Below are positions 1 through 64,000 of a stretch of 64,000 nt of DNA, piece by piece. How positions within the stretch are numbered: the stretch's first letter is position 1; each line of letters begins with the position of its first letter. Under the pieces are notes generated by a model that worked only from the letters and a program-made list of their open reading frames with translations, did not search any database and was not told the origin of the DNA. The stretch comes from Cyanidium caldarium (lineage: Eukaryota; Rhodophyta; Bangiophyceae; Cyanidiales; Cyanidiaceae), in NCBI GenBank assembly GCA_026184775.1, contig JANCYW010000009.1, positions 186,001-250,000 of the forward strand. Direction: 5' to 3'. The position numbers and the translations under genes are program-made.

Positions 1-603
1 CGCCGTCTTGCAGCGCTCGTAGCACATAAAGTACAACATGGCGTACGGCCCAAACACCCCCAGCGTGATCCAGTAGCCGCGGTAAAAAGCGGCCAGGCCC
101 TCTGCTTGCCGCACTTGCACCGCCAGCTCCCGGATCGACACTTGCGTGGCAGCCACTTGCGCCCGCTGCTTCACCACCTCCATCGGCGTCCAAAACACCG
201 CGCTGGCGGCCTCGGCCAACAGGCCCGACGCGCCGTGATTCACCGCACCATTCCCGATGAGCGCCTGCCGCCCCAGCGCCTCCTTGCTCTTCTCGTACAC
301 GCTCAAGTAGGTGGCCACGGCGGGCGCCTGCACTAGCGCACTCACCGAAAAGCCCCGATACAGCGACCGCACGCCGAGGTGCACGGTGCGCGCCAGGCTG
401 CCGCCCTCCCCGAACGCCGCCCGCCAAGTGCCCGTCCAGGAGGTGGGCTCGGCGGAGACCATCATACGCGCCCGAATGGTGTCCAACGGGTGCACTACCA
501 GCCGCGCCACCATCCCGGCCGCCGCCGAGCAACTGCACAGCTGCGGCAGCGGGAGGGTGGTCGGAGCACGGACCGTCCGCGCCGCTCTTTCCCCCTCAGG
601 CAT
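1..603 (-). CDS. Mitochondrial carrier family protein (3' end cut by window edge)
   Basis: The frame opens at the ATG at 603 and runs off the left edge, giving the first 201 residues. Two carrier repeats are visible, each with the signature P-x-[DE]-x-x-[KR]: HPLDTIRARM near residue 40 and TPMEVVKQR near residue 140. The aromatic/Gly pattern that follows (GLAAFYRGYWITLGVFGPY) is typical of the end of a carrier repeat. SLC25-family proteins exchange metabolites or cofactors across the mitochondrial inner membrane, but the substrate cannot be assigned because the third repeat lies outside the window. The 298-bp gap on its upstream side separates it from the sigma-factor gene on the same strand. 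Confidence 0.85.
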   Translation of the reverse strand, partial: MPEGERAARTVRAPTTLPLPQLCSCSAAAGMVARLVVHPLDTIRARMMVSAEPTSWTGTWRAAFGEGGSLARTVHLGVRSLYRGFSVSALVQAPAVATYLSVYEKSKEALGRQALIGNGAVNHGASGLLAEAASAVFWTPMEVVKQRAQVAATQVSIRELAVQVRQAEGLAAFYRGYWITLGVFGPYAMLYFMCYERCKTA

Positions 604-901
604 CGGCAGTGCTCATCCGAGAGCGTAAAATACTGTGGGATGTGGTCGCGCCCCCTGAATTCCACCCCGCCGATCCTCTTCGACCCCTGCAGGCACGCTG
701 TCGCCCATCTTCACCGACGAGACGGGCTCTTGCCACACCGAAAACGCCGGAACGGTAGAGACACGCCCGCTAGCGATGCGCCGAGGCGGCCCGCGGACAT
801 ACGACGCTGCAACACACCCACAGCAGTCGCGCTCACCGTCTCCTTCCATCTTCGACGCCGTTTACACGCCTGCATAACCCTAGCACACACTGGTCGCACT
901 T

Positions 902-2740
902 TCATTCCACTCGCTCGGTCACCTTGAGCGCCGCGCCATTGCCCCCGCGCTCGTCTTCCTCCTCGTCAAAGTCGCGCAACAGCGCCATGCTGAGCGGCAG
1001 GCGCAACTTTTCCAGGGCGGCGCGCTCGATCTGTCGCACGCGGTCCGCGCTCACCTCCACCACTTGACCGATGTGCGCAAACGATTTGATGTCGCCCGAG
1101 TCCAGTCCATATCGCATTCGGATGACGCTGCGCTCGCGCTGCGTCAACACGCGGTCGATGGTATTGTCGATCTCCTCCCGCAATAGCGATCGCTCAATGA
1201 GCTCTTCGGGTGAGGCGTCGGGCGACTCGATGGTGTCCATCAGCGTCAGGTCGCTGTTCTCCGACCCGCCACCCGAGCGCGAGGAACCTACGCGAATGGG
1301 CGCATCCAGCGAGCTCACCTGGCCGGTCGTGCTCAACGCCTGGCGCACGGCTTCGGCCGAGAAACCGAGGCGCGCGCTGAGCTCCTCGTTGGTGGGCGTG
1401 CGACCCAGTTCGACGCTCATCTGGCTGAAGACTCGTCGCAGCGCCGCCGCACGCTCGAACATATACAGTGGCAGGCGGATCAGCCGCGACTGCTCGCTCA
1501 GGGCACGCCAGACACCTTGTCGAATCCACCACACCGCATAAGTGCTGAAGCGATATCCTTTGGAGGCCTGGAACATGTCCACGGCCCGCATCAGGCCGAT
1601 GGAGCCCTCCTGGATCAGATCTTCCAGCGGCACCCCGCGTTGCATGTGCTGGCGCGCCACCGACACCACCAGCCGCAAGTTGGCGGAGATCATGCGGTCG
1701 CGCGCCCGTCGGCCGTCCGTCAGCTGCTGCTCGAACTCGCCCACCTCCAGCCCGAGCCGCGCGGCCACCTCCGCCGATGACGGCGGGCGTTGCAGCTCCT
1801 GGCGCAGCTCGTCGCGTTGCTTCTCCCACGATTTGAGCTGGGCCACTTGGCGCGAAAGCTCCAGCTCCTCGCCGCCGCGCAGCAGTTCAAAGCGTCGCAC
1901 GTGCCGCAAGTACCACCGCAGGGTGTCGTCGACGATCGAGCGACGTCGATCCTGCTTCTCCGTTTTCGCCTCTTTTGCCTCGTCCTCCTCCTCCTCCTCC
2001 TCCTCTTTCCGTAGCTCCTCGGCGACGCTGGCGATCTCCGCCAAGTCGTCCTCGCCGGGCGCGTCATCCTGTGTGATAGAGCGACGCGCTTGCGACAACC
2101 GCGCGGCCGTGGTCGCGCCCGCCGCCGCTGCCGCCGCCGATGAGGTCCGATTGCCGCGTCGACGTGGTCGCCCCGGTGACGCACTGCCGCGCAACGCTCC
2201 CGCGCTATTCGACGATTGCCTGCCGTTACGTGCACCCCGGTAGCCGGTCGTCGGCGCGTCGGATGGCATACCGGGCGCCCGCGCGAATCGATTCCAAGAG
2301 CCGCCAGCGCTTCGGCCCGTGGGAAACTCCAACAACAACGCATCTCGTGGCCCGCTCGCGCCGGCCCATAAACAACATCCGACGGGGTGCCGCTCCCACA
2401 AGCTGGCGCTGTTTGCCGCTCGCCAACGCGCTGCCTCGGGATGCCGACCCAGCCCCGTCGAGCGCCACCTGCCCCAAGCGCCCGCCGTTGTGTTGCCCAG
2501 CGCCCACGGCAGAGCAAATCCCCATCCCATTCCCACATGATGAACCGCGCTGGAGCTAGAAAGCCGTCGACGCCCCGGGCGACGACTCCGGACCACCTCG
2601 TCCTCCATTTTCGAGCGTTCCCGGACGCACAGCTGCCCTGGTCGGCGGTTCCCTGCTTGCAGCTCCACAAAGTGGGCCGCACAAGCTTTCCCCGCATTGA
2701 AGTCCATGGCACGCTCTTGGGACAGTCCCCCGCGCCTCAT
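902..2740 (-). CDS. Plastid RNA polymerase sigma-70 family factor
   Basis: A 612-residue protein. The last 340 residues form a sigma-70 core: region 1.2/2.1 from about residue 271, the regions 2.3-2.4 stretch (GYRFSTYAVWWIRQGV) near 395-411, region 3 near 420-470, and region 4 with the helix-turn-helix ending DRVRQIERAALEKLRL near 565-582. The first 240 residues are low complexity with a Glu-rich run, which fits a plastid transit peptide plus an unstructured leader. Nuclear sigma factors in red algae direct the plastid-encoded bacterial-type polymerase to promoters. The open frame continues upstream only to a TTG at 2833, so the ATG at 2740 is preferred. Which SIG paralogue this is cannot be decided by eye. 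Confidence 0.93.
   Translation of the reverse strand: MRRGGLSQERAMDFNAGKACAAHFVELQAGNRRPGQLCVRERSKMEDEVVRSRRPGRRRLSSSSAVHHVGMGWGFALPWALGNTTAGAWGRWRSTGLGRHPEAARWRAANSASLWERHPVGCCLWAGASGPRDALLLEFPTGRSAGGSWNRFARAPGMPSDAPTTGYRGARNGRQSSNSAGALRGSASPGRPRRRGNRTSSAAAAAAGATTAARLSQARRSITQDDAPGEDDLAEIASVAEELRKEEEEEEEDEAKEAKTEKQDRRRSIVDDTLRWYLRHVRRFELLRGGEELELSRQVAQLKSWEKQRDELRQELQRPPSSAEVAARLGLEVGEFEQQLTDGRRARDRMISANLRLVVSVARQHMQRGVPLEDLIQEGSIGLMRAVDMFQASKGYRFSTYAVWWIRQGVWRALSEQSRLIRLPLYMFERAAALRRVFSQMSVELGRTPTNEELSARLGFSAEAVRQALSTTGQVSSLDAPIRVGSSRSGGGSENSDLTLMDTIESPDASPEELIERSLLREEIDNTIDRVLTQRERSVIRMRYGLDSGDIKSFAHIGQVVEVSADRVRQIERAALEKLRLPLSMALLRDFDEEEDERGGNGAALKVTERVE
1984..2005. repeat. CTC/GAG trinucleotide tract inside the sigma-factor gene
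   Basis: A run of TCC/CTC units read on the minus strand as consecutive Glu codons. It encodes the acidic linker just before sigma region 1.2. Confidence 0.8.
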
Positions 2741-3296
2741 CGCCGCGAAGGACTGCTCAGGCGAAGCTGTGCCCTGCAACAATTCACCTCTGAGGCCTGC
2801 AACAGCAAACCCGGTGAACCGCCGCCCTTCCAACCGTTTGCGACGCGACGCGCCGCGTCATCGGCGCGTCTTTCCGATGCTCGGGTCCGGGGCTGGGCAG
2901 GGCGTGTGAGAGTGAGTGAACGAAAGACGAAAGAGTGACGAGGGTGGGAATGAGAGACGTGGAGGATCTCTGGCGGTCATTCAGACGTTATGCGAGCGTT
3001 TTTGGTCAATGAGTAAGAATCACTGGTCGCCTTGCCGATCTGTCTATCCGACAGGATCCTCCTCCCAGGCGAGACAGCGAGGGGAGCCTCAGAAACGCAG
3101 TTATGCAGGGAGGTCTCAGTGGACAGAAGTGACACGGCGGGTGGCACGTAGCTACTGCGTTCCGCGTCCGCCCGACTTTATCTTCGCGTCAGGATGAGCT
3201 CGTGCCGAGTTTACACCGATCCGATGATCCTCAAGCGTGCCCGTCGCATCTCCATAGCATGCGGCCGTAGTCCACTACTTTCTCCTCTCCTCCTCT
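2741..3296. other. Intergenic region between the sigma-factor start and the folD end
   Basis: No protein gene is convincing here. The right part should carry the 3' UTR of the dehydrogenase gene and the left part the promoter and 5' UTR of the sigma-factor gene, both on the minus strand. The only structure noticed is a nested inverted repeat at 3027-3072, listed separately. Confidence 0.5.
3027..3072. ncRNA. Candidate structured RNA element (nested hairpin)
   Basis: Two inverted repeats are nested. The outer arms TCGCCT (3027-3032) and AGGCGA (3067-3072) are complementary. Inside them GATCTGTC (3037-3044) pairs with GACAGGATC (3050-3058) around a TATCC loop, with one bulged base. It sits between genes with no coding potential. 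It could be a small structured RNA, a processing or termination element, or chance. No known RNA family was recognised. Confidence 0.2.
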
Positions 3297-4406
3297 TCAC
3301 GACGGACTCTTCTCTCCTCCCTCCACCGCGCGTCGGGTGGCTCGCACGGTGTTACGCAACAGCATGGCGACGGTCATCGGACCGACGCCGCCGGGCACGG
3401 GGGTGATCAGGGAGGCGCGCTCTTTGGCGGCGGCATACTCTACATCACCCGCCAGCCGCACACCGTGCCGGGCATCCCGATCCATCACGGTGTTCATGCC
3501 GACATCGATCACCACTGCGCCCGGTTTGATCCAGTCGCCTTTCACCAGCTCCGGCTGGCCCATGGCCGCCACCACGATATCGGCCTCGCGCACCCGCTCC
3601 GCCAGCTGCTCGGTCTTGCTGTGGCATATGGTCACGGTGGCGTCGCGCGCCATCAGCAACATGGCCATCGGCAAGCCGACCACATTGCTGCGCCCTAGCA
3701 CCACCGCCCGCTTGCCCGACAGTGGCACCTGGTGCCGATCCAGCAGTTCCAGGCAGCCGAGCGGCGTGCAGGATATGGAGAGCGGCGGCCGCGTCGGGTT
3801 GCGCAAACAGAAACGCCCCATGTTCATCGGATGGAATCCGTCCACGTCCTTCTCCACGCGAATGGACTCGAGGATGCGGCCAGTGTCCAGGCGTTCCGGC
3901 AGTGGCAACTGCACCAGGATGCCGTGTATCTGCGGCTGCCTGTTCAAGTCCTCGATCAACTCCAGCAGCCGATCTTGCGGGAATAACTCCTGTAGTGGCA
4001 ACAAGTACGAGTGTATGCCCACCTCCTTGCACGCCTTGCGCTTGTTCTCCACGTATCGCATCGAGTCCGAGCGCGTGCCGACCATGATCACCGCCAACCC
4101 CGGCGTCACCCCGTGCTTCTCTTTCAGCTCACGCACCTCCACCGCCACCTCCTCCCGCACCGTTTTCGCTATGCGCTTGCCGTCGATCACCTTGGCCGAC
4201 GGCTGTTCGCCCACCGACGTCGGCGTCTGCATGCGCGGCTGCGCCGCCTGGACGGATCGCCGCCGCACCTGCCGGCTCAACATCCACCGCGCCGATCGCC
4301 ACGCCTGCCCCTTCCAGGAGATGTAACGGCATTCGCGCATCCTGATGGACACATCGGCACGACTTCCTCTGAGCCAGGGACTCGAATGGCTCACCGCAAA
4401 AGCCAT
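3297..4406 (-). CDS. folD: Bifunctional methylenetetrahydrofolate dehydrogenase/cyclohydrolase
   Basis: A 369-residue protein. From about residue 70 the full FolD/MTHFD family sequence is recognisable: a substrate-binding half with the family signature KDVDGFHPMNMG, the NAD(P)-binding half containing VLGRSNVVGLPMAMLL, and the C-terminal PGGVGPMTVAMLL. It interconverts methylene-, methenyl- and formyl-tetrahydrofolate in one-carbon metabolism. The first 60-70 residues are Arg/Ser rich, so an organellar form is likely. An internal ATG at 4340 would give a more typical targeting peptide and would avoid the 5' overlap with the divergent neighbour at 4345. The mono- or bifunctional state is inferred from the family only. 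Confidence 0.95.
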   Translation of the reverse strand: MAFAVSHSSPWLRGSRADVSIRMRECRYISWKGQAWRSARWMLSRQVRRRSVQAAQPRMQTPTSVGEQPSAKVIDGKRIAKTVREEVAVEVRELKEKHGVTPGLAVIMVGTRSDSMRYVENKRKACKEVGIHSYLLPLQELFPQDRLLELIEDLNRQPQIHGILVQLPLPERLDTGRILESIRVEKDVDGFHPMNMGRFCLRNPTRPPLSISCTPLGCLELLDRHQVPLSGKRAVVLGRSNVVGLPMAMLLMARDATVTICHSKTEQLAERVREADIVVAAMGQPELVKGDWIKPGAVVIDVGMNTVMDRDARHGVRLAGDVEYAAAKERASLITPVPGGVGPMTVAMLLRNTVRATRRAVEGGEKSPS

Positions 4407-5064
4407 CAGCGCCGAGATGCGGATGAGAGACGGGAACGGAAAGCTCTCGACGGGAACGTGCGCGCGAACATCGCGCTCGCGTCGGGGAGAGAGGCGCGCG
4501 CGTGCGACGAGGCGGAGGAAACGATCGATGTGGGCGTTGGGATGGGACAGGAATGGAGGGAGACAAGGTAGGGCAGTGGGCGTCTTTACCAGTAGAGCTA
4601 GTAGTGCGAGGTGGAGGCGTGGATGTCGACTTGCTATCTGCGCGGTTTTCGTGGGGAGCGGGCTCGACGGCAGACGGCATAGGCGGTGGACTCGAGCTGT
4701 GGCACGAAATTGTTTTCAGACGACCAGCAGGGAAGCCAGCGACGAGACGCGTTCTCTTATAGACGAGCTGTGCGTTCCGGACGCCGCGCAAGACGCGCAG
4801 GCGCGCGCGCAAGCCGAGGTCGATTGGGAACGACTGCGCGCCAACAACCCGGAGGAGTGCGCCGCGTGTGCGTCGCGCGGCTGGGTGCCGTGCGAGGCGT
4901 GCGGCGGGACCGGCAAGGTGACCGACGCACTGCAGTTGCACCGCTACTACTGTATGACCTGTGTGGGCCGAGGTCGCGTGCGTTGCCCCGTTTGCGGCGG
5001 CCGTTGCTTCGCCTGCCGGGGTATGGATGGAGAGGAGCAGACCGGAGAGGGGAGCAGTCGATAG
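4345..5064 (+). CDS. Small DnaJ-type zinc-finger protein (BSD2/PSA2-like)
   Basis: The maximal ATG frame encodes 239 residues. The last 90 carry DnaJ-type zinc motifs: CAACASRGWVPCEACGGTG and CMTCVGRGRVRCPVCGG, followed by CFACRG. There is no J domain. Such stand-alone proteins (BSD2, PSA2, LQY1 and relatives in plants) are plastid chaperones or redox factors for Rubisco or photosystem assembly, and a plastid role is inferred here. The basic N-terminus fits a transit peptide. The start is uncertain: ATGs at 4345, 4417, 4423 and 4528 are in frame, and the first overlaps the divergent folD gene by 62 bp, so 4417 or later may be the real one. Confidence 0.75.
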   Translation: MDTSARLPLSQGLEWLTAKAISAEMRMRDGNGKLSTGTCARTSRSRRGERRARATRRRKRSMWALGWDRNGGRQGRAVGVFTSRASSARWRRGCRLAICAVFVGSGLDGRRHRRWTRAVARNCFQTTSREASDETRSLIDELCVPDAAQDAQARAQAEVDWERLRANNPEECAACASRGWVPCEACGGTGKVTDALQLHRYYCMTCVGRGRVRCPVCGGRCFACRGMDGEEQTGEGSSR

Positions 5065-5081
5065 GTGCACTGCTCACGGGG

Positions 5082-6092
5082 TCATTCTTTCTCTTTGGAT
5101 GCCGTCGGTTCCGAGCGCGACGCTTGCGCACAAGCAGCGGAAAAGGCGTCCGCTTGCTCGGCGCTCTTAAAACGCAACAGACCGGTGAGGATGGGCGGCT
5201 TGGCGTTGCTGGCCGTTGCATCGTCGGCGTCGCTGCACACATTCGGTCCGGCGAGGCGCACGGCCTTGTCGCCGGCGGATTGCCACTGGGTGGCACGCTC
5301 CGCCAGCGGCATATTGAGAATGACCCGCAGCACGCCCTCCACCCGCATCACCACCCGCGCGGTGCCTTTGGTGCGATGCCGCAGGACGCGCAGCGGCCCC
5401 GCACCGCGCTCCTTCCATCGTCCCTGCTCCAGCTCGTAAAGCTTGGCGGGCATTTGCAGCAGCGGCTCCTCGTCGGCTTCGTTATTGAAAGCGGCCAGGT
5501 CGGGTGCGCTGGTTGCGGGCTCTTCGGCACCGTGGCCAGCGCCGCCGTCGCTATCCTCATCGTCGCCACCGCCGCCATCATCGCCAGCTTGATCGGCGGT
5601 TGCCGTGAACAGCTTGGCGCTGCCGCCAGCCGGCACCGTGCTCGACTTGGGCGGCGCGGAAAACTGAAACTGAAAGCCGGTGATACCCGACGCCACGCCG
5701 TTCGATGGCCGGGCACTGGCGTCAAACCGAAAGCCGGCAAACACCGACTTGGGCTGCTCCTCGCTTCGTGCAGCGGCGGTCTTTGCTGAAGCTGACGACG
5801 GTGTTGGTGGTGGCTGGTCGCTCTCCTTGGGCGTTGCCGGCTGCGGTGCCTCCTCCGCCGATCCCGCCGATGTTTTCGCTTCCGCTTTCCGGTCACTCGC
5901 CGGCTCGACTTGATTCCGGTCTGCTCGTCGCCGCGCCTTGACCACCCGCCGCTTCGCCAACACCGCGTCGCTGGCGCGCCATCCGGCACGTTCGTCGGAC
6001 GAGCCCGCTCCGACGTCCTCCTCGTTTTCCTCGGCGGCGCGCGCCACATCCTTGTTCAACTGCCCATCGGCCACGCGCTTCCTCGACGTCAT
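5082..6092 (-). CDS. NUP50/Nup2-like nucleoporin with Ran-binding domain
   Basis: A 336-residue protein. It begins MTSRKRVADGQLNKD, which resembles the basic importin-alpha-binding N-terminus of NUP50. A disordered middle follows with two FxF-type segments (AGFRFDA and GFQFQFSAPP near residues 158-195). The C-terminal 130 residues are a RanBP1-type domain (KLYELEQGRWKERGAGPLRV and later AVRLAGPNV). NUP50-type proteins sit at the nuclear basket and help recycle importin-alpha with RanGTP. The gene ends 17 bp from the end of the plus-strand zinc protein, so the two converge. The frame is complete. Confidence 0.85.
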   Translation of the reverse strand: MTSRKRVADGQLNKDVARAAEENEEDVGAGSSDERAGWRASDAVLAKRRVVKARRRADRNQVEPASDRKAEAKTSAGSAEEAPQPATPKESDQPPPTPSSASAKTAAARSEEQPKSVFAGFRFDASARPSNGVASGITGFQFQFSAPPKSSTVPAGGSAKLFTATADQAGDDGGGGDDEDSDGGAGHGAEEPATSAPDLAAFNNEADEEPLLQMPAKLYELEQGRWKERGAGPLRVLRHRTKGTARVVMRVEGVLRVILNMPLAERATQWQSAGDKAVRLAGPNVCSDADDATASNAKPPILTGLLRFKSAEQADAFSAACAQASRSEPTASKEKE

Positions 6093-7062
6093 AGATCGAC
6101 TCGACGTTTAAAAGGGATGAAGTCGCTGGTCAACGCCGAACGAGAGGAAAGAGCGGGCACAAACGTCCCGCGCACAGCGGAAAACGCGGCAGTGGAGGGA
6201 GCGGAGAGGCGGAGAGCCATTGTCGGAAAGGAATTCGGCTGGCTGGCGCACCGCTCAGTATTGTGGCGGTGGATGCGGCAAGAGGGCAGCGCCGGGGAGC
6301 GCACATCAGCGTCAAGCATCTGTCGGTAAGCGCAGGTGCCGATACGCGGACACGCGTGCACTCGACAGCCATCACAGTGGACGACTGGGGTGCAGTCCGC
6401 ATCGGTGTTTTCGCAGTACCGCTTTGTCAGGAGTTGCTCTGCGGATGAAACGGTAGAGAGCGAGAGGCCACTCTTGCACTGCTCGCTGTGTCGATTGTCG
6501 CGGCGCATCGCCGACGACGTTCACCCGCGAAGAATGGAGGCGAGGAGCACCGGAGAGGTGACTAGGTGCGCGAGTCGCCTTGCGATCTCATGGACGTGTT
6601 GCCGTTCCCTCGGGCGATCGAGCAGCTTACCGCGTGCTGCTGACGCCGGCGCTCGAAACGCCCTCAAGAGACCTCGTTCGTTCCCTGCACCAACACCGCC
6701 ATCGCAACTGTCCCCTCCACCCCAGTCTCATTCCCTGATTCCCCCCGCTGCAGGCAGCGCACTTCTCTTCAGCACGTGCACCCGCCAACGACAAGGCACA
6801 CGCGCCGACGATGATCTCCACCGGGCAGCGACACACACGCACCGATTGGCTCTCTGCCCGGTGGGTCGTGTCTCGAGGGGGGTGGGCGCGGCGAGGTCAC
6901 GCGGCGGAGCTGTTGCAGGGACTGCCGAGCAGAGCACCACGCGGACTAGAGCAAGATAAAGACAAAGACAAAGCCTGTGGCGTTCAGCATACTAGGCGAC
7001 GACTCGATTCTGGTTAGGTGAGTGAATCGCCGCCCCTCCTCGGCACAGCTCCCTGGGGCAGG
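6093..7062. promoter_or_regulatory. Divergent intergenic region upstream of the NUP50-like and ePHD genes
   Basis: About 970 bp separate two divergently transcribed genes, so both promoters should lie here. No TATA-like or other named motif was convincing. A 139-codon minus-strand ATG frame (6508-6089) ends in an ATGA overlap with the NUP50 start. It has no recognisable domain and is treated as a possible upstream ORF only. The right end is C/T-rich in places (around 6700-6780). Confidence 0.4.
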
Positions 7063-9564
7063 ATGCGGCAGTCGGAGCAGACCATCCAACCCGAGATGCG
7101 CGAGCGGCCAAAGCTTCGGTCTGAACGCAGCTCCAAGAAGAGTACTGCCCGTCGAGCAGCAGCACGACGACAAATTCGGTTGCGCACGGTTATTCCAGTG
7201 CACCTGTTGGCCGACCTCAAGCGCGACCTGACGAGTTGCCTGCGCTGCCGGCCCGACTGGCAGCGGTACGACGAGAACAAAGTGGAGGACTTTCTGTTGC
7301 AAGTGGCGAGCGACTTTTCGCTGTTCGCGACGGTGCCGGCGGAAGACCGCCAGCGCATACTGCTGCTCGGACTGCGTAACGTCATCGAGGACAACGAGGC
7401 GTTTATGAGTTCGTTGAATGCGGCGTGGCATTTCGCGGCCGATGCTCACGGCGCCGCGGTGCACGCCGTGCGGTTGCGCGAGTGGATGAGTGTCTGCGCG
7501 GCGGCCGAACGGGACGCCAAGCAAGAGGGGAGGGCGCAGGCTGCAACCACGCCCGATACGGCTGCTGCGAGCGAGGATGCGGATTGGGCGGATACGCTGC
7601 ACGTGCTGCAACGCGATGGCCATCGCGTCACTCGCAGTTGGAAAGGCATGCTGTGCCAACAGGTCGTCGCCACCACGGGTCATGCGGATGCGCGACATCG
7701 ATTGCCCCCCTCCGGCAGCGCCACGCGCAGTGACGCCTCGGGCGCAGTCGTCAACGCCCGCGCCAGTATCCCGTCGCGCCCGACGAAACGACCACCCAGT
7801 GCCACGCGCCAACCGACTGCCTTTCCGGTGTGGTTGGCGCCGTTTGCAGCACAGTACTTGCTCTTGAAAGTGCCGCAAGTGCCTGCGGAGGTGTTGCAAG
7901 CACATCTACTTATGGCGATGCTGCAGAACGACGGTGGCGCCCCTGCGTATTTGCCGAACATCGCTATCGCCGCGGCGAGCCGGGCAGCCAAGCGCGGGCG
8001 TCGTGATCGGCGCCCGCCGACCTCGCAAACCGTCAATACCGAGCACACCACCGCCACCGCCAACGCCGGTGGTGGTGGTGCCTACGAGCGGGCCCGCTTG
8101 GCCCGTGTGCGTGAGCACGTCGCGCTGTTGGCTGCGCTCGGATTGGGCAACGAGTCATCGGGGCGCGGCACGCCATCGCCACAAGCCAGCAGCGGTGATG
8201 CCCGGTCCTCCGTGGGTATCGACGCCAGCGGCAGCGACCCGGGCAGTGAACCTGCCGAGGCCGCCGAGCGTAACGGCTTGCTCAGCGACGGGCACGATGG
8301 CGACGACCGTGACGGTGAATTCTGGGCATTCCTCCGACGGCATACCCCCGCAGAGCGCCTCGCGCCTGCATCTATGCAGATGTGGGTAGGCCGGTGCGCG
8401 CAAGCGGTGGCCACCGTGGCACGCGCCCTCACCGATCCGCAACACGGGGCGCCGGCCATAACCGCCAACGCCGGGTGGCAGTCCCGCCTGGTGCAACGCA
8501 ACGAGTTTGCCACGTATCGACGCCGCACCGCCCAGGTATGCGCTCGCTATGTGCAAGAGATGAATTCGCGGGAGAACCGTCGCAAACGGCGATACCGTAA
8601 CGTGCACTACAGCGACGAGACCGGCGCACTGCCTGACAACGCATCTGACACCGAGGATACACCCCAAATGTCAACGTCGGCGGAGCCGCCGCCCAAACGC
8701 CGGCCCGCTCTCACCTCCACTGCCACCGCTGCCCAACCGCGGTTTGATGCGCACACCGGCATTATCAGCGACGGCACCGAGGAGAGCTACCTCTGGACGG
8801 ATGACGATTACCGCAATTTCTTTGCGGCCTGGCAGCGATACGGCAACGACGTGTACGCCAACCGACGCATCGCCCAGGCGATGAACCGTCGGCATGCTGC
8901 CCGCCCGGCGCCTGCCCGCAGCATTCGCTCCCGCATCTCGCCCGCGACCGCCCGGCCGCGCCGACCACGCCCCTCCGCAGTGCCGCTCATTCATCCCAGT
9001 CACGTCGCGTACCAAAAGCGCCTGCATCGCGGCTGGCTCGAGCAGGTGGCCCGCAATGAAACACTCCCGCTGAGCGAGCTCATCCCGCGCGGCACCCACG
9101 CTACCTGCTACCTGTGTGGCGACGGTGCCGAATCCGAAACAGCGCCAACCGCAGCGCTAATGGGCCCGTTCTGGGAACTGGACTGGCAGCGCCCGCGTGA
9201 GCCCGCCTGGGTTCATCGCGCGTGCTTGCTGTGGGCGCCCGAGGTGTTCGAGACCTGCGAGGGCACCATGATGAATGTGGGGCGCGCTGTGCGTCGCGCC
9301 CGCCATATCCGCTGCGCGCATTGTCGACGCGTGGGCGCGGCTACCGGCTGCTACATCGACGCGTGTCGCAAGAGTTATCACGCGCCCGAGTGCGCCCGCC
9401 ACGCCGGCTGCAGTCTGGATGAACGCGGTTTTCGATTGTTGTGCGCGACGCATGCCCGCATGCACGAGCGCGCCACCTCCGGCGGATGCCGCGGTTTCTG
9501 GGCGCAGGTGCACGCCCAAGACGCCGCCCAGCATCTGGTGTTCACCGCCGATGCGGATGAGTAA
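7063..9564 (+). CDS. Extended PHD-finger protein with a SANT-like segment, chromatin factor
   Basis: An 833-residue protein. Residues about 682-797 form an extended PHD finger: CYLCGDG, then WVHRACLLWAPEV, CAHCRRVGAATGC, SYHAPECARHAGC and CATHAR, a complete Cys/His ligand series. Around 576-625 there is a SANT/Myb-like helix segment (LWTDDDYRNFFAAWQRYGND). The N-terminal half is basic and helical with low-complexity inserts and no recognised domain. ePHD modules occur in chromatin readers and transcription regulators (JADE, BRPF, trithorax-type), where they bind histone tails or DNA. No catalytic SET or HAT domain is present, so a non-enzymatic chromatin role is inferred. The ATG at 7063 is chosen because the frame upstream opens only at a GTG. 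Confidence 0.8.
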   Translation: MRQSEQTIQPEMRERPKLRSERSSKKSTARRAAARRQIRLRTVIPVHLLADLKRDLTSCLRCRPDWQRYDENKVEDFLLQVASDFSLFATVPAEDRQRILLLGLRNVIEDNEAFMSSLNAAWHFAADAHGAAVHAVRLREWMSVCAAAERDAKQEGRAQAATTPDTAAASEDADWADTLHVLQRDGHRVTRSWKGMLCQQVVATTGHADARHRLPPSGSATRSDASGAVVNARASIPSRPTKRPPSATRQPTAFPVWLAPFAAQYLLLKVPQVPAEVLQAHLLMAMLQNDGGAPAYLPNIAIAAASRAAKRGRRDRRPPTSQTVNTEHTTATANAGGGGAYERARLARVREHVALLAALGLGNESSGRGTPSPQASSGDARSSVGIDASGSDPGSEPAEAAERNGLLSDGHDGDDRDGEFWAFLRRHTPAERLAPASMQMWVGRCAQAVATVARALTDPQHGAPAITANAGWQSRLVQRNEFATYRRRTAQVCARYVQEMNSRENRRKRRYRNVHYSDETGALPDNASDTEDTPQMSTSAEPPPKRRPALTSTATAAQPRFDAHTGIISDGTEESYLWTDDDYRNFFAAWQRYGNDVYANRRIAQAMNRRHAARPAPARSIRSRISPATARPRRPRPSAVPLIHPSHVAYQKRLHRGWLEQVARNETLPLSELIPRGTHATCYLCGDGAESETAPTAALMGPFWELDWQRPREPAWVHRACLLWAPEVFETCEGTMMNVGRAVRRARHIRCAHCRRVGAATGCYIDACRKSYHAPECARHAGCSLDERGFRLLCATHARMHERATSGGCRGFWAQVHAQDAAQHLVFTADADE

Positions 9565-9659
9565 TACCAGGAGTAGGGGATGACGGGGGAAGCGTAAAGT
9601 TAGGGGGTGGGAACGTGGCGGTCGCCGTGCGTATCGGCCCCGAGAGTATTTCGCGACGG

Positions 9660-11174
9660 TCACTGCCTCGGGCTATTCGTCGAGGCGTCGCCGTGGTGAT
9701 GCCCAGCAGTATTCGGTACCAAGTCGTGATGATACGGACGCGGCAACAATGCAGGCGCTCCGTGCACCTCCTCCGGTGAGTGCGCCTGTGTCTCGTCGGT
9801 GCCAAACACCGCCGCCAAAACGTCTGGTCGCGGCGTGCCATTCGCATGACCTGCATCGGCATTCGGTGCCACCTCGTCCTGCTCCGTTTCCTCTAGCCGC
9901 AGCAGCTCCTCCGGTGGCGCGTTCGGGGCACTAGCGGCCGGTGCCTCGGTCGTGGTGGACGACAATGGCGTGCGAGTCGCATCATCGGCAGGTGCTTCAG
10001 CCGTTGCCGTCGCGGCACCTCCCCCGGCCTGTCTCGCGGCCACTTGTTCATATTCGGAAACGGCATTGCCAGCTTGCTCGTGCAGTCGCAGCGCCTCTGC
10101 CAACAAGTCCTGCTCCGTCAAGCGCGGAATGAGACCACCCAGTCGCGTGTACATCTCCAGCACGTTGGTGCACAGGCGAGCCGCCTCGATGCGGTCCGCG
10201 TCGCGCTGCTCGCCAGGGCGCTGCATCGCCAATTGTGTCGCCTGTACCAGTTGCTCGATGGTGGCTTGCGTCACCGCAAAGTCGTCCCGCAGCCGCCGCA
10301 ACATCGCCTCGCGAGAAGCGCGCGGTGGTGGCGGTATACGTGGCGGTGGCGGTGGAGGCCACGCCCGGTTCAATGATGGAGGATAGAAAGGTGGTGGCGG
10401 TGCCACGGCCGGTTGCTGTTTGGGCACCGACAGACCGGAGCGCTGCACGTCCTCCCACGCTTGCCGAAACGCTGGCAACTCTCGTTCCAGCGGCTGCAGC
10501 AGCTCTGCCCAAGCGCGCAGCAGCAGCCGCGCCCGTCCCACATATCGCGTGCAGGCATGCTCTGCGGCGGGCGGCAACCGCGCCCGACCACACTGCGCCT
10601 CGCCCGGGCATATCGGGCACTGCGCCGCGGCGACCACGTGCGGCAAGCAGCTGGCCGCGATACTTCCGCTCAGCACCACGTTCCCGTTGCGCACGCACAC
10701 GTCCAACAGCAGCAGGGCCGACAGACCGCGCGCGAGGGCGCTGTGCTCCGCGGCGCCCCATTGCAATGGCCCGCTCGCAGACGAGCTGCCGTGACCTCTT
10801 GACGGTGCCTCCTGCCGTCTCCATAGCCCCAGCCCGAACAGACGTGGAGGACGCGTCGCTCCCCCAGTAATGCCGTATGCTCGCCGAACGACTTCGTTGC
10901 TCTCGCCCAAATAATCCGACAGCACCCTATTCAGCCACTGGCGGTGCTCTTCCTCTTCCACGCAGCGGTGCGCCACCTCCACCTGCCGACACACCAAACT
11001 GCCGTCTTGTCGAGTCCGCGGCCGCCCACTCAACGCCCGCTCCTCACTGTCGGCCCCCTGTTCCACCACTGACAGCAGCAACTCCTCAAAAGGTCGCTGC
11101 ATCCCTCCCCTCCAGTGGCACTCGGAATGTCCCGCGAGGAGACTCTCTCTCTCCGCTGGACGGAATGCCGCCAT
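9660..11174 (-). CDS. VHS-GAT domain protein, TOM1/TOL-like endosomal adaptor
   Basis: A 504-residue protein. An N-terminal helical region (residues about 29-235, including LLLLDVCVRNGN) resembles a VHS domain but is broken by low-complexity and Cys-containing inserts. A proline-rich linker follows, then a GAT-like three-helix segment at about 285-385 (ending LHEQAGNAVSEYEQV). Near the C-terminus LLRLEE fits a clathrin-box motif. TOM1-like proteins bind ubiquitinated cargo and clathrin on endosomes and act as an ESCRT-0 substitute in lineages without Hrs/STAM. The function is inferred from this layout. An alternative ATG at 11102 starts directly before the VHS region. The rest of the C-terminus is disordered. 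Confidence 0.65.
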   Translation of the reverse strand: MAAFRPAERESLLAGHSECHWRGGMQRPFEELLLSVVEQGADSEERALSGRPRTRQDGSLVCRQVEVAHRCVEEEEHRQWLNRVLSDYLGESNEVVRRAYGITGGATRPPRLFGLGLWRRQEAPSRGHGSSSASGPLQWGAAEHSALARGLSALLLLDVCVRNGNVVLSGSIAASCLPHVVAAAQCPICPGEAQCGRARLPPAAEHACTRYVGRARLLLRAWAELLQPLERELPAFRQAWEDVQRSGLSVPKQQPAVAPPPPFYPPSLNRAWPPPPPPRIPPPPRASREAMLRRLRDDFAVTQATIEQLVQATQLAMQRPGEQRDADRIEAARLCTNVLEMYTRLGGLIPRLTEQDLLAEALRLHEQAGNAVSEYEQVAARQAGGGAATATAEAPADDATRTPLSSTTTEAPAASAPNAPPEELLRLEETEQDEVAPNADAGHANGTPRPDVLAAVFGTDETQAHSPEEVHGAPALLPRPYHHDLVPNTAGHHHGDASTNSPRQ

Positions 11175-11312
11175 GCGCCGCTGTGTCTGCCGCTGTGCGG
11201 TGGTGAGGAGTTCGAGGTGGGGTCATCACGCTGTGCGAGCATGTCGTACAGATGACCACACGCTAGGTGGCTTTGAACAGATGGGATCGATGGCAGTGTT
11301 CATAAAGGAGAT

Positions 11313-12341
11313 ATGAGCGAGGTGGAGTGGGAGCAAGATGAGTACGTGACGGTGTTGTTGGCGGCTGACGGTGATGGGAGTAGCGCTGGAGACGCGAACA
11401 AGACCACTCCCACCAGGAGGGATGCTTGTCTCTTGCGACTGGATTGCGCGAGAGGCAATGAGACGTACACAGACGATCGTTCCGAGTGGCGCCGCGGCAT
11501 CGAGCGGGCGCGAGCCACGGCGGCGGAGGTGCGCGGTGTGTTGCAGTGCACGGGGGTGAGCGAGGGAGCATCCGGAGCGGAAGCTGCAGACGGAAAAGTC
11601 AACTGGCTGCGTCGGGCTGTCCTGTATGAAGACGAGGATTTCGTGGCGTTGGACAAGCCCGCCGGTATGTACACCGAGTCGATATTGCAGGGGATGGAGC
11701 GGTATCCGTGGCGGGTCGCGGATACGACCACCCTGACCACAGTCCGATTGTTGCACCGGCTGGATCGCGACACCAGCGGGGTGCTGCTGTTTGGCAAGAC
11801 GCGGCTGGCGTCTCAGCTGTGGTCCAATGCCATCAGAGGCCGCAGCGGCGTGGTGGACAAGCGCTACGCCACGGTGCTGGAGGTGTCGGCCGATGCCGCG
11901 GGTACGTACTCCGCCAGCCGCGCACTCCTCAGCGGCAGTACCGTGCGGGTGTGCAGCGGCCACGGCCGCGCTGCCAGCGGACTACATCGGATGTATCCCT
12001 ATGAGTGGTGCGGCCGCATTCTCCATGAGCGCATGCGACATCCCGTGCGCTACGCCGAGAGCTGGTTCCGCCGCGCCGACGCCGATCCACCACCGCAAGC
12101 CGACCTCTGGCGGATGCGGGCGTGGTGCAAGCCGCTGACCGGCCGCACACACCAAATTCGCTTGCACGCTCACGCACTTCAGATGCCCATTGTGGGCGAC
12201 GCCCGTTACGGTCACCTGCACAGCGCCGTGCAATACTGCATCCATTGGCTGCATGCGGAACGGCTGGTCCTGTCGCTGCCCAGCGGCCGGCGATGGAGTG
12301 TGCGCTCACCACTGCCATCCTGGTGGCATTCGTGCGCTTGA
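11313..12341 (+). CDS. RluA-type RNA pseudouridine synthase
   Basis: A 342-residue protein. The RluA-family catalytic signature HRLDRDTSGVLLF lies at about residue 148, with the nucleophilic Asp in HRLD. It is preceded by the typical DEDFVALDKPAGM segment and followed by CKPLTGRTHQIRLHAHAL. The enzyme isomerises uridine in rRNA, tRNA or mRNA, but the target and compartment are not predictable. The N-terminal 90 residues are not conserved. The gene converges on TVP23, with 27 bp between stop codons, and is divergent from the VHS-GAT gene, with a 138-bp shared promoter region. Confidence 0.92.
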   Translation: MSEVEWEQDEYVTVLLAADGDGSSAGDANKTTPTRRDACLLRLDCARGNETYTDDRSEWRRGIERARATAAEVRGVLQCTGVSEGASGAEAADGKVNWLRRAVLYEDEDFVALDKPAGMYTESILQGMERYPWRVADTTTLTTVRLLHRLDRDTSGVLLFGKTRLASQLWSNAIRGRSGVVDKRYATVLEVSADAAGTYSASRALLSGSTVRVCSGHGRAASGLHRMYPYEWCGRILHERMRHPVRYAESWFRRADADPPPQADLWRMRAWCKPLTGRTHQIRLHAHALQMPIVGDARYGHLHSAVQYCIHWLHAERLVLSLPSGRRWSVRSPLPSWWHSCA

Positions 12342-12368
12342 ACGGGACATCTCCGTTATGCTCCACCT

Positions 12369-12974
12369 TCAGGCCGACCCGCGCTCCTCCTCTTCCTCCC
12401 TCTGCTTCGAGTCTGTCCCTCCGAACCAGCGGTTCCACTGTCGGGAGACGTAGGCCATGCCCACGCTCTCCAGGACGTCGTCTCGGACGCTGCGTGTGGC
12501 CGCGCGATGACACTTCCAATACGCCACCAACTGGGTAACGTTGAGCACCAGCGCCACCGCCACCAATAACAGCCAGGTCAGCTCCAGTTTCAATACGCAC
12601 ACCAGGCCCAGCAGCACCCACACCGACGGCGTGCAGTACAGCGTCCACCAGAACACGTTCTTGTCCAGCCGATTCGGTGCCGCGTGCGCATCGTCCACCC
12701 CGTGGTACTCAAACGCCAGTATATTCTTGCGCTGCGGATGTACCTCGTTCCACCACCGCAGACCGACCAGCAGACGACCGGACACGTTCTTCACCGTCCA
12801 GAAATCCGCCGCCAGCAGGAGGAGCGTCAACACCGCCTGCACCACGAAGGATGAAGTGAAAAATCCCAACAAGAGGAACGTAGCTATCGCTGCCAGCTTG
12901 AACCCGAACAAAAACACGATGGCCAGCGGGTGTGCCGAGTCCCGCAGCAGGGACGCGTCCTCCGGCGGTGCCAT
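12369..12974 (-). CDS. TVP23: TVP23 family Golgi membrane protein
   Basis: A 201-residue protein with four hydrophobic segments (roughly 15-45, 45-60, 110-130 and 130-150). The family signature AADFWTVKNVSGRLLVGLRW follows the second segment. TVP23/FAM18 proteins are multi-spanning membrane proteins of the trans-Golgi network that associate with Yip-family proteins and act in late Golgi traffic. Length and topology match the family. The C-terminus is Glu/Arg rich. Confidence 0.95.
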   Translation of the reverse strand: MAPPEDASLLRDSAHPLAIVFLFGFKLAAIATFLLLGFFTSSFVVQAVLTLLLLAADFWTVKNVSGRLLVGLRWWNEVHPQRKNILAFEYHGVDDAHAAPNRLDKNVFWWTLYCTPSVWVLLGLVCVLKLELTWLLLVAVALVLNVTQLVAYWKCHRAATRSVRDDVLESVGMAYVSRQWNRWFGGTDSKQREEEEERGSA

Positions 12975-13259
12975 GGCGGAAAAAGGAGAGTAAGAAGAAG
13001 CGCCTCAAGAGGGCGAAAGGAAGCGGCGAGTGCAGTTGCTACTGTAGCGCTCTTCAACCGCGGCTATGCTGCTCGAGATGATGTCGTCGGCGCGACAGTT
13101 TTCCGCAAATGGCCACGAATCGAAACGCTGGCGATCCGGTGGCGGCCGATGCTGAACGGTCTGACGAAGCAAAAGCAGTCGCCAGCATGCACCGCGACGA
13201 CAACCTATCTCTCTTCACGTGCAAGAGCAACTCCGTTTTATGGATAAAGCTCTCCGAGA

Positions 13260-14258
13260 CTACGTTGCCTCGGGCGTGCCCAACCATTCCACGATAGGCC
13301 GCCACAGACGCACCCGCGCGTTGATGAACCAGTTGTTGAGCTGCGAGTAGTTCAAGCACGACGCACGCATCAACTCCAACTTGTCTTCCTCGCTGGGATA
13401 AGGGTTCAGGAAATTGTCGAATAGCCACGCCTTGAGTGGGCGCGCGTCCGGCCGTCGACTGGCTGTACTGGGAGCACCGGTGCCGGAGGTGTGGCGTCGG
13501 GGGCGGGACGCGCAACAGGCCGCACCGCTCACGGTGCTCCATCTATGCCGCCTCGCCCGAGCCTCCTTGTCATCATGCTCCCGACGCAAGGCGGCCGTGA
13601 CGAGGTCAGCAAGCCGCGTCAGCGCATCTGATGTCATTCGACTCGCGCCATCATCCACGTTTCCCACGGGGATGCCCACGGGATGTGCGAGCACCGCGAG
13701 CGATGGCGGACGCCACGCCACTGGCCCGCTCAGTGGCACTTGATGAGAACGTGCTGCATCGACGGCTGGCGTTCTGTTCGCACAAACATGCGCGCACTCG
13801 ATCATGACCAGTTCGCGGATGCGCTGCGCCGGCTCGCGGCACTCCGGATGGCTTGTCTCCAAAGCCTGTACGTGGGCATCGAGCACTTGCAACACATGGG
13901 CATACGCTTCCTGGATGCGTTGCTCTCGCAGCTGCTCCGCCTCTGACGGCGGTGCAGTGGCGGCGCTGCTCTCCACCCAGCGGCCCCAACCTCCGCAGGG
14001 AGTAAAGTCGTCGAGATCTGCTGTCCCAGAGCGACCAGACGTTGTGTGCCACTCTGCCATATTCGTGTCGGACGCCGTCCATGCCCAGATGTCATCGACC
14101 TGCTCGATATCCGAATCCGTTTCAACCTCCGGGGCCGTTGCCGGACCGCTCAGCCACCGGTCACATGCCAGGTGAGCGCCTGGGATTGAGGAGTCTGCGC
14201 AGGCCGTCGTCGTCACACCCGCCCACTCCCAAACGTCCAATGAAGTGGTGCTCTCCAT
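13260..14258 (-). CDS. TALE-class homeodomain protein, BELL-like
   Basis: A 332-residue protein. The last 65 residues are a TALE homeodomain: the three-residue PYP extension between helices 1 and 2 ([20 protein letters not shown]) and a recognition helix reading [19 protein letters not shown]. That helix is closer to the plant BELL form than to the KNOX form. The N-terminal part is acidic and Trp/Ser rich, with a helical segment around 130-200. TALE proteins are heterodimerising transcription factors that control the haploid-to-diploid switch in green algae and plants. That role here is inference. The ATG at 14258 is used because the longer frame begins at a GTG. Confidence 0.88.
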
Positions 14259-14788
14259 TGTGTGCAGAAACGTTGGCAGCCAGCGTGACGTGGGCGAAGT
14301 GCGCACGGCAACGCCACGCGGCCGCCTGCCTCGTGAATGCCATAACCGGACGCGAGCAGCGTCACCCGACCCAAAGACATCTCCTCAGGTTGACCGAAGC
14401 ATATCCACCATCGTCTCCATCGTCCAACTGTCAGTGCTGAGAACGGCTTGTCAAGCCGTCAACCTTCACGGAGAGCGTTCGAGCTGCGTTCGAAACCCCG
14501 CACGCACATCATCGGTGACAGGAACGTTCCACGAAATTCCATCGGGGTCCACACAAGGGAGCCTGCCGCACGCCCGCAGGACCGATTGTGCGTAACCCCA
14601 GTTGCTGATTCCTCAAGGCACCGCGTTCGGATACGGTACGCATGTGTCTCTTTCGGTTTACGCAAACGTTTATAAGTTGTCAGACGTACCTCGACGGGAG
14701 ACACGTGTCGCATACAAAAGTTCCTCCAACCGAACATCCACAACCCCGCACACCACGCGACGACGCATCCGCGCTCTCCGCGCACACA
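14259..14788. other. Intergenic region between the TALE and ZFPL1-like genes
   Basis: About 530 bp with both flanking genes on the minus strand. It should contain the promoter of the homeodomain gene and the 3' UTR of the ZFPL1-like gene. Short frames in both strands lack any recognisable domain. A T-arm-like TTCGAAA near 14490 was tested by eye and does not form a stem. Nothing else is seen. Confidence 0.4.
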
Positions 14789-15694
14789 TCAAGCCGCCGC
14801 CGGTATATGCGCATCGGCAGCCGATAGGGTGCTCCAACTGGCACTTTGGCCGGCATTTCGCAATTGTTCCAGAGTCCGCCGTCCGACCTCGCCACCACCT
14901 CCGCGCAACATCCAGTACCCGCCGCTGCTCAGCAGCAGAATTACCGTCAGTAACAGCAGCAGCCCGCACAGTCTTCGGCTGCGGCGATTTGGTCGGCCAT
15001 GCGCGTGGTTCAGCGGCAACACCTCCGTGCTGCGCCCGAGCAGGTTGAGAAACTTGCGTATCTTCTGTTGACGGATCTTGCGCTCCTTGTCGTCGCCATC
15101 GTCTCGCCGCAACGTCTGCGACGATGGATGCGCGCCGGGCAACAACGTCTTTCGCGCCGCCGCCTTGGTCTGTGATTCGATATCCTCCACCTCGCCGCGT
15201 TGGACGGCACTGCCACCGCCGCCGCTAGACGACGCCCGCCCCCGCGCGCCCTCGACGCCATCGACATTCGCCGCTGCCACTGCCACCGCCGCGCCATACC
15301 CCGCAGCCATCAAAAACTTCCGCAGTCGCATCGCCACTGCCGAGTCGTCCGCCGGATCCGGCACCACCCCGTACGGCAGGTGCTGGTTGAGGAAACCGGC
15401 CGGCGCCGTGTTCGCCCCAAAGTTGGCGCGCAAATATTCCAACAACGCCGCCGCCGATACCACCCGCAAATCCGGTGGCGGCAACCGTAGGATATCATCT
15501 CCGTGCCGCAACTCGCGGCCCGAGAACGGACACCGCACCGTCTCCGGGTACGTCGGGTCCTGTATCCAATCCTTATACGAGCGCACCACCGACAGCTCGT
15601 ACCGCGGCTGGAACACGCAGTTTAAACACACAAACTCCCGATTGGTGAAGCAGAAGAAGAGCGTCTTCCGCCGACATGAACTGCAGCGACCCAT
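14789..15694 (-). CDS. ZFPL1-like Golgi zinc-finger membrane protein
   Basis: A 301-residue protein starting MGRCSSCRRKTLFFCFTNRE. The first 60 residues follow the ZFPL1 N-terminal zinc finger (FVCLNCVFQPRYE, then SYKDWIQDPTYPETVRCP). The region corresponding to the second, RING-like half keeps the family motif NTAPAGF but has lost the usual cysteines. A single hydrophobic span (LCGLLLLLTVILLLSSGGYW) lies near residue 265, matching the C-terminal anchor of animal ZFPL1, a cis-Golgi protein that binds GM130. Golgi location is inferred. The start at 15694 is the first ATG; the longer frame begins at a TTG. Confidence 0.72.
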   Translation of the reverse strand: MGRCSSCRRKTLFFCFTNREFVCLNCVFQPRYELSVVRSYKDWIQDPTYPETVRCPFSGRELRHGDDILRLPPPDLRVVSAAALLEYLRANFGANTAPAGFLNQHLPYGVVPDPADDSAVAMRLRKFLMAAGYGAAVAVAAANVDGVEGARGRASSSGGGGSAVQRGEVEDIESQTKAAARKTLLPGAHPSSQTLRRDDGDDKERKIRQQKIRKFLNLLGRSTEVLPLNHAHGRPNRRSRRLCGLLLLLTVILLLSSGGYWMLRGGGGEVGRRTLEQLRNAGQSASWSTLSAADAHIPAAA

Positions 15695-15945
15695 GGGAGA
15701 CGCGTTGACAACGTGCACGCTGACGGTGTGCTGGCGCGTCGATCCTCCAAACGGCCGCCCGGGAAGGCGGACAAGAGATCGAGGCACCTGAAAAGGGTGG
15801 ACGGTGGCCCACAGTGAATGAGATGCTCGAAGAGCATCATACCTAGCAGCATAGGAAAGCGGTTTAGTCCAGTAGATGCAATCCAGGTTGCCCTCTCGCA
15901 AACGCCTCTCCTACCTCAGTCTTCGATGTATCTCTCTGATCAGCT

Positions 15946-16521
15946 CTAGGACTTTTCCGTGTTGGCCTCGAACCGGCCATACTGCATATGATACACGGTC
16001 TCGAAAGCACCCAGGCGCACGTGCACCATCTCGCTGCCCGACTTGGGCGTCGAGGAGCACGTCAGGATGAAGCCCTGCTGCTGGATGTCCTCCACCAGAG
16101 TAGCAAATGGTGCATCCACCTCGCCCGATAGCAACCAGGCAGCACACGTCGTGCAAACGCCGGCGCGGCAAGAGCACGGCACCTCATCCCAATGGCCGCT
16201 CGCTTCCACCGCGTCCAAGATGGACTGCCCGTCTGCACAGGGAATGTCGTGCGTCTGTCCGTCATACTCCACTCGCACCGTGAACATTTGGTCCGATTTC
16301 GCGCCTCTGTTGGTGCCATACACGTTCGTCACAGATGATGCAGTGCCGTCTTCGTCGTCGCCAAAGTCGTTGGCGCTGCTGGCGGCCAACGCGCGCACCC
16401 GCCACCTAGCCGTCGTCCACCGGCGAGCGGTCGGTTGCAGTTTCCTCCCACAACAGACTCGTCCGGTAAATCTGCGGCGCACCGTCAAAGGCAATGGCAC
16501 TCCACCTATGAAGAACGCCAT
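15946..16521 (-). CDS. Plastid-targeted [2Fe-2S] ferredoxin, FdC2-like with C-terminal extension
   Basis: A 191-residue protein. Residues 1-75 are Arg/Ser rich and look like a transit peptide. The ferredoxin fold follows, with the cluster ligands in SCRAGVCTTC (Cys-x4-Cys-x2-Cys) and the fourth Cys in FILTC, 28 residues on. After the fourth ligand there are about 35 more residues, unlike the short tail of photosynthetic ferredoxin. This layout fits the FdC2 group of plastid ferredoxins, which appear to have specialised roles. The main photosynthetic ferredoxin of red algae is encoded by plastid petF, so a nuclear copy is likely a divergent isoform. Confidence 0.85.
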   Translation of the reverse strand: MAFFIGGVPLPLTVRRRFTGRVCCGRKLQPTARRWTTARWRVRALAASSANDFGDDEDGTASSVTNVYGTNRGAKSDQMFTVRVEYDGQTHDIPCADGQSILDAVEASGHWDEVPCSCRAGVCTTCAAWLLSGEVDAPFATLVEDIQQQGFILTCSSTPKSGSEMVHVRLGAFETVYHMQYGRFEANTEKS

Positions 16522-16766
16522 TTCTCACGGAAACGGACACGACCCGGCCGAGCAACCTTGCGTGAGCGACGCCTGCGCAGTGACCGGGCAGCCGACCGAC
16601 GGACGAGGGACTCGCCGTTCGGCCGAGCTGGCGACGCGAGCGGGGGCTGTTTCGGGCTCAGTGCGTGGCCAACGTTCGCCCCGAGTGAGAGAGGCCCCGT
16701 GCGCACCGCTTCATCGCTCACGTCTCCCCGCATCTCAGGGCCATAAGTGTTCCCCCTTCAGGGAGC

Positions 16767-16997
16767 ATGCCGCCCAAGCCCAAGTTACACCTGAAGGGGC
16801 AGATCGAGTACTTCATCTCGCCGTACGAGCAGAGGCTGTTTGCGGACTGGCTCGACCCGAGGTTGGTGCTCAACAAAGTGCGGCGCAAGGTCAGTGAGAA
16901 CGCCAAGGATGTGCTGCCCGGCTTGACGTTGCTGGTGGGCACCATCTACTTGGGAGACAAGATCCACGAGGACGAGATCAAGCGGGCGCGATACTAG
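16767..16997 (+). CDS. QCR8: Cytochrome bc1 complex subunit 8 (QCR8-like)
   Basis: A 76-residue protein. It has the short basic N-terminus, the ISPYEQRLFADWL segment, an RRKVSEN stretch and one membrane span (LPGLTLLVGTIYLGDKI) near residues 49-65, ending with charged residues. This is the order found in subunit 8 (ubiquinone-binding protein QP-C) of respiratory complex III in the mitochondrial inner membrane. Its small size is normal for the family. It is transcribed divergently from the ferredoxin gene across 245 bp and converges on bL12m. Confidence 0.75.
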   Translation: MPPKPKLHLKGQIEYFISPYEQRLFADWLDPRLVLNKVRRKVSENAKDVLPGLTLLVGTIYLGDKIHEDEIKRARY

Positions 16998-17049
16998 CGA
17001 ACACGACAGGTGACGGTACGGCCCCGAGGTAAAATCATCGCCGCTCTCT

Positions 17050-17961
17050 TTACGCCACCGATATTTGCGCGCCGGCTTTGCGAAGTCGCTCGGCCAGAGC
17101 GTCCGCCTCCTCTTTGGACGCGCCTGCCTTGATCACCTTCGGGGACGCCTCCACCACCTCTTTGGCCTCTTTGAGGCCGAGGCCGAGCGCGGCGCGCACC
17201 TCTTTGATAACCTGAATCTTCTTGGCGGCATCAAACGAGTCCATCTTCACGTCAAATTCGGTCTTTTCAGCAGCGGCCTCTTTGGCGGCGGCATCACCGC
17301 CGGCGGCCACCCCCGGTGCGCCGGCCGCCCCGGCCACCGCCTGTTGCATGGCGGCCAGCGCCGCCGGCGACAGCGCGCCCATACCGGCGGCTGCGCTGGT
17401 GTCTATTCCCAAGCGATCCTTCAGCGCGTCCGATAGTCGCTTGGCCTCCAGTAGATTCAACGATAATATCTGCGAGACGATCTGTTCCACCTTGGGGTCG
17501 GGCGGTGCCGTCGTCTCCGCCGCAGTGCACGCCGGTCGGACCGCATGAGAGGCTAGTAAAAGTCGTTGTCGCCGGGAATGTGGCCTGGTGAAGTTGCGAG
17601 AGAGGATGGGTTTGCCGCGCGTGGGCCGATCGACGCCCAGTCGGTGGCTGACGGTGGGTGCAACCAGCGCTCCCGTCCGGGGACCGTCACCGCAGTGCAA
17701 GCCTCGCGTCAGCAGCTGAGAGATAGAGCGGGAAATGTTGCGTGCCCCTGCCAGGTTTGACATTTTTGGCAGAGTGGACAAGAAGCGCCGCTGCACTCGT
17801 CCCGAGAGAACGCCGTCGTCGAAAGAGCAGTCGGTGGAGAAGTTTGGGTTGCGCGAACGCTTTCGCAATCGGAGTGGGAGCTGCTCAGGTGCGGTTCGCT
17901 GAGAGGGATGCATGGCACAGAGGAGACCCCGCTGACAAGACCACCGGAATGAGAGTCTCAT
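17050..17961 (-). CDS. MRPL12: Mitochondrial ribosomal protein bL12m (L7/L12)
   Basis: The ATG frame from 17961 gives 303 residues. The last 140 are a complete L7/L12: an N-terminal dimerisation helix pair (QIVSQILSLNLLEAKRLSDA), an Ala/Gly-rich hinge, and the C-terminal domain with KIQVIKEVRAALGLGLKEAK and the basic end KAGAQISVA. It forms the ribosomal stalk that recruits translation factors. Red algal plastids keep their own rpl12, so a mitochondrial role is inferred. The N-terminal extension is long. The ATG at 17763 (MSNLAGARNISRSISQLL) would give a better mitochondrial presequence and may be the true start. Confidence 0.9.
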   Translation of the reverse strand: MRLSFRWSCQRGLLCAMHPSQRTAPEQLPLRLRKRSRNPNFSTDCSFDDGVLSGRVQRRFLSTLPKMSNLAGARNISRSISQLLTRGLHCGDGPRTGALVAPTVSHRLGVDRPTRGKPILSRNFTRPHSRRQRLLLASHAVRPACTAAETTAPPDPKVEQIVSQILSLNLLEAKRLSDALKDRLGIDTSAAAGMGALSPAALAAMQQAVAGAAGAPGVAAGGDAAAKEAAAEKTEFDVKMDSFDAAKKIQVIKEVRAALGLGLKEAKEVVEASPKVIKAGASKEEADALAERLRKAGAQISVA

Positions 17962-18001
17962 CAACTTCGTCTTTCGGGACTCATATTCCTCTACCACAAT
18001 A

Positions 18002-19573
18002 CTACATCCGCTGCATCGCCGCCGACACTAGCACGGCCGCTACCCGAATAAGCAGAAATGCCCCGATGCAGCGCTCGCTACAGCACCACCGGCGCTGACG
18101 GCCCGACGCGCTGTGCTCTAGCTTGGGCGTCGTCTGTTGCGGCACCAGCCAGAGACGCCGTCCGCATCGATGCACCCGCCGGCCCCACGTCACAATCAGG
18201 ATGAAGAGCATCAGCGTGTCGAGCCACACACATTTGAGAAACAGGTCGGACGAGCGGGGCGTGTGCCTCAGATTGGCCACGATATCGGTCAGCCTGCTTG
18301 CCGATAACGGTGACGCCCCGGCAGGCGATATAGTCAACGCTCGGCGATACTCCTCCATCGGTCGAATAGCATCGAGCGTTTGTGACACGTCCACCTCTTC
18401 CTCGTTCTCCAAACGTCTCCCCAAGATTCTTCCGCCAGCTGCCCACAGACGTCGCAGCGTATCGTCACGTCCGCGTCTGATTGCCCGAGCACGCTCCTCC
18501 TCTTCCCCCGTGCGCCGCAGATCCACATTCTCTCGCATGCCTAGATCCGAGGCCCAGTCCGCGAACAGCGGCAGCAGCAACAACTCCGCAGCAGTCGGTC
18601 TCTCCGGCTCCACCCGCAGACACTGCAGAATCACCCGCATAAAATCGCTATCGTGCAGACAATCCAGCGCCTCCAACAACTCTACTTGGCGTCCTTGCTC
18701 ATCCAACCGTAACACGTCCCCGCAACTGGCGTAAGGCACGCGACCGACGATCAACTCCAGCATCAGCATGCCAAAGGAATACACGTCTGACTTGATGGTG
18801 CAGCGCTCGTAACACATCTCGGGTGCGGCCAGAGCTGGCAGACCCACCACGTGACAGTGGCGGCCGCCGGCATGATGCTGCTCCAAAACCATTCCGAGGT
18901 CGCCCAGTTTCACCGAGCCGGTCTGGCCCACCACCACAAACAGGTTTTCGACCTTCACGTTGCGATGCACCAGCGGCGGCGTCTGCGAGTGCAGCGCCCG
19001 CAGCGCTTGCAGCAGCTCGTAACCCCAACGACGGATCACTCGCAGTTTGAGCGTGTCCAGCTGCTCGATGTAGGTCTTCAGGTTCCCGCTGCAAAAGCGT
19101 TCGGTAATGAGCGTGCTGCCTCGCAGTTGTCCATGCTCGTCGCGCACCTCCCACGCGTCATACAAGTGCACGATATGCAGATGTTGCACTTTGCGCAAGG
19201 CTGCCATCTCGCGCCAGCTGCACTCCTTGGCCGACTTCAGCTCCTCCTCGGCACCGGACGGCGCATGGATGACCACATCATTCCAGGCCACTTCGGTAGC
19301 GTCCACCGTGTCGATGCCCGCATAAACACGTTTGGTGCTGCCCCAGTCTAACAACTGCGAGAGCCGCGCGTACCGCCCGTCGGGAGAGAGCGTGCGGTGC
19401 AGTGAGCCTTATTGGTTGCTACTGATAGCCAGCTGTTCGTATTCTTCAAACGCAGTGTCGACGTCGTCAATGAGTTCCGTCGCTCGGGATTCGGTGGTAC
19501 TATCGTCACGAGCACGATCTCCCCCACTGTCGTTCCTCCTCTTACTCGATTCAGTAGGAGATGCGCCTGTCAT
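18002..19573 (-). CDS. Degenerate WNK-family pseudokinase gene with an in-frame stop near its 5' end
   Basis: From 19408 down to 18002 one frame encodes a WNK-like kinase domain. It keeps the WNK lysine in the glycine loop (GSTKRVY), no lysine in strand 3 (EVAWND), and GDLG. The catalytic loop reads LVHRNVKVEN, so the catalytic Asp is Asn. The same frame continues upstream to an ATG at 19573 (MTGASPTESS), but a TAA at 19409-19411 separates the two parts. The SPDGRY segment after the stop matches the intact WNK gene at 22904, so homology extends beyond any downstream ATG (the first is at 19207, inside the N-lobe). Two hydrophobic segments near the C-terminus could anchor it in a membrane. It may be a decaying copy, translated from a non-ATG codon, or read through. 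Confidence 0.7.
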
Positions 19574-20129
19574 TCGCTCTAACGAACCACACTTGTCAGA
19601 CGAGCCGATTCCACGAACAGTGCGGTCTAAGTACGCGATCCGGCCTCTACCACTTTAGCTGACCCCCGTATACTTGGACCTCGAGTAGCCTCCGCCACGG
19701 CACGCTGGCAACCGTGGCACCCGATAAGCCCGCGAGCGCTCACGAGCGCCCTCGCTATCGCCGACGTCCATAAGACGCCGCACGCGCAACGCACAGAGGC
19801 CGCAGGGCGTTTTCATCGGTCGGTGCTCGGGAGATGCGATCGTCGCGGCCACCACATTCTGCCCTGCTGCCTCTGCAGCTGCCGGCACGCGCCTCCGGAC
19901 AAGCAGATTTTGCGGTATCGACCGATCTCGCAGGCATAGATGGAGTCGCCTATCCTGCCGGTGCAGTGACTTCTCTGCGAGCCCTCGGACCATGATTTTC
20001 CCTTGTTCTGTACCTTCATGCCACTCGCGAGTACTCTCCCTCCCATTTTCTGCTCCCCCGTGGCCCATATCCCCCTTTACGAACGTATATCCTACATTTT
20101 GCGCCCTTCACTACCGACACCCACCCTCC
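19574..20129. other. Intergenic region between the WNK-like pseudokinase and the MscS-like gene
   Basis: About 556 bp; both neighbours are on the minus strand. Frames in both strands show no domain. A minus-strand stretch at about 19641-19662 resembles a tRNA A box but has no matching acceptor stem or T arm nearby. A C/T-rich run occurs at about 20030-20120, just past the 3' end of the channel gene. Confidence 0.4.
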
Positions 20130-21545
20130 TCATGCGGCGCCCGGTGTTTGCAACTGCGTTCCGCTCATGCCGCTCTCGACGATGCGCACCGGAAGGGCAA
20201 AGTCGGCGCCCTCGGCACGGATGCAGTCGCTGATGCCGATCAGCGCCAGCTGTTGTCGTTCCATAAAGCGACCGCCGTCGGTGTCGTCGAAGAAGCAGCT
20301 GGCCTGGATCTGCAGCGCATACTCGGTGTAGCCGACGAAATGCACCGACACGGAGGAACGATCCACCGACGGCAGCGACTCCAGCAACTCCTGTATGCGC
20401 GTCACGATGCGCTCCACCTTGTCGATATCCATATACCGGACGCCGAATGTGTGCGCGAAACGCCGCTGGGTGATGCGCGAGCCATTGGTCAGGCGTTCAT
20501 TCACCAGCTGCGAGTTGGGTATCCAGGTTGGTCGACCGTCTGGTCCGATCAGCTCGGTCTTGTAGAAGCCGATGGTGCGCACGGTGCCAGCGACACCCAG
20601 CGCGTTCAGCTGCACCGATTCGCCGGGCGCAAACGGCGCTCCTACGGCCAACATGAACCCGCTGATGAAGTTCTTGGCCAGCTCCTGCGCCGCCAAACCG
20701 ACCGCCAATCCGCCAATACCCCCAAAGGCCAGCACCGAGCGCAGCGGCACCCCAGTAAACTCGACGCACAGCAGGAACGCCACGACGGTCACGAACATGC
20801 TGGCGATGCGACCGAGCACAAACTTTTGGCTCGCCGACAGCTCCGTCTGTTCCAGCAGAAACCAGTTGATCAGCGACTGCACGACATACCCGGCAAAGCC
20901 GATCTGCGCCACGCTGGATATGGCATGCGGCAGCGCTGGCGACACCGTCAAGCCTATGCGCGCCGCCGCCACTACCCCTATCTGCAGCACCATGACCACC
21001 ACCCGCACCAGCAGAAACAGGCCCACGCTGCGCTCAAGCGCATCTAGCCAGCGTTGGAGGCCGTGTTCGTCCTCGGGAATCAGCAGTGCGGTCGCCATGC
21101 CCGCCAACCGCTCGCGTCCGGGCTTCAATACCCGCAGCCCCACAAAGCGCACCGTTTGGCGATAGGTGAGAAAGAGGAACAGCGTGAGCAGCACGTCTGA
21201 GTAGGTGAAAGCGGCCAGCGCCGTGGACCGGCCGCCTAGACACACCGGTGTGGACAATAAATCCACCACAGACCGTTCCGACCCCAACACGGCCCTGACC
21301 ACTGGCCACGACCGCCACGACTTCCACGCCGGTGCACCGGTCATGGCGAGGTCGGCCTGCGCTGGCTTCGCCAAGCGCAGGCCGATCCATGCGGGTGGTT
21401 TCGTCGGCCGCAGCGCCCGCGCGCGCGGTAGGCACCGCGGGCGAGTACTGTGCTCCCAGCGCACTCGCGAGGTGGACGATCCCAGCCGCACATCCCTTGA
21501 TAGCGAAGAGAGACGACCAGGTGTTACGAAAGATGTTGTGTTCAT
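20130..21545 (-). CDS. MscS-like mechanosensitive ion channel, probably organellar
   Basis: A 471-residue protein. The first 60 residues are Arg/Ser rich and look like a plastid or mitochondrial targeting peptide. Several membrane spans follow, then the pore-helix and beta-domain signature of MscS: FGGIGGLAVGLAAQELAKN, then FISGFMLAVGAPFAPGESV, and the strand region TWIPNSQLVNERLTN. The C-terminal alpha/beta cap is present. Organellar MscS proteins (MSL1-3 in plants) release osmolytes under hypo-osmotic stress. The start is the first ATG. The gene lies between the two WNK-family genes. Confidence 0.92.
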   Translation of the reverse strand: MNTTSFVTPGRLSSLSRDVRLGSSTSRVRWEHSTRPRCLPRARALRPTKPPAWIGLRLAKPAQADLAMTGAPAWKSWRSWPVVRAVLGSERSVVDLLSTPVCLGGRSTALAAFTYSDVLLTLFLFLTYRQTVRFVGLRVLKPGRERLAGMATALLIPEDEHGLQRWLDALERSVGLFLLVRVVVMVLQIGVVAAARIGLTVSPALPHAISSVAQIGFAGYVVQSLINWFLLEQTELSASQKFVLGRIASMFVTVVAFLLCVEFTGVPLRSVLAFGGIGGLAVGLAAQELAKNFISGFMLAVGAPFAPGESVQLNALGVAGTVRTIGFYKTELIGPDGRPTWIPNSQLVNERLTNGSRITQRRFAHTFGVRYMDIDKVERIVTRIQELLESLPSVDRSSVSVHFVGYTEYALQIQASCFFDDTDGGRFMERQQLALIGISDCIRAEGADFALPVRIVESGMSGTQLQTPGAA

Positions 21546-22172
21546 GAAGGGGTACTTTTTTCACGATGGACCCGTTCGCAGCGACCACACGATAGAGCGT
21601 ATCGAGTGACGATGCGTTCCGACGCGAGCCCGCGCGCACCCCACACGAATGCACGCGGGCATCCCGGCAGCGGTAAGCGATCACTCTTTCAGTGCAACCG
21701 GAGGCGATGCGAATAGGAGTGGGTGGACCATACAAAAGCTCTCAACTGCCTCTAATGGGTGGATTGCATGATGCAGACGGACTTGCCACTCTTTTTGCTT
21801 CTCAGCTCTTCCAGACAACGAGTAAATCGTGGCGATCTCGGACTCTCTCCCCCACGCAATACTTGAAACGATCACGTCCGTTTCCTCCACTTCCCCTCGG
21901 TTGCTTGACACGTCTTCCTGTGGCTCCGCATCCACCTCTCCCGTGTCAGGTGTTCTCGCGTTCCGCACTTCCCGTTCCCCGATTTCGGCGTGCGTGCGTC
22001 GCCGACGCCATCGGAAGATCCGTCGCGCGCGGCGCGGCCCGCTGAGGATTTTTTCGGGACCGTTGCGCTTTCGCGTGTTGACGTTGGCGGGGCCCGGGCG
22101 CGCTCACCCCTCCAAGCGCGTCCACCCTACGCAGTTGCCTCCGCGCTTCGTCGCGATCTATCACTCAACCAG
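21546..22172. promoter_or_regulatory. Divergent intergenic region between the MscS-like gene and the small helical-repeat gene
   Basis: About 627 bp between two start codons pointing away from each other, so it must hold both promoters and 5' UTRs. The plus-strand frame is open upstream of 22173 but without an ATG. No regulatory motif was recognised. Confidence 0.4.
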
Positions 22173-22727
22173 ATGTACGCGTTTCCCAAGAGAAAGGTGA
22201 ACGATAACGCAGTCGGCAAACCGTCTGCCGAATGCGCCGCTGCCGTCCGTGCGGCGCCACCGCCGATGAAGAAGAATACCGAGGTGCGCGCCGATCCGGC
22301 GCCTGCAACGACGATCGCGGCGACCACGACGCCGACGCCGACGACGGAACCCGCGGCAGCAACTGCAGCCAAGGAAAGCTTGCTGACGTCAAAGGACAAG
22401 TCAACGGTCACCGCCACCCCGTCCCATACCGCAGCGCCGACCGAGACCACTTCGGCTGCACCTTCGCCTTCATCGCCGACTCCGCAACCATCCGCCGAAC
22501 CATCCGCACCTTCGCGCAAGCGCCTGCTGACCATCACTGAGAAAGCGTACCAGTTGTGGCAGGACGGCAACGGCAACGACGAGCTGAAGAATTGGAACGA
22601 TGCGCTGCACGCGCTGGCCTGCCAGCGCGCCCACGAGATATGGCTGGCCACCGGGCGTGAAGACTCCGAGGTCAACTTTCAGCAGGCCAAAGAGGAGGTG
22701 CTGGCCAACGGTGGCTTGTACGTGTAA
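22173..22727 (+). CDS. Unknown protein with a C-terminal DUF2934-like helical repeat
   Basis: A 184-residue protein. Residues 1-125 are low complexity, rich in Ala, Thr, Pro and Ser, with a basic start (MYAFPKRKV). The last 60 residues hold two similar short helical units, KAYQLWQDGNGNDELKNW and RAHEIWLATGREDSEVNF, each an aromatic-x-x-W/Gly-x/acidic pattern like the DUF2934 domain common in bacteria. The function is unknown. The frame is open upstream only through a GTG, so the ATG at 22173 is used. The assignment to DUF2934 is by eye and tentative. Confidence 0.6.
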   Translation: MYAFPKRKVNDNAVGKPSAECAAAVRAAPPPMKKNTEVRADPAPATTIAATTTPTPTTEPAAATAAKESLLTSKDKSTVTATPSHTAAPTETTSAAPSPSSPTPQPSAEPSAPSRKRLLTITEKAYQLWQDGNGNDELKNWNDALHALACQRAHEIWLATGREDSEVNFQQAKEEVLANGGLYV

Positions 22728-22867
22728 GAGAAGAAAGGGATATCCGGGGCGGAGATGCGCTGTCGGAGAAGTGGATGCGTGGGCGTGGCAGGGTCTACCA
22801 AGAAAAGAAAATACGCCGGTGTACATGAAACCCCGAAACTTGGGCGTTAGAAACCTCTCTCTACATT

Positions 22868-22894
22868 ACCACCACCACCACCATCATCATCATC
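22868..22894. repeat. ACC/ATC trinucleotide microsatellite
   Basis: Five ACC-type units followed by four ATC-type units, in the short spacer between the ends of two converging genes. It probably lies in a 3' UTR. It would read as poly-His on the plus strand, but no gene covers it. Confidence 0.75.
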
Positions 22895-22903
22895 GTTCCT
22901 TAC

Positions 22904-25594
22904 TCACGTGGCGCCGCGCTCGGCGGCACTCGAATCCGCCGGCACGCCCGCATTCCTAGCTCCCGTGCCCGGTTCCAACTCCCCGTCCGAGGTGCGACTC
23001 GACAGTTCGATGCTCTCGCCGAAAGCCGACCACTCGGTCGTCGGCTGCTGCTGCATCGCGCCCTCGCTCGATGTCGCCGTCGACGACGACACGTTGTGCG
23101 GCTTGATCGCCGACGCACTCGCGGCATCCAGCGACGTGCGCGAGCTGCTGGGCGGTCGCGAATCGCCGGCGCGCACGCTCGCCGACTGCCCGTAGATCAA
23201 GTGCACCAGCTCGGACGGGTCCAACTGTCGCGACGCGTCGGCGGCCGTCACCCCGTTCCCCTCCGACGCCGCCTCCGCGACCGCCGACAGATGCGCCGGC
23301 GCGGACGTCGACGACGGCAATACGAGTCCCGGCATCGGCTCCGAAGTGGCCCGCGGCGATGGCGATGGCGTCGGCAGCTGAGCGCTCCATCGAGCCGCCG
23401 ATTCCCGCGCTGTCTGCGGCATCGCCGAGGTGGCAGCACGAATCTGCTCCTGCAGCCCCGGCTGTTCGTTGCGGGTCATGGTGCGCTCGACGGGCGTCAC
23501 CACGCACTCCACGCCCTCGGATATCGATGCCGATCGATGCAGGTCACCGGCGACTGCCATCGACATCGCCGATGGCGATACCGCGTGCGCCGCGGCGGAG
23601 GCGGCGGTCGGCGTCGGCCCCGGGGTGACCTCCTCGCCGGCCTGCGTGTCCACCACCACCACGGTCGGCGGTCGTTGCGCCGGCATCAGCGGCCGCATCC
23701 TCGCGTCGCTGACTGCCCCGGTGACCGCCGCGGCCAACTCGCCCGAAAAGGCGCCACTGCGCGAATACGACGGCGCCGGGCGCGCCTCATCGCTCGCCTC
23801 GGTGGGCGTGTCCGCTGTCGTGGCCACGTGCACCTGCCGCTCGATCTCCCGGCAGATATCATCCAGCTGCGACGTCGGCAGTCGGAGCTCTTCCACCATC
23901 TCGCGCGCAACCTCCTGCGTCGATTCGCGTTCCGGATCGAAAGCGAACTTGATGCTCTTCATGCAGTCATCGATCGGCACCTCCAGGCACAACAGCAAGC
24001 TCGAGCTGGTGGCGTCCGCACGATCGCACTCAAAGCGCTTCAGCCGCTCCAGACGCATCTCTGGCGCGCCCCGATCGATGTCGTTCACATCAGACGTCGT
24101 GTTACCACCGTCGGGCGTCGGCGCCAGCTCCAAATCACAAATATCCTCGGTGCTGGCGTTGCTGGTCGGCCACGGCCGTTTCACTCCGGTCTCGCCAGCG
24201 CCAATCGATGGCGCGTCAATCACGTGCACCACCGGGGCGGCGACAGCGGCCTCGGCCCGAAGAGCGTGTGCTCCCTGCACCGATCCGCCGCTGGTGGCGG
24301 TCGCTACCCCCAACGACGGTCGCGACGGCGGCGGCGCTGTCGCCTGCATGTACACGCTCGACGAGGACGATGACGCCTGTGAGACCCGATTCGGTCGCGC
24401 GGCGTTCACGTGATAGGTGACGATCGAAATCGTGTCGCCAGGCACCTCCGCCATCCCCTCCAGCGAATTGCGCGAGGCGTATCGCGAGCTGGGCGATATC
24501 GACCGCTTGGGGCTGGCGGTGCCGCTGCGTGAGCGCCCGTCACCGTGACCGGACAGCATCAGGTCTCGATTTTCAGCCACACCATCATCCGATTCCCAGT
24601 CGATAAACAGTGGCAACTGCAACAGCTGCGCGGCCGATGGCCGCTGCGCCTCCGGCTGCAGGCACTGTAAGATCACCTCCTTGAACGGGCCGTCGCGTAT
24701 TCGGTTCAGCACCTCGGGCTGCACGCCGTTCAGCACTTTTTTGAAGATCTGACCGGCATTGTCACACTCCGCATACGGATACTCCATGCTGACCATCTCC
24801 AACATGCACATGCCGAACGCGTAAATGTCCACCTTCTCGCTGTAGTCCTCGTCGTACAGCTCGGGTGCCATAAACTCTGGCGTGCCGATTACCGTGTACC
24901 CGCCCTTGCTGGCCTTGTCTTTCACGGCGCTCAGCCCGAGGTCGCCGATCTTCACTTCGCCCACGTTGCCGTTGATAAAAATGTTGTCGCACTTGAGGTC
25001 GCGATGCATAACGGGTGGCGTGCGCGAGTGCAGGTAATTGATCGCCTCCAGCACATTGCGGCACCACCTTCGGATCACTTTCAGCTTCAACGTCTTCACC
25101 TTGGTCATGTACTGTTTCAACGTGCCGCTGGTCATCAGTTCGGTGATGAAGTCGGCGCCGCGGATGCGCCCGCGCTCGTCGCGCTCCTCCCACCCGCAGA
25201 ATAGGTTGATAATGTTCGGGTGTTGCAACGTGCGCAGGATCTGCATCTCGTTGACCACTTTCTCAGCATCCCGGTCGCTCATCCGCGACACATTCAGCTT
25301 GTTCCACGCCACCTCGATGGCCTGGTCGGTGTCGAACGCCTTGTAGACGGCCTTGTAGGCGCCGCGACCGAGCATCTCGTCGAAGCGAATATACCGCCCG
25401 TCCGGCGAGCGCTCCTCAAAGTCACCAAACGCCGCGTCTGACGGTCGCCGCTCGTGAGGTGACGTTCGCTGCGGGGCGTCGCCGCCGGTTGTAGCAACCC
25501 TGGTGGCGTCTGCTGGCGGCGCGGGGCCGACGCCGCGCGCCTCCTCCCCGCCCGCTCCCTCCGCCTCCCGTGTCGATCGTTCCCCCACCTCCAT
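22904..25594 (-). CDS. WNK-family serine/threonine kinase
   Basis: An 896-residue protein. The kinase domain covers about residues 68-335. The Lys in GRGAYKAVYKAFD replaces the usual strand-3 lysine (IEVAWNKL), which defines the WNK class. The catalytic loop VMHRDLKCDN, the GDLG motif and the activation segment TVIGTPEFMAPE are intact. After a long disordered part, a stretch around 540-600 (CMKSIKFAFDPERE, then MVEELRLPTSQLDDICREI) resembles the PF2-like autoinhibitory domain of WNKs. WNK kinases respond to chloride and osmotic stress, and in plants also act in clock and ABA signalling. The targets here are unknown. The start at 25594 is the first ATG of the frame. Confidence 0.93.
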   Translation of the reverse strand: MEVGERSTREAEGAGGEEARGVGPAPPADATRVATTGGDAPQRTSPHERRPSDAAFGDFEERSPDGRYIRFDEMLGRGAYKAVYKAFDTDQAIEVAWNKLNVSRMSDRDAEKVVNEMQILRTLQHPNIINLFCGWEERDERGRIRGADFITELMTSGTLKQYMTKVKTLKLKVIRRWCRNVLEAINYLHSRTPPVMHRDLKCDNIFINGNVGEVKIGDLGLSAVKDKASKGGYTVIGTPEFMAPELYDEDYSEKVDIYAFGMCMLEMVSMEYPYAECDNAGQIFKKVLNGVQPEVLNRIRDGPFKEVILQCLQPEAQRPSAAQLLQLPLFIDWESDDGVAENRDLMLSGHGDGRSRSGTASPKRSISPSSRYASRNSLEGMAEVPGDTISIVTYHVNAARPNRVSQASSSSSSVYMQATAPPPSRPSLGVATATSGGSVQGAHALRAEAAVAAPVVHVIDAPSIGAGETGVKRPWPTSNASTEDICDLELAPTPDGGNTTSDVNDIDRGAPEMRLERLKRFECDRADATSSSLLLCLEVPIDDCMKSIKFAFDPERESTQEVAREMVEELRLPTSQLDDICREIERQVHVATTADTPTEASDEARPAPSYSRSGAFSGELAAAVTGAVSDARMRPLMPAQRPPTVVVVDTQAGEEVTPGPTPTAASAAAHAVSPSAMSMAVAGDLHRSASISEGVECVVTPVERTMTRNEQPGLQEQIRAATSAMPQTARESAARWSAQLPTPSPSPRATSEPMPGLVLPSSTSAPAHLSAVAEAASEGNGVTAADASRQLDPSELVHLIYGQSASVRAGDSRPPSSSRTSLDAASASAIKPHNVSSSTATSSEGAMQQQPTTEWSAFGESIELSSRTSDGELEPGTGARNAGVPADSSAAERGAT

Positions 25595-26117
25595 CACCGA
25601 CGCCGACAAGTATTCCAGGCGTGCCTGTTTCGCTGACCGCCCGATACCCACCTGCCGCCGCGGTACCGCTCGGCGCCCGCTCCCGCCACTTCAACCGCGT
25701 TTCCAATTGTCGCGTCGTCGCACACCCCACCGTCACTGAACACCCGCCACCAGCCGTTGATTCCAGCGTCGCTCCCGATGTCTTTCTCTCTGTCCTCAGC
25801 GTCGAAGTGTGTGCCGCAATTCAACCGGCCGGCTCGACGACACCGCACGGTTTCGTCCAGCGCCCGCCGCAGTGCGACCGTGTGCGCCATGGCAAGCGGC
25901 ACGTTCCGTATCGATGTCCGGCGAAATGTCACATCGTGACACCTTTTCCTCGCGCGCGCGCCATTCTGGATCGGGCCGTTCCGCGCGGCACCGTCGAAAC
26001 AGAAAAGGCGCCTGCGTGTGCAGGGTGGCTCGGATTGTCGGCCACCGTGCGCTATCGATAGAATATGGGTGGGGTTGGTAGCTTGTCTTCCCTTCATAGA
26101 ACAACATTTCCTTTGGT
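25595..26117. other. Intergenic region upstream of the WNK gene
   Basis: About 523 bp. It should contain the WNK promoter and the 3' UTR of the WD40 gene, both on the minus strand. A 167-codon minus-strand ATG frame (26097-25594) ends with a TGATG overlap at the WNK start. It has no recognisable domain and may be an upstream ORF or chance. Confidence 0.4.
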
Positions 26118-28418
26118 TTACTTTCCTCCTCGAAAATCAAGCGGTGGCAGAGGACTGGGTGGTGAGCGCGACTCGGAAACGCCACCCGCACTCCACACCC
26201 GCACGGTCTGATCGGCAGCGCCGCTCACCAGACCGCAGGCGCCCAGGGCGAGCGCTTGCACCGCTCCGGTGTGTCCGAACAGGCAGCGGCGGAGTGGGCT
26301 GGACGTCGGTCCTTCCCACTGACACAGCTCGGCCAGGTCGTACGCCCGGATAACCTGATCGGCGCAGCCGGCGTAGAGGCGCGTGGCATCGAAACGCACT
26401 GCGTTGACTCGTGCGCCGGTCTCCACCACGGAGGTGCACTTGGCGGAGCGCAGGTCCCAGACGCGCACGCACTCGTCGGTGCCGCCGGTGACCAGGCGCG
26501 TCTCGTCAAACTGCAGACTGGTGACCGCCACTCCGGCCGCGTTGGCGGGGTCGTCGGCGGGCGCGTCATATGCGTGCAGGGTGCGGTGGCAACGGCCGCT
26601 GCGCAAATCCCACATCTTCACGGTGCCGTCAGCGCTGGCCGTGGCCAGCCCGTAACGCCAAAACTGCAGCGCCCTCACCGCATCGAGGTGCTCCTCCAGG
26701 CGCAGGATGCTCCGGCGGGAGGCCAGATCCCAGCACACCGCACTGTGATCGGCCGAGCCGGTGACCAGATGCGTGTCGTCCATTTGGACGGCGGTGATGG
26801 CGGCGCGATGCGCACCGCGAAACGCGTGCACACAACGGCCGCGAGAGCTGTGGGGCAACGGCGCTGCCGGCGAACTCGCATTCACGGTCCCCAAGTCATC
26901 CGCGTCCAGCAGGCGCCACAGCCGCGCGGTACGATCGGACGAACCGGACACCGCCAGCGTGCCGGAGGCGTGCAACGCCACCGCATGCACCCAGCCCTCG
27001 TGGCCGTGCAGGGTCTCGCGGCGATTCACCGCCAGCACATCGGTGCCGTGTCCGGTCACCTGCCACAGTCGCACCGTGCGATCGGCCGAGGCGGACGCAA
27101 TGGTGTTACCGTCGGCGCTCACGTCCACCGCCAGCACTTGCCCGGTATGTCCGTACAAAGTGCGCAGGCAACTGCGATTGGACCGTGTGATGGCGTCCGG
27201 GGCATCGGCAGCGGCGGCCGCTCGACCATCGCGCACCCGATTCGGTGGCGCTTTGGCGGCCGGCGCCGCGGCTGGCGTGCCGTCAGGTGCGATGTTTTCC
27301 TGATGGCGCTCTCGCAACACACTTCCGCTCGCCCGCTCTCTGTCGTGCACCTGTCGCCGCTCCTGTAGCGCCCTTTCCACCACCTTGGATACGCCAGCGC
27401 CCTTGAGCTGCCGAATGCGCTCCTCAAAGGCGCTGCTCTCGGAACCGATCGTGCCGACCTTCTCGTCCAAGTTGCCCAGCAGCAAGCGGCTGAGCTCATC
27501 ACGCTCACCCAGCAGCTCCAGTCGGTCCTCCAGCGCCTGCTTTTTGGTTAGCATGTCGGCCAGCGCCGTCTCCACATCGCGCAGCTCGTTGGCGGTCATG
27601 CTGCGCGCACGGTAGCACTTCTCCGACTCACGCACCAGGTACTCTCGATCTGCCTGCAGTTCCAGATAGAGGCGCGCGATATTCTCCAACGACACAACGT
27701 GAGCATTGGGCGCCAAGCGCATCAGCCGCGGTGGCACCGGTGACAAGCCCGCTTCCGCCCGGTTTTCGTCGGGCTTGCCATCCCCGTCTGTGTGCTCGGG
27801 CACCGGTGGCCACGACACACGCCGCCTGCCTTGCCCCAGGAGAATCTGCGACAGCGGCGACACTTTGTGCTCGGTCGCCTCGGCATCTGCCGCGTCCGCA
27901 GCTGACGCAGCGGCGCCCAGCCAGCTGCTGTGCGGTGTGGTGGTCGCGGACTCTGTGGGTCGGCGATGACCCGCACCTCCACCCCGCGATGATGACGCTC
28001 GCGCTCTCGCCAAGGGGCCAACGGCCACGTTTTTCTCGTCAGGCTGTGCGGCATCCGGTGCCTCGGCCCAGGGTATCGGTCCCCGCTTCGAAGCTGCCCC
28101 GTCCGATGCTGCCTTCATCGATGGCTGCTCCCCGTCCGCCGGCGCCGCGACGACGCGATGGCGTGGCGGCGCACCGCCATACCGCCTCACGGATGCCGCC
28201 TCACGGACGGGTGACGGCTCGCCTTCCTCGTCACTTTCGTGCCACGCCGATGCGCTCGGAACCGCCACTGCCTTGCCCTTGCGATGTCTGCGGCCGGCAG
28301 CCGGTCCGGCAGGGCGCGTACCTACCGCCCCCGCCCGCCGACGTGATACCGACAGGTGCGCCTCCCGTCGTGTCGACTCAGACGGCCACCAACCCAACCC
28401 TGAGAGCGCCTCGAACAT
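26118..28418 (-). CDS. Coiled-coil/WD40 protein, Mda1-like mitochondrial division factor
   Basis: A 766-residue protein. The N-terminal 250 residues are disordered. Then comes a long coiled coil (about 265-400, starting NIARLYLELQADREYL), a short linker, and seven WD40 repeats (about 445-750), each recognisable by GH-x-W-D-type endings such as ASADRTVRLW, SGSSDRTARLW and SGAADQTVRVW. The order coiled coil plus WD40 propeller is that of yeast Mdv1/Caf4 and of C. merolae Mda1, which recruit dynamin Dnm1 to the mitochondrial division site. That function is inferred from layout and likely lineage, and many WD40 proteins share parts of it. The ATG at 28418 is used; the frame upstream opens at a GTG. 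Confidence 0.68.
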   Translation of the reverse strand: MFEALSGLGWWPSESTRREAHLSVSRRRAGAVGTRPAGPAAGRRHRKGKAVAVPSASAWHESDEEGEPSPVREAASVRRYGGAPPRHRVVAAPADGEQPSMKAASDGAASKRGPIPWAEAPDAAQPDEKNVAVGPLARARASSSRGGGAGHRRPTESATTTPHSSWLGAAASAADAADAEATEHKVSPLSQILLGQGRRRVSWPPVPEHTDGDGKPDENRAEAGLSPVPPRLMRLAPNAHVVSLENIARLYLELQADREYLVRESEKCYRARSMTANELRDVETALADMLTKKQALEDRLELLGERDELSRLLLGNLDEKVGTIGSESSAFEERIRQLKGAGVSKVVERALQERRQVHDRERASGSVLRERHQENIAPDGTPAAAPAAKAPPNRVRDGRAAAAADAPDAITRSNRSCLRTLYGHTGQVLAVDVSADGNTIASASADRTVRLWQVTGHGTDVLAVNRRETLHGHEGWVHAVALHASGTLAVSGSSDRTARLWRLLDADDLGTVNASSPAAPLPHSSRGRCVHAFRGAHRAAITAVQMDDTHLVTGSADHSAVCWDLASRRSILRLEEHLDAVRALQFWRYGLATASADGTVKMWDLRSGRCHRTLHAYDAPADDPANAAGVAVTSLQFDETRLVTGGTDECVRVWDLRSAKCTSVVETGARVNAVRFDATRLYAGCADQVIRAYDLAELCQWEGPTSSPLRRCLFGHTGAVQALALGACGLVSGAADQTVRVWSAGGVSESRSPPSPLPPLDFRGGK

Positions 28419-28956
28419 CTCGATTGGGACAGAGACGGCGCGAACGGACTCGAGGGAGACCTCTGCGGGAGGAAGCCGTCGGGAGAGTGGATCGCCTCGG
28501 TGAACCGATCCACGCGACTGGGCGCTCCACAGCACCTCAATACCTCGTCTCTCACGCGCTCCGTAGACGTGGCGCCTCCTTCACTACGCGTGATAACTCC
28601 AACGCGAGCGCACACGCACAACCCACGCGGTCAATACCAAACACGCCCGCGTGCAGTGTGCGCGCCAATACGCGTTCCGCAGGGCGCGCGTTTCGAATTC
28701 GAACGATCGCCACGGGACGCGGGAACGCGGGAACCGGGAAGGGACGCGAGGCGTCATGGAGGTGAGGGATAGGGAAAAGCGAGTATGTCAGGAGCAGGAG
28801 GGTATATCGATGGGTGATGAGCCGCGAAAAGGAGAATGGATCGCATAAAGAGATGCATGGACCGGCGCGCCTGAGAGTCCTGTCACAGGAGCACTCTCTC
28901 ACCCATTTCGTGTACCTGCACCACGTCGCACCGTACGAGGCGCAGGTCGCCCTCAT
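28419..28956. other. Intergenic region upstream of the WD40 gene
   Basis: About 538 bp between two minus-strand genes. It holds the promoter of the Mda1-like gene and the 3' UTR of the mS26-like gene. A perfect palindrome TTCGAATTCGAA lies near 28692-28703. Nothing else is recognised. Confidence 0.4.
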
Positions 28957-29610
28957 TTAGGAATCACTGCGCTGGGGCTCGATATACAAATCTCGCAGCA
29001 CCTGCTCGGCGGCGGCATCGAGGTTGGCGGGAGTGATCCACTGCCGCGACGATTCGGCCAGCAGCGACGCCATCGCCCAGTTGCGGGCGTGCAGCGTCGC
29101 CTCGGTGGCGTGTTGGCGCACCGTGCTCTGGCGCAAGTGCGCTTCTCGCTGAGCTTGCCGAGTTGCCGGGTCGACGGCGGTGGCGTGACGCTCGCGAGCT
29201 GCTTCACGCACCAGCGACCGCTTCACCCACTCCAACATGCCAGCACCATAGTCACGCTTGTACCGCTCCATTCGTTCGATCGGCACCGCTGCCAGTGAAG
29301 GTGACTTCCCGTCGGCCGTCGGCATCGCCGCCAGCTCGACCTTCAATTCGCGGTGCAACTGCTCGAGGCGCTCCCGCTGTTCCGCCGCCGCCTGCCGTTG
29401 CCGCGCTTCTGCCAGCTGCTTCCGCTCCGCCCGTTCTTGCTCCTCTCGCGACCGCTGCGCTGCCACTCGCACAGCGATCTCCTTCCTGACTCGCTGCAAT
29501 TCCAACTGATACGCCCGCCTCGCCTTGACGTACGCCGAGTCGGTGCCGAAGCACCGCCTGAAAACACCGGAAGCATAAGCGGCCTGCGGCAACTTGAGTG
29601 GAGAGCGCAT
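28957..29610 (-). CDS. Mitochondrial small ribosomal subunit protein mS26-like
   Basis: A 217-residue protein. A short presequence-like start (MRSPLKLPQAAYASGVFRRC) is followed by a long, highly charged helix (about 35-90). Near the C-terminus, SSRQWITPANLDAAAEQVL resembles the ITPENL segment of mS26 (MRPS26). This single motif plus length and helix content are the basis for the call. A different mitoribosomal or helical mitochondrial protein is possible. It is divergent from NDUFV2, with 192 bp between starts. Confidence 0.5.
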   Translation of the reverse strand: MRSPLKLPQAAYASGVFRRCFGTDSAYVKARRAYQLELQRVRKEIAVRVAAQRSREEQERAERKQLAEARQRQAAAEQRERLEQLHRELKVELAAMPTADGKSPSLAAVPIERMERYKRDYGAGMLEWVKRSLVREAARERHATAVDPATRQAQREAHLRQSTVRQHATEATLHARNWAMASLLAESSRQWITPANLDAAAEQVLRDLYIEPQRSDS

Positions 29611-29802
29611 GTGCCGGATTGCCGTCGACCTAGTGGCTTTCCCCTCGCACCTTTCGCCACCAGCCGGTTATCCTGCCGAGGTCCATGCGGCCGCCGACAC
29701 GCCTCCGAAACTCCAACACGCACTCTCTGCGCAGCGCCGCGATGCGTCACGTTGGCCACTGCGGTTCGAGCACCCGGTCGGCACGCGACACCGCTGCCCC
29801 TC

Positions 29803-30223
29803 ATGAACTGGACACGGGCCTGGCTGCGGACGAGCGTCATCGGCCATCGACTGGCCGGATGTGGGCGAGCGAGCCAGACGCGACAGCCCGCGGTGGCCCA
29901 CTCAGCGTCTTCCGGGAGCAACATTCACCGCGACACGCCGTACAACAACGAGCAGATGACGTTCGAGTTCACCGAGGAAAACTATCAGCGCATCGAGCAG
30001 ATCCTGAAAAAGTACCCCAAGAACTACAAGCAGTCGGCAGTGATCGCGTTGCTGGACATGGCACAGCGACAGTGTGGCGGGTGGGTGCCGCTGGCGGCCA
30101 TGAACAAAGTGGCACAGGTGCTGGAGATGAACCCGATGCGGGTGTACGAGGTGGCCACGTTTTACACCATGATCCATCGCTCGCCCATCGGCAAGTACAA
30201 CTTGCAGGTGTGCACCACGACGC

Positions 30224-30255
<32 letters not shown>

Positions 30256-30549
30256 CAAGCGTGTGCCGAGGAGAGCGGCGCGGAGGTGGGCGGCGACTCG
30301 GCCGACGGCCTGTTCCACCTGATGGAGGTGGAGTGTCTGGGCGCCTGCGCCAACGCGCCTATGATGCAGATCAATGACGAATATTACGAGGATCTCACAC
30401 CCGAGAGCGCGAAGCGCGTGGTGCGCAGCTTTCGAGACGGCAAGCCGCTGCCCAAGGGCCCGCAGATATCTCGCAGCAACAGCATGGGGCCGATGGGCAA
30501 GACCTCCCTGTTTGAAGAGCCACCCGGGCCCCACTGCCGGGAACTGTGA
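29803..30549 (+). CDS. NDUFV2: NADH:ubiquinone oxidoreductase 24 kDa subunit (NDUFV2/NuoE)
   Basis: A 248-residue protein. A mitochondrial presequence (MNWTRAWLRTSVIGHRL) leads into the complex I 24-kDa fold: EENYQRIEQILKKYPKNY, PMRVYEVATFYTMI, and the [2Fe-2S] ligands in VCTTTPCML (Cys-x4-Cys) and ECLGACANAP (Cys-x3-Cys). It carries the N1a cluster in the NADH-oxidising arm in the matrix. The frame is open upstream through non-ATG codons to 29353, but the ATG at 29803 gives a normal protein length and a good targeting peptide. Confidence 0.97.
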
Positions 30550-30951
30550 CGGCGACTATGTAAAAGTGGCGGCGTGCCCACAGAGCCGCTGGTGAGGCGG
30601 CCCGCTTCCGCATGCTTGCCGCGGATGACGGAGCGCGCCGCCAACATGTTGCGCGAGGCGGGTGGCGCGCGTTTCGCTTTCAGCACTCGGACCGCTCGCC
30701 TGCAAGCGTCACCGGTGACCCGTCGAACTGAGCTGCCGGTAACAAGCACACCGAGGAGCAGACCGAGGAAGAAACGCGAGGCGTCATAGTTTTATCGACT
30801 TTTGCGGCCAGTACCGATTCGCGCGCCTCCGACGCCAGGTAGACCCGGACCAGATCGGCCACGTGCGGCGCGCTCTCCGTGACCTGCCGCCGCGGCTCGG
30901 AAGCGACCGTGTGCTTTCGTCAGAGGTGACGGACCTCTCTTGGCGCGCACC
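30550..30951. other. Intergenic region between NDUFV2 and ERD2
   Basis: About 400 bp between two plus-strand genes: 3' UTR of the first and promoter of the second. A minus-strand frame at about 30680-30919 (including HVADLVRVYLASEARESVL) looks somewhat protein-like but has no ATG and ends after 80 codons. It is not annotated as a gene. Confidence 0.4.
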
Positions 30952-31593
30952 ATGAACATCTTCCGTCTGGCGGGGGACCTCTCCCACGTGCTGTCGCTCA
31001 TATTCCTGTTCATGAAGATACGCTCTACCAAATCATGTGCGGGCATATCCTTCAAAAGCCAGCTGCTCTACCTGATCGTCTTCGTGACGCGGTACTTGGA
31101 CCTCTTCACCACCTTCATCTCGGTGTATAACACGGCTATGAAGATCTTGTTCATCGCCACCGCGGCGTATGTGCTCTATTTGATGCGGACCAAGTACAAG
31201 CTCACCTACGATCAGGAGCACGACACGTTCCGAGTGACTTTCCTGTTGGCGATGGCCGCGGTGCTGGCGCTGGTGTGGCCGTATCGCTATACCCCGCTGG
31301 AGGTGCTGTGGACGTTTAGTTTGTGGTTGGAGTCGGTGGCCATCCTGCCGCAGCTGTTCGTGTTGCAGACCACCGGCGAGTGCGAGAACCTCACCAGCCA
31401 TTACCTGTTCGCCCTGGGCGCCTACCGCGCGCTGTACGCGCTCAACTGGGTGTACCGATACCTGACCGAGCCCGGCTACTGGCAGCCGGAGACGTGGGTG
31501 GCGGGCACCATTCAGACCGCGCTGTATGCCGACTTTTTCTATTACTACATTCTGAGCCGGCGTCGCGGCCGCAAGTTGAAACTGCCAGCCTAG
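30952..31593 (+). CDS. ERD2: ER lumen protein-retaining (KDEL) receptor
   Basis: A 213-residue seven-span membrane protein, the usual family length. It begins MNIFRLAGDLSHVLSLIFL and keeps the family hallmarks KSCAGISFKSQLLYLIVF, TRYLDLF, and the later LWLESVAILPQLFVLQ and HYLFALGAYRALY. ERD2 binds escaped ER proteins with C-terminal KDEL-type signals in the cis-Golgi and returns them by COPI vesicles. The basic tail (RRRGRKLKLPA) fits a COPI-binding end. The ATG at 30952 is the conserved start. Confidence 0.97.
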   Translation: MNIFRLAGDLSHVLSLIFLFMKIRSTKSCAGISFKSQLLYLIVFVTRYLDLFTTFISVYNTAMKILFIATAAYVLYLMRTKYKLTYDQEHDTFRVTFLLAMAAVLALVWPYRYTPLEVLWTFSLWLESVAILPQLFVLQTTGECENLTSHYLFALGAYRALYALNWVYRYLTEPGYWQPETWVAGTIQTALYADFFYYYILSRRRGRKLKLPA

Positions 31594-31734
31594 CGTTGAT
31601 CGATCGGGCGACGGGTCTAGCGCCCGACGGTGGTGAAGGAGGATGCAGCGGAGCGTGCGGTGGAGCCGGATGCAAGCGCATCGAGAGGCCGACACGGACG
31701 CGTCCGTGCGTGCTACCGTCGTAAAGCTGCGTAT

Positions 31735-33375
31735 TCAATGGGTCTGCCGGATCTGTTCGGCGCGCGGCAACCAGACTGAGAGATCGTCAGGCGGTCGCAC
31801 CCGCTGCCGCATGCGCTCACCGCATTCCAGCACCGCTTGGTCACGATGCACCACGGCTCGATGCTGCTCCAACAACTCCGCGGTCGCCCTCAGGCAGTGC
31901 TCCTCGCTCACCTGCGCCTCCGCTCCCGCACGTTCGTGGCGACTCCGTGCTCGCACCGCCGCCGCCCTTTGCATACCCAGCTCGGAGGCTACCCACGTCA
32001 GCGGCAACGTCGGCCGATAGGCACAGACGATGGTCATCACTGCTGCACTGCGCACACGCACCGCAATGCAGTCCATCAGGTAGGCGCTCTGGTGCGGCGC
32101 CAGCGCATGCAATCGGGTGAAGCGGTGATAGTTGCCCAGCCGCACCGCGCGCACCACTTGCATGGCGTGCGCCACTGCATCGGTCTCATCGAGCGTTGCG
32201 GACAACACCCGCTGCTCCTCGCTTCCATCCCTCATCACGTCCCGCAACCACAGCGTCAAGTCCAGATACGCCCCGGTGTACACCGCGTACAGGATGCGAT
32301 ACGCCAGAAACTCCCGTCGATGCGCAGCGCCCTCCGAGGCATTCTCCCGGTACATCGACTGCAGCACCGACTGGCACTGACTGTACTCGGCCAGGTCGTA
32401 ATGCCGCAGGGCGATGCGGGCGTGCATTTCGTACACGTCGAACGCCAGCCGGTGCGTCGCGCCGATGCCCTGCACTTGCAGATCCTGTCGCATCGCCTTG
32501 AGCTGTTCACACACATAGCCATACTCCACCTGATGCTGCTGCCACCTGTCGCGCAGGCTCTGAAATGCTCGCTGCAACACGGGCAGTGGACGCACTTCGC
32601 TCGCCCGCGCCGCCGTCGTCAGACGTAGGTAGGACTTTTCCAGGCGGGCATTGGTGCCCACCAATCGATCGGTGATCGGCGATGACGGCGACCATGACGG
32701 AGTTGTTGCTGCACCGACGTTGGCGGTCGGTGCCATTTCCAGGCGGCGTGTCCGATGCGGTTGTAGATGTTGGCGGAAACGGGCGGCCCGGGCACGTCGA
32801 CGCACCTCCTCCTCCGTCACCGACTCCGCACGGGATGCAACGCTCGTCCGCTCGCAGTTGGGTGCTGCACAAGCTGCAGGCTGCGTCGGGCGAGCGCACT
32901 CCCGGTCAACCGCTTCACGTCCCCGCGACGCTGTCGGGTGCTCGCGATTCTCGAGCTCCTTCGCCGGCCGTGGGCCCATCCAGCGGCGCTGACAAGCCGA
33001 TTCCAAGCTCTTCACCTCCGACGTCTCCCCATAACATCCTCCTGCCATAGCCGCATCACCCTTGTGCACTTCTCCAATACCCAGATGGTCGCTCCCGCTC
33101 GCCGCCTGTACGATCGGCAGCGACCAGTGGGTGCGCCCGTCCACACAGTTCACGTAGTAACACGGCAGACCGCCGGCGCTCATCATCCACGGTGGTGTGG
33201 CGGTGCGCTCCCACAGCCAGCGCGTCTGCCCGCTGACACTGTCGTAGAGGTACTCGCGACCGCTCTCGGTCCAGTGGTAGCTGATGTGGGTCGGCAAGCG
33301 AGTGGTGTAGTATCGCGCGCTCTCCGTTGCATCCTGCACCAGGGCAGTGTCGCCCGTCGGCGTCCAGGGTTGCAT
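31735..33375 (-). CDS. WW-domain plus SAC3/GANP/THP3 domain protein (LENG8-like)
   Basis: A 546-residue protein. Near residue 32 there is a WW domain (YHWTESGREYLYDSVSGQ, then WLWE), and directly after it a second WW-like unit (GGLPCYYVNCVDGRTHWSLP). The C-terminal 260 residues match the SAC3/GANP/LENG8 family (KSYLRLTTAARASEVRPLPV, FDVYEMHARIALRHYDLAEY, FLAYRILYAVYTGAYLDL), including a PCI-like helical end. Yeast Thp3 and LENG8 proteins link transcription, splicing and mRNA export. The WW domains suggest contact with proline-rich splicing or Pol II partners, by inference. The ATG at 33375 is chosen; the frame upstream opens at a GTG. Confidence 0.8.
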   Translation of the reverse strand: MQPWTPTGDTALVQDATESARYYTTRLPTHISYHWTESGREYLYDSVSGQTRWLWERTATPPWMMSAGGLPCYYVNCVDGRTHWSLPIVQAASGSDHLGIGEVHKGDAAMAGGCYGETSEVKSLESACQRRWMGPRPAKELENREHPTASRGREAVDRECARPTQPAACAAPNCERTSVASRAESVTEEEVRRRARAARFRQHLQPHRTRRLEMAPTANVGAATTPSWSPSSPITDRLVGTNARLEKSYLRLTTAARASEVRPLPVLQRAFQSLRDRWQQHQVEYGYVCEQLKAMRQDLQVQGIGATHRLAFDVYEMHARIALRHYDLAEYSQCQSVLQSMYRENASEGAAHRREFLAYRILYAVYTGAYLDLTLWLRDVMRDGSEEQRVLSATLDETDAVAHAMQVVRAVRLGNYHRFTRLHALAPHQSAYLMDCIAVRVRSAAVMTIVCAYRPTLPLTWVASELGMQRAAAVRARSRHERAGAEAQVSEEHCLRATAELLEQHRAVVHRDQAVLECGERMRQRVRPPDDLSVWLPRAEQIRQTH

Positions 33376-33597
33376 ACTGTCCCAGAGACAGGAGTGCAGT
33401 GTCCAATTACTCTCGCGTGGCACGGACGAAAACGGTGCTGTCGCTCGCCCACCGACAGACGATCTCTCCACAACCGCCGACCGGTGTCCTTGTCGGCAGT
33501 CGGTCGCAGGCACGCCGGGGATGCACACATTCGTCGCGGATGCCTCACCGTGGGCGGGTCCTACTGCATCCGCACACGCACTTGCCTACTCCCTACT

Positions 33598-36500
33598 TTA
33601 CAGATATAACGAGGCGGCGAAGACGATATCCCGTTTGAGCAACGTGCTGCACTGTTCAAAATGGCGCTCCAGGTCGGTGTTGCCGATGGAGGCGGCCGCC
33701 ATGCGTAGCTGATGCAACAGCTCCTCCAAGCGCCGCATGCAGCGGATGACGCTGCCCTCGTAGATGGTAGTCTGCGTCATCAGACGCGCGAAACTGGTGC
33801 CGCGACACCAGTGATACACCACTGGCATCATGTCGGGCACGAAGTGTTCCACGTAGTCCGGCACGCGCACGTTCAGCTGGGCGTCGTGCATGACGCACGC
33901 GGCGCGGTACGCGGTCTTGCGCAGCGCGGCATAGGCATCGCGCAGCGGCCGCACCAGTGCCACCTCGCCCTTGCTCTTCTCGTCGAACACGAAACAGGTA
34001 AGCAGGGCGGCGGTGACCGACGCGTCCCACTCGGAGAACACGCCCTCGAAGATGAGCTCGCTCAGCACCAGTTCGTCAGCGGTGTGCACCTCACAGCAAG
34101 TGCGTCCTTTGGTGGTGATCACGTCCTCGTCGTCTAGATAGTGCAGGCGGCGCAGCACACGGGTCATTCGGTTCAGCTGTTCTTGCAGGATGAGGCCAGT
34201 GCGGGCGGTCCAGATGCGTCGCTTCTGTCGCGCCTGCCGCTGCAGTTGCTGCCGCTGACTCCAGGCGTTCGCAGCACGTCGCAGCGCTGCCCCATGCTGC
34301 GCCTCCAGCGCGCGCAGTGCACTCCGGGCAGCATCCCGCTGCGCGGCCCATTCGCGCACTGCCTCATCGCCGGGCATGATGTCCTGCGCCCACGGCAATT
34401 CGGGCACCTCCGCGCCGTGCTGTGCCTCGATAGAGTGCAGCGCCTGCGCCACCGCCTCGCGCATCTGCGGCGCGTCGCGCGCCGGCGGCAGCTCGATGAC
34501 CAGTGTTGACAGCGCCTGCAGCGTCGCCAATCGATGCGGTTGCGTTATCAGTGCGCCGTCGCCATCCAGCGCATGCACGGTCAGCAGCGATCGCCCCGGT
34601 TGCTCACCGTTCCACCCCACCGCGGCCACCACCGCCCATCGCTTCCTGCCACCCAACTGCACCAGCCGCCCGGGATGCACCAACCGCTCGAGCGCCTGTG
34701 TACTCAACGCCCGCGATACCAACGCGTCGGTGTTGCGGCGCCACACCTCCTGCTGCTCGGCATACTCCCGCACTGCACGCTCCTCCACTTCCAACGCCAC
34801 CGTTTCCGCTTCCGCCTCCAGCGCGGTCACCTCGTGCCACAGTTGCTTGTGCATGTTGCTCAGCTGAAACTGCGCAAACGAGCGCGATATCATGTACACC
34901 GGGTCGGCGTGCTCCGAGCGATGCAAATTCAGCAGCATATTGTACTCCAGGTGGAACGTGCTGCGCAGCGCGTCCGACTGTCCGGTGAGCATGCGCCGCA
35001 AGTCTCCGCGCGGCACCCGGTCGTCGAGCATCAGAATCACCACGCCCATGTCATCGATGCCGCGTCGGCCCGCGCGGCCCGACATTTGAATGTACTCGCC
35101 GCTGGTGATGGGCCGGAAGCGCTCGCCGTCGAACTTACGCAGCGCGGTGAAGATCACCGTCTTCGCGGGCATGTTGAGGCCCATGGCGAACGTCTCGGTG
35201 GCGAAAAGCACTTTCACCAGCCCCTCCTGGAACAGAATCTCCACCACCTCCTTGAGCAGCGGCAGCAGACCGGAATGGTGAATGCCAATACCGCACTTGA
35301 GCATCTCCAGGGCGCTACGGATCTGCGGCAGCTTGCGGTCCTCCTCTCCCAGCACCGCCACTGCGCTGTCGAACACCTTGCCCACCAACGCCTTCTCCTC
35401 GTCGTCGAGCAAGTCGAGTTTCATCGCCTGCAGCGCGTGCGCCTCGCACTCCCGCCGGCTGAACGAGAACACGATCAGCGGATCCAGGTTGCGCTCCATG
35501 GCCATTTGCACCAGTCGAATGAGGGTGTCGGTGGCGAGGCGCGCGTTGCGGGCGTCGTGCCAACGGCCGGCACCGCGTCCGGTATCCACTGCCGATGCCG
35601 GCAGTTTGGCAAAGTTCGGTTCGCGCAACGCGCCCCGCTCGTCCACCAACAGCATGATCGAGTCGGCGCCCGGCGGCAGCGCGTAATGCCGCAACGGCAC
35701 CGGCCGCTTGTCGGTGTAGATGGTGTGGCACGGCCGGCAATGTAACATGGCCACCCATTCGGCAAACTCCTCCGCATTCTGGATGGTCGCCGACAGAAAC
35801 ACGAAACGCACCGAGTCTGGCAACAGGATGATGCTCTCCTCCCACACTACGCCGCGCTCACGGTCGCGCATGTAGTGCACTTCATCGAAGATGACCCAGG
35901 CCACTTCGCGCACCACCTCCGAGCCGCGATACAGCATCGAGCGCAGGATCTCCGTGGTCATGACCAGGCAGCTGGCGCCCGGGTTGATGGTCACGTCGCC
36001 GGTCATGAGGCCGACCTCGCCAAACTCCTCCTGCAGCTCGCGGTACTTTTGGTTGCTCAGCGCTTTGATCGGCGAAGTGTAGATGACGCGCTGATGCTCG
36101 CGCAGCGACATGGCCACCGCGTACTCGGCGACGGCGGTCTTGCCGGCGGAGGTGTGCGCTGCCACCAGCACCGATTCGCCGATCTCGAGGCACTTGCAGG
36201 CCTCCACTTGGAAGGCATCCAGCTCAAATTTGTACTGTTTGGCCGGCGGGCGATTGGTCGGCGGCCAGTCGGCCACGGTGCTAGGGTCATACGCAGGCCA
36301 GTCGCCCGGCACCGATACGGCGTGCAGGCAGCTGGTCTGGAAAGTGACGCGCGCCGATACCGCGTCCGAGGTGCCGGCGTCGTCACCGTCGGCCGCTTTC
36401 CCCGGCGTGCGCGTGACTCGAAACTCCACTGTGCGCGGGAAATTGGTCGGCAGCAGCGACGCCGAGAAGAGCGGTTTGCGAGGTGGCAGCGCGGCGCCAT

Positions 36501-36711
36501 TCGCCGGTTGCCCCGGCGAGACCGTCGCCTCGGCCACACCGGTGGCCGGCGGCGGCACCTGGTCATCGAGCAGCGCCTCCAAGTCGGAAGCGTCCGCGTC
36601 GGATGGTGATGAGGAACGAACGCGCTTGGGCGGTCGTTTGCTCTGCTTGACGTTGAAAATGTCGAACAGGCCGTCAGGCAGCGAACCTGGATCGGCGTCG
36701 TGCTCGCCCAT
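33598..36711 (-). CDS. MTR4: MTR4-type exosome RNA helicase
   Basis: A 1037-residue Ski2-like DExH helicase. Visible motifs: HTSAGKTAVAEYA (Walker A), VIFDEVHYMRD (DEVH), FLSATIQNAEEFAEW (motif III), and QMSGRAGRRGIDDMG (motif VI). An arch-region insertion with a KOW-like segment follows, then the C-terminal DSHCT domain with CFVFDEKSKGE and the end GNTDLERHFEQCSTLLKRD. The MTR4-like rather than SKI2-like identity rests on the N-terminal GLFDIFN motif and the C-terminal sequence. It unwinds RNA for the nuclear exosome. The ATG at 36711 (MGEHDADPG) is used; frame upstream is non-ATG only. Confidence 0.95.
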   Translation of the reverse strand: MGEHDADPGSLPDGLFDIFNVKQSKRPPKRVRSSSPSDADASDLEALLDDQVPPPATGVAEATVSPGQPANGAALPPRKPLFSASLLPTNFPRTVEFRVTRTPGKAADGDDAGTSDAVSARVTFQTSCLHAVSVPGDWPAYDPSTVADWPPTNRPPAKQYKFELDAFQVEACKCLEIGESVLVAAHTSAGKTAVAEYAVAMSLREHQRVIYTSPIKALSNQKYRELQEEFGEVGLMTGDVTINPGASCLVMTTEILRSMLYRGSEVVREVAWVIFDEVHYMRDRERGVVWEESIILLPDSVRFVFLSATIQNAEEFAEWVAMLHCRPCHTIYTDKRPVPLRHYALPPGADSIMLLVDERGALREPNFAKLPASAVDTGRGAGRWHDARNARLATDTLIRLVQMAMERNLDPLIVFSFSRRECEAHALQAMKLDLLDDEEKALVGKVFDSAVAVLGEEDRKLPQIRSALEMLKCGIGIHHSGLLPLLKEVVEILFQEGLVKVLFATETFAMGLNMPAKTVIFTALRKFDGERFRPITSGEYIQMSGRAGRRGIDDMGVVILMLDDRVPRGDLRRMLTGQSDALRSTFHLEYNMLLNLHRSEHADPVYMISRSFAQFQLSNMHKQLWHEVTALEAEAETVALEVEERAVREYAEQQEVWRRNTDALVSRALSTQALERLVHPGRLVQLGGRKRWAVVAAVGWNGEQPGRSLLTVHALDGDGALITQPHRLATLQALSTLVIELPPARDAPQMREAVAQALHSIEAQHGAEVPELPWAQDIMPGDEAVREWAAQRDAARSALRALEAQHGAALRRAANAWSQRQQLQRQARQKRRIWTARTGLILQEQLNRMTRVLRRLHYLDDEDVITTKGRTCCEVHTADELVLSELIFEGVFSEWDASVTAALLTCFVFDEKSKGEVALVRPLRDAYAALRKTAYRAACVMHDAQLNVRVPDYVEHFVPDMMPVVYHWCRGTSFARLMTQTTIYEGSVIRCMRRLEELLHQLRMAAASIGNTDLERHFEQCSTLLKRDIVFAASLYL

Positions 36712-37628
36712 GGGTGACGCAGAGAGCAGAGGCGGGCGTGTCTTGTGGGAAATTGACAGGGAGAGTTGCTGTGAGCCGCCTCTCCCGACTTGTGTGTGTT
36801 TGTGTGTGTCCTCCCGTGGCTTCAAGTTTTGAAAGAAAGACTGGTGGACGCTCCCGTGCAGGTAGGGTTGACGCACAGAGGGCGGCGGCGGGATGACGTG
36901 GAGGTTCGGAACAGCCTTCGCGGAGGCCGCGTTCAAGGGCTCGGTCAAGGAAAACACTCGGCAGAGCTGGTTATGGAGAGGGCGCCTCTAGAACGAGTTC
37001 AAAGAGGCTTCCTCTGTGAGATAACAAGGAGTTGTACAAGTCAGTGGAGCGACAAGACGAGGTTGCGCAACCCAACACAGAAGCGTGTGCATGGAGGACG
37101 TTTTCCAGCTCTCCGATAGGAGGACGCAAAACTGGGGCGACTCCGCGGATCCGCCCCGCAGTCCGCGTTGGTTGTCGAGCAAAGCCTCCTCTGGGCATTC
37201 CAACCAATCTGCTGCAGCTACCCGTGTCCCGCGTATCATCCATTCCGGAGGTGATCTCCGGGCGTCGACGAGCCTCTCCTGTGCGTGCAACGGCACAGAG
37301 CATGCAGGTGCTCTCGAGCTTCTACCCGACACGCATTCGCTCCGAATCGTAGCGTCGCGATGCCGTCGCCGACTGCAAATTGTCACGCGCACCGCTTGCA
37401 TGTGCGTTTCGATCGTGACGTCGGGCGCGAACGTTTGCTGAAGTGAAGGTTTCTCCGGGCGGCTCGGCACCCGCGCTCCTCCTGTGCGTGCTCGCGCCCT
37501 GCAGGCATTTTCTGCTTCGAAGGCGTGCAGAAGCACCACTAGATCACCTCGTCGCTAACTGATAACAGCGGGACTCTCTCGACTGACTCTCCAACCCCGT
37601 CGGGGCGACGTAGACATCCCCGCTGTCG
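36712..37628. promoter_or_regulatory. Divergent intergenic region between MTR4 and the unknown zinc protein gene
   Basis: At about 917 bp this is one of the largest gaps in the window. Two start codons face away from each other, so it holds both promoters. A TG-rich dinucleotide run occurs at 36790-36809, near the MTR4 start. Reading frames on both strands (for example 36988-37539 minus) start at non-ATG codons and show no domain. Confidence 0.4.
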
Positions 37629-38615
37629 ATGGAAGGCGCCGACAGGCGTCTGGAGGCGATAGACTCGCGGTGGCCGCCGGAGCATGCGCCGCCGGGCGTG
37701 CCTCGGGCGCAAAGCGGTGCGCCTCGCAGGGGGTGGACGGCCGGCGCTTGGACGGGCGCCCCGGCGCGGCCGCTAGCTGGAGATTTGTCCGGTAGCGCGG
37801 ATCCCCTAACGAGAACACCTTACGGCACAATGCCACCGGTGGCGCCGCCGAATCGTCCGTGGCATCCGCCGTACTGCCTAGACCGGCTGGCGTCGTTGCC
37901 AACGATGACGTGGACGCAGCCCTGTCGTTGCGAATTCTGCGGAGTGCTGCACAACGGCGAGTTTGCCAGCGGCCGCTTTTGCAGCGTGCAGTGTTCTCGG
38001 CGTTGCGCGGCGTCGGCCAAGTGGAAGCAGTACCGCTTTCGCAAACGTGCGCTGAAACGGGAGAATGCGACGTTCTTTCCGCGGCCAATGCCGCCGTCCG
38101 GACCGCTGCCGTCGCGAAAACAGCGACGCATTGGCGCGTACCAGGAGGTGCCGTCAGCGGCAGACCGGGTGGATGCGACCTCCACGGCTGCTGCTGCTGC
38201 TGCTGTCGGTAGCGATCCTGAAGAGCGAGCTGGCGCGCATTCCCAAGTCACTGCACAAGACAGGTTTACCCGGGACCGCCGCGATGGGCACTCACGACTT
38301 GAGGCAATGCCGCCACCTCGCAAGCTGGAGCCTACCGCCCGCAAAGCGGCGGCGGCGGCGGCGCCGTCGCCACCACACGCGCATCGTGACACCTCCCGCC
38401 GCTCCTCCGCCTCCGCTGCCGCCTACGCCGAACCTACTGCGCTGCCCAGCTTTGCCAAGTTGCTCAGCTCGGTCGGCCTGCAGGACCTCTTTCGCGCGTT
38501 GAACGGGCCGGATGCGCAGGGGCGCCGTTCTCGTCCACTCCCGCCCATCTCCATGATCCTCAGCGCGTCGCAATCGCGCGACGCCAGCCAGGACGACTGG
38601 CGCGCCGAGCCGTGA
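37629..38615 (+). CDS. Unknown protein with a four-cysteine zinc-binding motif
   Basis: A 328-residue protein. Around residues 99-130 there is a compact motif CEFCGVLHNGEFASGRFCS followed by VQCSRRCA: Cys-x2-Cys, an acidic/Gly spacer, then GRFCS and two further cysteines. It resembles the G-x-GRFCS-x-xC zinc motif seen in diverse DNA- or RNA-associated proteins. A basic stretch (WKQYRFRKRALKRE) follows. The rest is disordered and rich in Pro, Ala, Arg, with a short conserved-looking helix near the end (LPSFAKLLSSVGLQDLFRAL). The family is not recognised; nuclear function is a guess. It converges on the AGC kinase gene with 100 bp between ends. Confidence 0.7.
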   Translation: MEGADRRLEAIDSRWPPEHAPPGVPRAQSGAPRRGWTAGAWTGAPARPLAGDLSGSADPLTRTPYGTMPPVAPPNRPWHPPYCLDRLASLPTMTWTQPCRCEFCGVLHNGEFASGRFCSVQCSRRCAASAKWKQYRFRKRALKRENATFFPRPMPPSGPLPSRKQRRIGAYQEVPSAADRVDATSTAAAAAAVGSDPEERAGAHSQVTAQDRFTRDRRDGHSRLEAMPPPRKLEPTARKAAAAAAPSPPHAHRDTSRRSSASAAAYAEPTALPSFAKLLSSVGLQDLFRALNGPDAQGRRSRPLPPISMILSASQSRDASQDDWRAEP

Positions 38616-38715
38616 CGCCAGCGCGGCGGACAAGTAACAGCCATGGTCCTCTCTGTCGGGCTATGCGCATACTTCGGTTCTGCGTGTAAATCCTGCAATC
38701 ATCCTCCGCACTCCT

Positions 38716-40209
38716 TTATCGACGATGGCCCGGCGTGTAGGTGAATCCCTCGAACGCCTTGGCGTGGGTAGTGTCCCACGCTAGCGCGTGCCCGTCAAGC
38801 GCATCCAGCGCCTCTGTCGTGTGCGCGTGCGGCATGCTGGTCACCGGCGCCGCCGTCGCGGCCACCGCCTCCCGCTCCTTGTGCGCTCGCTTCATCAACT
38901 TGGCGCGCACCTTCTCCTCCTCGGCGGCCATATCGAATGTGGGCGGCTCGCTGGTGAACATCGAATCGAAATTCTCCACCGAATCCGGCAGCGCGTCCCG
39001 CCGCAGCGGACGATACGGCGACGGCAATTGTCGTCGCAGCAACGCCGCCCAGTCCAAACCGCGAAAGAACGGGTGTCGTTTGATCTCAACGGCACCGCCC
39101 GGACCCGACCCCAGCCGCCGCAACGGGTCGCGCGTCAGCAGACCGGCGATCAGCGACTGCGCCTCTTGCGACATCCACTCCGGCAGCCGCAGGTCCGCCT
39201 TGAGCACCCGCTCCATCATCAAATTCACATTGTTGGAGTAGAACGGCGGCAGGCCGGTGATCAGCTCGGCCATCAGGGTGCCCATCGCCCACCAGTCAAT
39301 CGCAAACGAATGACCCTGGTTGGTGATCACCTCCGGCGCCAGATACTCCACGGTGCCCACGTAGGTCATCGCCTTTTGGTTGTCGCGCGCCAACAATTTG
39401 GACAGGCCAAAGTCGGCCAGCAGCACGTGTCCATCCCGATCCAACAACACATTCTCTGGCTTCAGGTCGCGGTAGATGATGTTGTGCGCGTGCAGGTGCT
39501 CCAGCGCCAAGGTGATCTCCGCCATGAAAATGCGCACCGTCGACTCCGGAAAGTGTCCCTCGCGTTTCAGGTGGAAAAATAGCTCGCCGCCCGCACAAAA
39601 GTCCAGCACCAAATACAGCAGCCCCTCGGTCTGAAAGGCGTACCGCAGCGCCACGATGTACGGGTGGCGCACATTCTCCAGGATCGACCGCTCGGCCATG
39701 GTGTGTTCCAGCTGGTTGCGCGCAATGATGGCCCGCTTGGACAGGATCTTCATGGCGAATATCTCACCCGTGTCCCGCTTGCGCACCAGCAGCACTTTGG
39801 CGAACGAGCCCTTGCCGATCGTCTTGACCGGGATAAAGTCGTCGCGTGTCACGCGCTGCGTGCCGAACAACATCGACGAGTTCGCCTGCCGCTGGGTGGC
39901 GCGCTCACTCAACCCGTACGCCGCCTCCGACAACGGGTAGCCGCTGTCTTCAGCAGCAGCAGCAGCACCTGTAGCGACGGCGTCCTGATTGGTGATGAAG
40001 ATGGGCGAGGGCGCTGCCGGCGTCGAGCGGCTGTACTGCGCCTCGTCGGTGCTCATGCGTTCCGCCTGCCGGCTGGGGTGACCTACGGTGACCACCTCCC
40101 GCCGCACGTTACGCAGCTTACTGCTCGCGCCGGGCACCCGTCGACTCCCGCTACCGTACCGCATCGAGTGTGACCCGCCGCTGCTACTCATCGACGGCTG
40201 GTTGCCCAT
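38716..40209 (-). CDS. AGC-family serine/threonine kinase with predicted N-myristoylation site
   Basis: A 497-residue protein. The kinase domain lies at about 124-385: GKGSFAKVLLVRKR, the Lys in FAMKILSK, the catalytic loop IIYRDLKPENVLL, ADFGLSK, and an activation segment TYVGTVEYLAPEV (the usual Pro of GTPE is Val). The C-tail includes ENFDSMFTSEPP and the hydrophobic motif FEGFTYTP. These are AGC hallmarks, closest to the Akt/S6K/SGK group, but there is no PH or C2 domain. Instead the N-terminus MGNQPSMSSS fits N-myristoylation (Gly2, Ser6), which would give membrane targeting. Regulation by a PDK1-like kinase and TORC2 is inferred from the conserved sites. Confidence 0.93.
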   Translation of the reverse strand: MGNQPSMSSSGGSHSMRYGSGSRRVPGASSKLRNVRREVVTVGHPSRQAERMSTDEAQYSRSTPAAPSPIFITNQDAVATGAAAAAEDSGYPLSEAAYGLSERATQRQANSSMLFGTQRVTRDDFIPVKTIGKGSFAKVLLVRKRDTGEIFAMKILSKRAIIARNQLEHTMAERSILENVRHPYIVALRYAFQTEGLLYLVLDFCAGGELFFHLKREGHFPESTVRIFMAEITLALEHLHAHNIIYRDLKPENVLLDRDGHVLLADFGLSKLLARDNQKAMTYVGTVEYLAPEVITNQGHSFAIDWWAMGTLMAELITGLPPFYSNNVNLMMERVLKADLRLPEWMSQEAQSLIAGLLTRDPLRRLGSGPGGAVEIKRHPFFRGLDWAALLRRQLPSPYRPLRRDALPDSVENFDSMFTSEPPTFDMAAEEEKVRAKLMKRAHKEREAVAATAAPVTSMPHAHTTEALDALDGHALAWDTTHAKAFEGFTYTPGHRR

Positions 40210-40549
40210 TCCCCGCCAAGCGACGCTCCCGCCCGCGCGCGTAACCGGCCCGAAACCCGATCAGTCTTCTCCCTAGGCGAAGAAACGGGATAGAGCCCTC
40301 GGGTGTTCTGTGCCCTGCGGTGATCCAAGCTAAGTGTCACTTGGAAAGTCCGCTGTTGATCACTCCGCACGACTCCTCTCTAGGGTACCGCACACGTTGC
40401 AGGACAAACTGTTGCTGGAGCGGAACCCGCAGCGGGATCCGCTTTGGCCCGCGCGCGCGTGACTTCCGCGCCGAGGTCGGTTGTCACAGGGGGAACACGT
40501 TGCCGCGTCGTGCACACGCAACGAGAAAAGTATTCTACGGAGTGGCGGT
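40210..40549. promoter_or_regulatory. Divergent intergenic region between the AGC kinase and UTP23 genes
   Basis: About 340 bp between two opposed start codons; promoters and 5' UTRs of both genes are expected. No motif was recognised. Confidence 0.4.
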
Positions 40550-41440
40550 ATGCGACAGAAGCGGCACAAGAAGAATCGAAAGTGTCTACAGTTTTATCGG
40601 ACGCACTTTGGGTACCGAGAACCGTACCGGGTGGTGGTGGACGGCACGTTGTTGCGGGCGGTGGTGGACGGGCCGCGGCCGCTGGATGTGCTGCTGCGGG
40701 ATGTGTTGGACGCCGAGCGCGTGACGCCAGTGGTGACGCGATGTATCATGTTGGAGCTGTCGCGGATGATACGCGAGCGAGATCGATTGGAGCAGGGGCG
40801 CAGTGACGAGTTGCGTCGGGCGAGTCGGGTGGCGCGCGCGTTGCGACTCGAACGCTGTGGGCACGAGGTGGGCGAATGGGAGAAATCGGAATGGAGTGGT
40901 GCCCGCTGTGTGATGGATCTGGTGGAGAGGCGACGAGAGCAGTTGAAACAACCGGCGGAAGTGCGCACGTTGGCGCCGTTGGTGGTGGCCAGTGTGGACT
41001 CGGCGCTGCAGGATCAGCTGCGGGCGCTGCCGGGCGTTCTGCTAGTGCGGTTGATCACCGGCCACGGTCGATTTTATCTGGAGATCGAGGAGCCGCCATC
41101 GGTTTGTCGGGATGCAGTACAACGTCAGGCTTATCGACAGCGTCGCGCGCCGCTGTCCGAGTTGGAGGCAGCCGCCGAGGCGGCCGCCGAGCAGCGGCAG
41201 CGACGACGAGCCGGTGCTCCCGTCGATTTCGCGACGATGCGCTCCGCGGCCGACGATATCGCACCTGCCGCACGTTCACGGGAGCGAGCGCGGTGTTCGC
41301 GGGCCACTGCTGCCACCACTACCAAGCTGTGGATGGATGTGCGCACCGACGCGATGCGCTCGCAGAAACGGCGCCGCGCCAAAGGGCCCAATCCGCTCTC
41401 CGTGAAAAAGAAGAAGAAGCAACACGGCGAACCCGCCTGA
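40550..41440 (+). CDS. UTP23: rRNA-processing protein UTP23-like (degenerate PIN domain)
   Basis: A 296-residue protein starting MRQKRHKKNRKCLQFYRTHF, then GYREPYRVVVDGT, which is the conserved Utp23/Fcf1 start. A PIN-like fold follows, with cysteines and histidine in TRCIMLEL, LERCGHEVG and ARCVMDL that match the CCHC zinc site of Utp23. A basic tail (SQKRRRAKGPNPLSVKKKKK) fits a nucleolar protein. Utp23 is a small-subunit processome factor that binds snR30/U17 and 18S rRNA precursors. The Fcf1 alternative is less likely because of the zinc ligands. The ATG at 40550 is the conserved start. Confidence 0.9.
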   Translation: MRQKRHKKNRKCLQFYRTHFGYREPYRVVVDGTLLRAVVDGPRPLDVLLRDVLDAERVTPVVTRCIMLELSRMIRERDRLEQGRSDELRRASRVARALRLERCGHEVGEWEKSEWSGARCVMDLVERRREQLKQPAEVRTLAPLVVASVDSALQDQLRALPGVLLVRLITGHGRFYLEIEEPPSVCRDAVQRQAYRQRRAPLSELEAAAEAAAEQRQRRRAGAPVDFATMRSAADDIAPAARSRERARCSRATAATTTKLWMDVRTDAMRSQKRRRAKGPNPLSVKKKKKQHGEPA

Positions 41441-41516
41441 CTCCGTTTCGGACGGTGTTGTACCGCCCTCGGGCGCTTGCGCACCCACCGCAACGCACAC
41501 CTGGACGAACGGCGAT

Positions 41517-42584
41517 TCAGAAAATCTTCAATTGCTCGAACAGGCCCGAGTCGTGTTCGTAAAGGTTGCGCTCCAAGTAGAGAATCTGGTACTGCGCACG
41601 AGTGAGTTCATCCAGTCGGTATCGCAAACGCGACAGGACACTCGCAGCGTTGAAGGCATGCGGTTGCAGCGCTTGCGACGGATCCACCACCAACAGCTCC
41701 ACAGGGGCATCGTATGACCCGCGCATCACGCCGACAATGGTGCGCGAGTGGCCGTCATGCTGCAGAAAGAGCGGCGGCACCAGACGCGTGCCCGTTACAT
41801 CGCCCACAGCGTCCGCCGCCAGCGCGTCCACGCACAGACATTCCTCGCCGCGGCACCGCAGACAGCCGACGCCGCCGCGGCACCAGTGCGTGTAGTAACT
41901 CCACACCCACTCAAACAGCTCCGGATGCAACGCTTCACCATCGCCACAACGACCGTTCTGCGACTGGTCGAACAGTACCACTTGCGCCCGCAGGCGATAC
42001 GACCGCAGCAGTGCGGTTACATCCGCCGCCCCGATCCAGATGCGCCGCCCGACCAGTCGCCCACCGAAATGTTCAGCGCCGACAGGATCGAAACCATTCT
42101 CCCACGCCCATTCCAACTGCTGCTGCAACGTCTCAATCGACGGCACCGCCTTGGCGCCGAAAAACACCGCCGAGCGGGTGATGCGGGGTGCATCCCACGC
42201 CGACATCAGCGCCGAGCCCAGCATCTGCAGATTGCGGTATCCGCAGTCCCACCCGGCGCCGGATCGATCGGTGAAGTAGAAATCCATATCCGAACTCAGA
42301 TGTGCTTGCCGCTCACCGGGGAACGCCTCGGGCCCGGAATTATCCTCCGCGGCGGGGGTCGGGATGGTCGATCGGGCGCCGCGTCGCGGCGTGCCGCAGT
42401 GGCCTGACCAGCCATTCGCTCCAGTGCCACTTGTTGGACTGGACTCACTACTCCCGCTGGTGCCATACCCTGCGCGCACCAGCACTTGCCGCAACAACCG
42501 CGTGCCGTTCAGCACCGCCGGCGCCTCCGCGCTCGCATGCTGCATACTGCGACCACCTCGCCAACCGTTACCGGCGGGAGACAT
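41517..42584 (-). CDS. C78-family cysteine peptidase (UFSP/ZUP1-like)
   Basis: A 355-residue protein. From residue 98 it matches peptidase family C78: the catalytic Cys in GAGWDCGYRNLQML, the His in LQHDGHSRTIVGV, and the following Asp in LVVDPSQ. The family includes UFM1-specific proteases UFSP1/2 and the K63-ubiquitin deubiquitinase ZUP1. The surrounding sequence (GWxCGYRNxQML and GHSRTIVG) is nearer to ZUP1. No ubiquitin-binding zinc fingers are visible in the first 95 residues. The two C78 activities cannot be separated by eye. The ATG at 42584 follows directly after an upstream GTG of the frame. It converges on UTP23 with 76 bp between ends. Confidence 0.85.
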   Translation of the reverse strand: MSPAGNGWRGGRSMQHASAEAPAVLNGTRLLRQVLVRAGYGTSGSSESSPTSGTGANGWSGHCGTPRRGARSTIPTPAAEDNSGPEAFPGERQAHLSSDMDFYFTDRSGAGWDCGYRNLQMLGSALMSAWDAPRITRSAVFFGAKAVPSIETLQQQLEWAWENGFDPVGAEHFGGRLVGRRIWIGAADVTALLRSYRLRAQVVLFDQSQNGRCGDGEALHPELFEWVWSYYTHWCRGGVGCLRCRGEECLCVDALAADAVGDVTGTRLVPPLFLQHDGHSRTIVGVMRGSYDAPVELLVVDPSQALQPHAFNAASVLSRLRYRLDELTRAQYQILYLERNLYEHDSGLFEQLKIF

Positions 42585-42871
42585 CACGGTGTCACGCTAC
42601 GGCATGCTCAGCGACGCTCTCACGAGCAGCGATGGAAGCGCGTCTCGTCCGATCAACTTGAAGCGTTGCGCGTGGTAATGTGGGCAAACAGGCGAGTCGG
42701 GTCAAGCAAGCAACCTGTCGGGGCGATGAGACATCGCACGCTCGCTCGCGTCCGACACGCGCGCTGAGAATCGAGTCGCAGCCCGTCACGAGCGGTGGGC
42801 GGAGTTTTGTCACGGGGAGGAGGACGGTGTCGGAGGGACCGACTGACAACGGAGGCGGAGCACTGAGGGGC

Positions 42872-43354
42872 ATGGAAAGCGGACGAGAGCCAGATAACGT
42901 GAGGGAGGAGATCCACGTGGAAACGAATGAGGGTGCATCGTCATCTGCTACCAGCGGTGATGCCGTCGAGCGGTTGGTGTCGTATCTGTGGGGTGGCGAG
43001 CGGGAGCACAGCGCGAGCAAGGTCCATGGGCCCCATCGGCGTCGGGAAAGCGAGGCTGCATCGCGGGATACGACACCCGGGGCGAATGCTCAATCGGAAC
43101 GATATTCAAATTCGATGGTGGAAGAACAATATACGAACCGAAGCGACGCTCACCCGCCCTCCCTCCGATGTGATTGTTGGGGAGTGGAGCACGGCGCGTG
43201 GAGCAATTGTTTATGTTGTGGACGGGTCGTCTGCAACGCTGAACGTAGCACCGGCTCGGACGCCGCCGCTTGCCCGTTTTGCGGCACGCGTTGGGATGCG
43301 TCTGCTGCCGAGGCGGCCGCCCGCGCGGTCACCCTGTATACGCCCTCCTCATGA
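42872..43354 (+). CDS. Small ASC-1/TRIP4-type zinc-finger protein (RQT4-like)
   Basis: A 160-residue protein whose last 60 residues carry the C2HC5 zinc finger of activating signal cointegrator 1: CDCWGVEHGAWSNCLCCGRV, then VCNAE and CPFCGTRW. In animals TRIP4 has this finger plus an ASCH domain; yeast Rqt4 carries the finger in the ribosome-quality-control trigger complex. Here the ASCH domain is absent, so this is a minimal version. A role in rescuing collided ribosomes is inferred. The first 95 residues are disordered. The frame is open upstream through non-ATG codons to 42680, but 42872 is the first ATG. The stop lies 25 bp from the end of gatC. Confidence 0.82.
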   Translation: MESGREPDNVREEIHVETNEGASSSATSGDAVERLVSYLWGGEREHSASKVHGPHRRRESEAASRDTTPGANAQSERYSNSMVEEQYTNRSDAHPPSLRCDCWGVEHGAWSNCLCCGRVVCNAERSTGSDAAACPFCGTRWDASAAEAAARAVTLYTPSS

Positions 43355-43379
43355 GCCCGGCCGCCTCGGCACCTCCGCC

Positions 43380-43865
43380 TCATGCATCGCTGGTGATCTT
43401 GGGTATGCGCAGCATATCTCCCTCCTTGTCCGGGAACGCGTCCAGCAGCGCATCCGGCTCGGCAAAGCTGCGCGGCGCATCCTCGCGCAACACACTGTGC
43501 AACGGGGTGGTGAAGGTGACGGTCACGTCAGCACCGCCAAACTCTTCATCGGCTGCCGCCAGCGCCTCCTCCGGCACGCTGTTGATGGTGTCCATAAAGT
43601 GGAGCATTTCTCGAAACGCCGGCACCAGCTCGTCCAGCTCGCGGTCGGTGTACGATAAATTGGCCAACCGTGCCGTGTACGCCACCGTCTCCCGCGACAC
43701 CTCAGCATTCGACGAGCGACTCTCCTGTCGCATCTGCAGCCACCGCCGCGGACGTGACGCGCTTCGGGCGAGCGTTGTAGTCTTGGGAGAGGAGGATGCT
43801 CTGGGCGTCGGAACACGAGCCGCGGACCACAGCGGCCGCCGCAACACTCCCAAGATAAACGCCAT
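43380..43865 (-). CDS. GATC: Organellar Glu-tRNA(Gln) amidotransferase subunit C
   Basis: A 161-residue protein. The C-terminal 105 residues are GatC: VSRETVAYTARLANLSYTDR, then LVPAFREMLHFMDTINSV and the LREDAP segment. GatC stabilises GatA/GatB in the amidotransferase that converts misacylated Glu-tRNA(Gln) to Gln-tRNA(Gln) in plastids and mitochondria. The first 50 residues (LRRPLWSAARVPTPRASS) look like a targeting peptide. Size and ending agree with the family. Confidence 0.93.
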   Translation of the reverse strand: MAFILGVLRRPLWSAARVPTPRASSSPKTTTLARSASRPRRWLQMRQESRSSNAEVSRETVAYTARLANLSYTDRELDELVPAFREMLHFMDTINSVPEEALAAADEEFGGADVTVTFTTPLHSVLREDAPRSFAEPDALLDAFPDKEGDMLRIPKITSDA

Positions 43866-44147
43866 AACTCAGCGCGGCTCTCGGACTTGCTGGCTGGCAA
43901 AAGAGGGTATCGTTAGCGTCCACGCCAGCCTTCACGCCGTGCCCACCGGGCACTCGTCTACGACTCGTGTGCAACGCGAGCGCGTACACCGACAAGACAT
44001 CGACGCCGACGCGCCCGCTGCGGTTCGCCGGTTTCGCCCGAGCCACTCGCACAGCTCGCCGGGAGGACGCGGCTCGTGATGCTTTTTGCGAGATGATTCA
44101 CGTGTCGCACACCGATATATGACATCTCATCTAGGCACGCCCTCTTC

Positions 44148-44537
44148 ATGACCCAAGAGCCAAGTGTTAGAGCATCAGCGGGCTGCGCGGTCCCTCGGAC
44201 ACCGATCGACGGCGCGTCCGATCGGCCACCCCCGACGGTGCACATAGAGCAGAGTGCTGACGCGTGCCAGGTCACTTTAACCCTGGAAAACGAAGGACAC
44301 ACCCTGGGCAACGTGTTGCGGTACATGATAGCGCGTGATCCGCGCGTGGAGCACGCCGGCTACAGCGTGCCGCACCCGTCGGAGAACCGCGTCAAGGTCA
44401 ACGTGATCACGCGGCCGGGCACGCGGGCACTCGATGTGGTGCAGAGCGCCCTGGCCAATGTCGCATTGCTGTGCGATGAACTGAGCGGGCGATACGAGGC
44501 CGCCGCGTCGGGAGGAACTTCTTCGACTTGTCCCTGA
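44148..44537 (+). CDS. RPC19: RNA polymerase I/III subunit AC19 (RPC19/RPAC2)
   Basis: A 129-residue protein of the bacterial-alpha-like family (RPB11/RPC19). The alpha motif CQVTLTLENEGHTLGNVLRY is followed by EHAGYSVPHPSENRVKVNV. The GYSxPHPSE form is typical of AC19 rather than RPB11. It forms the heterodimer with AC40 that nucleates Pol I and Pol III assembly. The ATG at 44148 gives a normal length. The gene ends 25 bp from the end of the SAL1-like gene. Confidence 0.93.
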   Translation: MTQEPSVRASAGCAVPRTPIDGASDRPPPTVHIEQSADACQVTLTLENEGHTLGNVLRYMIARDPRVEHAGYSVPHPSENRVKVNVITRPGTRALDVVQSALANVALLCDELSGRYEAAASGGTSSTCP

Positions 44538-44562
44538 CGCCCGTATGCATTCCGCACGACGA

Positions 44563-45804
44563 TCACGGCGCCTTGCCCATGTGCTCCTCCTCCTCCTCCT
44601 GCTGCTGCTGCTGCTGCTGTTCTTTCCCCTCCTCGGCCAGCACATGTTGCACCGCCGCCAGCACCGCTGGATGCAGTCGCCCGTTGGTGGCCACGATGCC
44701 GCGCGCGTTCAACAGCTTGCGGCCGCGCCCGAAATCCAGATCCGCTCCGTACGCATCGCTCACCGTGCCGCCGGCTTCCTGCAGCACCACGTACCCGGCG
44801 GCATGATCCCAGATGTTCTCCACGTAACCGATGCGAGGAAAACGCAGGAAGATGCACACCTCCCCGCGCGCCATCATGCCGTACTTGCACTGGCTGTCGA
44901 CGCCCAGTCGCTGTCGCACGCCCAGAATGCTGGCCACGCGACCGGTGATATCTTGCGACGAGTGCGCCCGCTCCACCGACTCCGACAGCGTCGCCCACGA
45001 CGGATCGGTGTTCTGGTTCACGTGCACTTGTCGCGGCGCGGGCGGCGGCATGCCCGCGGCGCCCTCCACCGGTCGCATGAACGCTCCGCCGCCGCGGGTT
45101 GCATAAAACACACAGCCGTCGTCGCCGTTCAAGATGGTCAGACACTTTTCGCCCGCGAAACTCGTCGCATACGGCGAGTCGATCCGTTGCGCCTCGTGCT
45201 GAAAAGGCAGGTTCGGGCAGCCCAGCACGCCCAGCTGCGCCTGACCGCGTTCCAGCAACGCCAGTGCTATACAAAACTGCTGATTGCGCAGAAAGCCCTT
45301 GGTGCCGTCAACCGGATCCAACACCCACACACGTCCGCCGTGTCCGCCAGCATGCCCTCCCAAGTCGATCGCCGCACGCACGTCCGTCGACACCGGTTGC
45401 CGCTCGTACTGCTGCACCCACCGCCGCACCTCCGCCTCCAAGGCAGTCCGCGGCAGATTGGCCGATTTCTCCTCCGCGATAAACACATCGTCGGGAAACA
45501 ACGCGTGCAACTCCCCCAGCACCAACGACTGTACCGCAAAATCTGCCACCGTCACCGGTGAGGCGTCCTCCTTGGCCACGGCAGCCGCGTTGCCGCCGTC
45601 CGTCCGACCAGCACACCACCGTCGCTGCAGTGCCCGCGCCATCTTACACGCCCGAGTCACGATCTCCACCGCTGCCTCCATTTCCTCTCGATAAGATGGA
45701 CGTTCCGCCGACATGAACCCGGAGACGAAACGCGATCTGCAGATGCAAGTACCCGAGTTCGTGCACGGCGTCGACCCATCGGACACGATGCAACGCGCGC
45801 GCAT
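44563..45804 (-). CDS. 3'(2'),5'-bisphosphate nucleotidase (SAL1/HAL2-like)
   Basis: The ATG frame from 45804 gives 413 residues. The inositol-monophosphatase fold is clear: VFIAEEKS, the metal-binding DPVDGTKGFL, and IWDHAAGYVVLQEAGG. KGFLRNQQF and the overall order are those of SAL1/HAL2/BPNT1, which hydrolyse PAP to AMP in sulfate assimilation and are lithium sensitive; in plants SAL1 acts in chloroplasts and mitochondria as a stress signal. The C-terminus has a Gln run followed by Glu residues. An ATG at 45714 (MSAERPSYREEMEAAVEIV) is the likely start of the conserved protein; the extra 30 residues could be a targeting peptide. Confidence 0.93.
   Translation of the reverse strand: MRARCIVSDGSTPCTNSGTCICRSRFVSGFMSAERPSYREEMEAAVEIVTRACKMARALQRRWCAGRTDGGNAAAVAKEDASPVTVADFAVQSLVLGELHALFPDDVFIAEEKSANLPRTALEAEVRRWVQQYERQPVSTDVRAAIDLGGHAGGHGGRVWVLDPVDGTKGFLRNQQFCIALALLERGQAQLGVLGCPNLPFQHEAQRIDSPYATSFAGEKCLTILNGDDGCVFYATRGGGAFMRPVEGAAGMPPPAPRQVHVNQNTDPSWATLSESVERAHSSQDITGRVASILGVRQRLGVDSQCKYGMMARGEVCIFLRFPRIGYVENIWDHAAGYVVLQEAGGTVSDAYGADLDFGRGRKLLNARGIVATNGRLHPAVLAAVQHVLAEEGKEQQQQQQQEEEEEHMGKAP
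44584..44619. repeat. CCT/GCT trinucleotide tract in the SAL1-like gene
   Basis: Adjacent runs of CTC-type and CTG-type units. Read on the minus strand they encode the Gln run followed by the Glu run at the C-terminal end of the SAL1-like protein. Confidence 0.8.
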
Positions 45805-45936
45805 CCGAACGATCGATTCCGTCGTTCCGGTGCACACACCAAGGGTGGCGAGAGGTGGTGGCGCTCAAGTCATCGAGGGGTGGAGATCGACACCCATGCA
45901 GCAGAGCGCACTCGATACAACACTGTACAGACTCCA

Positions 45937-47715
45937 ATGTCGGAGGAAACGATAGAACTGCTGGCGTTGACCGATTTTCCGGGAGGAAACCTCGCCTCAT
46001 CCACGGACAGACCCGTCCCGTCCCAGGTGCTGCGCACGAGCCTGACATGGAAACAGGCGCTGTGTCAGAGCGGTCAGCAGGTGACACCGACCGATCAGGT
46101 GTGCGTCCGCATTCACGGCTACGAGGTAGTGGCGCGGGTGCTAGGGTTGCTGCCGGAGAAACTCCTGTCGGGCAGGGTGACCGAGGCGACGCAGGTGATC
46201 TACCGGCCGTCGGATGGGTGGATATTGCCGGAGGCGAGCTGGCCGACCGCTGCTCGCGCCATCGCCGACGACCCGTCTTTTTCGCTATTACAAGAGATGG
46301 TTGCTGAAGATAGGGAATGGAGTGGTCCGTTATGGATTCAGTGCCCTTCGGTGCATTACGTCCACGAGGCATTGCGGCAGACGCTGGCGACAAACGCGTC
46401 ATTGCTATTCTTGCGGGTGACCGCGGCGGAGCTGTGGTGCAACACCGAAGACAACGACGCCTATGCGTATCTGTGCCGCCTGGCGCAAACCGTACGCGCC
46501 CTGCAACCGTGTTTTCTGGTCATCGACGACTTCGACCTGCTGGTGTCGCGACATCCACACAGCGGCGTGGCCGGGGCACTGGAGCGAGTACGCGAACAAG
46601 TTACCCACCGACTCATACTGGTGCATGCGGGCACCGAAACGCCACAGCATCCGGTGGTGGAGGCGCTGCTGGCCGATGGCGGCCGACGGATGCAGCTGGC
46701 GCCGCCGTTCACCTCGGTCGAACAGGCGTTGGCGCTAGCGGACGCCCTGGATACCGACAAGGAGGGCGATGTTTGGCCGCCGCCGGATCGCGAGCTGCTG
46801 CGGCAACAGTGGCGTTGGTGGACTGCAGCGGATCTGCTGCTGCGCCGCCGACCAACGATGGACACGAAGGCACCCGCCCCTGCCCCCGATCCCTCTCCCG
46901 ATGCGGACGACTCGCTCGTCTATGATCCACCGGAACCGGCCGCGACCACGCTGCACCGCCTCGTCCAATCGCTGAGCGTGCCATATGACGCGCTGCGCAA
47001 GTCGCCGCTGGGATGCCCGGTGGGCGCGTTGTTGTACGGGCCGCCCGGATGCGGCAAGACGGCGCTGATGCGTCACCTGCAACGGCAACATCCGCGCCCG
47101 TCGTTCACGGTGCTGGGCGCGCCCGATCTGGCCCGCGGTCTGGTGGGCGCTTCCGAGCGTCGTCTGCACACCGCCATCACGCAAGCGCTGCAGCAGCGCA
47201 CGCCCACAGTAATATTCATCGACGAGGCCGACGCGCTCTTTCCCGGGCGACAGGTGAGCGGGTCGGGGTTGGCCCGCCTGGCCGGTGTGCTGTTGGAGCA
47301 GTTGGACGCGCTGCGGCAGGCCAGCCGCCGCGGCAGTCGGGTGTTGTTGGTGCTGGCCACCAATCGCCCGTGGCAGCTGGATGAGGCGTTGCTGTTCGGC
47401 GACAAGTTGGACGAAGCGGTGTACTTGCCGCTGCCGGATGCAGCCGCCCGTCGGCGCCTGTTGCACCGTCTGCAAGAGTCTGTTACGAAAGAGGAGGAGG
47501 AGGAGGAGGAGGAGATGGTGCGCGCCTCCGCCGGCCTGTCCTACGCGGACCTGGCCGGATGGGCCCGCCGTGCCGCTCTCGACGGCACCCGAGTATCGTC
47601 GGAGCAGTTGCAGACCGCCTGGCGCTCGGTGTCCGATCCGGAGGTGCGACAGTTTGCCCGTTTCCAGCGACAGATGCAGCAGCGACGTCACCGTTTACAG
47701 TTCCCGTCCGACTAG
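45937..47715 (+). CDS. Divergent two-domain AAA+ ATPase with degenerate D1
   Basis: A 592-residue protein. A first AAA-like module (residues about 115-260) has no Walker A (LWIQCPSVHYVHEALRQTL) but keeps a Walker-B-like FLVIDDFDLLVS. The second module (about 350-560) has GALLYGPPGCGKTALM, VIFIDEADALFPG and sensor-1 VLLVLATNRP. The second-region-of-homology stretch reads LDEALLFGDKLDEAVYLPLP, where the usual RPGRxD arginines are replaced. A Glu run interrupts the lid. The layout resembles type II AAA proteins such as PEX1/PEX6 or CDC48 relatives, in which one ring is structural. The specific family is not recognised. The ATG at 45937 is chosen over an upstream GTG. Confidence 0.82.
   Translation: MSEETIELLALTDFPGGNLASSTDRPVPSQVLRTSLTWKQALCQSGQQVTPTDQVCVRIHGYEVVARVLGLLPEKLLSGRVTEATQVIYRPSDGWILPEASWPTAARAIADDPSFSLLQEMVAEDREWSGPLWIQCPSVHYVHEALRQTLATNASLLFLRVTAAELWCNTEDNDAYAYLCRLAQTVRALQPCFLVIDDFDLLVSRHPHSGVAGALERVREQVTHRLILVHAGTETPQHPVVEALLADGGRRMQLAPPFTSVEQALALADALDTDKEGDVWPPPDRELLRQQWRWWTAADLLLRRRPTMDTKAPAPAPDPSPDADDSLVYDPPEPAATTLHRLVQSLSVPYDALRKSPLGCPVGALLYGPPGCGKTALMRHLQRQHPRPSFTVLGAPDLARGLVGASERRLHTAITQALQQRTPTVIFIDEADALFPGRQVSGSGLARLAGVLLEQLDALRQASRRGSRVLLVLATNRPWQLDEALLFGDKLDEAVYLPLPDAAARRRLLHRLQESVTKEEEEEEEEMVRASAGLSYADLAGWARRAALDGTRVSSEQLQTAWRSVSDPEVRQFARFQRQMQQRRHRLQFPSD
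47491..47514. repeat. GAG trinucleotide tract in the AAA+ gene
   Basis: Eight consecutive GAG codons encode a Glu run inside the lid subdomain of the second AAA module. Confidence 0.8.
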
Positions 47716-50168
47716 GTCGATTCATACCGCCGTCGCTGGACGGCATCGAGCGTGGCTTCGATGCGGTCGCCGATTCGCGCCTCGCGCAACCGCTCGCCGA
47801 TGTGGTTGAAGAAGGCGCGCACTTCCGCCGCCGGCGTCGGCGCGGTAGTGGCGGTCGTCGTCGTCGGTTCCGTATGCGGGACCGTGATCGACGGACCGCT
47901 CGCCCGCTTCCCACTCCCCGCACCGACTCCACCGGCTCCCTCACGTTGCTCTCGTTCCCGTCGCTCGGCACGCGCCACCTCTTCCCGCGCCCGCTCCACC
48001 ACCTCTTCATCACCACCGCGCAGCGCATACTGCAGCGCCCAGCGCGCCGCCGGCACTGCGGCCACGCCCTTCCACTCTAACAAATGCCGCAACTCGTCCG
48101 GTTGGGCGTCGGGAACCAGCGCCTCGAACGCCTCCAGTAAATTGGCCTCGGGTGCCAGCAGCACCTTGAGCATGGCCTCGGCGCGGCCCATGTCCTCGCG
48201 CACATGCTGCTGGTAGCGGGCGATCATCGGGTCGGCGGTCGCGTCGATCGCGGTCGAATCGCCCGCCCGCCGTTGCGGCAACCGCAACATCGCATCCTTC
48301 AAATACTGCGTGTCCAGCAGCAACTGTTGCACGCCGGCATTGCCCAGACGGGAGCAGGAGAAGAGCGCATCGATGTAGCGTGACACGAACGTCGCCGCCA
48401 ACTTGTCCATGAAATACCGGAAATACAGCGTGGACACGCGGCCGGCCACGCGCTCCACCAACGCCTGCAGCGCCGCCTCCAACGCGGTGGTGTACGCGCT
48501 CACGTCGCCCACCGCCGTGCAGGCGCTCCAGTTCACGGCGCGCATGCGGGTCAGGGCCGGCTCGATGGCGCTCTCCCCAGCCACGTCCACCAACGCCTTG
48601 ACGCAACGGCCGGCCAGCGCGTGATATTCATCGCGCTCCTCCCGCATGCGGATGTTGTCGGCGAAAGCGCGGTCGATGGAGTGGCGCATCGCCTCGGCCA
48701 GCTGCTCGGTGGTCTTGGCACAGTAGTCGGCAGTGACCAGCACGGAACAGATGCGTTCCACCGCGGGTTGCTGCGCCAGACGGTGCGCCGCAGTGTGGGG
48801 CGCGGTGGTGACCACCGCAGACTTGTCCCTGAGGCGCGCCTGTCGCAACGGATCCTCCAGCGCCTCGGCATACCGTCGCAAATGCCGTTTGAACACCTTG
48901 TGTAGGTTGAAATAGGTCTGGCTGGTGGTCAGCGCGCTACACCGTTTCATGCAGCGCTTGATCTCCAGGAACAGCTCCTTGGCACTGGCGAACACGAACG
49001 ACTCGTCGGGCACGGGGGCGGCGGCCGCCCGCCGCAGCACCGAGTCGTCGACGCGCCACGTCTCGCTCGCCAGTGCCTTTTCCAGCGCCTCACGCAATCG
49101 CTCATTCTCCAGCGACACGTACGCGCCCATGTACGGCTCGAACACGGTGCTCAGCGACCAGGGCAGCGGTGCGCCCAGCCGCCGCCGCAGCTCCGCCTCG
49201 AACTCGTGGGTGGCCTGCAGCGCGCGCAACAGCTGCGCCACATCCACTTTGCCCTGTTCCAAATCGCGGTGCACGATACGCCGCAACGCATCACACAGCT
49301 GCTCCGACAGCAACAGCTGTACGCGCCAGGCGGCCGGGAACACGTCGGTCCAGTGCTCGTCGTAGGCGCGGAGGTCGCGCCGGAACCACGCGAAACTGCG
49401 CTCAAAGGTCTCGATGGGTGTCAGGTCGGTGTCGGTGGCGGCGAACACCTGTTCGTAAGCCTTCACGCGCGCCTGCACGAACTGTTGCGCCACCGCGGTG
49501 GACACCGATTCACCCAGGGCGTCCGCCAGGCCGCAAGCCGCCTGCAAGGCAGATGGAGAGTAACGCGGTGCGCCCTCAGCCAGACACTGCAGCACTTTGG
49601 CGGCGAGTCGCTTCTGCACTGCCTCGAACACCTGCTGCAGTTTGCGGATGCGCGGCAGGTGCGCCACCGGAGCCAGCTGTTCTAGCGCCGCTCGCCCGGT
49701 TTCCACCGGTGATACCGCGGCGCTCCAGTCTTCGGCGCGCTCGCTGGCCTCACATTCGCTCACCGCCCGCGCCGCCCGCACCAACTCGCGTATCTGACTT
49801 GACGCCCGCAACAAGTTGCTGCGCGCCTCGGCCAGCCCCTGCAAGTCATCGGTGATGCCGCGCAGCGCACCACCAGATTCTCCCGCGGCCGGCCCTAGCA
49901 CGCCCAACGCCTCTGTCAACATCGACGCCCGCTGCCGCGCCTCCCGCAACGCCTCCACCGCCTCCTGGCGCGCCCGCAGCTGCACCCGCACCTGACTCGC
50001 CAGCTCCACATCCAGGCGCCGCAAGTAGAGACGCAACGCGCGGACGTGTTCCGGTGCCTTCTCCAGCGCGTCCACCCGCCCGAAATGGACGTTGAGGTAT
50101 CGCACCGCATCCGCCTCGCTTTGTACATCCTCCAGGGTTATACTCGGTGCATCTTCCGGGTGTTCCAT
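47712..50168 (-). CDS. VPS53: GARP/EARP complex subunit VPS53
   Basis: An 818-residue, mostly helical protein. The first 150 residues follow the Vps53 N-terminal pattern: AVRYLNVHFGRVDALEKAPE, then a long coiled-coil run with LRRLDVELASQVRVQL and ITDDLQGLAEARSNLL. The middle and C-terminus are CATCHR-type helical bundles. VPS53 is the central subunit of the tethering complexes that return endosome-derived vesicles to the trans-Golgi. The start at 50168 is the first ATG, two codons after a GTG. Its stop overlaps the stop of the converging AAA+ gene by 4 bp. The C-terminus has low-complexity Thr/Pro and Gly stretches. Confidence 0.85.
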   Translation of the reverse strand: MEHPEDAPSITLEDVQSEADAVRYLNVHFGRVDALEKAPEHVRALRLYLRRLDVELASQVRVQLRARQEAVEALREARQRASMLTEALGVLGPAAGESGGALRGITDDLQGLAEARSNLLRASSQIRELVRAARAVSECEASERAEDWSAAVSPVETGRAALEQLAPVAHLPRIRKLQQVFEAVQKRLAAKVLQCLAEGAPRYSPSALQAACGLADALGESVSTAVAQQFVQARVKAYEQVFAATDTDLTPIETFERSFAWFRRDLRAYDEHWTDVFPAAWRVQLLLSEQLCDALRRIVHRDLEQGKVDVAQLLRALQATHEFEAELRRRLGAPLPWSLSTVFEPYMGAYVSLENERLREALEKALASETWRVDDSVLRRAAAAPVPDESFVFASAKELFLEIKRCMKRCSALTTSQTYFNLHKVFKRHLRRYAEALEDPLRQARLRDKSAVVTTAPHTAAHRLAQQPAVERICSVLVTADYCAKTTEQLAEAMRHSIDRAFADNIRMREERDEYHALAGRCVKALVDVAGESAIEPALTRMRAVNWSACTAVGDVSAYTTALEAALQALVERVAGRVSTLYFRYFMDKLAATFVSRYIDALFSCSRLGNAGVQQLLLDTQYLKDAMLRLPQRRAGDSTAIDATADPMIARYQQHVREDMGRAEAMLKVLLAPEANLLEAFEALVPDAQPDELRHLLEWKGVAAVPAARWALQYALRGGDEEVVERAREEVARAERREREQREGAGGVGAGSGKRASGPSITVPHTEPTTTTATTAPTPAAEVRAFFNHIGERLREARIGDRIEATLDAVQRRRYEST

Positions 50169-50318
50169 CCGCACGAGCGGACGCTCGTCTCTCCACCCGC
50201 GAGCCCGTCAGCGAAGGCGGAGACCGACGCCGACGCGTGCGCGCGCGCGCGCAACGACTGGCGCGGTGTTTCGTTCCGACCGAGTGCCCGACTCCTCCCC
50301 AACCTTCGATCACGGTTG

Positions 50319-50335
50319 CCTCTCTCTCTCTCTCT
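50319..50335. repeat. CT dinucleotide run upstream of the bS21m start
   Basis: A pyrimidine run (CT)n lying 10 bp before the bS21m ATG, in the divergent 177-bp spacer shared with VPS53. It could be part of the bS21m 5' UTR or core promoter, or simple microsatellite sequence. Confidence 0.55.
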
Positions 50336-50345
50336 GACGCCCGTC

Positions 50346-50576
50346 ATGGTGCTGGTTATCCGCGTAGCCAAGGGCAACATACAAAGCGCCTTCCGGGCGT
50401 TGCGGCGCAAGGTGCTTGAAGCGGGTCTGCCGCGGGAGGTGCAACGGCGCCGGGCGTACGAGAAGCCGTGCGACCAGCGCGCCCGCAAACGCGCGGAGCA
50501 GGAGCGACGGGCGGAGCGGCGGGAGCTGATGCACAATCTGAGCCTGATATTGGCGCGACGGGCGCGGGGGTTTTGA
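50346..50576 (+). CDS. MRPS21: Mitochondrial ribosomal protein bS21m
   Basis: A 76-residue protein with the full bS21 pattern: MVLVIRVAKGNIQSAFRALR, then RKVLEAGLPREVQRRRAYEKP and a basic tail. bS21 sits on the small-subunit platform near the anti-Shine-Dalgarno end. The absence of a plastid-type transit peptide and the family's mitochondrial forms favour mitochondria, but a plastid protein is possible. The frame is open for 100 codons upstream, overlapping VPS53 antisense; the ATG at 50346 gives the standard length. Confidence 0.9.
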   Translation: MVLVIRVAKGNIQSAFRALRRKVLEAGLPREVQRRRAYEKPCDQRARKRAEQERRAERRELMHNLSLILARRARGF

Positions 50577-50609
50577 GCGATAGACAGAGCGTTGGATGGT
50601 TGATGGGTT

Positions 50610-53600
50610 CTAGTATCCTACGCGGGCGGCCACTTCGAGCAGGCGTTTGATGGCCATGATCCACGCCGAGTTGCCGTCGTAGTGGTCGCGGGTGAGCTGC
50701 AGGTGGGCGTTGGAGGCGGAATCCAAATTGTGGGCATCCAGTGCGGTGCACAGCTGGCGCAGCTTGTTGCAGGCGCCCTCAGGGATATCCTGTTGCGCCA
50801 GTCGGATGAGCAGTGCGCCGAGCTTGCGATCGATGTCCACGATCTTCTTGCGCTCCAGGCCGGCCACCGCTCGCTGGGCACAAGCATCGTGCGTCCGCAC
50901 CAGGGTGGTGGCTATCGGCCTGTACGGTGCCGGGATGGTGTTCAAATCCACCTGGGCGATGGGTATGCCCGTGGTCGATAGCGGATGCGGGGGCGGGTGC
51001 GCCCGGGAGGCCACCTCGGCGGATGGTGGCAACCGCGAGCTCGGTGAGCGCGCCTCGTGGGTGAGCGTGTCGGAATTCGGAGGCGCGGGCGGCTTGATGG
51101 GGGTGGTAGCGGGTGCTGGGCGCGTCGTTGGCAACGATCCGGACGCCGGCGGTGGCGGCGGCATCGGTCGAGTGGCCGGAGCACCTGCCGCTGGCATGCG
51201 CGGGGAGATGCTCGGCACTGGCGGCGGCGGTCGAGTGGCCGGCATGCCCGATGCCACATCGGGTGAAGTCCGGGGCGGCGGCTGCCCGGTCGCATTCCCG
51301 TACGGCGCGTAAGCGGCAACCACCGGGGCGCGGGCGGTGGTGGGTGAAGTGCGATTCCCCGCGCCATACCGCTGGCCCGCACTCGTTGCGACAGGCGGTG
51401 GCATCGACGCCCCGTACGGTCCACCCGCCGCCGGCTGGTTCGACGCGTACGCCGACGGGCCCGATGACCACGAACTCGCCGTTCGCATCGTCGACGCGCC
51501 GGCGGCCTCTCCCAACAGGCGTCTGGTCTGCTCCAGCAGCAGCGAATTCGGAGCGGCATGCGACAACAGTTTCGCCGCCAGCTCTGCCTGCCCATTATTC
51601 GCCAGCGTCTGCGCCACCGCCTCTACTGCCTCCATCGCCTCGCCTTCCGGCAGCGCCACCCCGGTCGCACCCTCCGCCGCCCGCCGCGCCTCACATAGTA
51701 TCAGCACCTTCTCCACCAGATCAAACTCCACCGAGCCGTGCGCCCGCCATATGCGCACCGCCCCGGATACATCGCCACCGCCGATGTACGCGATCAGCGC
51801 CGCTTGCACGTCATTCAGTCGCAGGCACTGCTCTGCGATATGCGCGCAACCGGTGGCCAGCTCCTCCGACGAACCGTACACCAACAGGAAACACAAAATA
51901 TCACGCCAGTTGTCGCGCCTCACGGCCGCGGCCACACAGCTGGTGTCCGCCAGCACCAACGCGCCGAGCATGGCGCGCACAGTGTCGTCCGTTGGGGCCA
52001 CTTGCGCGAGACACTGGCGCACCGTGTCGCTCCAGACACTGCCGCCCGCACATGACGCCAACAGCAGCGCGTCCGGGACGCGCGCCTCCCCGATACACTG
52101 CTCAATGGCGGCCGTCAGACCGCCGCGCAGCAGCGCCTCCCGCAGCGTGGCATGCCCAGCACGATGCGCGGGGGCGGCGCTGGCCGAACCACTCCCGCTT
52201 CCCCGATAAGCGTCGGTCGCTACTGCGTCTGTATGCGGCGACGCCGGCACATCCCACGGCGCCGGGCCGTTGGGATCAAAGCCGCCGAAATGATCAGCAC
52301 CGCCGCCGCCGCTGCCGTCCGTTGTTGCTGCGGGCTTGTTGGTCTCCGCGCCATCGGCGCCATATTCACCACCGGCAGCAACGCGCTCCTCCACGGGTGT
52401 GGTCGCCGGCCACACCCGCTCGACGTGCACCAGCGGTGCGCTGAGGTACAGCCCCACCATTTCATGACCGCCATTGGCATCCAGTGCGCTCGCCGGCAAC
52501 TGATATCCACCCAGAATAGACAACAGCCGTTGACGCGTGCTCGACGAGAACAGTGCGCCCAGCACCTGCCACATCTCCACCTGGTCGCGCTCGCCCTCCT
52601 GCGACGCCCGCTCGAAACAGTACTGCGCCAGATCGTATCCGCCCTGGATCAGCTCCAGCAGTCGACGCACCGCTTCGTCCAGCCCGTCCAGCGCCGTATG
52701 CACCTCAGCGGTGCCCAGGCGGTGCGCGGCCTCGGTGAAGTAGGCCAGCTGCCCGCCAAAACCGAACGACGCCCCGCACGTCCGTTGATGCCATTTAGGC
52801 GCGCGCATCAGTCTCTTGACGGAGGCAGCGTCGGCGGTCTCCGCTGGCGCCGCGGCACTGCCATCGAACGCCGCCGCCCCGAACGACTCCCGCAGAAACG
52901 CGTCACCACCCAGGCCGTTACGCCCGCCCCTGGCATTGTCCATCGCCGCCGCCGCCGCCGCCCCGGATGCCCCGCCCGCGGTGTCCAACAACGACCACAC
53001 CGACACGGTGCCGCTGAAGGAGCTGGTGCAGAAGAGGCCCGGAGTGCACGGACTCCACTGCACGTCAAAGTACCAGCTGGAGACCACCGGCAGCTCAAAG
53101 GCGATCTCTTCTTCGGCGTTGCCGCCAGGCGCCGCGGTCGCCGAGACGTCCCAGCAGATGGTGCGGCCGTCGCGCCCCGATGACAACAAAAACGCGCTAT
53201 CTTGCGGGCACCATGACAGCGCCAACACGCCTCGCTGATGCCCGTGCAACTCCCGGTACGGTGCGTGCGCATTGCGCAAATCCCACATCTTCAACGACGT
53301 GGAGCGGTCGTCGTCGCTGGCCACCATAATCTGCGTGGCCACCTCTGGATGCCATGCCAACGCGCTGACGCGAGTGCGCGCCACCGGATCCGAGAAACTG
53401 ATCACCGGGCGCTTCTGTTTCAGATCCCACACCACCGCGTTGCCGTTGCCGGCGCCCGATGCAAGGATGTGTTGCACGCGCCGGTTCCAGGCCACCGCGC
53501 TGATTTGGCTCGGCGGACCGCACATGCTGGAGAAGGCACTGCCACCGCCACCGCTGCCACCGTCCGCAGAAGGTGCTGCGGGCGCGGCAGTGTGATGGAT

Positions 53601-54215
53601 CACCGGAGCGCTAGCGTTGACCAGATCCCACACCAGCACCTCGTTCTCCGGACCGCCCGATGCTAGCAGCGTGGTCACGAAGGGGTTAAAGTCCAGACCG
53701 CGCACCGGTCCCGAATGCCGTCTCTTCTGAGACGCACCGCCATACAGCAGTGCCTCCTCGGCGCTGCCGCGACTGTGCCCCTGACACAGCGCACTCGCGT
53801 CCCAGACCTGCAGCGTGCCGTCGTCCAGGCCGCCGGCGATAACGCCGTGCGCGCCGTGCTTGCCGCGCCCCACACCGCCCCAGGCAATGCGATGGAAGGG
53901 AGCGGCCGCTCGACTCGACCGAATCGGCCGCAGCGACACGTCTACTTGTGCTTGCGGCGTTACCGAAAACTCCTCCGCACCGCCCGAAGACCCGAACAAG
54001 TCCTGGTCGCCGCGCGGCGTCGGCGGGATCGGCGCCGCAACGCCCCCCGACACGGTTTTGCTTACCGGCGCCAACACATCAAACACCTCCACCTGCGGCG
54101 CCCCGCGCGCTGAAGGATCCGCCAACGTGCCCGTCACCAACCAGCCGCCGTGCGGCGCCCCCGCTGGCGCCCACGCCGCCGTGGCCAAGCGCGTCGTCTC
54201 CCGCCACAGTCCCAT
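50610..54215 (-). CDS. SEC31: COPII coat outer subunit SEC31
   Basis: A 1201-residue protein starting MGLWRETTRLATAAWAP, the typical Sec31 N-terminus. Residues 1-400 form the WD40 propeller (GGLDDGTLQVWD, SGGPENEVLVWDL, LHGHQRGVLALSW, SSGRDGRTICWDV, CTSSFSGTVSVWSL). An alpha-solenoid ACE1-like region (about 650-850) follows, then a Pro-rich linker and a C-terminal helical domain with LTRDHYDGNSAWIMAIKRLL. It assembles with SEC13 into the outer cage of ER-derived COPII vesicles. The ATG at 54215 is preferred; the frame upstream starts at a TTG. Confidence 0.96.
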   Translation of the reverse strand: MGLWRETTRLATAAWAPAGAPHGGWLVTGTLADPSARGAPQVEVFDVLAPVSKTVSGGVAAPIPPTPRGDQDLFGSSGGAEEFSVTPQAQVDVSLRPIRSSRAAAPFHRIAWGGVGRGKHGAHGVIAGGLDDGTLQVWDASALCQGHSRGSAEEALLYGGASQKRRHSGPVRGLDFNPFVTTLLASGGPENEVLVWDLVNASAPVIHHTAAPAAPSADGGSGGGGSAFSSMCGPPSQISAVAWNRRVQHILASGAGNGNAVVWDLKQKRPVISFSDPVARTRVSALAWHPEVATQIMVASDDDRSTSLKMWDLRNAHAPYRELHGHQRGVLALSWCPQDSAFLLSSGRDGRTICWDVSATAAPGGNAEEEIAFELPVVSSWYFDVQWSPCTPGLFCTSSFSGTVSVWSLLDTAGGASGAAAAAAMDNARGGRNGLGGDAFLRESFGAAAFDGSAAAPAETADAASVKRLMRAPKWHQRTCGASFGFGGQLAYFTEAAHRLGTAEVHTALDGLDEAVRRLLELIQGGYDLAQYCFERASQEGERDQVEMWQVLGALFSSSTRQRLLSILGGYQLPASALDANGGHEMVGLYLSAPLVHVERVWPATTPVEERVAAGGEYGADGAETNKPAATTDGSGGGGADHFGGFDPNGPAPWDVPASPHTDAVATDAYRGSGSGSASAAPAHRAGHATLREALLRGGLTAAIEQCIGEARVPDALLLASCAGGSVWSDTVRQCLAQVAPTDDTVRAMLGALVLADTSCVAAAVRRDNWRDILCFLLVYGSSEELATGCAHIAEQCLRLNDVQAALIAYIGGGDVSGAVRIWRAHGSVEFDLVEKVLILCEARRAAEGATGVALPEGEAMEAVEAVAQTLANNGQAELAAKLLSHAAPNSLLLEQTRRLLGEAAGASTMRTASSWSSGPSAYASNQPAAGGPYGASMPPPVATSAGQRYGAGNRTSPTTARAPVVAAYAPYGNATGQPPPRTSPDVASGMPATRPPPPVPSISPRMPAAGAPATRPMPPPPPASGSLPTTRPAPATTPIKPPAPPNSDTLTHEARSPSSRLPPSAEVASRAHPPPHPLSTTGIPIAQVDLNTIPAPYRPIATTLVRTHDACAQRAVAGLERKKIVDIDRKLGALLIRLAQQDIPEGACNKLRQLCTALDAHNLDSASNAHLQLTRDHYDGNSAWIMAIKRLLEVAARVGY

Positions 54216-54724
54216 CTCGTCGCACAGACCCGACAAGAGCGTCTGTCTCTTCGCCAACCCGTCACGGAGCGAATGAAAGTGTCTGATGGAGCGCCACGGT
54301 CAACGACAAGTCTGGAAAAGCGCCAACCGACTCGATTCCCGTCTGGGACTGACGCAGAGCGGATGATCGACACACACGTGCTGCGCGCCCGCGGTCGACA
54401 CCCGAGCCGCCCGAAACCGTCGCCGCGGGGAAACGGCGGCGCGATGGCGCGATCGGGAGCCGCTGGACAGGGCACGCGCCGAGGAGGAGGGAATGCGACG
54501 GGGGAGAGAGTGCCAGACAGAAGAGCAAACCATACTGTACTTTGACATAGGAAACGAGGTAAGCAGGGCATCTGAGACAAGTGGGCAGCGGCGATGTGTG
54601 TTCGCAGAGTCCCTTCGTCGCTGTCGCCGCATCCTGAACATTGTTGCACACTGTTCTGGCCATCTGTAGCAGCAGCAGCAGCAGCAGCAGCAGCACTGCT
54701 CACGGCGTGATGCGCCTCTGTCGG
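54216..54724. other. Intergenic region between the SEC31 start and the OSTC end
   Basis: About 509 bp between two minus-strand genes. It contains the SEC31 promoter and the OSTC 3' UTR. The only structure noticed is the AGC repeat at 54668-54694, close to the OSTC stop. Confidence 0.45.
54668..54694. repeat. AGC trinucleotide repeat
   Basis: Nine uninterrupted AGC units, about 30 bp beyond the OSTC stop codon and probably in its 3' UTR. It is outside any recognised gene. Confidence 0.8.
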
Positions 54725-55249
54725 TCACCGCAAATAGTTGGGCACCTTGACGCTGATCAGTGCCCGCTGGAGCGTTAGCGACAGGAGTACGGCGGCCAAC
54801 GAGGCGCCATAGGCGAGCTGGCGCTCCGGATCGTCCAGTCGCGTCGAGTTGTGCGCATAGTGCAGCAGGATCAGCGCCAGCACCTCCACCGCATACAGAA
54901 ACGAGGCAAAGAGCCCCTCGATCAGGTACTGCGCGTTCAACTGGCCCACCAGCACCGTCTGCGGCCGCATCAGCCCGGTGCGCGCATCCACCCGCTGGCC
55001 CATACTGGGCGGACCGACGATCACATCGTACATCACTCCACCGGTGACCAACACATACGTAAAGAGGCACAACAGAAAAGCGCTGAATGGACGCACTCGG
55101 GGCAGCCGCGGCGTCGCCAGCTGCAACCGCGGCACCTGCGGCAACAGGCTGGTCGCGGCCACCGTCACGTGATACGGCACATCGTACCACGGAACTTCGT
55201 CTGCCGCCCCAAACTCTTCGTGCACACCTCGCTTTCCCGTCGACGCCAT
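54725..55249 (-). CDS. OSTC: Oligosaccharyltransferase complex subunit OSTC/DC2
   Basis: A 174-residue protein with three membrane spans (about 72-92, 115-135 and 148-165). The family core GGVMYDVIVGPPSMGQRVD is followed by GQLNAQYLIEGLFASFLYAV and the end VKVPNYLR, all as in OSTC/DC2/Ost3-6-related subunits. OSTC links the STT3A oligosaccharyltransferase to the Sec61 translocon for N-glycosylation. The ATG at 55249 (MASTGKRGVHEE) gives the usual length; the frame upstream is open but unlike the family. Confidence 0.93.
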   Translation of the reverse strand: MASTGKRGVHEEFGAADEVPWYDVPYHVTVAATSLLPQVPRLQLATPRLPRVRPFSAFLLCLFTYVLVTGGVMYDVIVGPPSMGQRVDARTGLMRPQTVLVGQLNAQYLIEGLFASFLYAVEVLALILLHYAHNSTRLDDPERQLAYGASLAAVLLSLTLQRALISVKVPNYLR

Positions 55250-55388
55250 AACGCCTCCGTTCCGAAGAGGCAACCGACGTGGTCGAGGTGCCGCGCCACC
55301 CTCGACACGACCGACTCGCCCGCGCGGATCGCGTTCGTGTGTGTACGACGCTTTCGAGGCGGAGAGGGAGGCGATGCGTCGTCCGCGT

Positions 55389-57182
55389 TTAAAACTCACA
55401 GTGGCCGGGGTAACGCGCAAAGGGAATAACGTCGCGGATATTGTCCATGCCAGTGCAGTACTGCACCAGCCGCTCAAAGCCGAGGCCGTATCCGGCATGC
55501 GGTACGGTGCCGTATCGCCGCAGGTCGACGTACCACCAGTAGGTGGCCGGGTCGAGGCTGCACTCGCGCATGCGCTGCAGCAGCGTATCGAGGCGCTCCT
55601 CGCGTTGACTGCCGCCGACCAGTTCGCCCAAACCGGGTACCAGCAGGTCAAAGGCGGCGACGGTGCGGCACGCCGGTTCGCGGCCATCGCCCCCGTCGCC
55701 GCCGTCGACATCGTTGAGGCGCATGTAGAACGCCTTGATGGCCGCCGGGTAGTCGTACACAAACACCGGCCGCTGAAAGTGCTTCTCCGCCAGGAATCGT
55801 TCGTGTTCGGTCTGCAGGTCGGCACCCCAGTGCGGCGCGAATTCGAACGACTCGCCGCTCGCCTGCAGCACCGCGATGGCCTCGGTGTAGGTGATGCGCG
55901 CAAACGGCCGCTCCAGCGTGGCCTGCAATTTCCGCTTCAGGCCCTTCTCCACGAACCGGTCGAACAGCTCCAACTCCTCGTTCTGTCGGTACAGCACCTG
56001 CTCGATGCAGTGACGCACGTACGCCTCGGCGTTGTCCATGGCGTCGTCGCGATCCGCAAAGGCCATCTCCGGCTCGATCATCCAAAACTCTGCCAGGTGT
56101 CGCGTGGTGTTGGAGTTTTCCGCGCGAAACGTCGGTCCGAACGTGTATACTTTGGAGAGCGCGCAGGCGTACGCCTCGGCGGACAGCTGCCCGGACACCG
56201 TGAGCGAGGCGCGCTTGCCGAAAAAGTCGTCCTCGTCGCGGACATCTGCCCTGCCCGGCTCCAGCGTGGTGACGCGGAACATCTCGCCCGCGCCCTCACA
56301 GTCCGACGCGGTGACGATGGGGCTGTGCAAATAGTAAAAGCCGCTCCGGTGAAAAAACTCGTGCGTGGCAAACGCCAGCGCCGAGCGCACCCGCGCCACC
56401 GCCGCAAAAGAATTGGTGCGGGCGCGGAGGTGCGCCACGGTGCGCAGAAACTCAAACGAATGTCGCTTCTTCTGCAGCGGATAGTCGGCATCCACCGGGC
56501 CGGTCAGCGTCAGCTCCGCGGCCACCATCTCGATGGGCTGCCCCTTGGCGGGACTCTCGCGGATACGCCCGCGCACCGTCACCGAGCAGCCGGTGCTCAG
56601 CTGCGGCACCAGCGCGAAAGCCGGCACGCCCGCCTCTACCACCACCTGCAGCCCGGCCACGTTGGTGCCGTCGTTCACCTGCACAAAGGCGAACTGCTTC
56701 TGGTCGCGCACCGTGCGCACCCACCCGCACACCGTCACCAGCTCACCGTCGGCTTGCAAGTAGTCAACCGACCGCTCAAACACTTCCCGAATGCGCACCG
56801 GCTGACCGCGCCCCGGTGCCGCCGACGCCGTCCTGGTCGAGGCGGCCTCAGAGGTGGAGACCGGCTGCGCACTCGCCCGCAACCCCACGCTACCCGCTCC
56901 AGTGCGGCGCAACGGCGGCACGCCGCGCCTAGACCATAACTGCAGCGGCAACGGCGCTACCGTCCATCGCCTCGACCCTACCACACTGCCCACTCGGCCA
57001 CACCGGACGTCCTTGTCATATTCTCCGGCCGCCAGACGATGACGACCGACAGCCCAGCAGCGCCAATCCAGTCGTCCCGGCCCACCCACCCACGCACAAC
57101 CTGCACACCGCCACAAGCGCGACGACGCCCGGTGCATATCGACGGTGTCCAGGGGCATGCTCGTCGACCCCTCCCCGAGCAT
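55389..57182 (-). CDS. Asparaginyl-tRNA synthetase, organellar type
   Basis: The ATG frame from 57182 gives 597 residues. The anticodon-binding OB fold (VCGWVRTVRDQKQFAFVQVN) comes first, then the class II core: motif 2 YTFGPTFRAENSNTTRHLAE, the FWMIEPEMAFAD segment, and motif 3 GYGLGFERLVQY. The NSNTTRH segment is diagnostic of AsnRS over AspRS. The first 130 residues are Arg/Ser rich and fit an organellar targeting region, and the core is of the bacterial kind. ATGs at 57158 and 57137 are alternative starts. It attaches Asn to tRNA(Asn) in plastid and/or mitochondrion, by inference. Confidence 0.93.
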   Translation of the reverse strand: MLGEGSTSMPLDTVDMHRASSRLWRCAGCAWVGGPGRLDWRCWAVGRHRLAAGEYDKDVRCGRVGSVVGSRRWTVAPLPLQLWSRRGVPPLRRTGAGSVGLRASAQPVSTSEAASTRTASAAPGRGQPVRIREVFERSVDYLQADGELVTVCGWVRTVRDQKQFAFVQVNDGTNVAGLQVVVEAGVPAFALVPQLSTGCSVTVRGRIRESPAKGQPIEMVAAELTLTGPVDADYPLQKKRHSFEFLRTVAHLRARTNSFAAVARVRSALAFATHEFFHRSGFYYLHSPIVTASDCEGAGEMFRVTTLEPGRADVRDEDDFFGKRASLTVSGQLSAEAYACALSKVYTFGPTFRAENSNTTRHLAEFWMIEPEMAFADRDDAMDNAEAYVRHCIEQVLYRQNEELELFDRFVEKGLKRKLQATLERPFARITYTEAIAVLQASGESFEFAPHWGADLQTEHERFLAEKHFQRPVFVYDYPAAIKAFYMRLNDVDGGDGGDGREPACRTVAAFDLLVPGLGELVGGSQREERLDTLLQRMRECSLDPATYWWYVDLRRYGTVPHAGYGLGFERLVQYCTGMDNIRDVIPFARYPGHCEF

Positions 57183-57361
57183 ACGAGAGCGAGACGCTGA
57201 CCTTGAGAGACAGATAGAGAGCCGCCCGCGTCCCAGCGATGTTACCGTGCACGCGCGCCGCGCGACACGCTCTCGGCGGTGGGAGTCGCTCCGCTCGGAG
57301 GTGCTGACGGCGAGCTCGTCGAGTTGCGCACGCTTTTGGCCGTGAGAGCATTGTGCAAGCG

Positions 57362-60088
57362 ATGAGCCGCATGAGACCTGGGCGGGCAACGAGTATGGGA
57401 CGGGATGTAGCTTGTGGGGACGCGGAGCAGCGCCAGGGATGCCGTCAGACCGGCACTGTGGCTGGCGCCGGGCCCACCGACCTGGCGTTTGTGTGGCCGT
57501 CCGTGGTCGCGGCAAGTCGACTGCACCGAACACACCGCAGCTGCCAGCGCGGGCGAGCGGGGCGAATCGGCTGGAGGACAGCGCGGATGATGCAAGGCGA
57601 TGAAAACGAGTCGGGTGAGTCGGCGACGGACGACGCTCACTCTGGGGCGCGAGGCGGCAGCTCGGGGCCGACCAAGGTGCCGCGGCAGGCGCCCGAGGCA
57701 TCCACCACCACCGCCGCCGGTGGCGGCAGCGGCAAGAGCGCTGCGGAAGGCGATAACGGCAAGAAGCACCGAGGTGTGCTGGACGAGGAGCGATTGCAAC
57801 GGTTGAAAAAGGACTCGGCAGAGATGCGGCAGCAGCAGATGGAGATCATCGGCGGCAAGCTGTTGCAGCTGGCGGACCGCGCGGGCCAGCCGGCGATGCG
57901 ACTGGGGGCCGACTCGCGCACTCGCGTCGAGCAGTGGCTGAGGCGGTATCGGGAGAGCAGTGCGCCGGCGGATGCCAACATGCGCCGCGTGGCCGACACC
58001 GCCAAACAGCTGGGCGACCGGGTGTGGCACTATTGGGATGCGCGTCTCATTCCGCAAGTGGTGCGGCCGCGGTTGCCGACAGCACTACGGGAGCGCAGCA
58101 ATGAGGCCATCGCCGGCGGGCTGCATGCGGCCTTCCTGGTGCTCTTCTTCGTGCTGCCGGGTCTGTTCGGTGGCGGTGGCGGCGGGGCGCCCGGGACCGA
58201 GCGGGCAGCGGTGCAAAATCGTCAGATGGAGCAGGAGGCGGCGCGGCTGGAAAGGCGCCTGCGAGAGACCCGTCGCCCTACTGCAGTGGCACCACAGGCC
58301 GAGAAAGCGGCACCGACGACCGGCGCTACCGGATCGAAAGTGTTTCCGCCGGAGCAGATACCCTCGACCACCAAGGGGACACCGCCGTCGAGCCTGGAAG
58401 CCGCCAAACCACCGCCGCCGCCACCACCGCCGGCAGCGGCGCCATCCGCATCGCCGCCAGCGGCGCGACCGTCGACCGGCGGCTTCATCAATGCTCAGCG
58501 GGCCAGCGAGGCGGTGCGGGCGGCGCTGCCGACAGCGCTGGTCGACTGGTTCAGCAGCGCCGCTTACGACAGCCTGGCCAGCGAGCCGGCGCTAATAGTG
58601 GAGGTGCGCTCCGGGCCATTCTACAAGGCCGAGCCGAAGCATCAGGAGGCGTTCGTCCTGGCGGCGCTGCAGGGAGCGCGCACCCTGGGTTTGGCACAGG
58701 TTCGGGTGGTGGACGGCGAGGGCGCCACCGTGGCCAAAGCGGGCGGCTCGACGGTGGCGCTGTTGGGCGCAGAAGCGCGCGTGGCTGGCGAAATGCAGGC
58801 GCTGCGCAAGGAGCTGGAACGCGCTTCGGCCGAGGCGGCGACGGCGCGCGGCGAAGCTGCTGCGGTGCGGGAGCAGCTGAGCGCCGCCAAGGACGCCTTT
58901 GCCACTGAGCGCACCGACAGTGAGCGTCAGCTGCTGGCGCTGCGACAGGAGAACGAACAGGTGAGCACCGCGCTGAGCGATGCGCAGCGGGAATTGGCGC
59001 AGCTGCCGGACCGCGAGGCGCTGTTGGCTCGCACCGAGGCGGCCGAGAAGGAGCGCGATCGGTATGCGGTGTCGGTGGAGTCGCTGGGCGAGCAAGTGGC
59101 CGAGGCGCGCAAGGCGCAGCAAGCGGCGGAAAAGTCGCTGGCGGAGGCCAAGGCAGCGGCCGAAGCGGCACGCGCCCAGGTGGAGACGGTGCGTGCCGAC
59201 GCCGATGCCGCCTTGCAGAAACAGCGTGCGGAATTGACGGCTCAGGTGGATGCCGCCCGAGCGAGCGTGGACGAGGCGGTGCGCGCCGCCGTGCAGGAAC
59301 GCGATGCGCACGTGGCCGACCTGGAGAAGGAGCTGGAGGCGGCGGCGAGAGCGCGCGAGGCGGCCGTGGCGGCGACTCGTAAGGAGAGCGAGCAGCGCAT
59401 CCAACAGTTGACCGCCGAGTTGCAGCAGGCGCAACAGAAACAGGAGGCGGCCGTGGCGGCGACTCGTAAGGAGAGCGAGCAGCGCATCCAACAGTTGACC
59501 GCCGAGTTGCAGCAGGCGCAACAGAAACAGGAGGCGGCCGTGGCGGCGACTCGTAAGGAGAGCGAGCAGCGCATCCAACAGTTGACCGCCGAGTTGCAGC
59601 AGGCGCAACAGAAACAGGAGGCGGCCGTGAACCAGGCGCGCCAAGAAGCGCAAGCAGCGCAGAAGGATTTGCAGACGCAGCTGCAGCAAGCGCTATCCGA
59701 ACAGGATAAGCGGGTACAGGCCGCGGTGCAAACATCGGCGGCGCGCATCAACGAGCTGGAGACGCAGTTGGCGCGCGCCAAGACCGACCGGGAGGCCGCA
59801 GTCAAAGCCGAGCAAGACAAGGTGGCGCGCGCCGTAGCCGAAGCGCGCACGGCAGCCGACAAAGAGCTGGACCGAATGCGCAAGGAGGCCGACGCGGAGC
59901 GCAGCGCACTGGAAAAGCGGCTGGCGGATACGCGGCGCCAGGCCACCGCGGTGACCACCGACCTGCAAAAACGCGTCGATGCCGAACGTCGTCGCGCCGA
60001 ACAATTACAGACGCGTCTGCAGACGGTGGAGCAGCAGCTGCGAGCGGCCACGACCGCATCGAGCGCCGGTACCAAACCGGCGTCTTGA
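57362..60088 (+). CDS. Large coiled-coil protein with one membrane span and exact internal repeats
   Basis: A 908-residue protein. The N-terminal 80 residues could be a targeting peptide. A charged helical part (about 135-230) precedes one hydrophobic span (AFLVLFFVLPGLF) near 256-269. Then come a Gly run, a Pro run (PPPPPPPP near 352), a small conserved-looking region (ALPTALVDWFSSAAYDSLAS), and a coiled coil from about 480 to 905. Within it, residues 666-752 are three identical 29-residue units. The family is unknown. The layout suggests a membrane-anchored spacer or tether, possibly in an organelle. An ATG at 57587 is an alternative start. It is divergent from AsnRS across 180 bp. Confidence 0.85.
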   Translation: MSRMRPGRATSMGRDVACGDAEQRQGCRQTGTVAGAGPTDLAFVWPSVVAASRLHRTHRSCQRGRAGRIGWRTARMMQGDENESGESATDDAHSGARGGSSGPTKVPRQAPEASTTTAAGGGSGKSAAEGDNGKKHRGVLDEERLQRLKKDSAEMRQQQMEIIGGKLLQLADRAGQPAMRLGADSRTRVEQWLRRYRESSAPADANMRRVADTAKQLGDRVWHYWDARLIPQVVRPRLPTALRERSNEAIAGGLHAAFLVLFFVLPGLFGGGGGGAPGTERAAVQNRQMEQEAARLERRLRETRRPTAVAPQAEKAAPTTGATGSKVFPPEQIPSTTKGTPPSSLEAAKPPPPPPPPAAAPSASPPAARPSTGGFINAQRASEAVRAALPTALVDWFSSAAYDSLASEPALIVEVRSGPFYKAEPKHQEAFVLAALQGARTLGLAQVRVVDGEGATVAKAGGSTVALLGAEARVAGEMQALRKELERASAEAATARGEAAAVREQLSAAKDAFATERTDSERQLLALRQENEQVSTALSDAQRELAQLPDREALLARTEAAEKERDRYAVSVESLGEQVAEARKAQQAAEKSLAEAKAAAEAARAQVETVRADADAALQKQRAELTAQVDAARASVDEAVRAAVQERDAHVADLEKELEAAARAREAAVAATRKESEQRIQQLTAELQQAQQKQEAAVAATRKESEQRIQQLTAELQQAQQKQEAAVAATRKESEQRIQQLTAELQQAQQKQEAAVNQARQEAQAAQKDLQTQLQQALSEQDKRVQAAVQTSAARINELETQLARAKTDREAAVKAEQDKVARAVAEARTAADKELDRMRKEADAERSALEKRLADTRRQATAVTTDLQKRVDAERRRAEQLQTRLQTVEQQLRAATTASSAGTKPAS
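59357..59617 (+). repeat. Three identical 87-bp tandem repeats inside the coiled-coil gene
   Basis: The unit starting GAGGCGGCCGTGGCG occurs at 59357, 59444 and 59531 with an exact 87-bp period; a fourth, truncated unit (12 bp) begins at 59618. All three copies appear identical at the nucleotide level, pointing to recent expansion or ongoing homogenisation. Each unit encodes 29 residues of coiled coil. Confidence 0.95.
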
Positions 60089-60194
60089 CCCGGGGGTGAA
60101 GGGGGTAAACCGAGGGTTCCATAGGTAGGTGAGAAAAAGAGTGGGGAGCGGGTGTGCAGGGTCCATTCCGGCACCGGCATGCGTCTCGTCGTGT

Positions 60195-61700
60195 TTATTG
60201 CGGAGTGGGGGGAGCGGCGGCTGCTTTAGCAGGGCCACCGGGCGCGGTGCCGTTCTCGCCCGACGCCGACGTATCCTCGCGCCCCTGCTCATCCTCCTCT
60301 GCCGCCAGCCATTCGCGCACTTGCTGCAAAAACGCCGCGCCGCGCTCCACAGTCACTTGCTGCTGCGTCGACAGCCGTTTGAGCGCCACCCGATTCTGCG
60401 CCAACTCGTCCTCGCCCAGGATCGCCAACAGCGGGATGCCCGTCTCCAGTGCATATTGTAGCTGTCGGGGCATTTTCGGCTTGGGCGCGTACACAAACTC
60501 CGCGGGTATCTGCGCGCGCCACAGCTCGTCGCAGAGGCGCATGCGCTCGGTCAGGTTCACGCGGCCGATACCGGCCACCAGCACGCGCGTTTTGCTGGCG
60601 CGTATGGGACGGTTGCGCGCCGCCGCCCATTCCCGCTCCGCCTCTTCCACCAGTGAGAAGATCCGCTCGATACCCAGCGAGGCGCCCACGCAGGGCACGC
60701 GGCGGCCGCAAAAGTCCTCCACCAGCTTGTCGTAACGTCCGCCGGCGCCGACCGACCCCAGCGGCGTGTTGCCATCGGTGAGCACCGCCTCGAATATCAG
60801 GCCGGTGTAGTAGTCGAGACCGCGCGCCAACGACAGACAAAATACGCAGCGCGACAGCGCACCGCCCATGGCCTCCAAAAACTCGAACAGCCGCTGCATC
60901 TCGTCCAGCGCCGCCTCCGCGCCGTACCGCCCGCAACAGAGCGCCGTGTCCGCGCGCAACGCCTCCAGCAGCGCCCACGGGGCATCGCTGCGGGTGACGT
61001 ACTCGCCGATGCGCTCGGCGGTCTGCGGCGCCAGTTGCTTCACCTCGATCATCTCGCGGCGCACCGCCTCCCACGGCTCCTTGTCCAACTTGTCGATCGA
61101 CGAACACACCGAGCGCAGCTTGTCGGCCGGCACGCCGCACAGCGACAACACCGCATCCAGCAGTTGTCGATGACTCAGCTTGATCTGGTACGAGCCCAGC
61201 CGCCGACGATGGTGCTCGCTGAGGCCGGCAAACTCGTCCAACACCTCGATGAGCACCCGCAGCGCCTCGGCGTCGGCCACCATGCACGGATAATCGCCGG
61301 CAATGTCCAAGTCGCACTGGTAGAATTCGCGGAAGCGCCCGCGGCTGATGGCCGGCTGGTCGCGTCGGTACACCCGCCCCAGCTGATACCGCTTCAGGTT
61401 GGTGATCTTGTACGTCGCCAAAAAGCGCGCAAACGGCACCGTCAAGTCGTACCGCAGCGACAGCAGCTCACCACCCTGGTCCGCGAGGTCGTAGATGAGC
61501 TTGCTCTCCTCCCCGTACTGCCCCAGCAGCGTCTCCTTCAGTTCGAAGACCGGCGTGTCGATGGTCACCGCGCCGTGGCGCTCGAACACCCGCGTGACCA
61601 CGTCGAACACCCGCTGCCGTACGGCCATCTGCTCCGGGAGAAAGTCACGCGCGCCCTTGGGCACCTTGATCGTGCGGTGCGGCCCCGGCGCTGACGCCAT
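60195..61700 (-). CDS. HARS: Histidyl-tRNA synthetase
   Basis: A 501-residue class II synthetase. After a short start (MASAPGPHRTIKVPKGARDF) it has motif 1, motif 2 (GRVYRRDQPAISRGRFREFY), the HisA signature LARGLDYYTGLIFE, motif 3 (GASLGIERIF) and the C-terminal anticodon-binding domain (RVLVAGIGRVNLTERM). The motif 2 form and the start are those of the eukaryotic cytosolic enzyme. The frame continues upstream to a TTG at 61865 through a Pro/Arg-rich stretch with no ATG. A dual-targeted longer form from a non-ATG start is conceivable. The C-terminus has an Ala/Pro tail. Confidence 0.96.
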   Translation of the reverse strand: MASAPGPHRTIKVPKGARDFLPEQMAVRQRVFDVVTRVFERHGAVTIDTPVFELKETLLGQYGEESKLIYDLADQGGELLSLRYDLTVPFARFLATYKITNLKRYQLGRVYRRDQPAISRGRFREFYQCDLDIAGDYPCMVADAEALRVLIEVLDEFAGLSEHHRRRLGSYQIKLSHRQLLDAVLSLCGVPADKLRSVCSSIDKLDKEPWEAVRREMIEVKQLAPQTAERIGEYVTRSDAPWALLEALRADTALCCGRYGAEAALDEMQRLFEFLEAMGGALSRCVFCLSLARGLDYYTGLIFEAVLTDGNTPLGSVGAGGRYDKLVEDFCGRRVPCVGASLGIERIFSLVEEAEREWAAARNRPIRASKTRVLVAGIGRVNLTERMRLCDELWRAQIPAEFVYAPKPKMPRQLQYALETGIPLLAILGEDELAQNRVALKRLSTQQQVTVERGAAFLQQVREWLAAEEDEQGREDTSASGENGTAPGGPAKAAAAPPTPQ

Positions 61701-62195
61701 AGCCAGTGTGGAAATGAGAGACGAGGCAGCGGCCGGCGGCGGTCGTCGGAGGTGGTGCACGCCCGGCGGCGGTCGTCGCCCCGCTCGCGGTGCCGCTGAC
61801 CGATCCCGCCACCACACTACCCCCGAGGGCGGTGTGTGAAAGGAAATTCTGCGTACAGGCGTCAACTTGACGGGGTAGAGAAGGGTGTGCGGTGATCTTT
61901 CAGGTTACGGTGAAGGCGACGATGGACGCGAGCGCGGTGCACGAGTGCCCGACCGAGGCGAAGGGAGGCGGACGGCTGCGCGCAGCAGAGGACGAGCCGG
62001 TGGCGCGCGCGAGGACGAGCGCATATTCCGATGTCGCGGGGATGATACGGCGTACTCTTCACAAGCTGGTCTATATACAGAGGCTAGGCAAAGAATGCAC
62101 CTCCTCGATACACCTCTCATAGGTGCTTCACATCGGCATGTCCGCGCGCTGCCGATCGCCTGCCCGGGCAAGACCCGCTGACTCACCAACCTTCC
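61701..62195. other. Intergenic region upstream of HisRS
   Basis: About 495 bp between two minus-strand genes. It holds the HisRS promoter, including the open non-ATG frame just before the start, and the 3' UTR of the lipase gene. No other feature was recognised. Confidence 0.4.
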
Positions 62196-64000
62196 TCAAC
62201 ACATCACCCGCTCCTCTTCCTCCTCCTCCTCCTCCACTTCGTCCTCCTTTTTCGTGCGCCCACTCTCTTCGGAGCGGACGCTGGGCGGTCGAGTGCTGGA
62301 GGTGCGCGAGTCGAGCGACGCGCGCCCACGCAATCGCGGACTGGCGTTGCGCAGGGCCGCTCGCCAGTTGGCCTCCGCACGAACGCCCGGTTGGACGTCG
62401 CCATCGGGAGGCGTGCCGCCGGCGCGCGGCCTGGCATCTCCCGACCATGCCTGCGCTAACCATTCCTCCTCCTCCTCCTCGCCGGCAACACCGCTTAGCA
62501 CGGCCGTCGGCGGCTCCACGTCCTCGATCACATCCAGCCGGCTCATCGACATTGTGGGCTTGTTGCCGCGAGCGCGACCGCCGGACCGAATCGGCACGTC
62601 CTCCGGCGCCGGACTGTACGACGGTGAGCGACGGCCGCTGCCACTGCTACCCGCTGCCGCCGATGCCGACAGACCATACGAGTCGGCCGCCCAGAGCCAG
62701 CTGGGCACGCGCAACAAGCGCCGCGTGCCACCGCCGATGCCGTCGCGTGCTGCTGACCCGGTCGCCGTCGCCCCGAGACGAGTCTCGCTCGCCTCCAGCA
62801 TTCGTCGCCGGATGCGCTCGATACACCTGTCCAGGGTCGTCTCCAGCAGACAGTTGTGTCGTATCTCATCGAGCTTGTAAAAGGTGAGGCGCTCGCCCCG
62901 CTGCACCGCCTGCAACAGCTCGCGGTGTGTCGGGTTGCGAAACAACTTGCGCAGATCCTCCCAATTCACGTCGCGCATGATGGTGACCGTGCCCTCGAAC
63001 GGCTGCGTCAGCACCGGGAACAGCGTGCGCGCCAGGCGCGGAATCAGTCCGAGCTCCTGCAGCTGCCAGTAACGCAGCTTCAGCTCCGCCTTGACGCATT
63101 TCGCCAGACGCGACTTCATCAGCGAGCTGCCGCGCGGTACAAAGTGCGGATTGGCCTGGCTCACGATGAAATGGTTCACGTTGAACATCTCGCCGATGCG
63201 CTGCAACGGCACATCCGCCTGCAGGCTGCCGTCCATCCAACGCACGCCCTCCGGGTGAAACGACACGATGTTGTCGTTCTCGTCCTTGGCGAATAGCTCC
63301 ACCGGCGCGAACACGATCGGCAACGCCGCCGACGCACATACCGCGCTCCACACCAACACGTTGGGCGCGGTGAGGTAATTGAGCAATACGGGCGGGCCGT
63401 ACTGCGGCGTCACCGTCACGTTGATGATGCGCTTGGTGCGTGCGTACGCCTCTTGAAACGTGAAATCGCCCAGGTTGCCGCGCATGCACGTCTGCAGGCG
63501 GCGCACGTCGAACAGCACGCCGCGCTTGGCCAGGCGGCGCAGCGCCCGGCGCCACGACAGGTGCGGGCCGAAGATCTCGAAGCAAAACGGCCGGCCGGTG
63601 AGCGGATTGGCCAGCGTGTCCAGACAGTGGCGCAGCTCGGCATCGGTGAAGATGCCGGCGAACGACACCACCACCGCTCCGGCACTGGCACCGGAGAGCA
63701 CCCGCGGCAGCAGCTGCTGCTCCAGCAGCGCCTTGAGCGCCCCGAAATGGCTCAGGCCCATGGTGCTGCCGCCCGACAGCAGCAACGCGGTGCGGCCGTA
63801 CGCATGTCGCACCTCGTTGAAGAAGGTGAGTTTCTGCGGCAGCGGCACGGCGCTATCGCGTTCGTCGGCGAGGTCGTCCAGCAGCCACGACACCACGTTG
63901 ATGAAATCCTCCACCTCCACCTTGGTGCCCACCCGCGAATGCCGATGCAGCTCCGGCCGCCCGATGCCGCAGAAATCGCGCGACAGACAGCCGCGCAGAC
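62196..64000 (-). CDS. SDP1/TGL-type patatin triacylglycerol lipase (5' end cut by window edge)
   Basis: The frame enters from the right edge and ends at 62196, giving at least 600 residues. The segment before the core (GRPELHRHSRVGTK) already matches SDP1/TGL3-5, so the real start lies outside. The patatin core is complete: the glycine-rich oxyanion loop (LLLSGGSTMGLSHFGA), the nucleophile in LSGASAGAVVVSF (GxSxG), and the Asp of the dyad in RWMDGSLQADVP. The family hydrolyses triacylglycerol on lipid droplets; plant SDP1 starts oil breakdown. The C-terminal 170 residues are disordered, with Glu runs near the end. Confidence 0.93.
   Translation of the reverse strand, partial: LRGCLSRDFCGIGRPELHRHSRVGTKVEVEDFINVVSWLLDDLADERDSAVPLPQKLTFFNEVRHAYGRTALLLSGGSTMGLSHFGALKALLEQQLLPRVLSGASAGAVVVSFAGIFTDAELRHCLDTLANPLTGRPFCFEIFGPHLSWRRALRRLAKRGVLFDVRRLQTCMRGNLGDFTFQEAYARTKRIINVTVTPQYGPPVLLNYLTAPNVLVWSAVCASAALPIVFAPVELFAKDENDNIVSFHPEGVRWMDGSLQADVPLQRIGEMFNVNHFIVSQANPHFVPRGSSLMKSRLAKCVKAELKLRYWQLQELGLIPRLARTLFPVLTQPFEGTVTIMRDVNWEDLRKLFRNPTHRELLQAVQRGERLTFYKLDEIRHNCLLETTLDRCIERIRRRMLEASETRLGATATGSAARDGIGGGTRRLLRVPSWLWAADSYGLSASAAAGSSGSGRRSPSYSPAPEDVPIRSGGRARGNKPTMSMSRLDVIEDVEPPTAVLSGVAGEEEEEEWLAQAWSGDARPRAGGTPPDGDVQPGVRAEANWRAALRNASPRLRGRASLDSRTSSTRPPSVRSEESGRTKKEDEVEEEEEEEERVMC

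Follow-up and report, generated by a model that had tools for sequence, protein, structure and literature searches.

A putative WNK-derived pseudokinase gene with an in-frame stop codon, near the intact WNK gene of the red alga Cyanidium caldarium

WNKs are salt-sensing kinases whose defining trait is a catalytic lysine located in the glycine loop instead of strand beta3 (VAW[CN]). Loss of the catalytic aspartate with retention of the DFG aspartate is found in the pseudokinase ErbB3, which also reads HRN in its catalytic loop. The glycine-loop lysine as a hallmark of WNKs is consistent with the account in PMC12266122, where NRBP1 is presented as a WNK-related pseudokinase recently shown to activate WNK signalling in animals and able to activate WNK4 in vitro. 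According to that account, NRBP1 is modelled to heterodimerise with WNK1 and carries a CCT domain, but none of the VAIK, HRD and DFG motifs (PMC12266122). NRBPs are described as metazoan proteins that other eukaryotes lack (PMC12254500). No red-algal WNK pseudokinase was found in the titles or abstract openings of the open-licence papers listed.

The locus considered here belongs to Cyanidium caldarium, a hot-spring red alga. It was analysed within a window of 64,000 nt, that is, the whole stretch of DNA under study (GC 64.9%), and against a genome of 8,787,356 bases in 20 contigs. For C. caldarium 063 E5, Table 1 of the genome report gives 8.79 Mb, 20 scaffolds, 65.7% GC and 4,870 annotated proteins (PMC9812998); size and contig number are also tabulated for a C. 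caldarium genome in PMC13353863. The features are the following.

22904-25594, minus strand: intact WNK paralogue, 896 residues, HRDLKCDN (open reading frame, Pfam and genome search, leader alignment)
20130-21560, minus strand: MscS-type mechanosensitive channel gene (Pfam search)
19412-19573, minus strand: 54-codon leader with ATG at 19573, in frame with the kinase part, resembling the WNK N-terminal leader (local alignment)
19408-19545, minus strand: intron candidate of 138 nt, GTAAGA...AATAAG, that removes the TAA and keeps SPDGRY; judged unlikely (GT-AG scan)
19409-19411, minus strand: in-frame TAA, within about 14 codons absent from the intact WNK
18002-19408, minus strand: open frame of 468 codons and its stop, with a WNK-type pseudokinase domain from residue 7 to about residue 300, a linker and two hydrophobic segments (open reading frame, Pfam, structure-sequence search)
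19205-19207, minus strand: first ATG past the TAA, residue 68, context GAG ATG G (alignment, context reading)
18944-18967, minus strand: catalytic loop HRNVKVEN, with Asn at the position of the catalytic Asp (sequence, alignment)
18893-18904, minus strand: GDLG, metal-binding DLG kept (sequence)
18188-18244, minus strand: hydrophobic segment 1, residues 389-407, possible membrane span (Kyte-Doolittle)
18014-18070, minus strand: hydrophobic segment 2, residues 447-465, possible membrane span (Kyte-Doolittle)

The MscS-type channel gene sits between the intact WNK and the pseudokinase, and all three genes share a strand. It could be speculated that this position reflects function.

The ancestry of the pseudokinase is well marked. 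Its frame matches the Pfam Pkinase model (E=8.9e-28, residues 24-280 counted from the TAA), and the best match among solved structures is WNK1 (4pwn, E=1.1e-44); WNK1 and WNK3 make up the best 15 of the 60 matches listed, the next being PAK1 at 1.6e-14. Its closest relative within its own genome is the WNK at 22904-25594 (E=1.6e-73, 44%), followed by a match at 1.7e-10. A kinase tree was built from 21 rows (20 different). They comprise the pseudokinase, the Cyanidium WNK, WNK1 and WNK3, together with 17 further kinase loci from the same genome as the pseudokinase, of which two are identical. In this tree, where two WNKs are non-algal, the four WNK rows form one group (100/100), and the pseudokinase is sister to the Cyanidium WNK (96/90) on a branch about five times longer (1.31 versus 0.27). 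Because the references are two metazoan WNKs, the duplication can be dated only to after the split from metazoan WNKs. Kinase-domain identity is 45.9% to the Cyanidium WNK, 39.5% to WNK1 (215 aligned positions) and 36.8% to WNK3 (261 aligned). A search for further relatives gave 1 pattern match in viral contigs and 18 in genome contigs, none of which was confirmed by tblastn.

The motifs present a mixed picture. In place of the HRD of an active WNK, the catalytic loop at 18967-18944 reads HRNVKVEN. By contrast, GDLG is kept at 18904-18893, LAAPE is present, and STKRVY and EVAWN align to SFKTVY and EVAWC of WNK1, which puts the lysine in the glycine loop and not in strand beta3. The glycine loop itself reads DWG in place of GRG, and the activation segment GLPALAAPE corresponds to GTPEFMAPE of WNKs. 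In addition, the activation-loop serine or threonine phosphosite that precedes GTPEF is absent (pseudokinase HVVGLPALAAPE, Cyanidium WNK YTVIGTPEFMAPE, WNK1 KSVIGTPEFMAPE). The two C-terminal segments have Kyte-Doolittle means over 19 residues of 2.13 and 2.29. A structure prediction from a two-row alignment had a mean pLDDT of 33.2 and was not used. Judged by sequence, both the WNK origin and the loss of the catalytic residue are solid. The sequence-only reading, which had proposed a WNK-derived pseudokinase with Asn for the catalytic Asp, a retained GDLG and glycine-loop lysine, and two hydrophobic segments at its C-terminus, is thus confirmed in its description of the protein.

The same reading had described a TAA that splits the frame, about 450 open codons behind it and WNK homology reaching upstream of the first downstream ATG, and these points also hold. 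The stop is real in this sequence: TAA 19409-19411 shares its frame with ATG 19573, 54 codons upstream, and with the downstream kinase part, where 468 codons remain open up to the stop at 18002-18004 (chance about 1.5e-7 at the local base composition). Homology to WNK1 begins at residue 7 past the TAA, in the segment LSPDGRY, while the first ATG is residue 68. A single assembly indel that hides an ATG in another frame was rejected, because an ATG from which translation would run on into the kinase is missing from both of the other frames over 19412-19573; frame +1 lacks a Met downstream of its stop, and frame +2 contains several stops.

In a search that skipped simple repeats, the stretch 19380-20130 matched nothing else in the genome at E<=0.01, and a mobile insertion as the cause of the interruption was rejected on this ground. 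An exact 11-base direct repeat, TCACTGCACCG, occurs on the minus strand at 19395-19405 and 19959-19969, 564 bases apart, which is a multiple of three. One copy lies just past the TAA, where WNK homology resumes. Under a Markov model, such a repeat is expected with a frequency of 1.6% so near the junction and of 10% anywhere in the stretch.

Upstream of the stop, the leader is collinear with that of the intact WNK, with a local alignment score of 45. A score of at least 45 was reached in 0.0016 of 5,000 residue shuffles and in 0.001 of 5,000 open Markov sequences. Among 210 non-overlapping in-frame pieces of 54 residues from 24 other ORFs of the window, one scored higher (58) and the next reached 37; none of the 24 N-terminal pieces of these ORFs attained 45. 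Depending on the null, a resemblance of this degree would thus have a probability of 0.001-0.005, and the likeness noticed earlier between FEEYEQL and FGDFEE of the intact gene stands. The other two frames over the leader show no similarity to the WNK leader by alignment.

The composition of the leader points the other way. Its GC3 (0.50) is below that of all 40 ORF starts examined, and its GC (0.525) is below that of all 49 upstream flanks examined, although the ORFs used for comparison were selected on length and composition, not every one of them is a proven gene, and the set of 49 includes the pseudokinase frame from ATG 19207. Low GC3 is partly a habit of the gene itself, as its linker has 0.57 and the lowest of its 414 windows of 54 codons has 0.54; the contradiction is therefore softened, but not removed. 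We infer that the leader is the true N-terminus.

Past constraint extends across the kinase domain and includes the part before the first ATG. At sites where the Cyanidium WNK equals rat WNK1, the pseudokinase keeps 15 of 21 before this ATG and 58 of 104 after it. This bears out the earlier view that the gene is not in simple decay. Identity at codon positions 1, 2 and 3 is 0.52, 0.59 and 0.43 before the ATG, where the 54 codons are few, and 0.55, 0.68 and 0.48 over the 242 codons after it, position 2 exceeding position 3. The stretch from the TAA to the first ATG has a GC3 of 0.81 and a codon score of 0.206, and the C-terminal tail has a low codon score of 0.028. As the stretch before the ATG is as well kept as the rest, it was probably translated for most of the history of the gene, whose start would thus have been upstream of ATG 19207 for most of that time.

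The reading we prefer, tentatively and at slightly less than an even chance, is that a lineage-specific WNK duplicate became a pseudokinase, probably membrane-tethered, whose frame was cut in the extra linker by a recent nonsense change or a sequence error. The WNK gene would have been duplicated nearby in the Cyanidium lineage, and in one copy HRD would have become HRN, so that the catalytic residue was lost, while the glycine and activation loops changed as well. This copy, which carries the hydrophobic C-terminal segments, would have evolved fast, yet under constraint. Since DLG and the glycine-loop lysine are kept and two hydrophobic segments are present, its product would most plausibly dimerise with the neighbouring WNK and tune it as a membrane-tethered partner; this role is suggested by analogy. 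In the sequenced strain, a frame made up of ATG 19573, leader, linker and kinase domain would have been cut by one TAA in the extra linker, most likely because that strain recently underwent a nonsense change or because an error persists in the sequence. The simplest reading of the stop, which would accordingly be young, is that a long-constrained gene was interrupted recently.

A broken frame elsewhere in the assembly, in a kinase on contig C17, was counted in favour of this interruption, while the GC3 and GC of the leader, the one control piece that scored 58, above 45, and the in-phase intron candidate were counted against it. In the C17 gene (L030, G000:C17:263000-267000), the coding sequence near the DFG region is split between three frames, and no intron signal is visible; the gene may be broken, or indel errors may have persisted in the assembly. 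In the same genome, two kinase loci about 10.8 kb apart (L001, G000:C6:447189-447944, and L002, 457978-458733) are 99.95% identical over 3,756 bases, as expected from either a very recent duplication or an assembly repeat.

Alternatively, the TAA could be genuine and fixed, with the kinase part translated by read-through of the stop or from a non-AUG codon just past it, which we regard as rather unlikely. The kinase homology that starts at residue 7, the GC3 of the stretch between the TAA and the first ATG and the constrained N-lobe would all fit such expression. Only two near-cognate codons lie between the TAA and SPDGRY, CTG 19402 (T at -3, C at +4) and ACG 19393 (C at both), and their contexts are poor for initiation. 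Similarly, TAA followed by G is not known as a strong read-through context, which counts against the first of these routes. Polycistronic transcripts are reported to carry about 14.5% of Cyanidium genes (PMC9812998); initiation may therefore be flexible in this alga, which speaks for the second route.

The gene could also be intact if an intron removed the stop. No plausible GT-AG intron had been recognised in the sequence-only reading, and here that reading has to be corrected: a scan that paired donors from 20150 onwards with each of four possible acceptors revealed 19545-19408, in the right phase. Exon 1 would then be 28 nt long and the spliced protein would begin MTGASPTESSSLHRTLSPDGRY. 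The donor is the sole GTAAG in about 750 nt upstream, and only 4-12% of Markov sequences contain, by chance, a GTAAG candidate in phase with an ATG. Its length and its GC of 0.522 are near those of seven introns recognised in this genome. Of its branch-like 7-mers, the nearest to ACTAACC are ACGAACA (19440) and AGCAACC, with two mismatches each, the former at a normal distance from the acceptor.

For C. caldarium 063 E5, the genome report gives 44 introns in its table, which is followed here, and 46 in its text (PMC9812998). In C. merolae, the donor motif is GUAAGU (PMC8831791), and the branch motif ACTAACC was found in 26 of 26 known introns (PMC2483917), which tells against the candidate. 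Genome-wide, nine GTAAGT...ACTAAC pairs were found at short spacing, with C as the next base in all nine (ACTAACC). With the sixth donor base left free, 11 pairs were listed (10 GTAAGT, one GTAAGC and no GTAAGA), and a longer spacing gave two pairs, one of them already among those at shorter spacing. Reversed-pattern controls gave 14, 10 and 0, respectively. These counts alone prove nothing, because they are not above the controls and the searches presuppose the motifs, so that variants lacking GTAAG or ACTAACC would escape; it is the joins that carry support. Seven of 12 distinct cases were judged by eye to read clearly across the join, the five left out being L027, L043, L050 and a pair of adjacent introns from a single gene. 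For the PEPCK, CTP synthase, NADH dehydrogenase G-like, ubiquitin-conjugating and EF-hand proteins, the Pfam domain continues over the join; for the Band_7 and NF-Y-like proteins, it starts roughly there. All seven acceptors are CAG or TAG, 20-59 nt past the branch motif.

These compact introns (L023, L024, L025, L026, L028, L029 and L049; GTAAGT, ACTAACC and YAG; 84-132 nt; GC 0.53-0.72) are a usable starting set for a splice model of the C. caldarium genome. The 138-nt candidate departs from their pattern, with GTAAGA as donor, no CTAAC and AAG as acceptor, and is for this reason not favoured; it would also turn the similarity of the leader to WNK into a coincidence. Thus, as an intron it is possible but not likely, and an intact gene that depends on it seems to us quite unlikely. 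A consensus intron upstream of SPDGRY was rejected, as 19400-20150 contains neither GTAAGT nor CTAAC.

It is equally doubtful, and in our view improbable, that the present product is simply truncated, starting at ATG 19207 and comprising the C-lobe and the hydrophobic segments in 401 residues, without the stretch aligned to the WNK glycine loop and VAW strand. The start contexts are in line with such a product, with G at -3 and G at +4 for ATG 19207 and C and A for ATG 19573, and kidney-specific WNK1 is a natural WNK form that lacks most of the kinase domain. Nevertheless, the share of conserved sites that are kept is no lower before ATG 19207 than after it, which makes a long-standing start at this ATG unlikely. 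Finally, a decaying duplicate devoid of function would agree with the long branch, the in-frame stop and the low codon score of the tail, but is very unlikely given the 468 open codons, the codon-position bias and coding score across most of the kinase domain, and a mean intergenic distance of 319.7 bp in C. caldarium (PMC9812998), at which dead DNA is expected to be lost.

Beyond the interruption itself, the locus might represent a second, independent and non-animal invention of a WNK-derived pseudokinase that partners WNK. The protein would be tethered to a membrane, its gene would be separated from that of its WNK by a few kilobases that include a mechanosensitive channel gene, and its expression would be non-canonical at the leader stop codon (by read-through, a non-AUG start or a degenerate intron). 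We consider this combination doubtful. If it were true, an independent WNK pseudokinase beside a WNK in a free-living red alga would suggest that WNKs repeatedly acquire catalytically dead partners, and an alga with 4,870 annotated proteins (PMC9812998) would be a minimal system in which to test this idea.

Compared with known systems, the algal protein shares with ErbB3 an asparagine at the position of the catalytic aspartate and a retained DFG or DLG aspartate, although ErbB3 belongs to an unrelated kinase family. Like WNK1 and WNK3, it keeps the glycine-loop lysine, DLG, APE and the N-terminal DGRY/DGRF segment; unlike them, it has HRN, DWG for GRG, GLPALAAPE for GTPEFMAPE, a hydrophobic C-terminus and an interrupted 5' end. 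With NRBP1 and NRBP2 it has in common that it is a WNK-related pseudokinase. In contrast to NRBP1, it keeps DLG and the WNK lysine, and its sister is the alga's own WNK in a tree whose rows contain no NRBP. No CCT (OSR1_C-like) domain was matched in it by Pfam at E<=0.01; the one OSR1_C-like match of the genome at E<=1 belongs to the intact WNK and, at E=0.003, falls short of the curated cut-off, with an E. coli control matching only weakly. As NRBPs are reported only from Metazoa, the algal WNK pseudokinase would be an independent case, and its origin looks independent; the nearest functional parallel is metazoan NRBP1.
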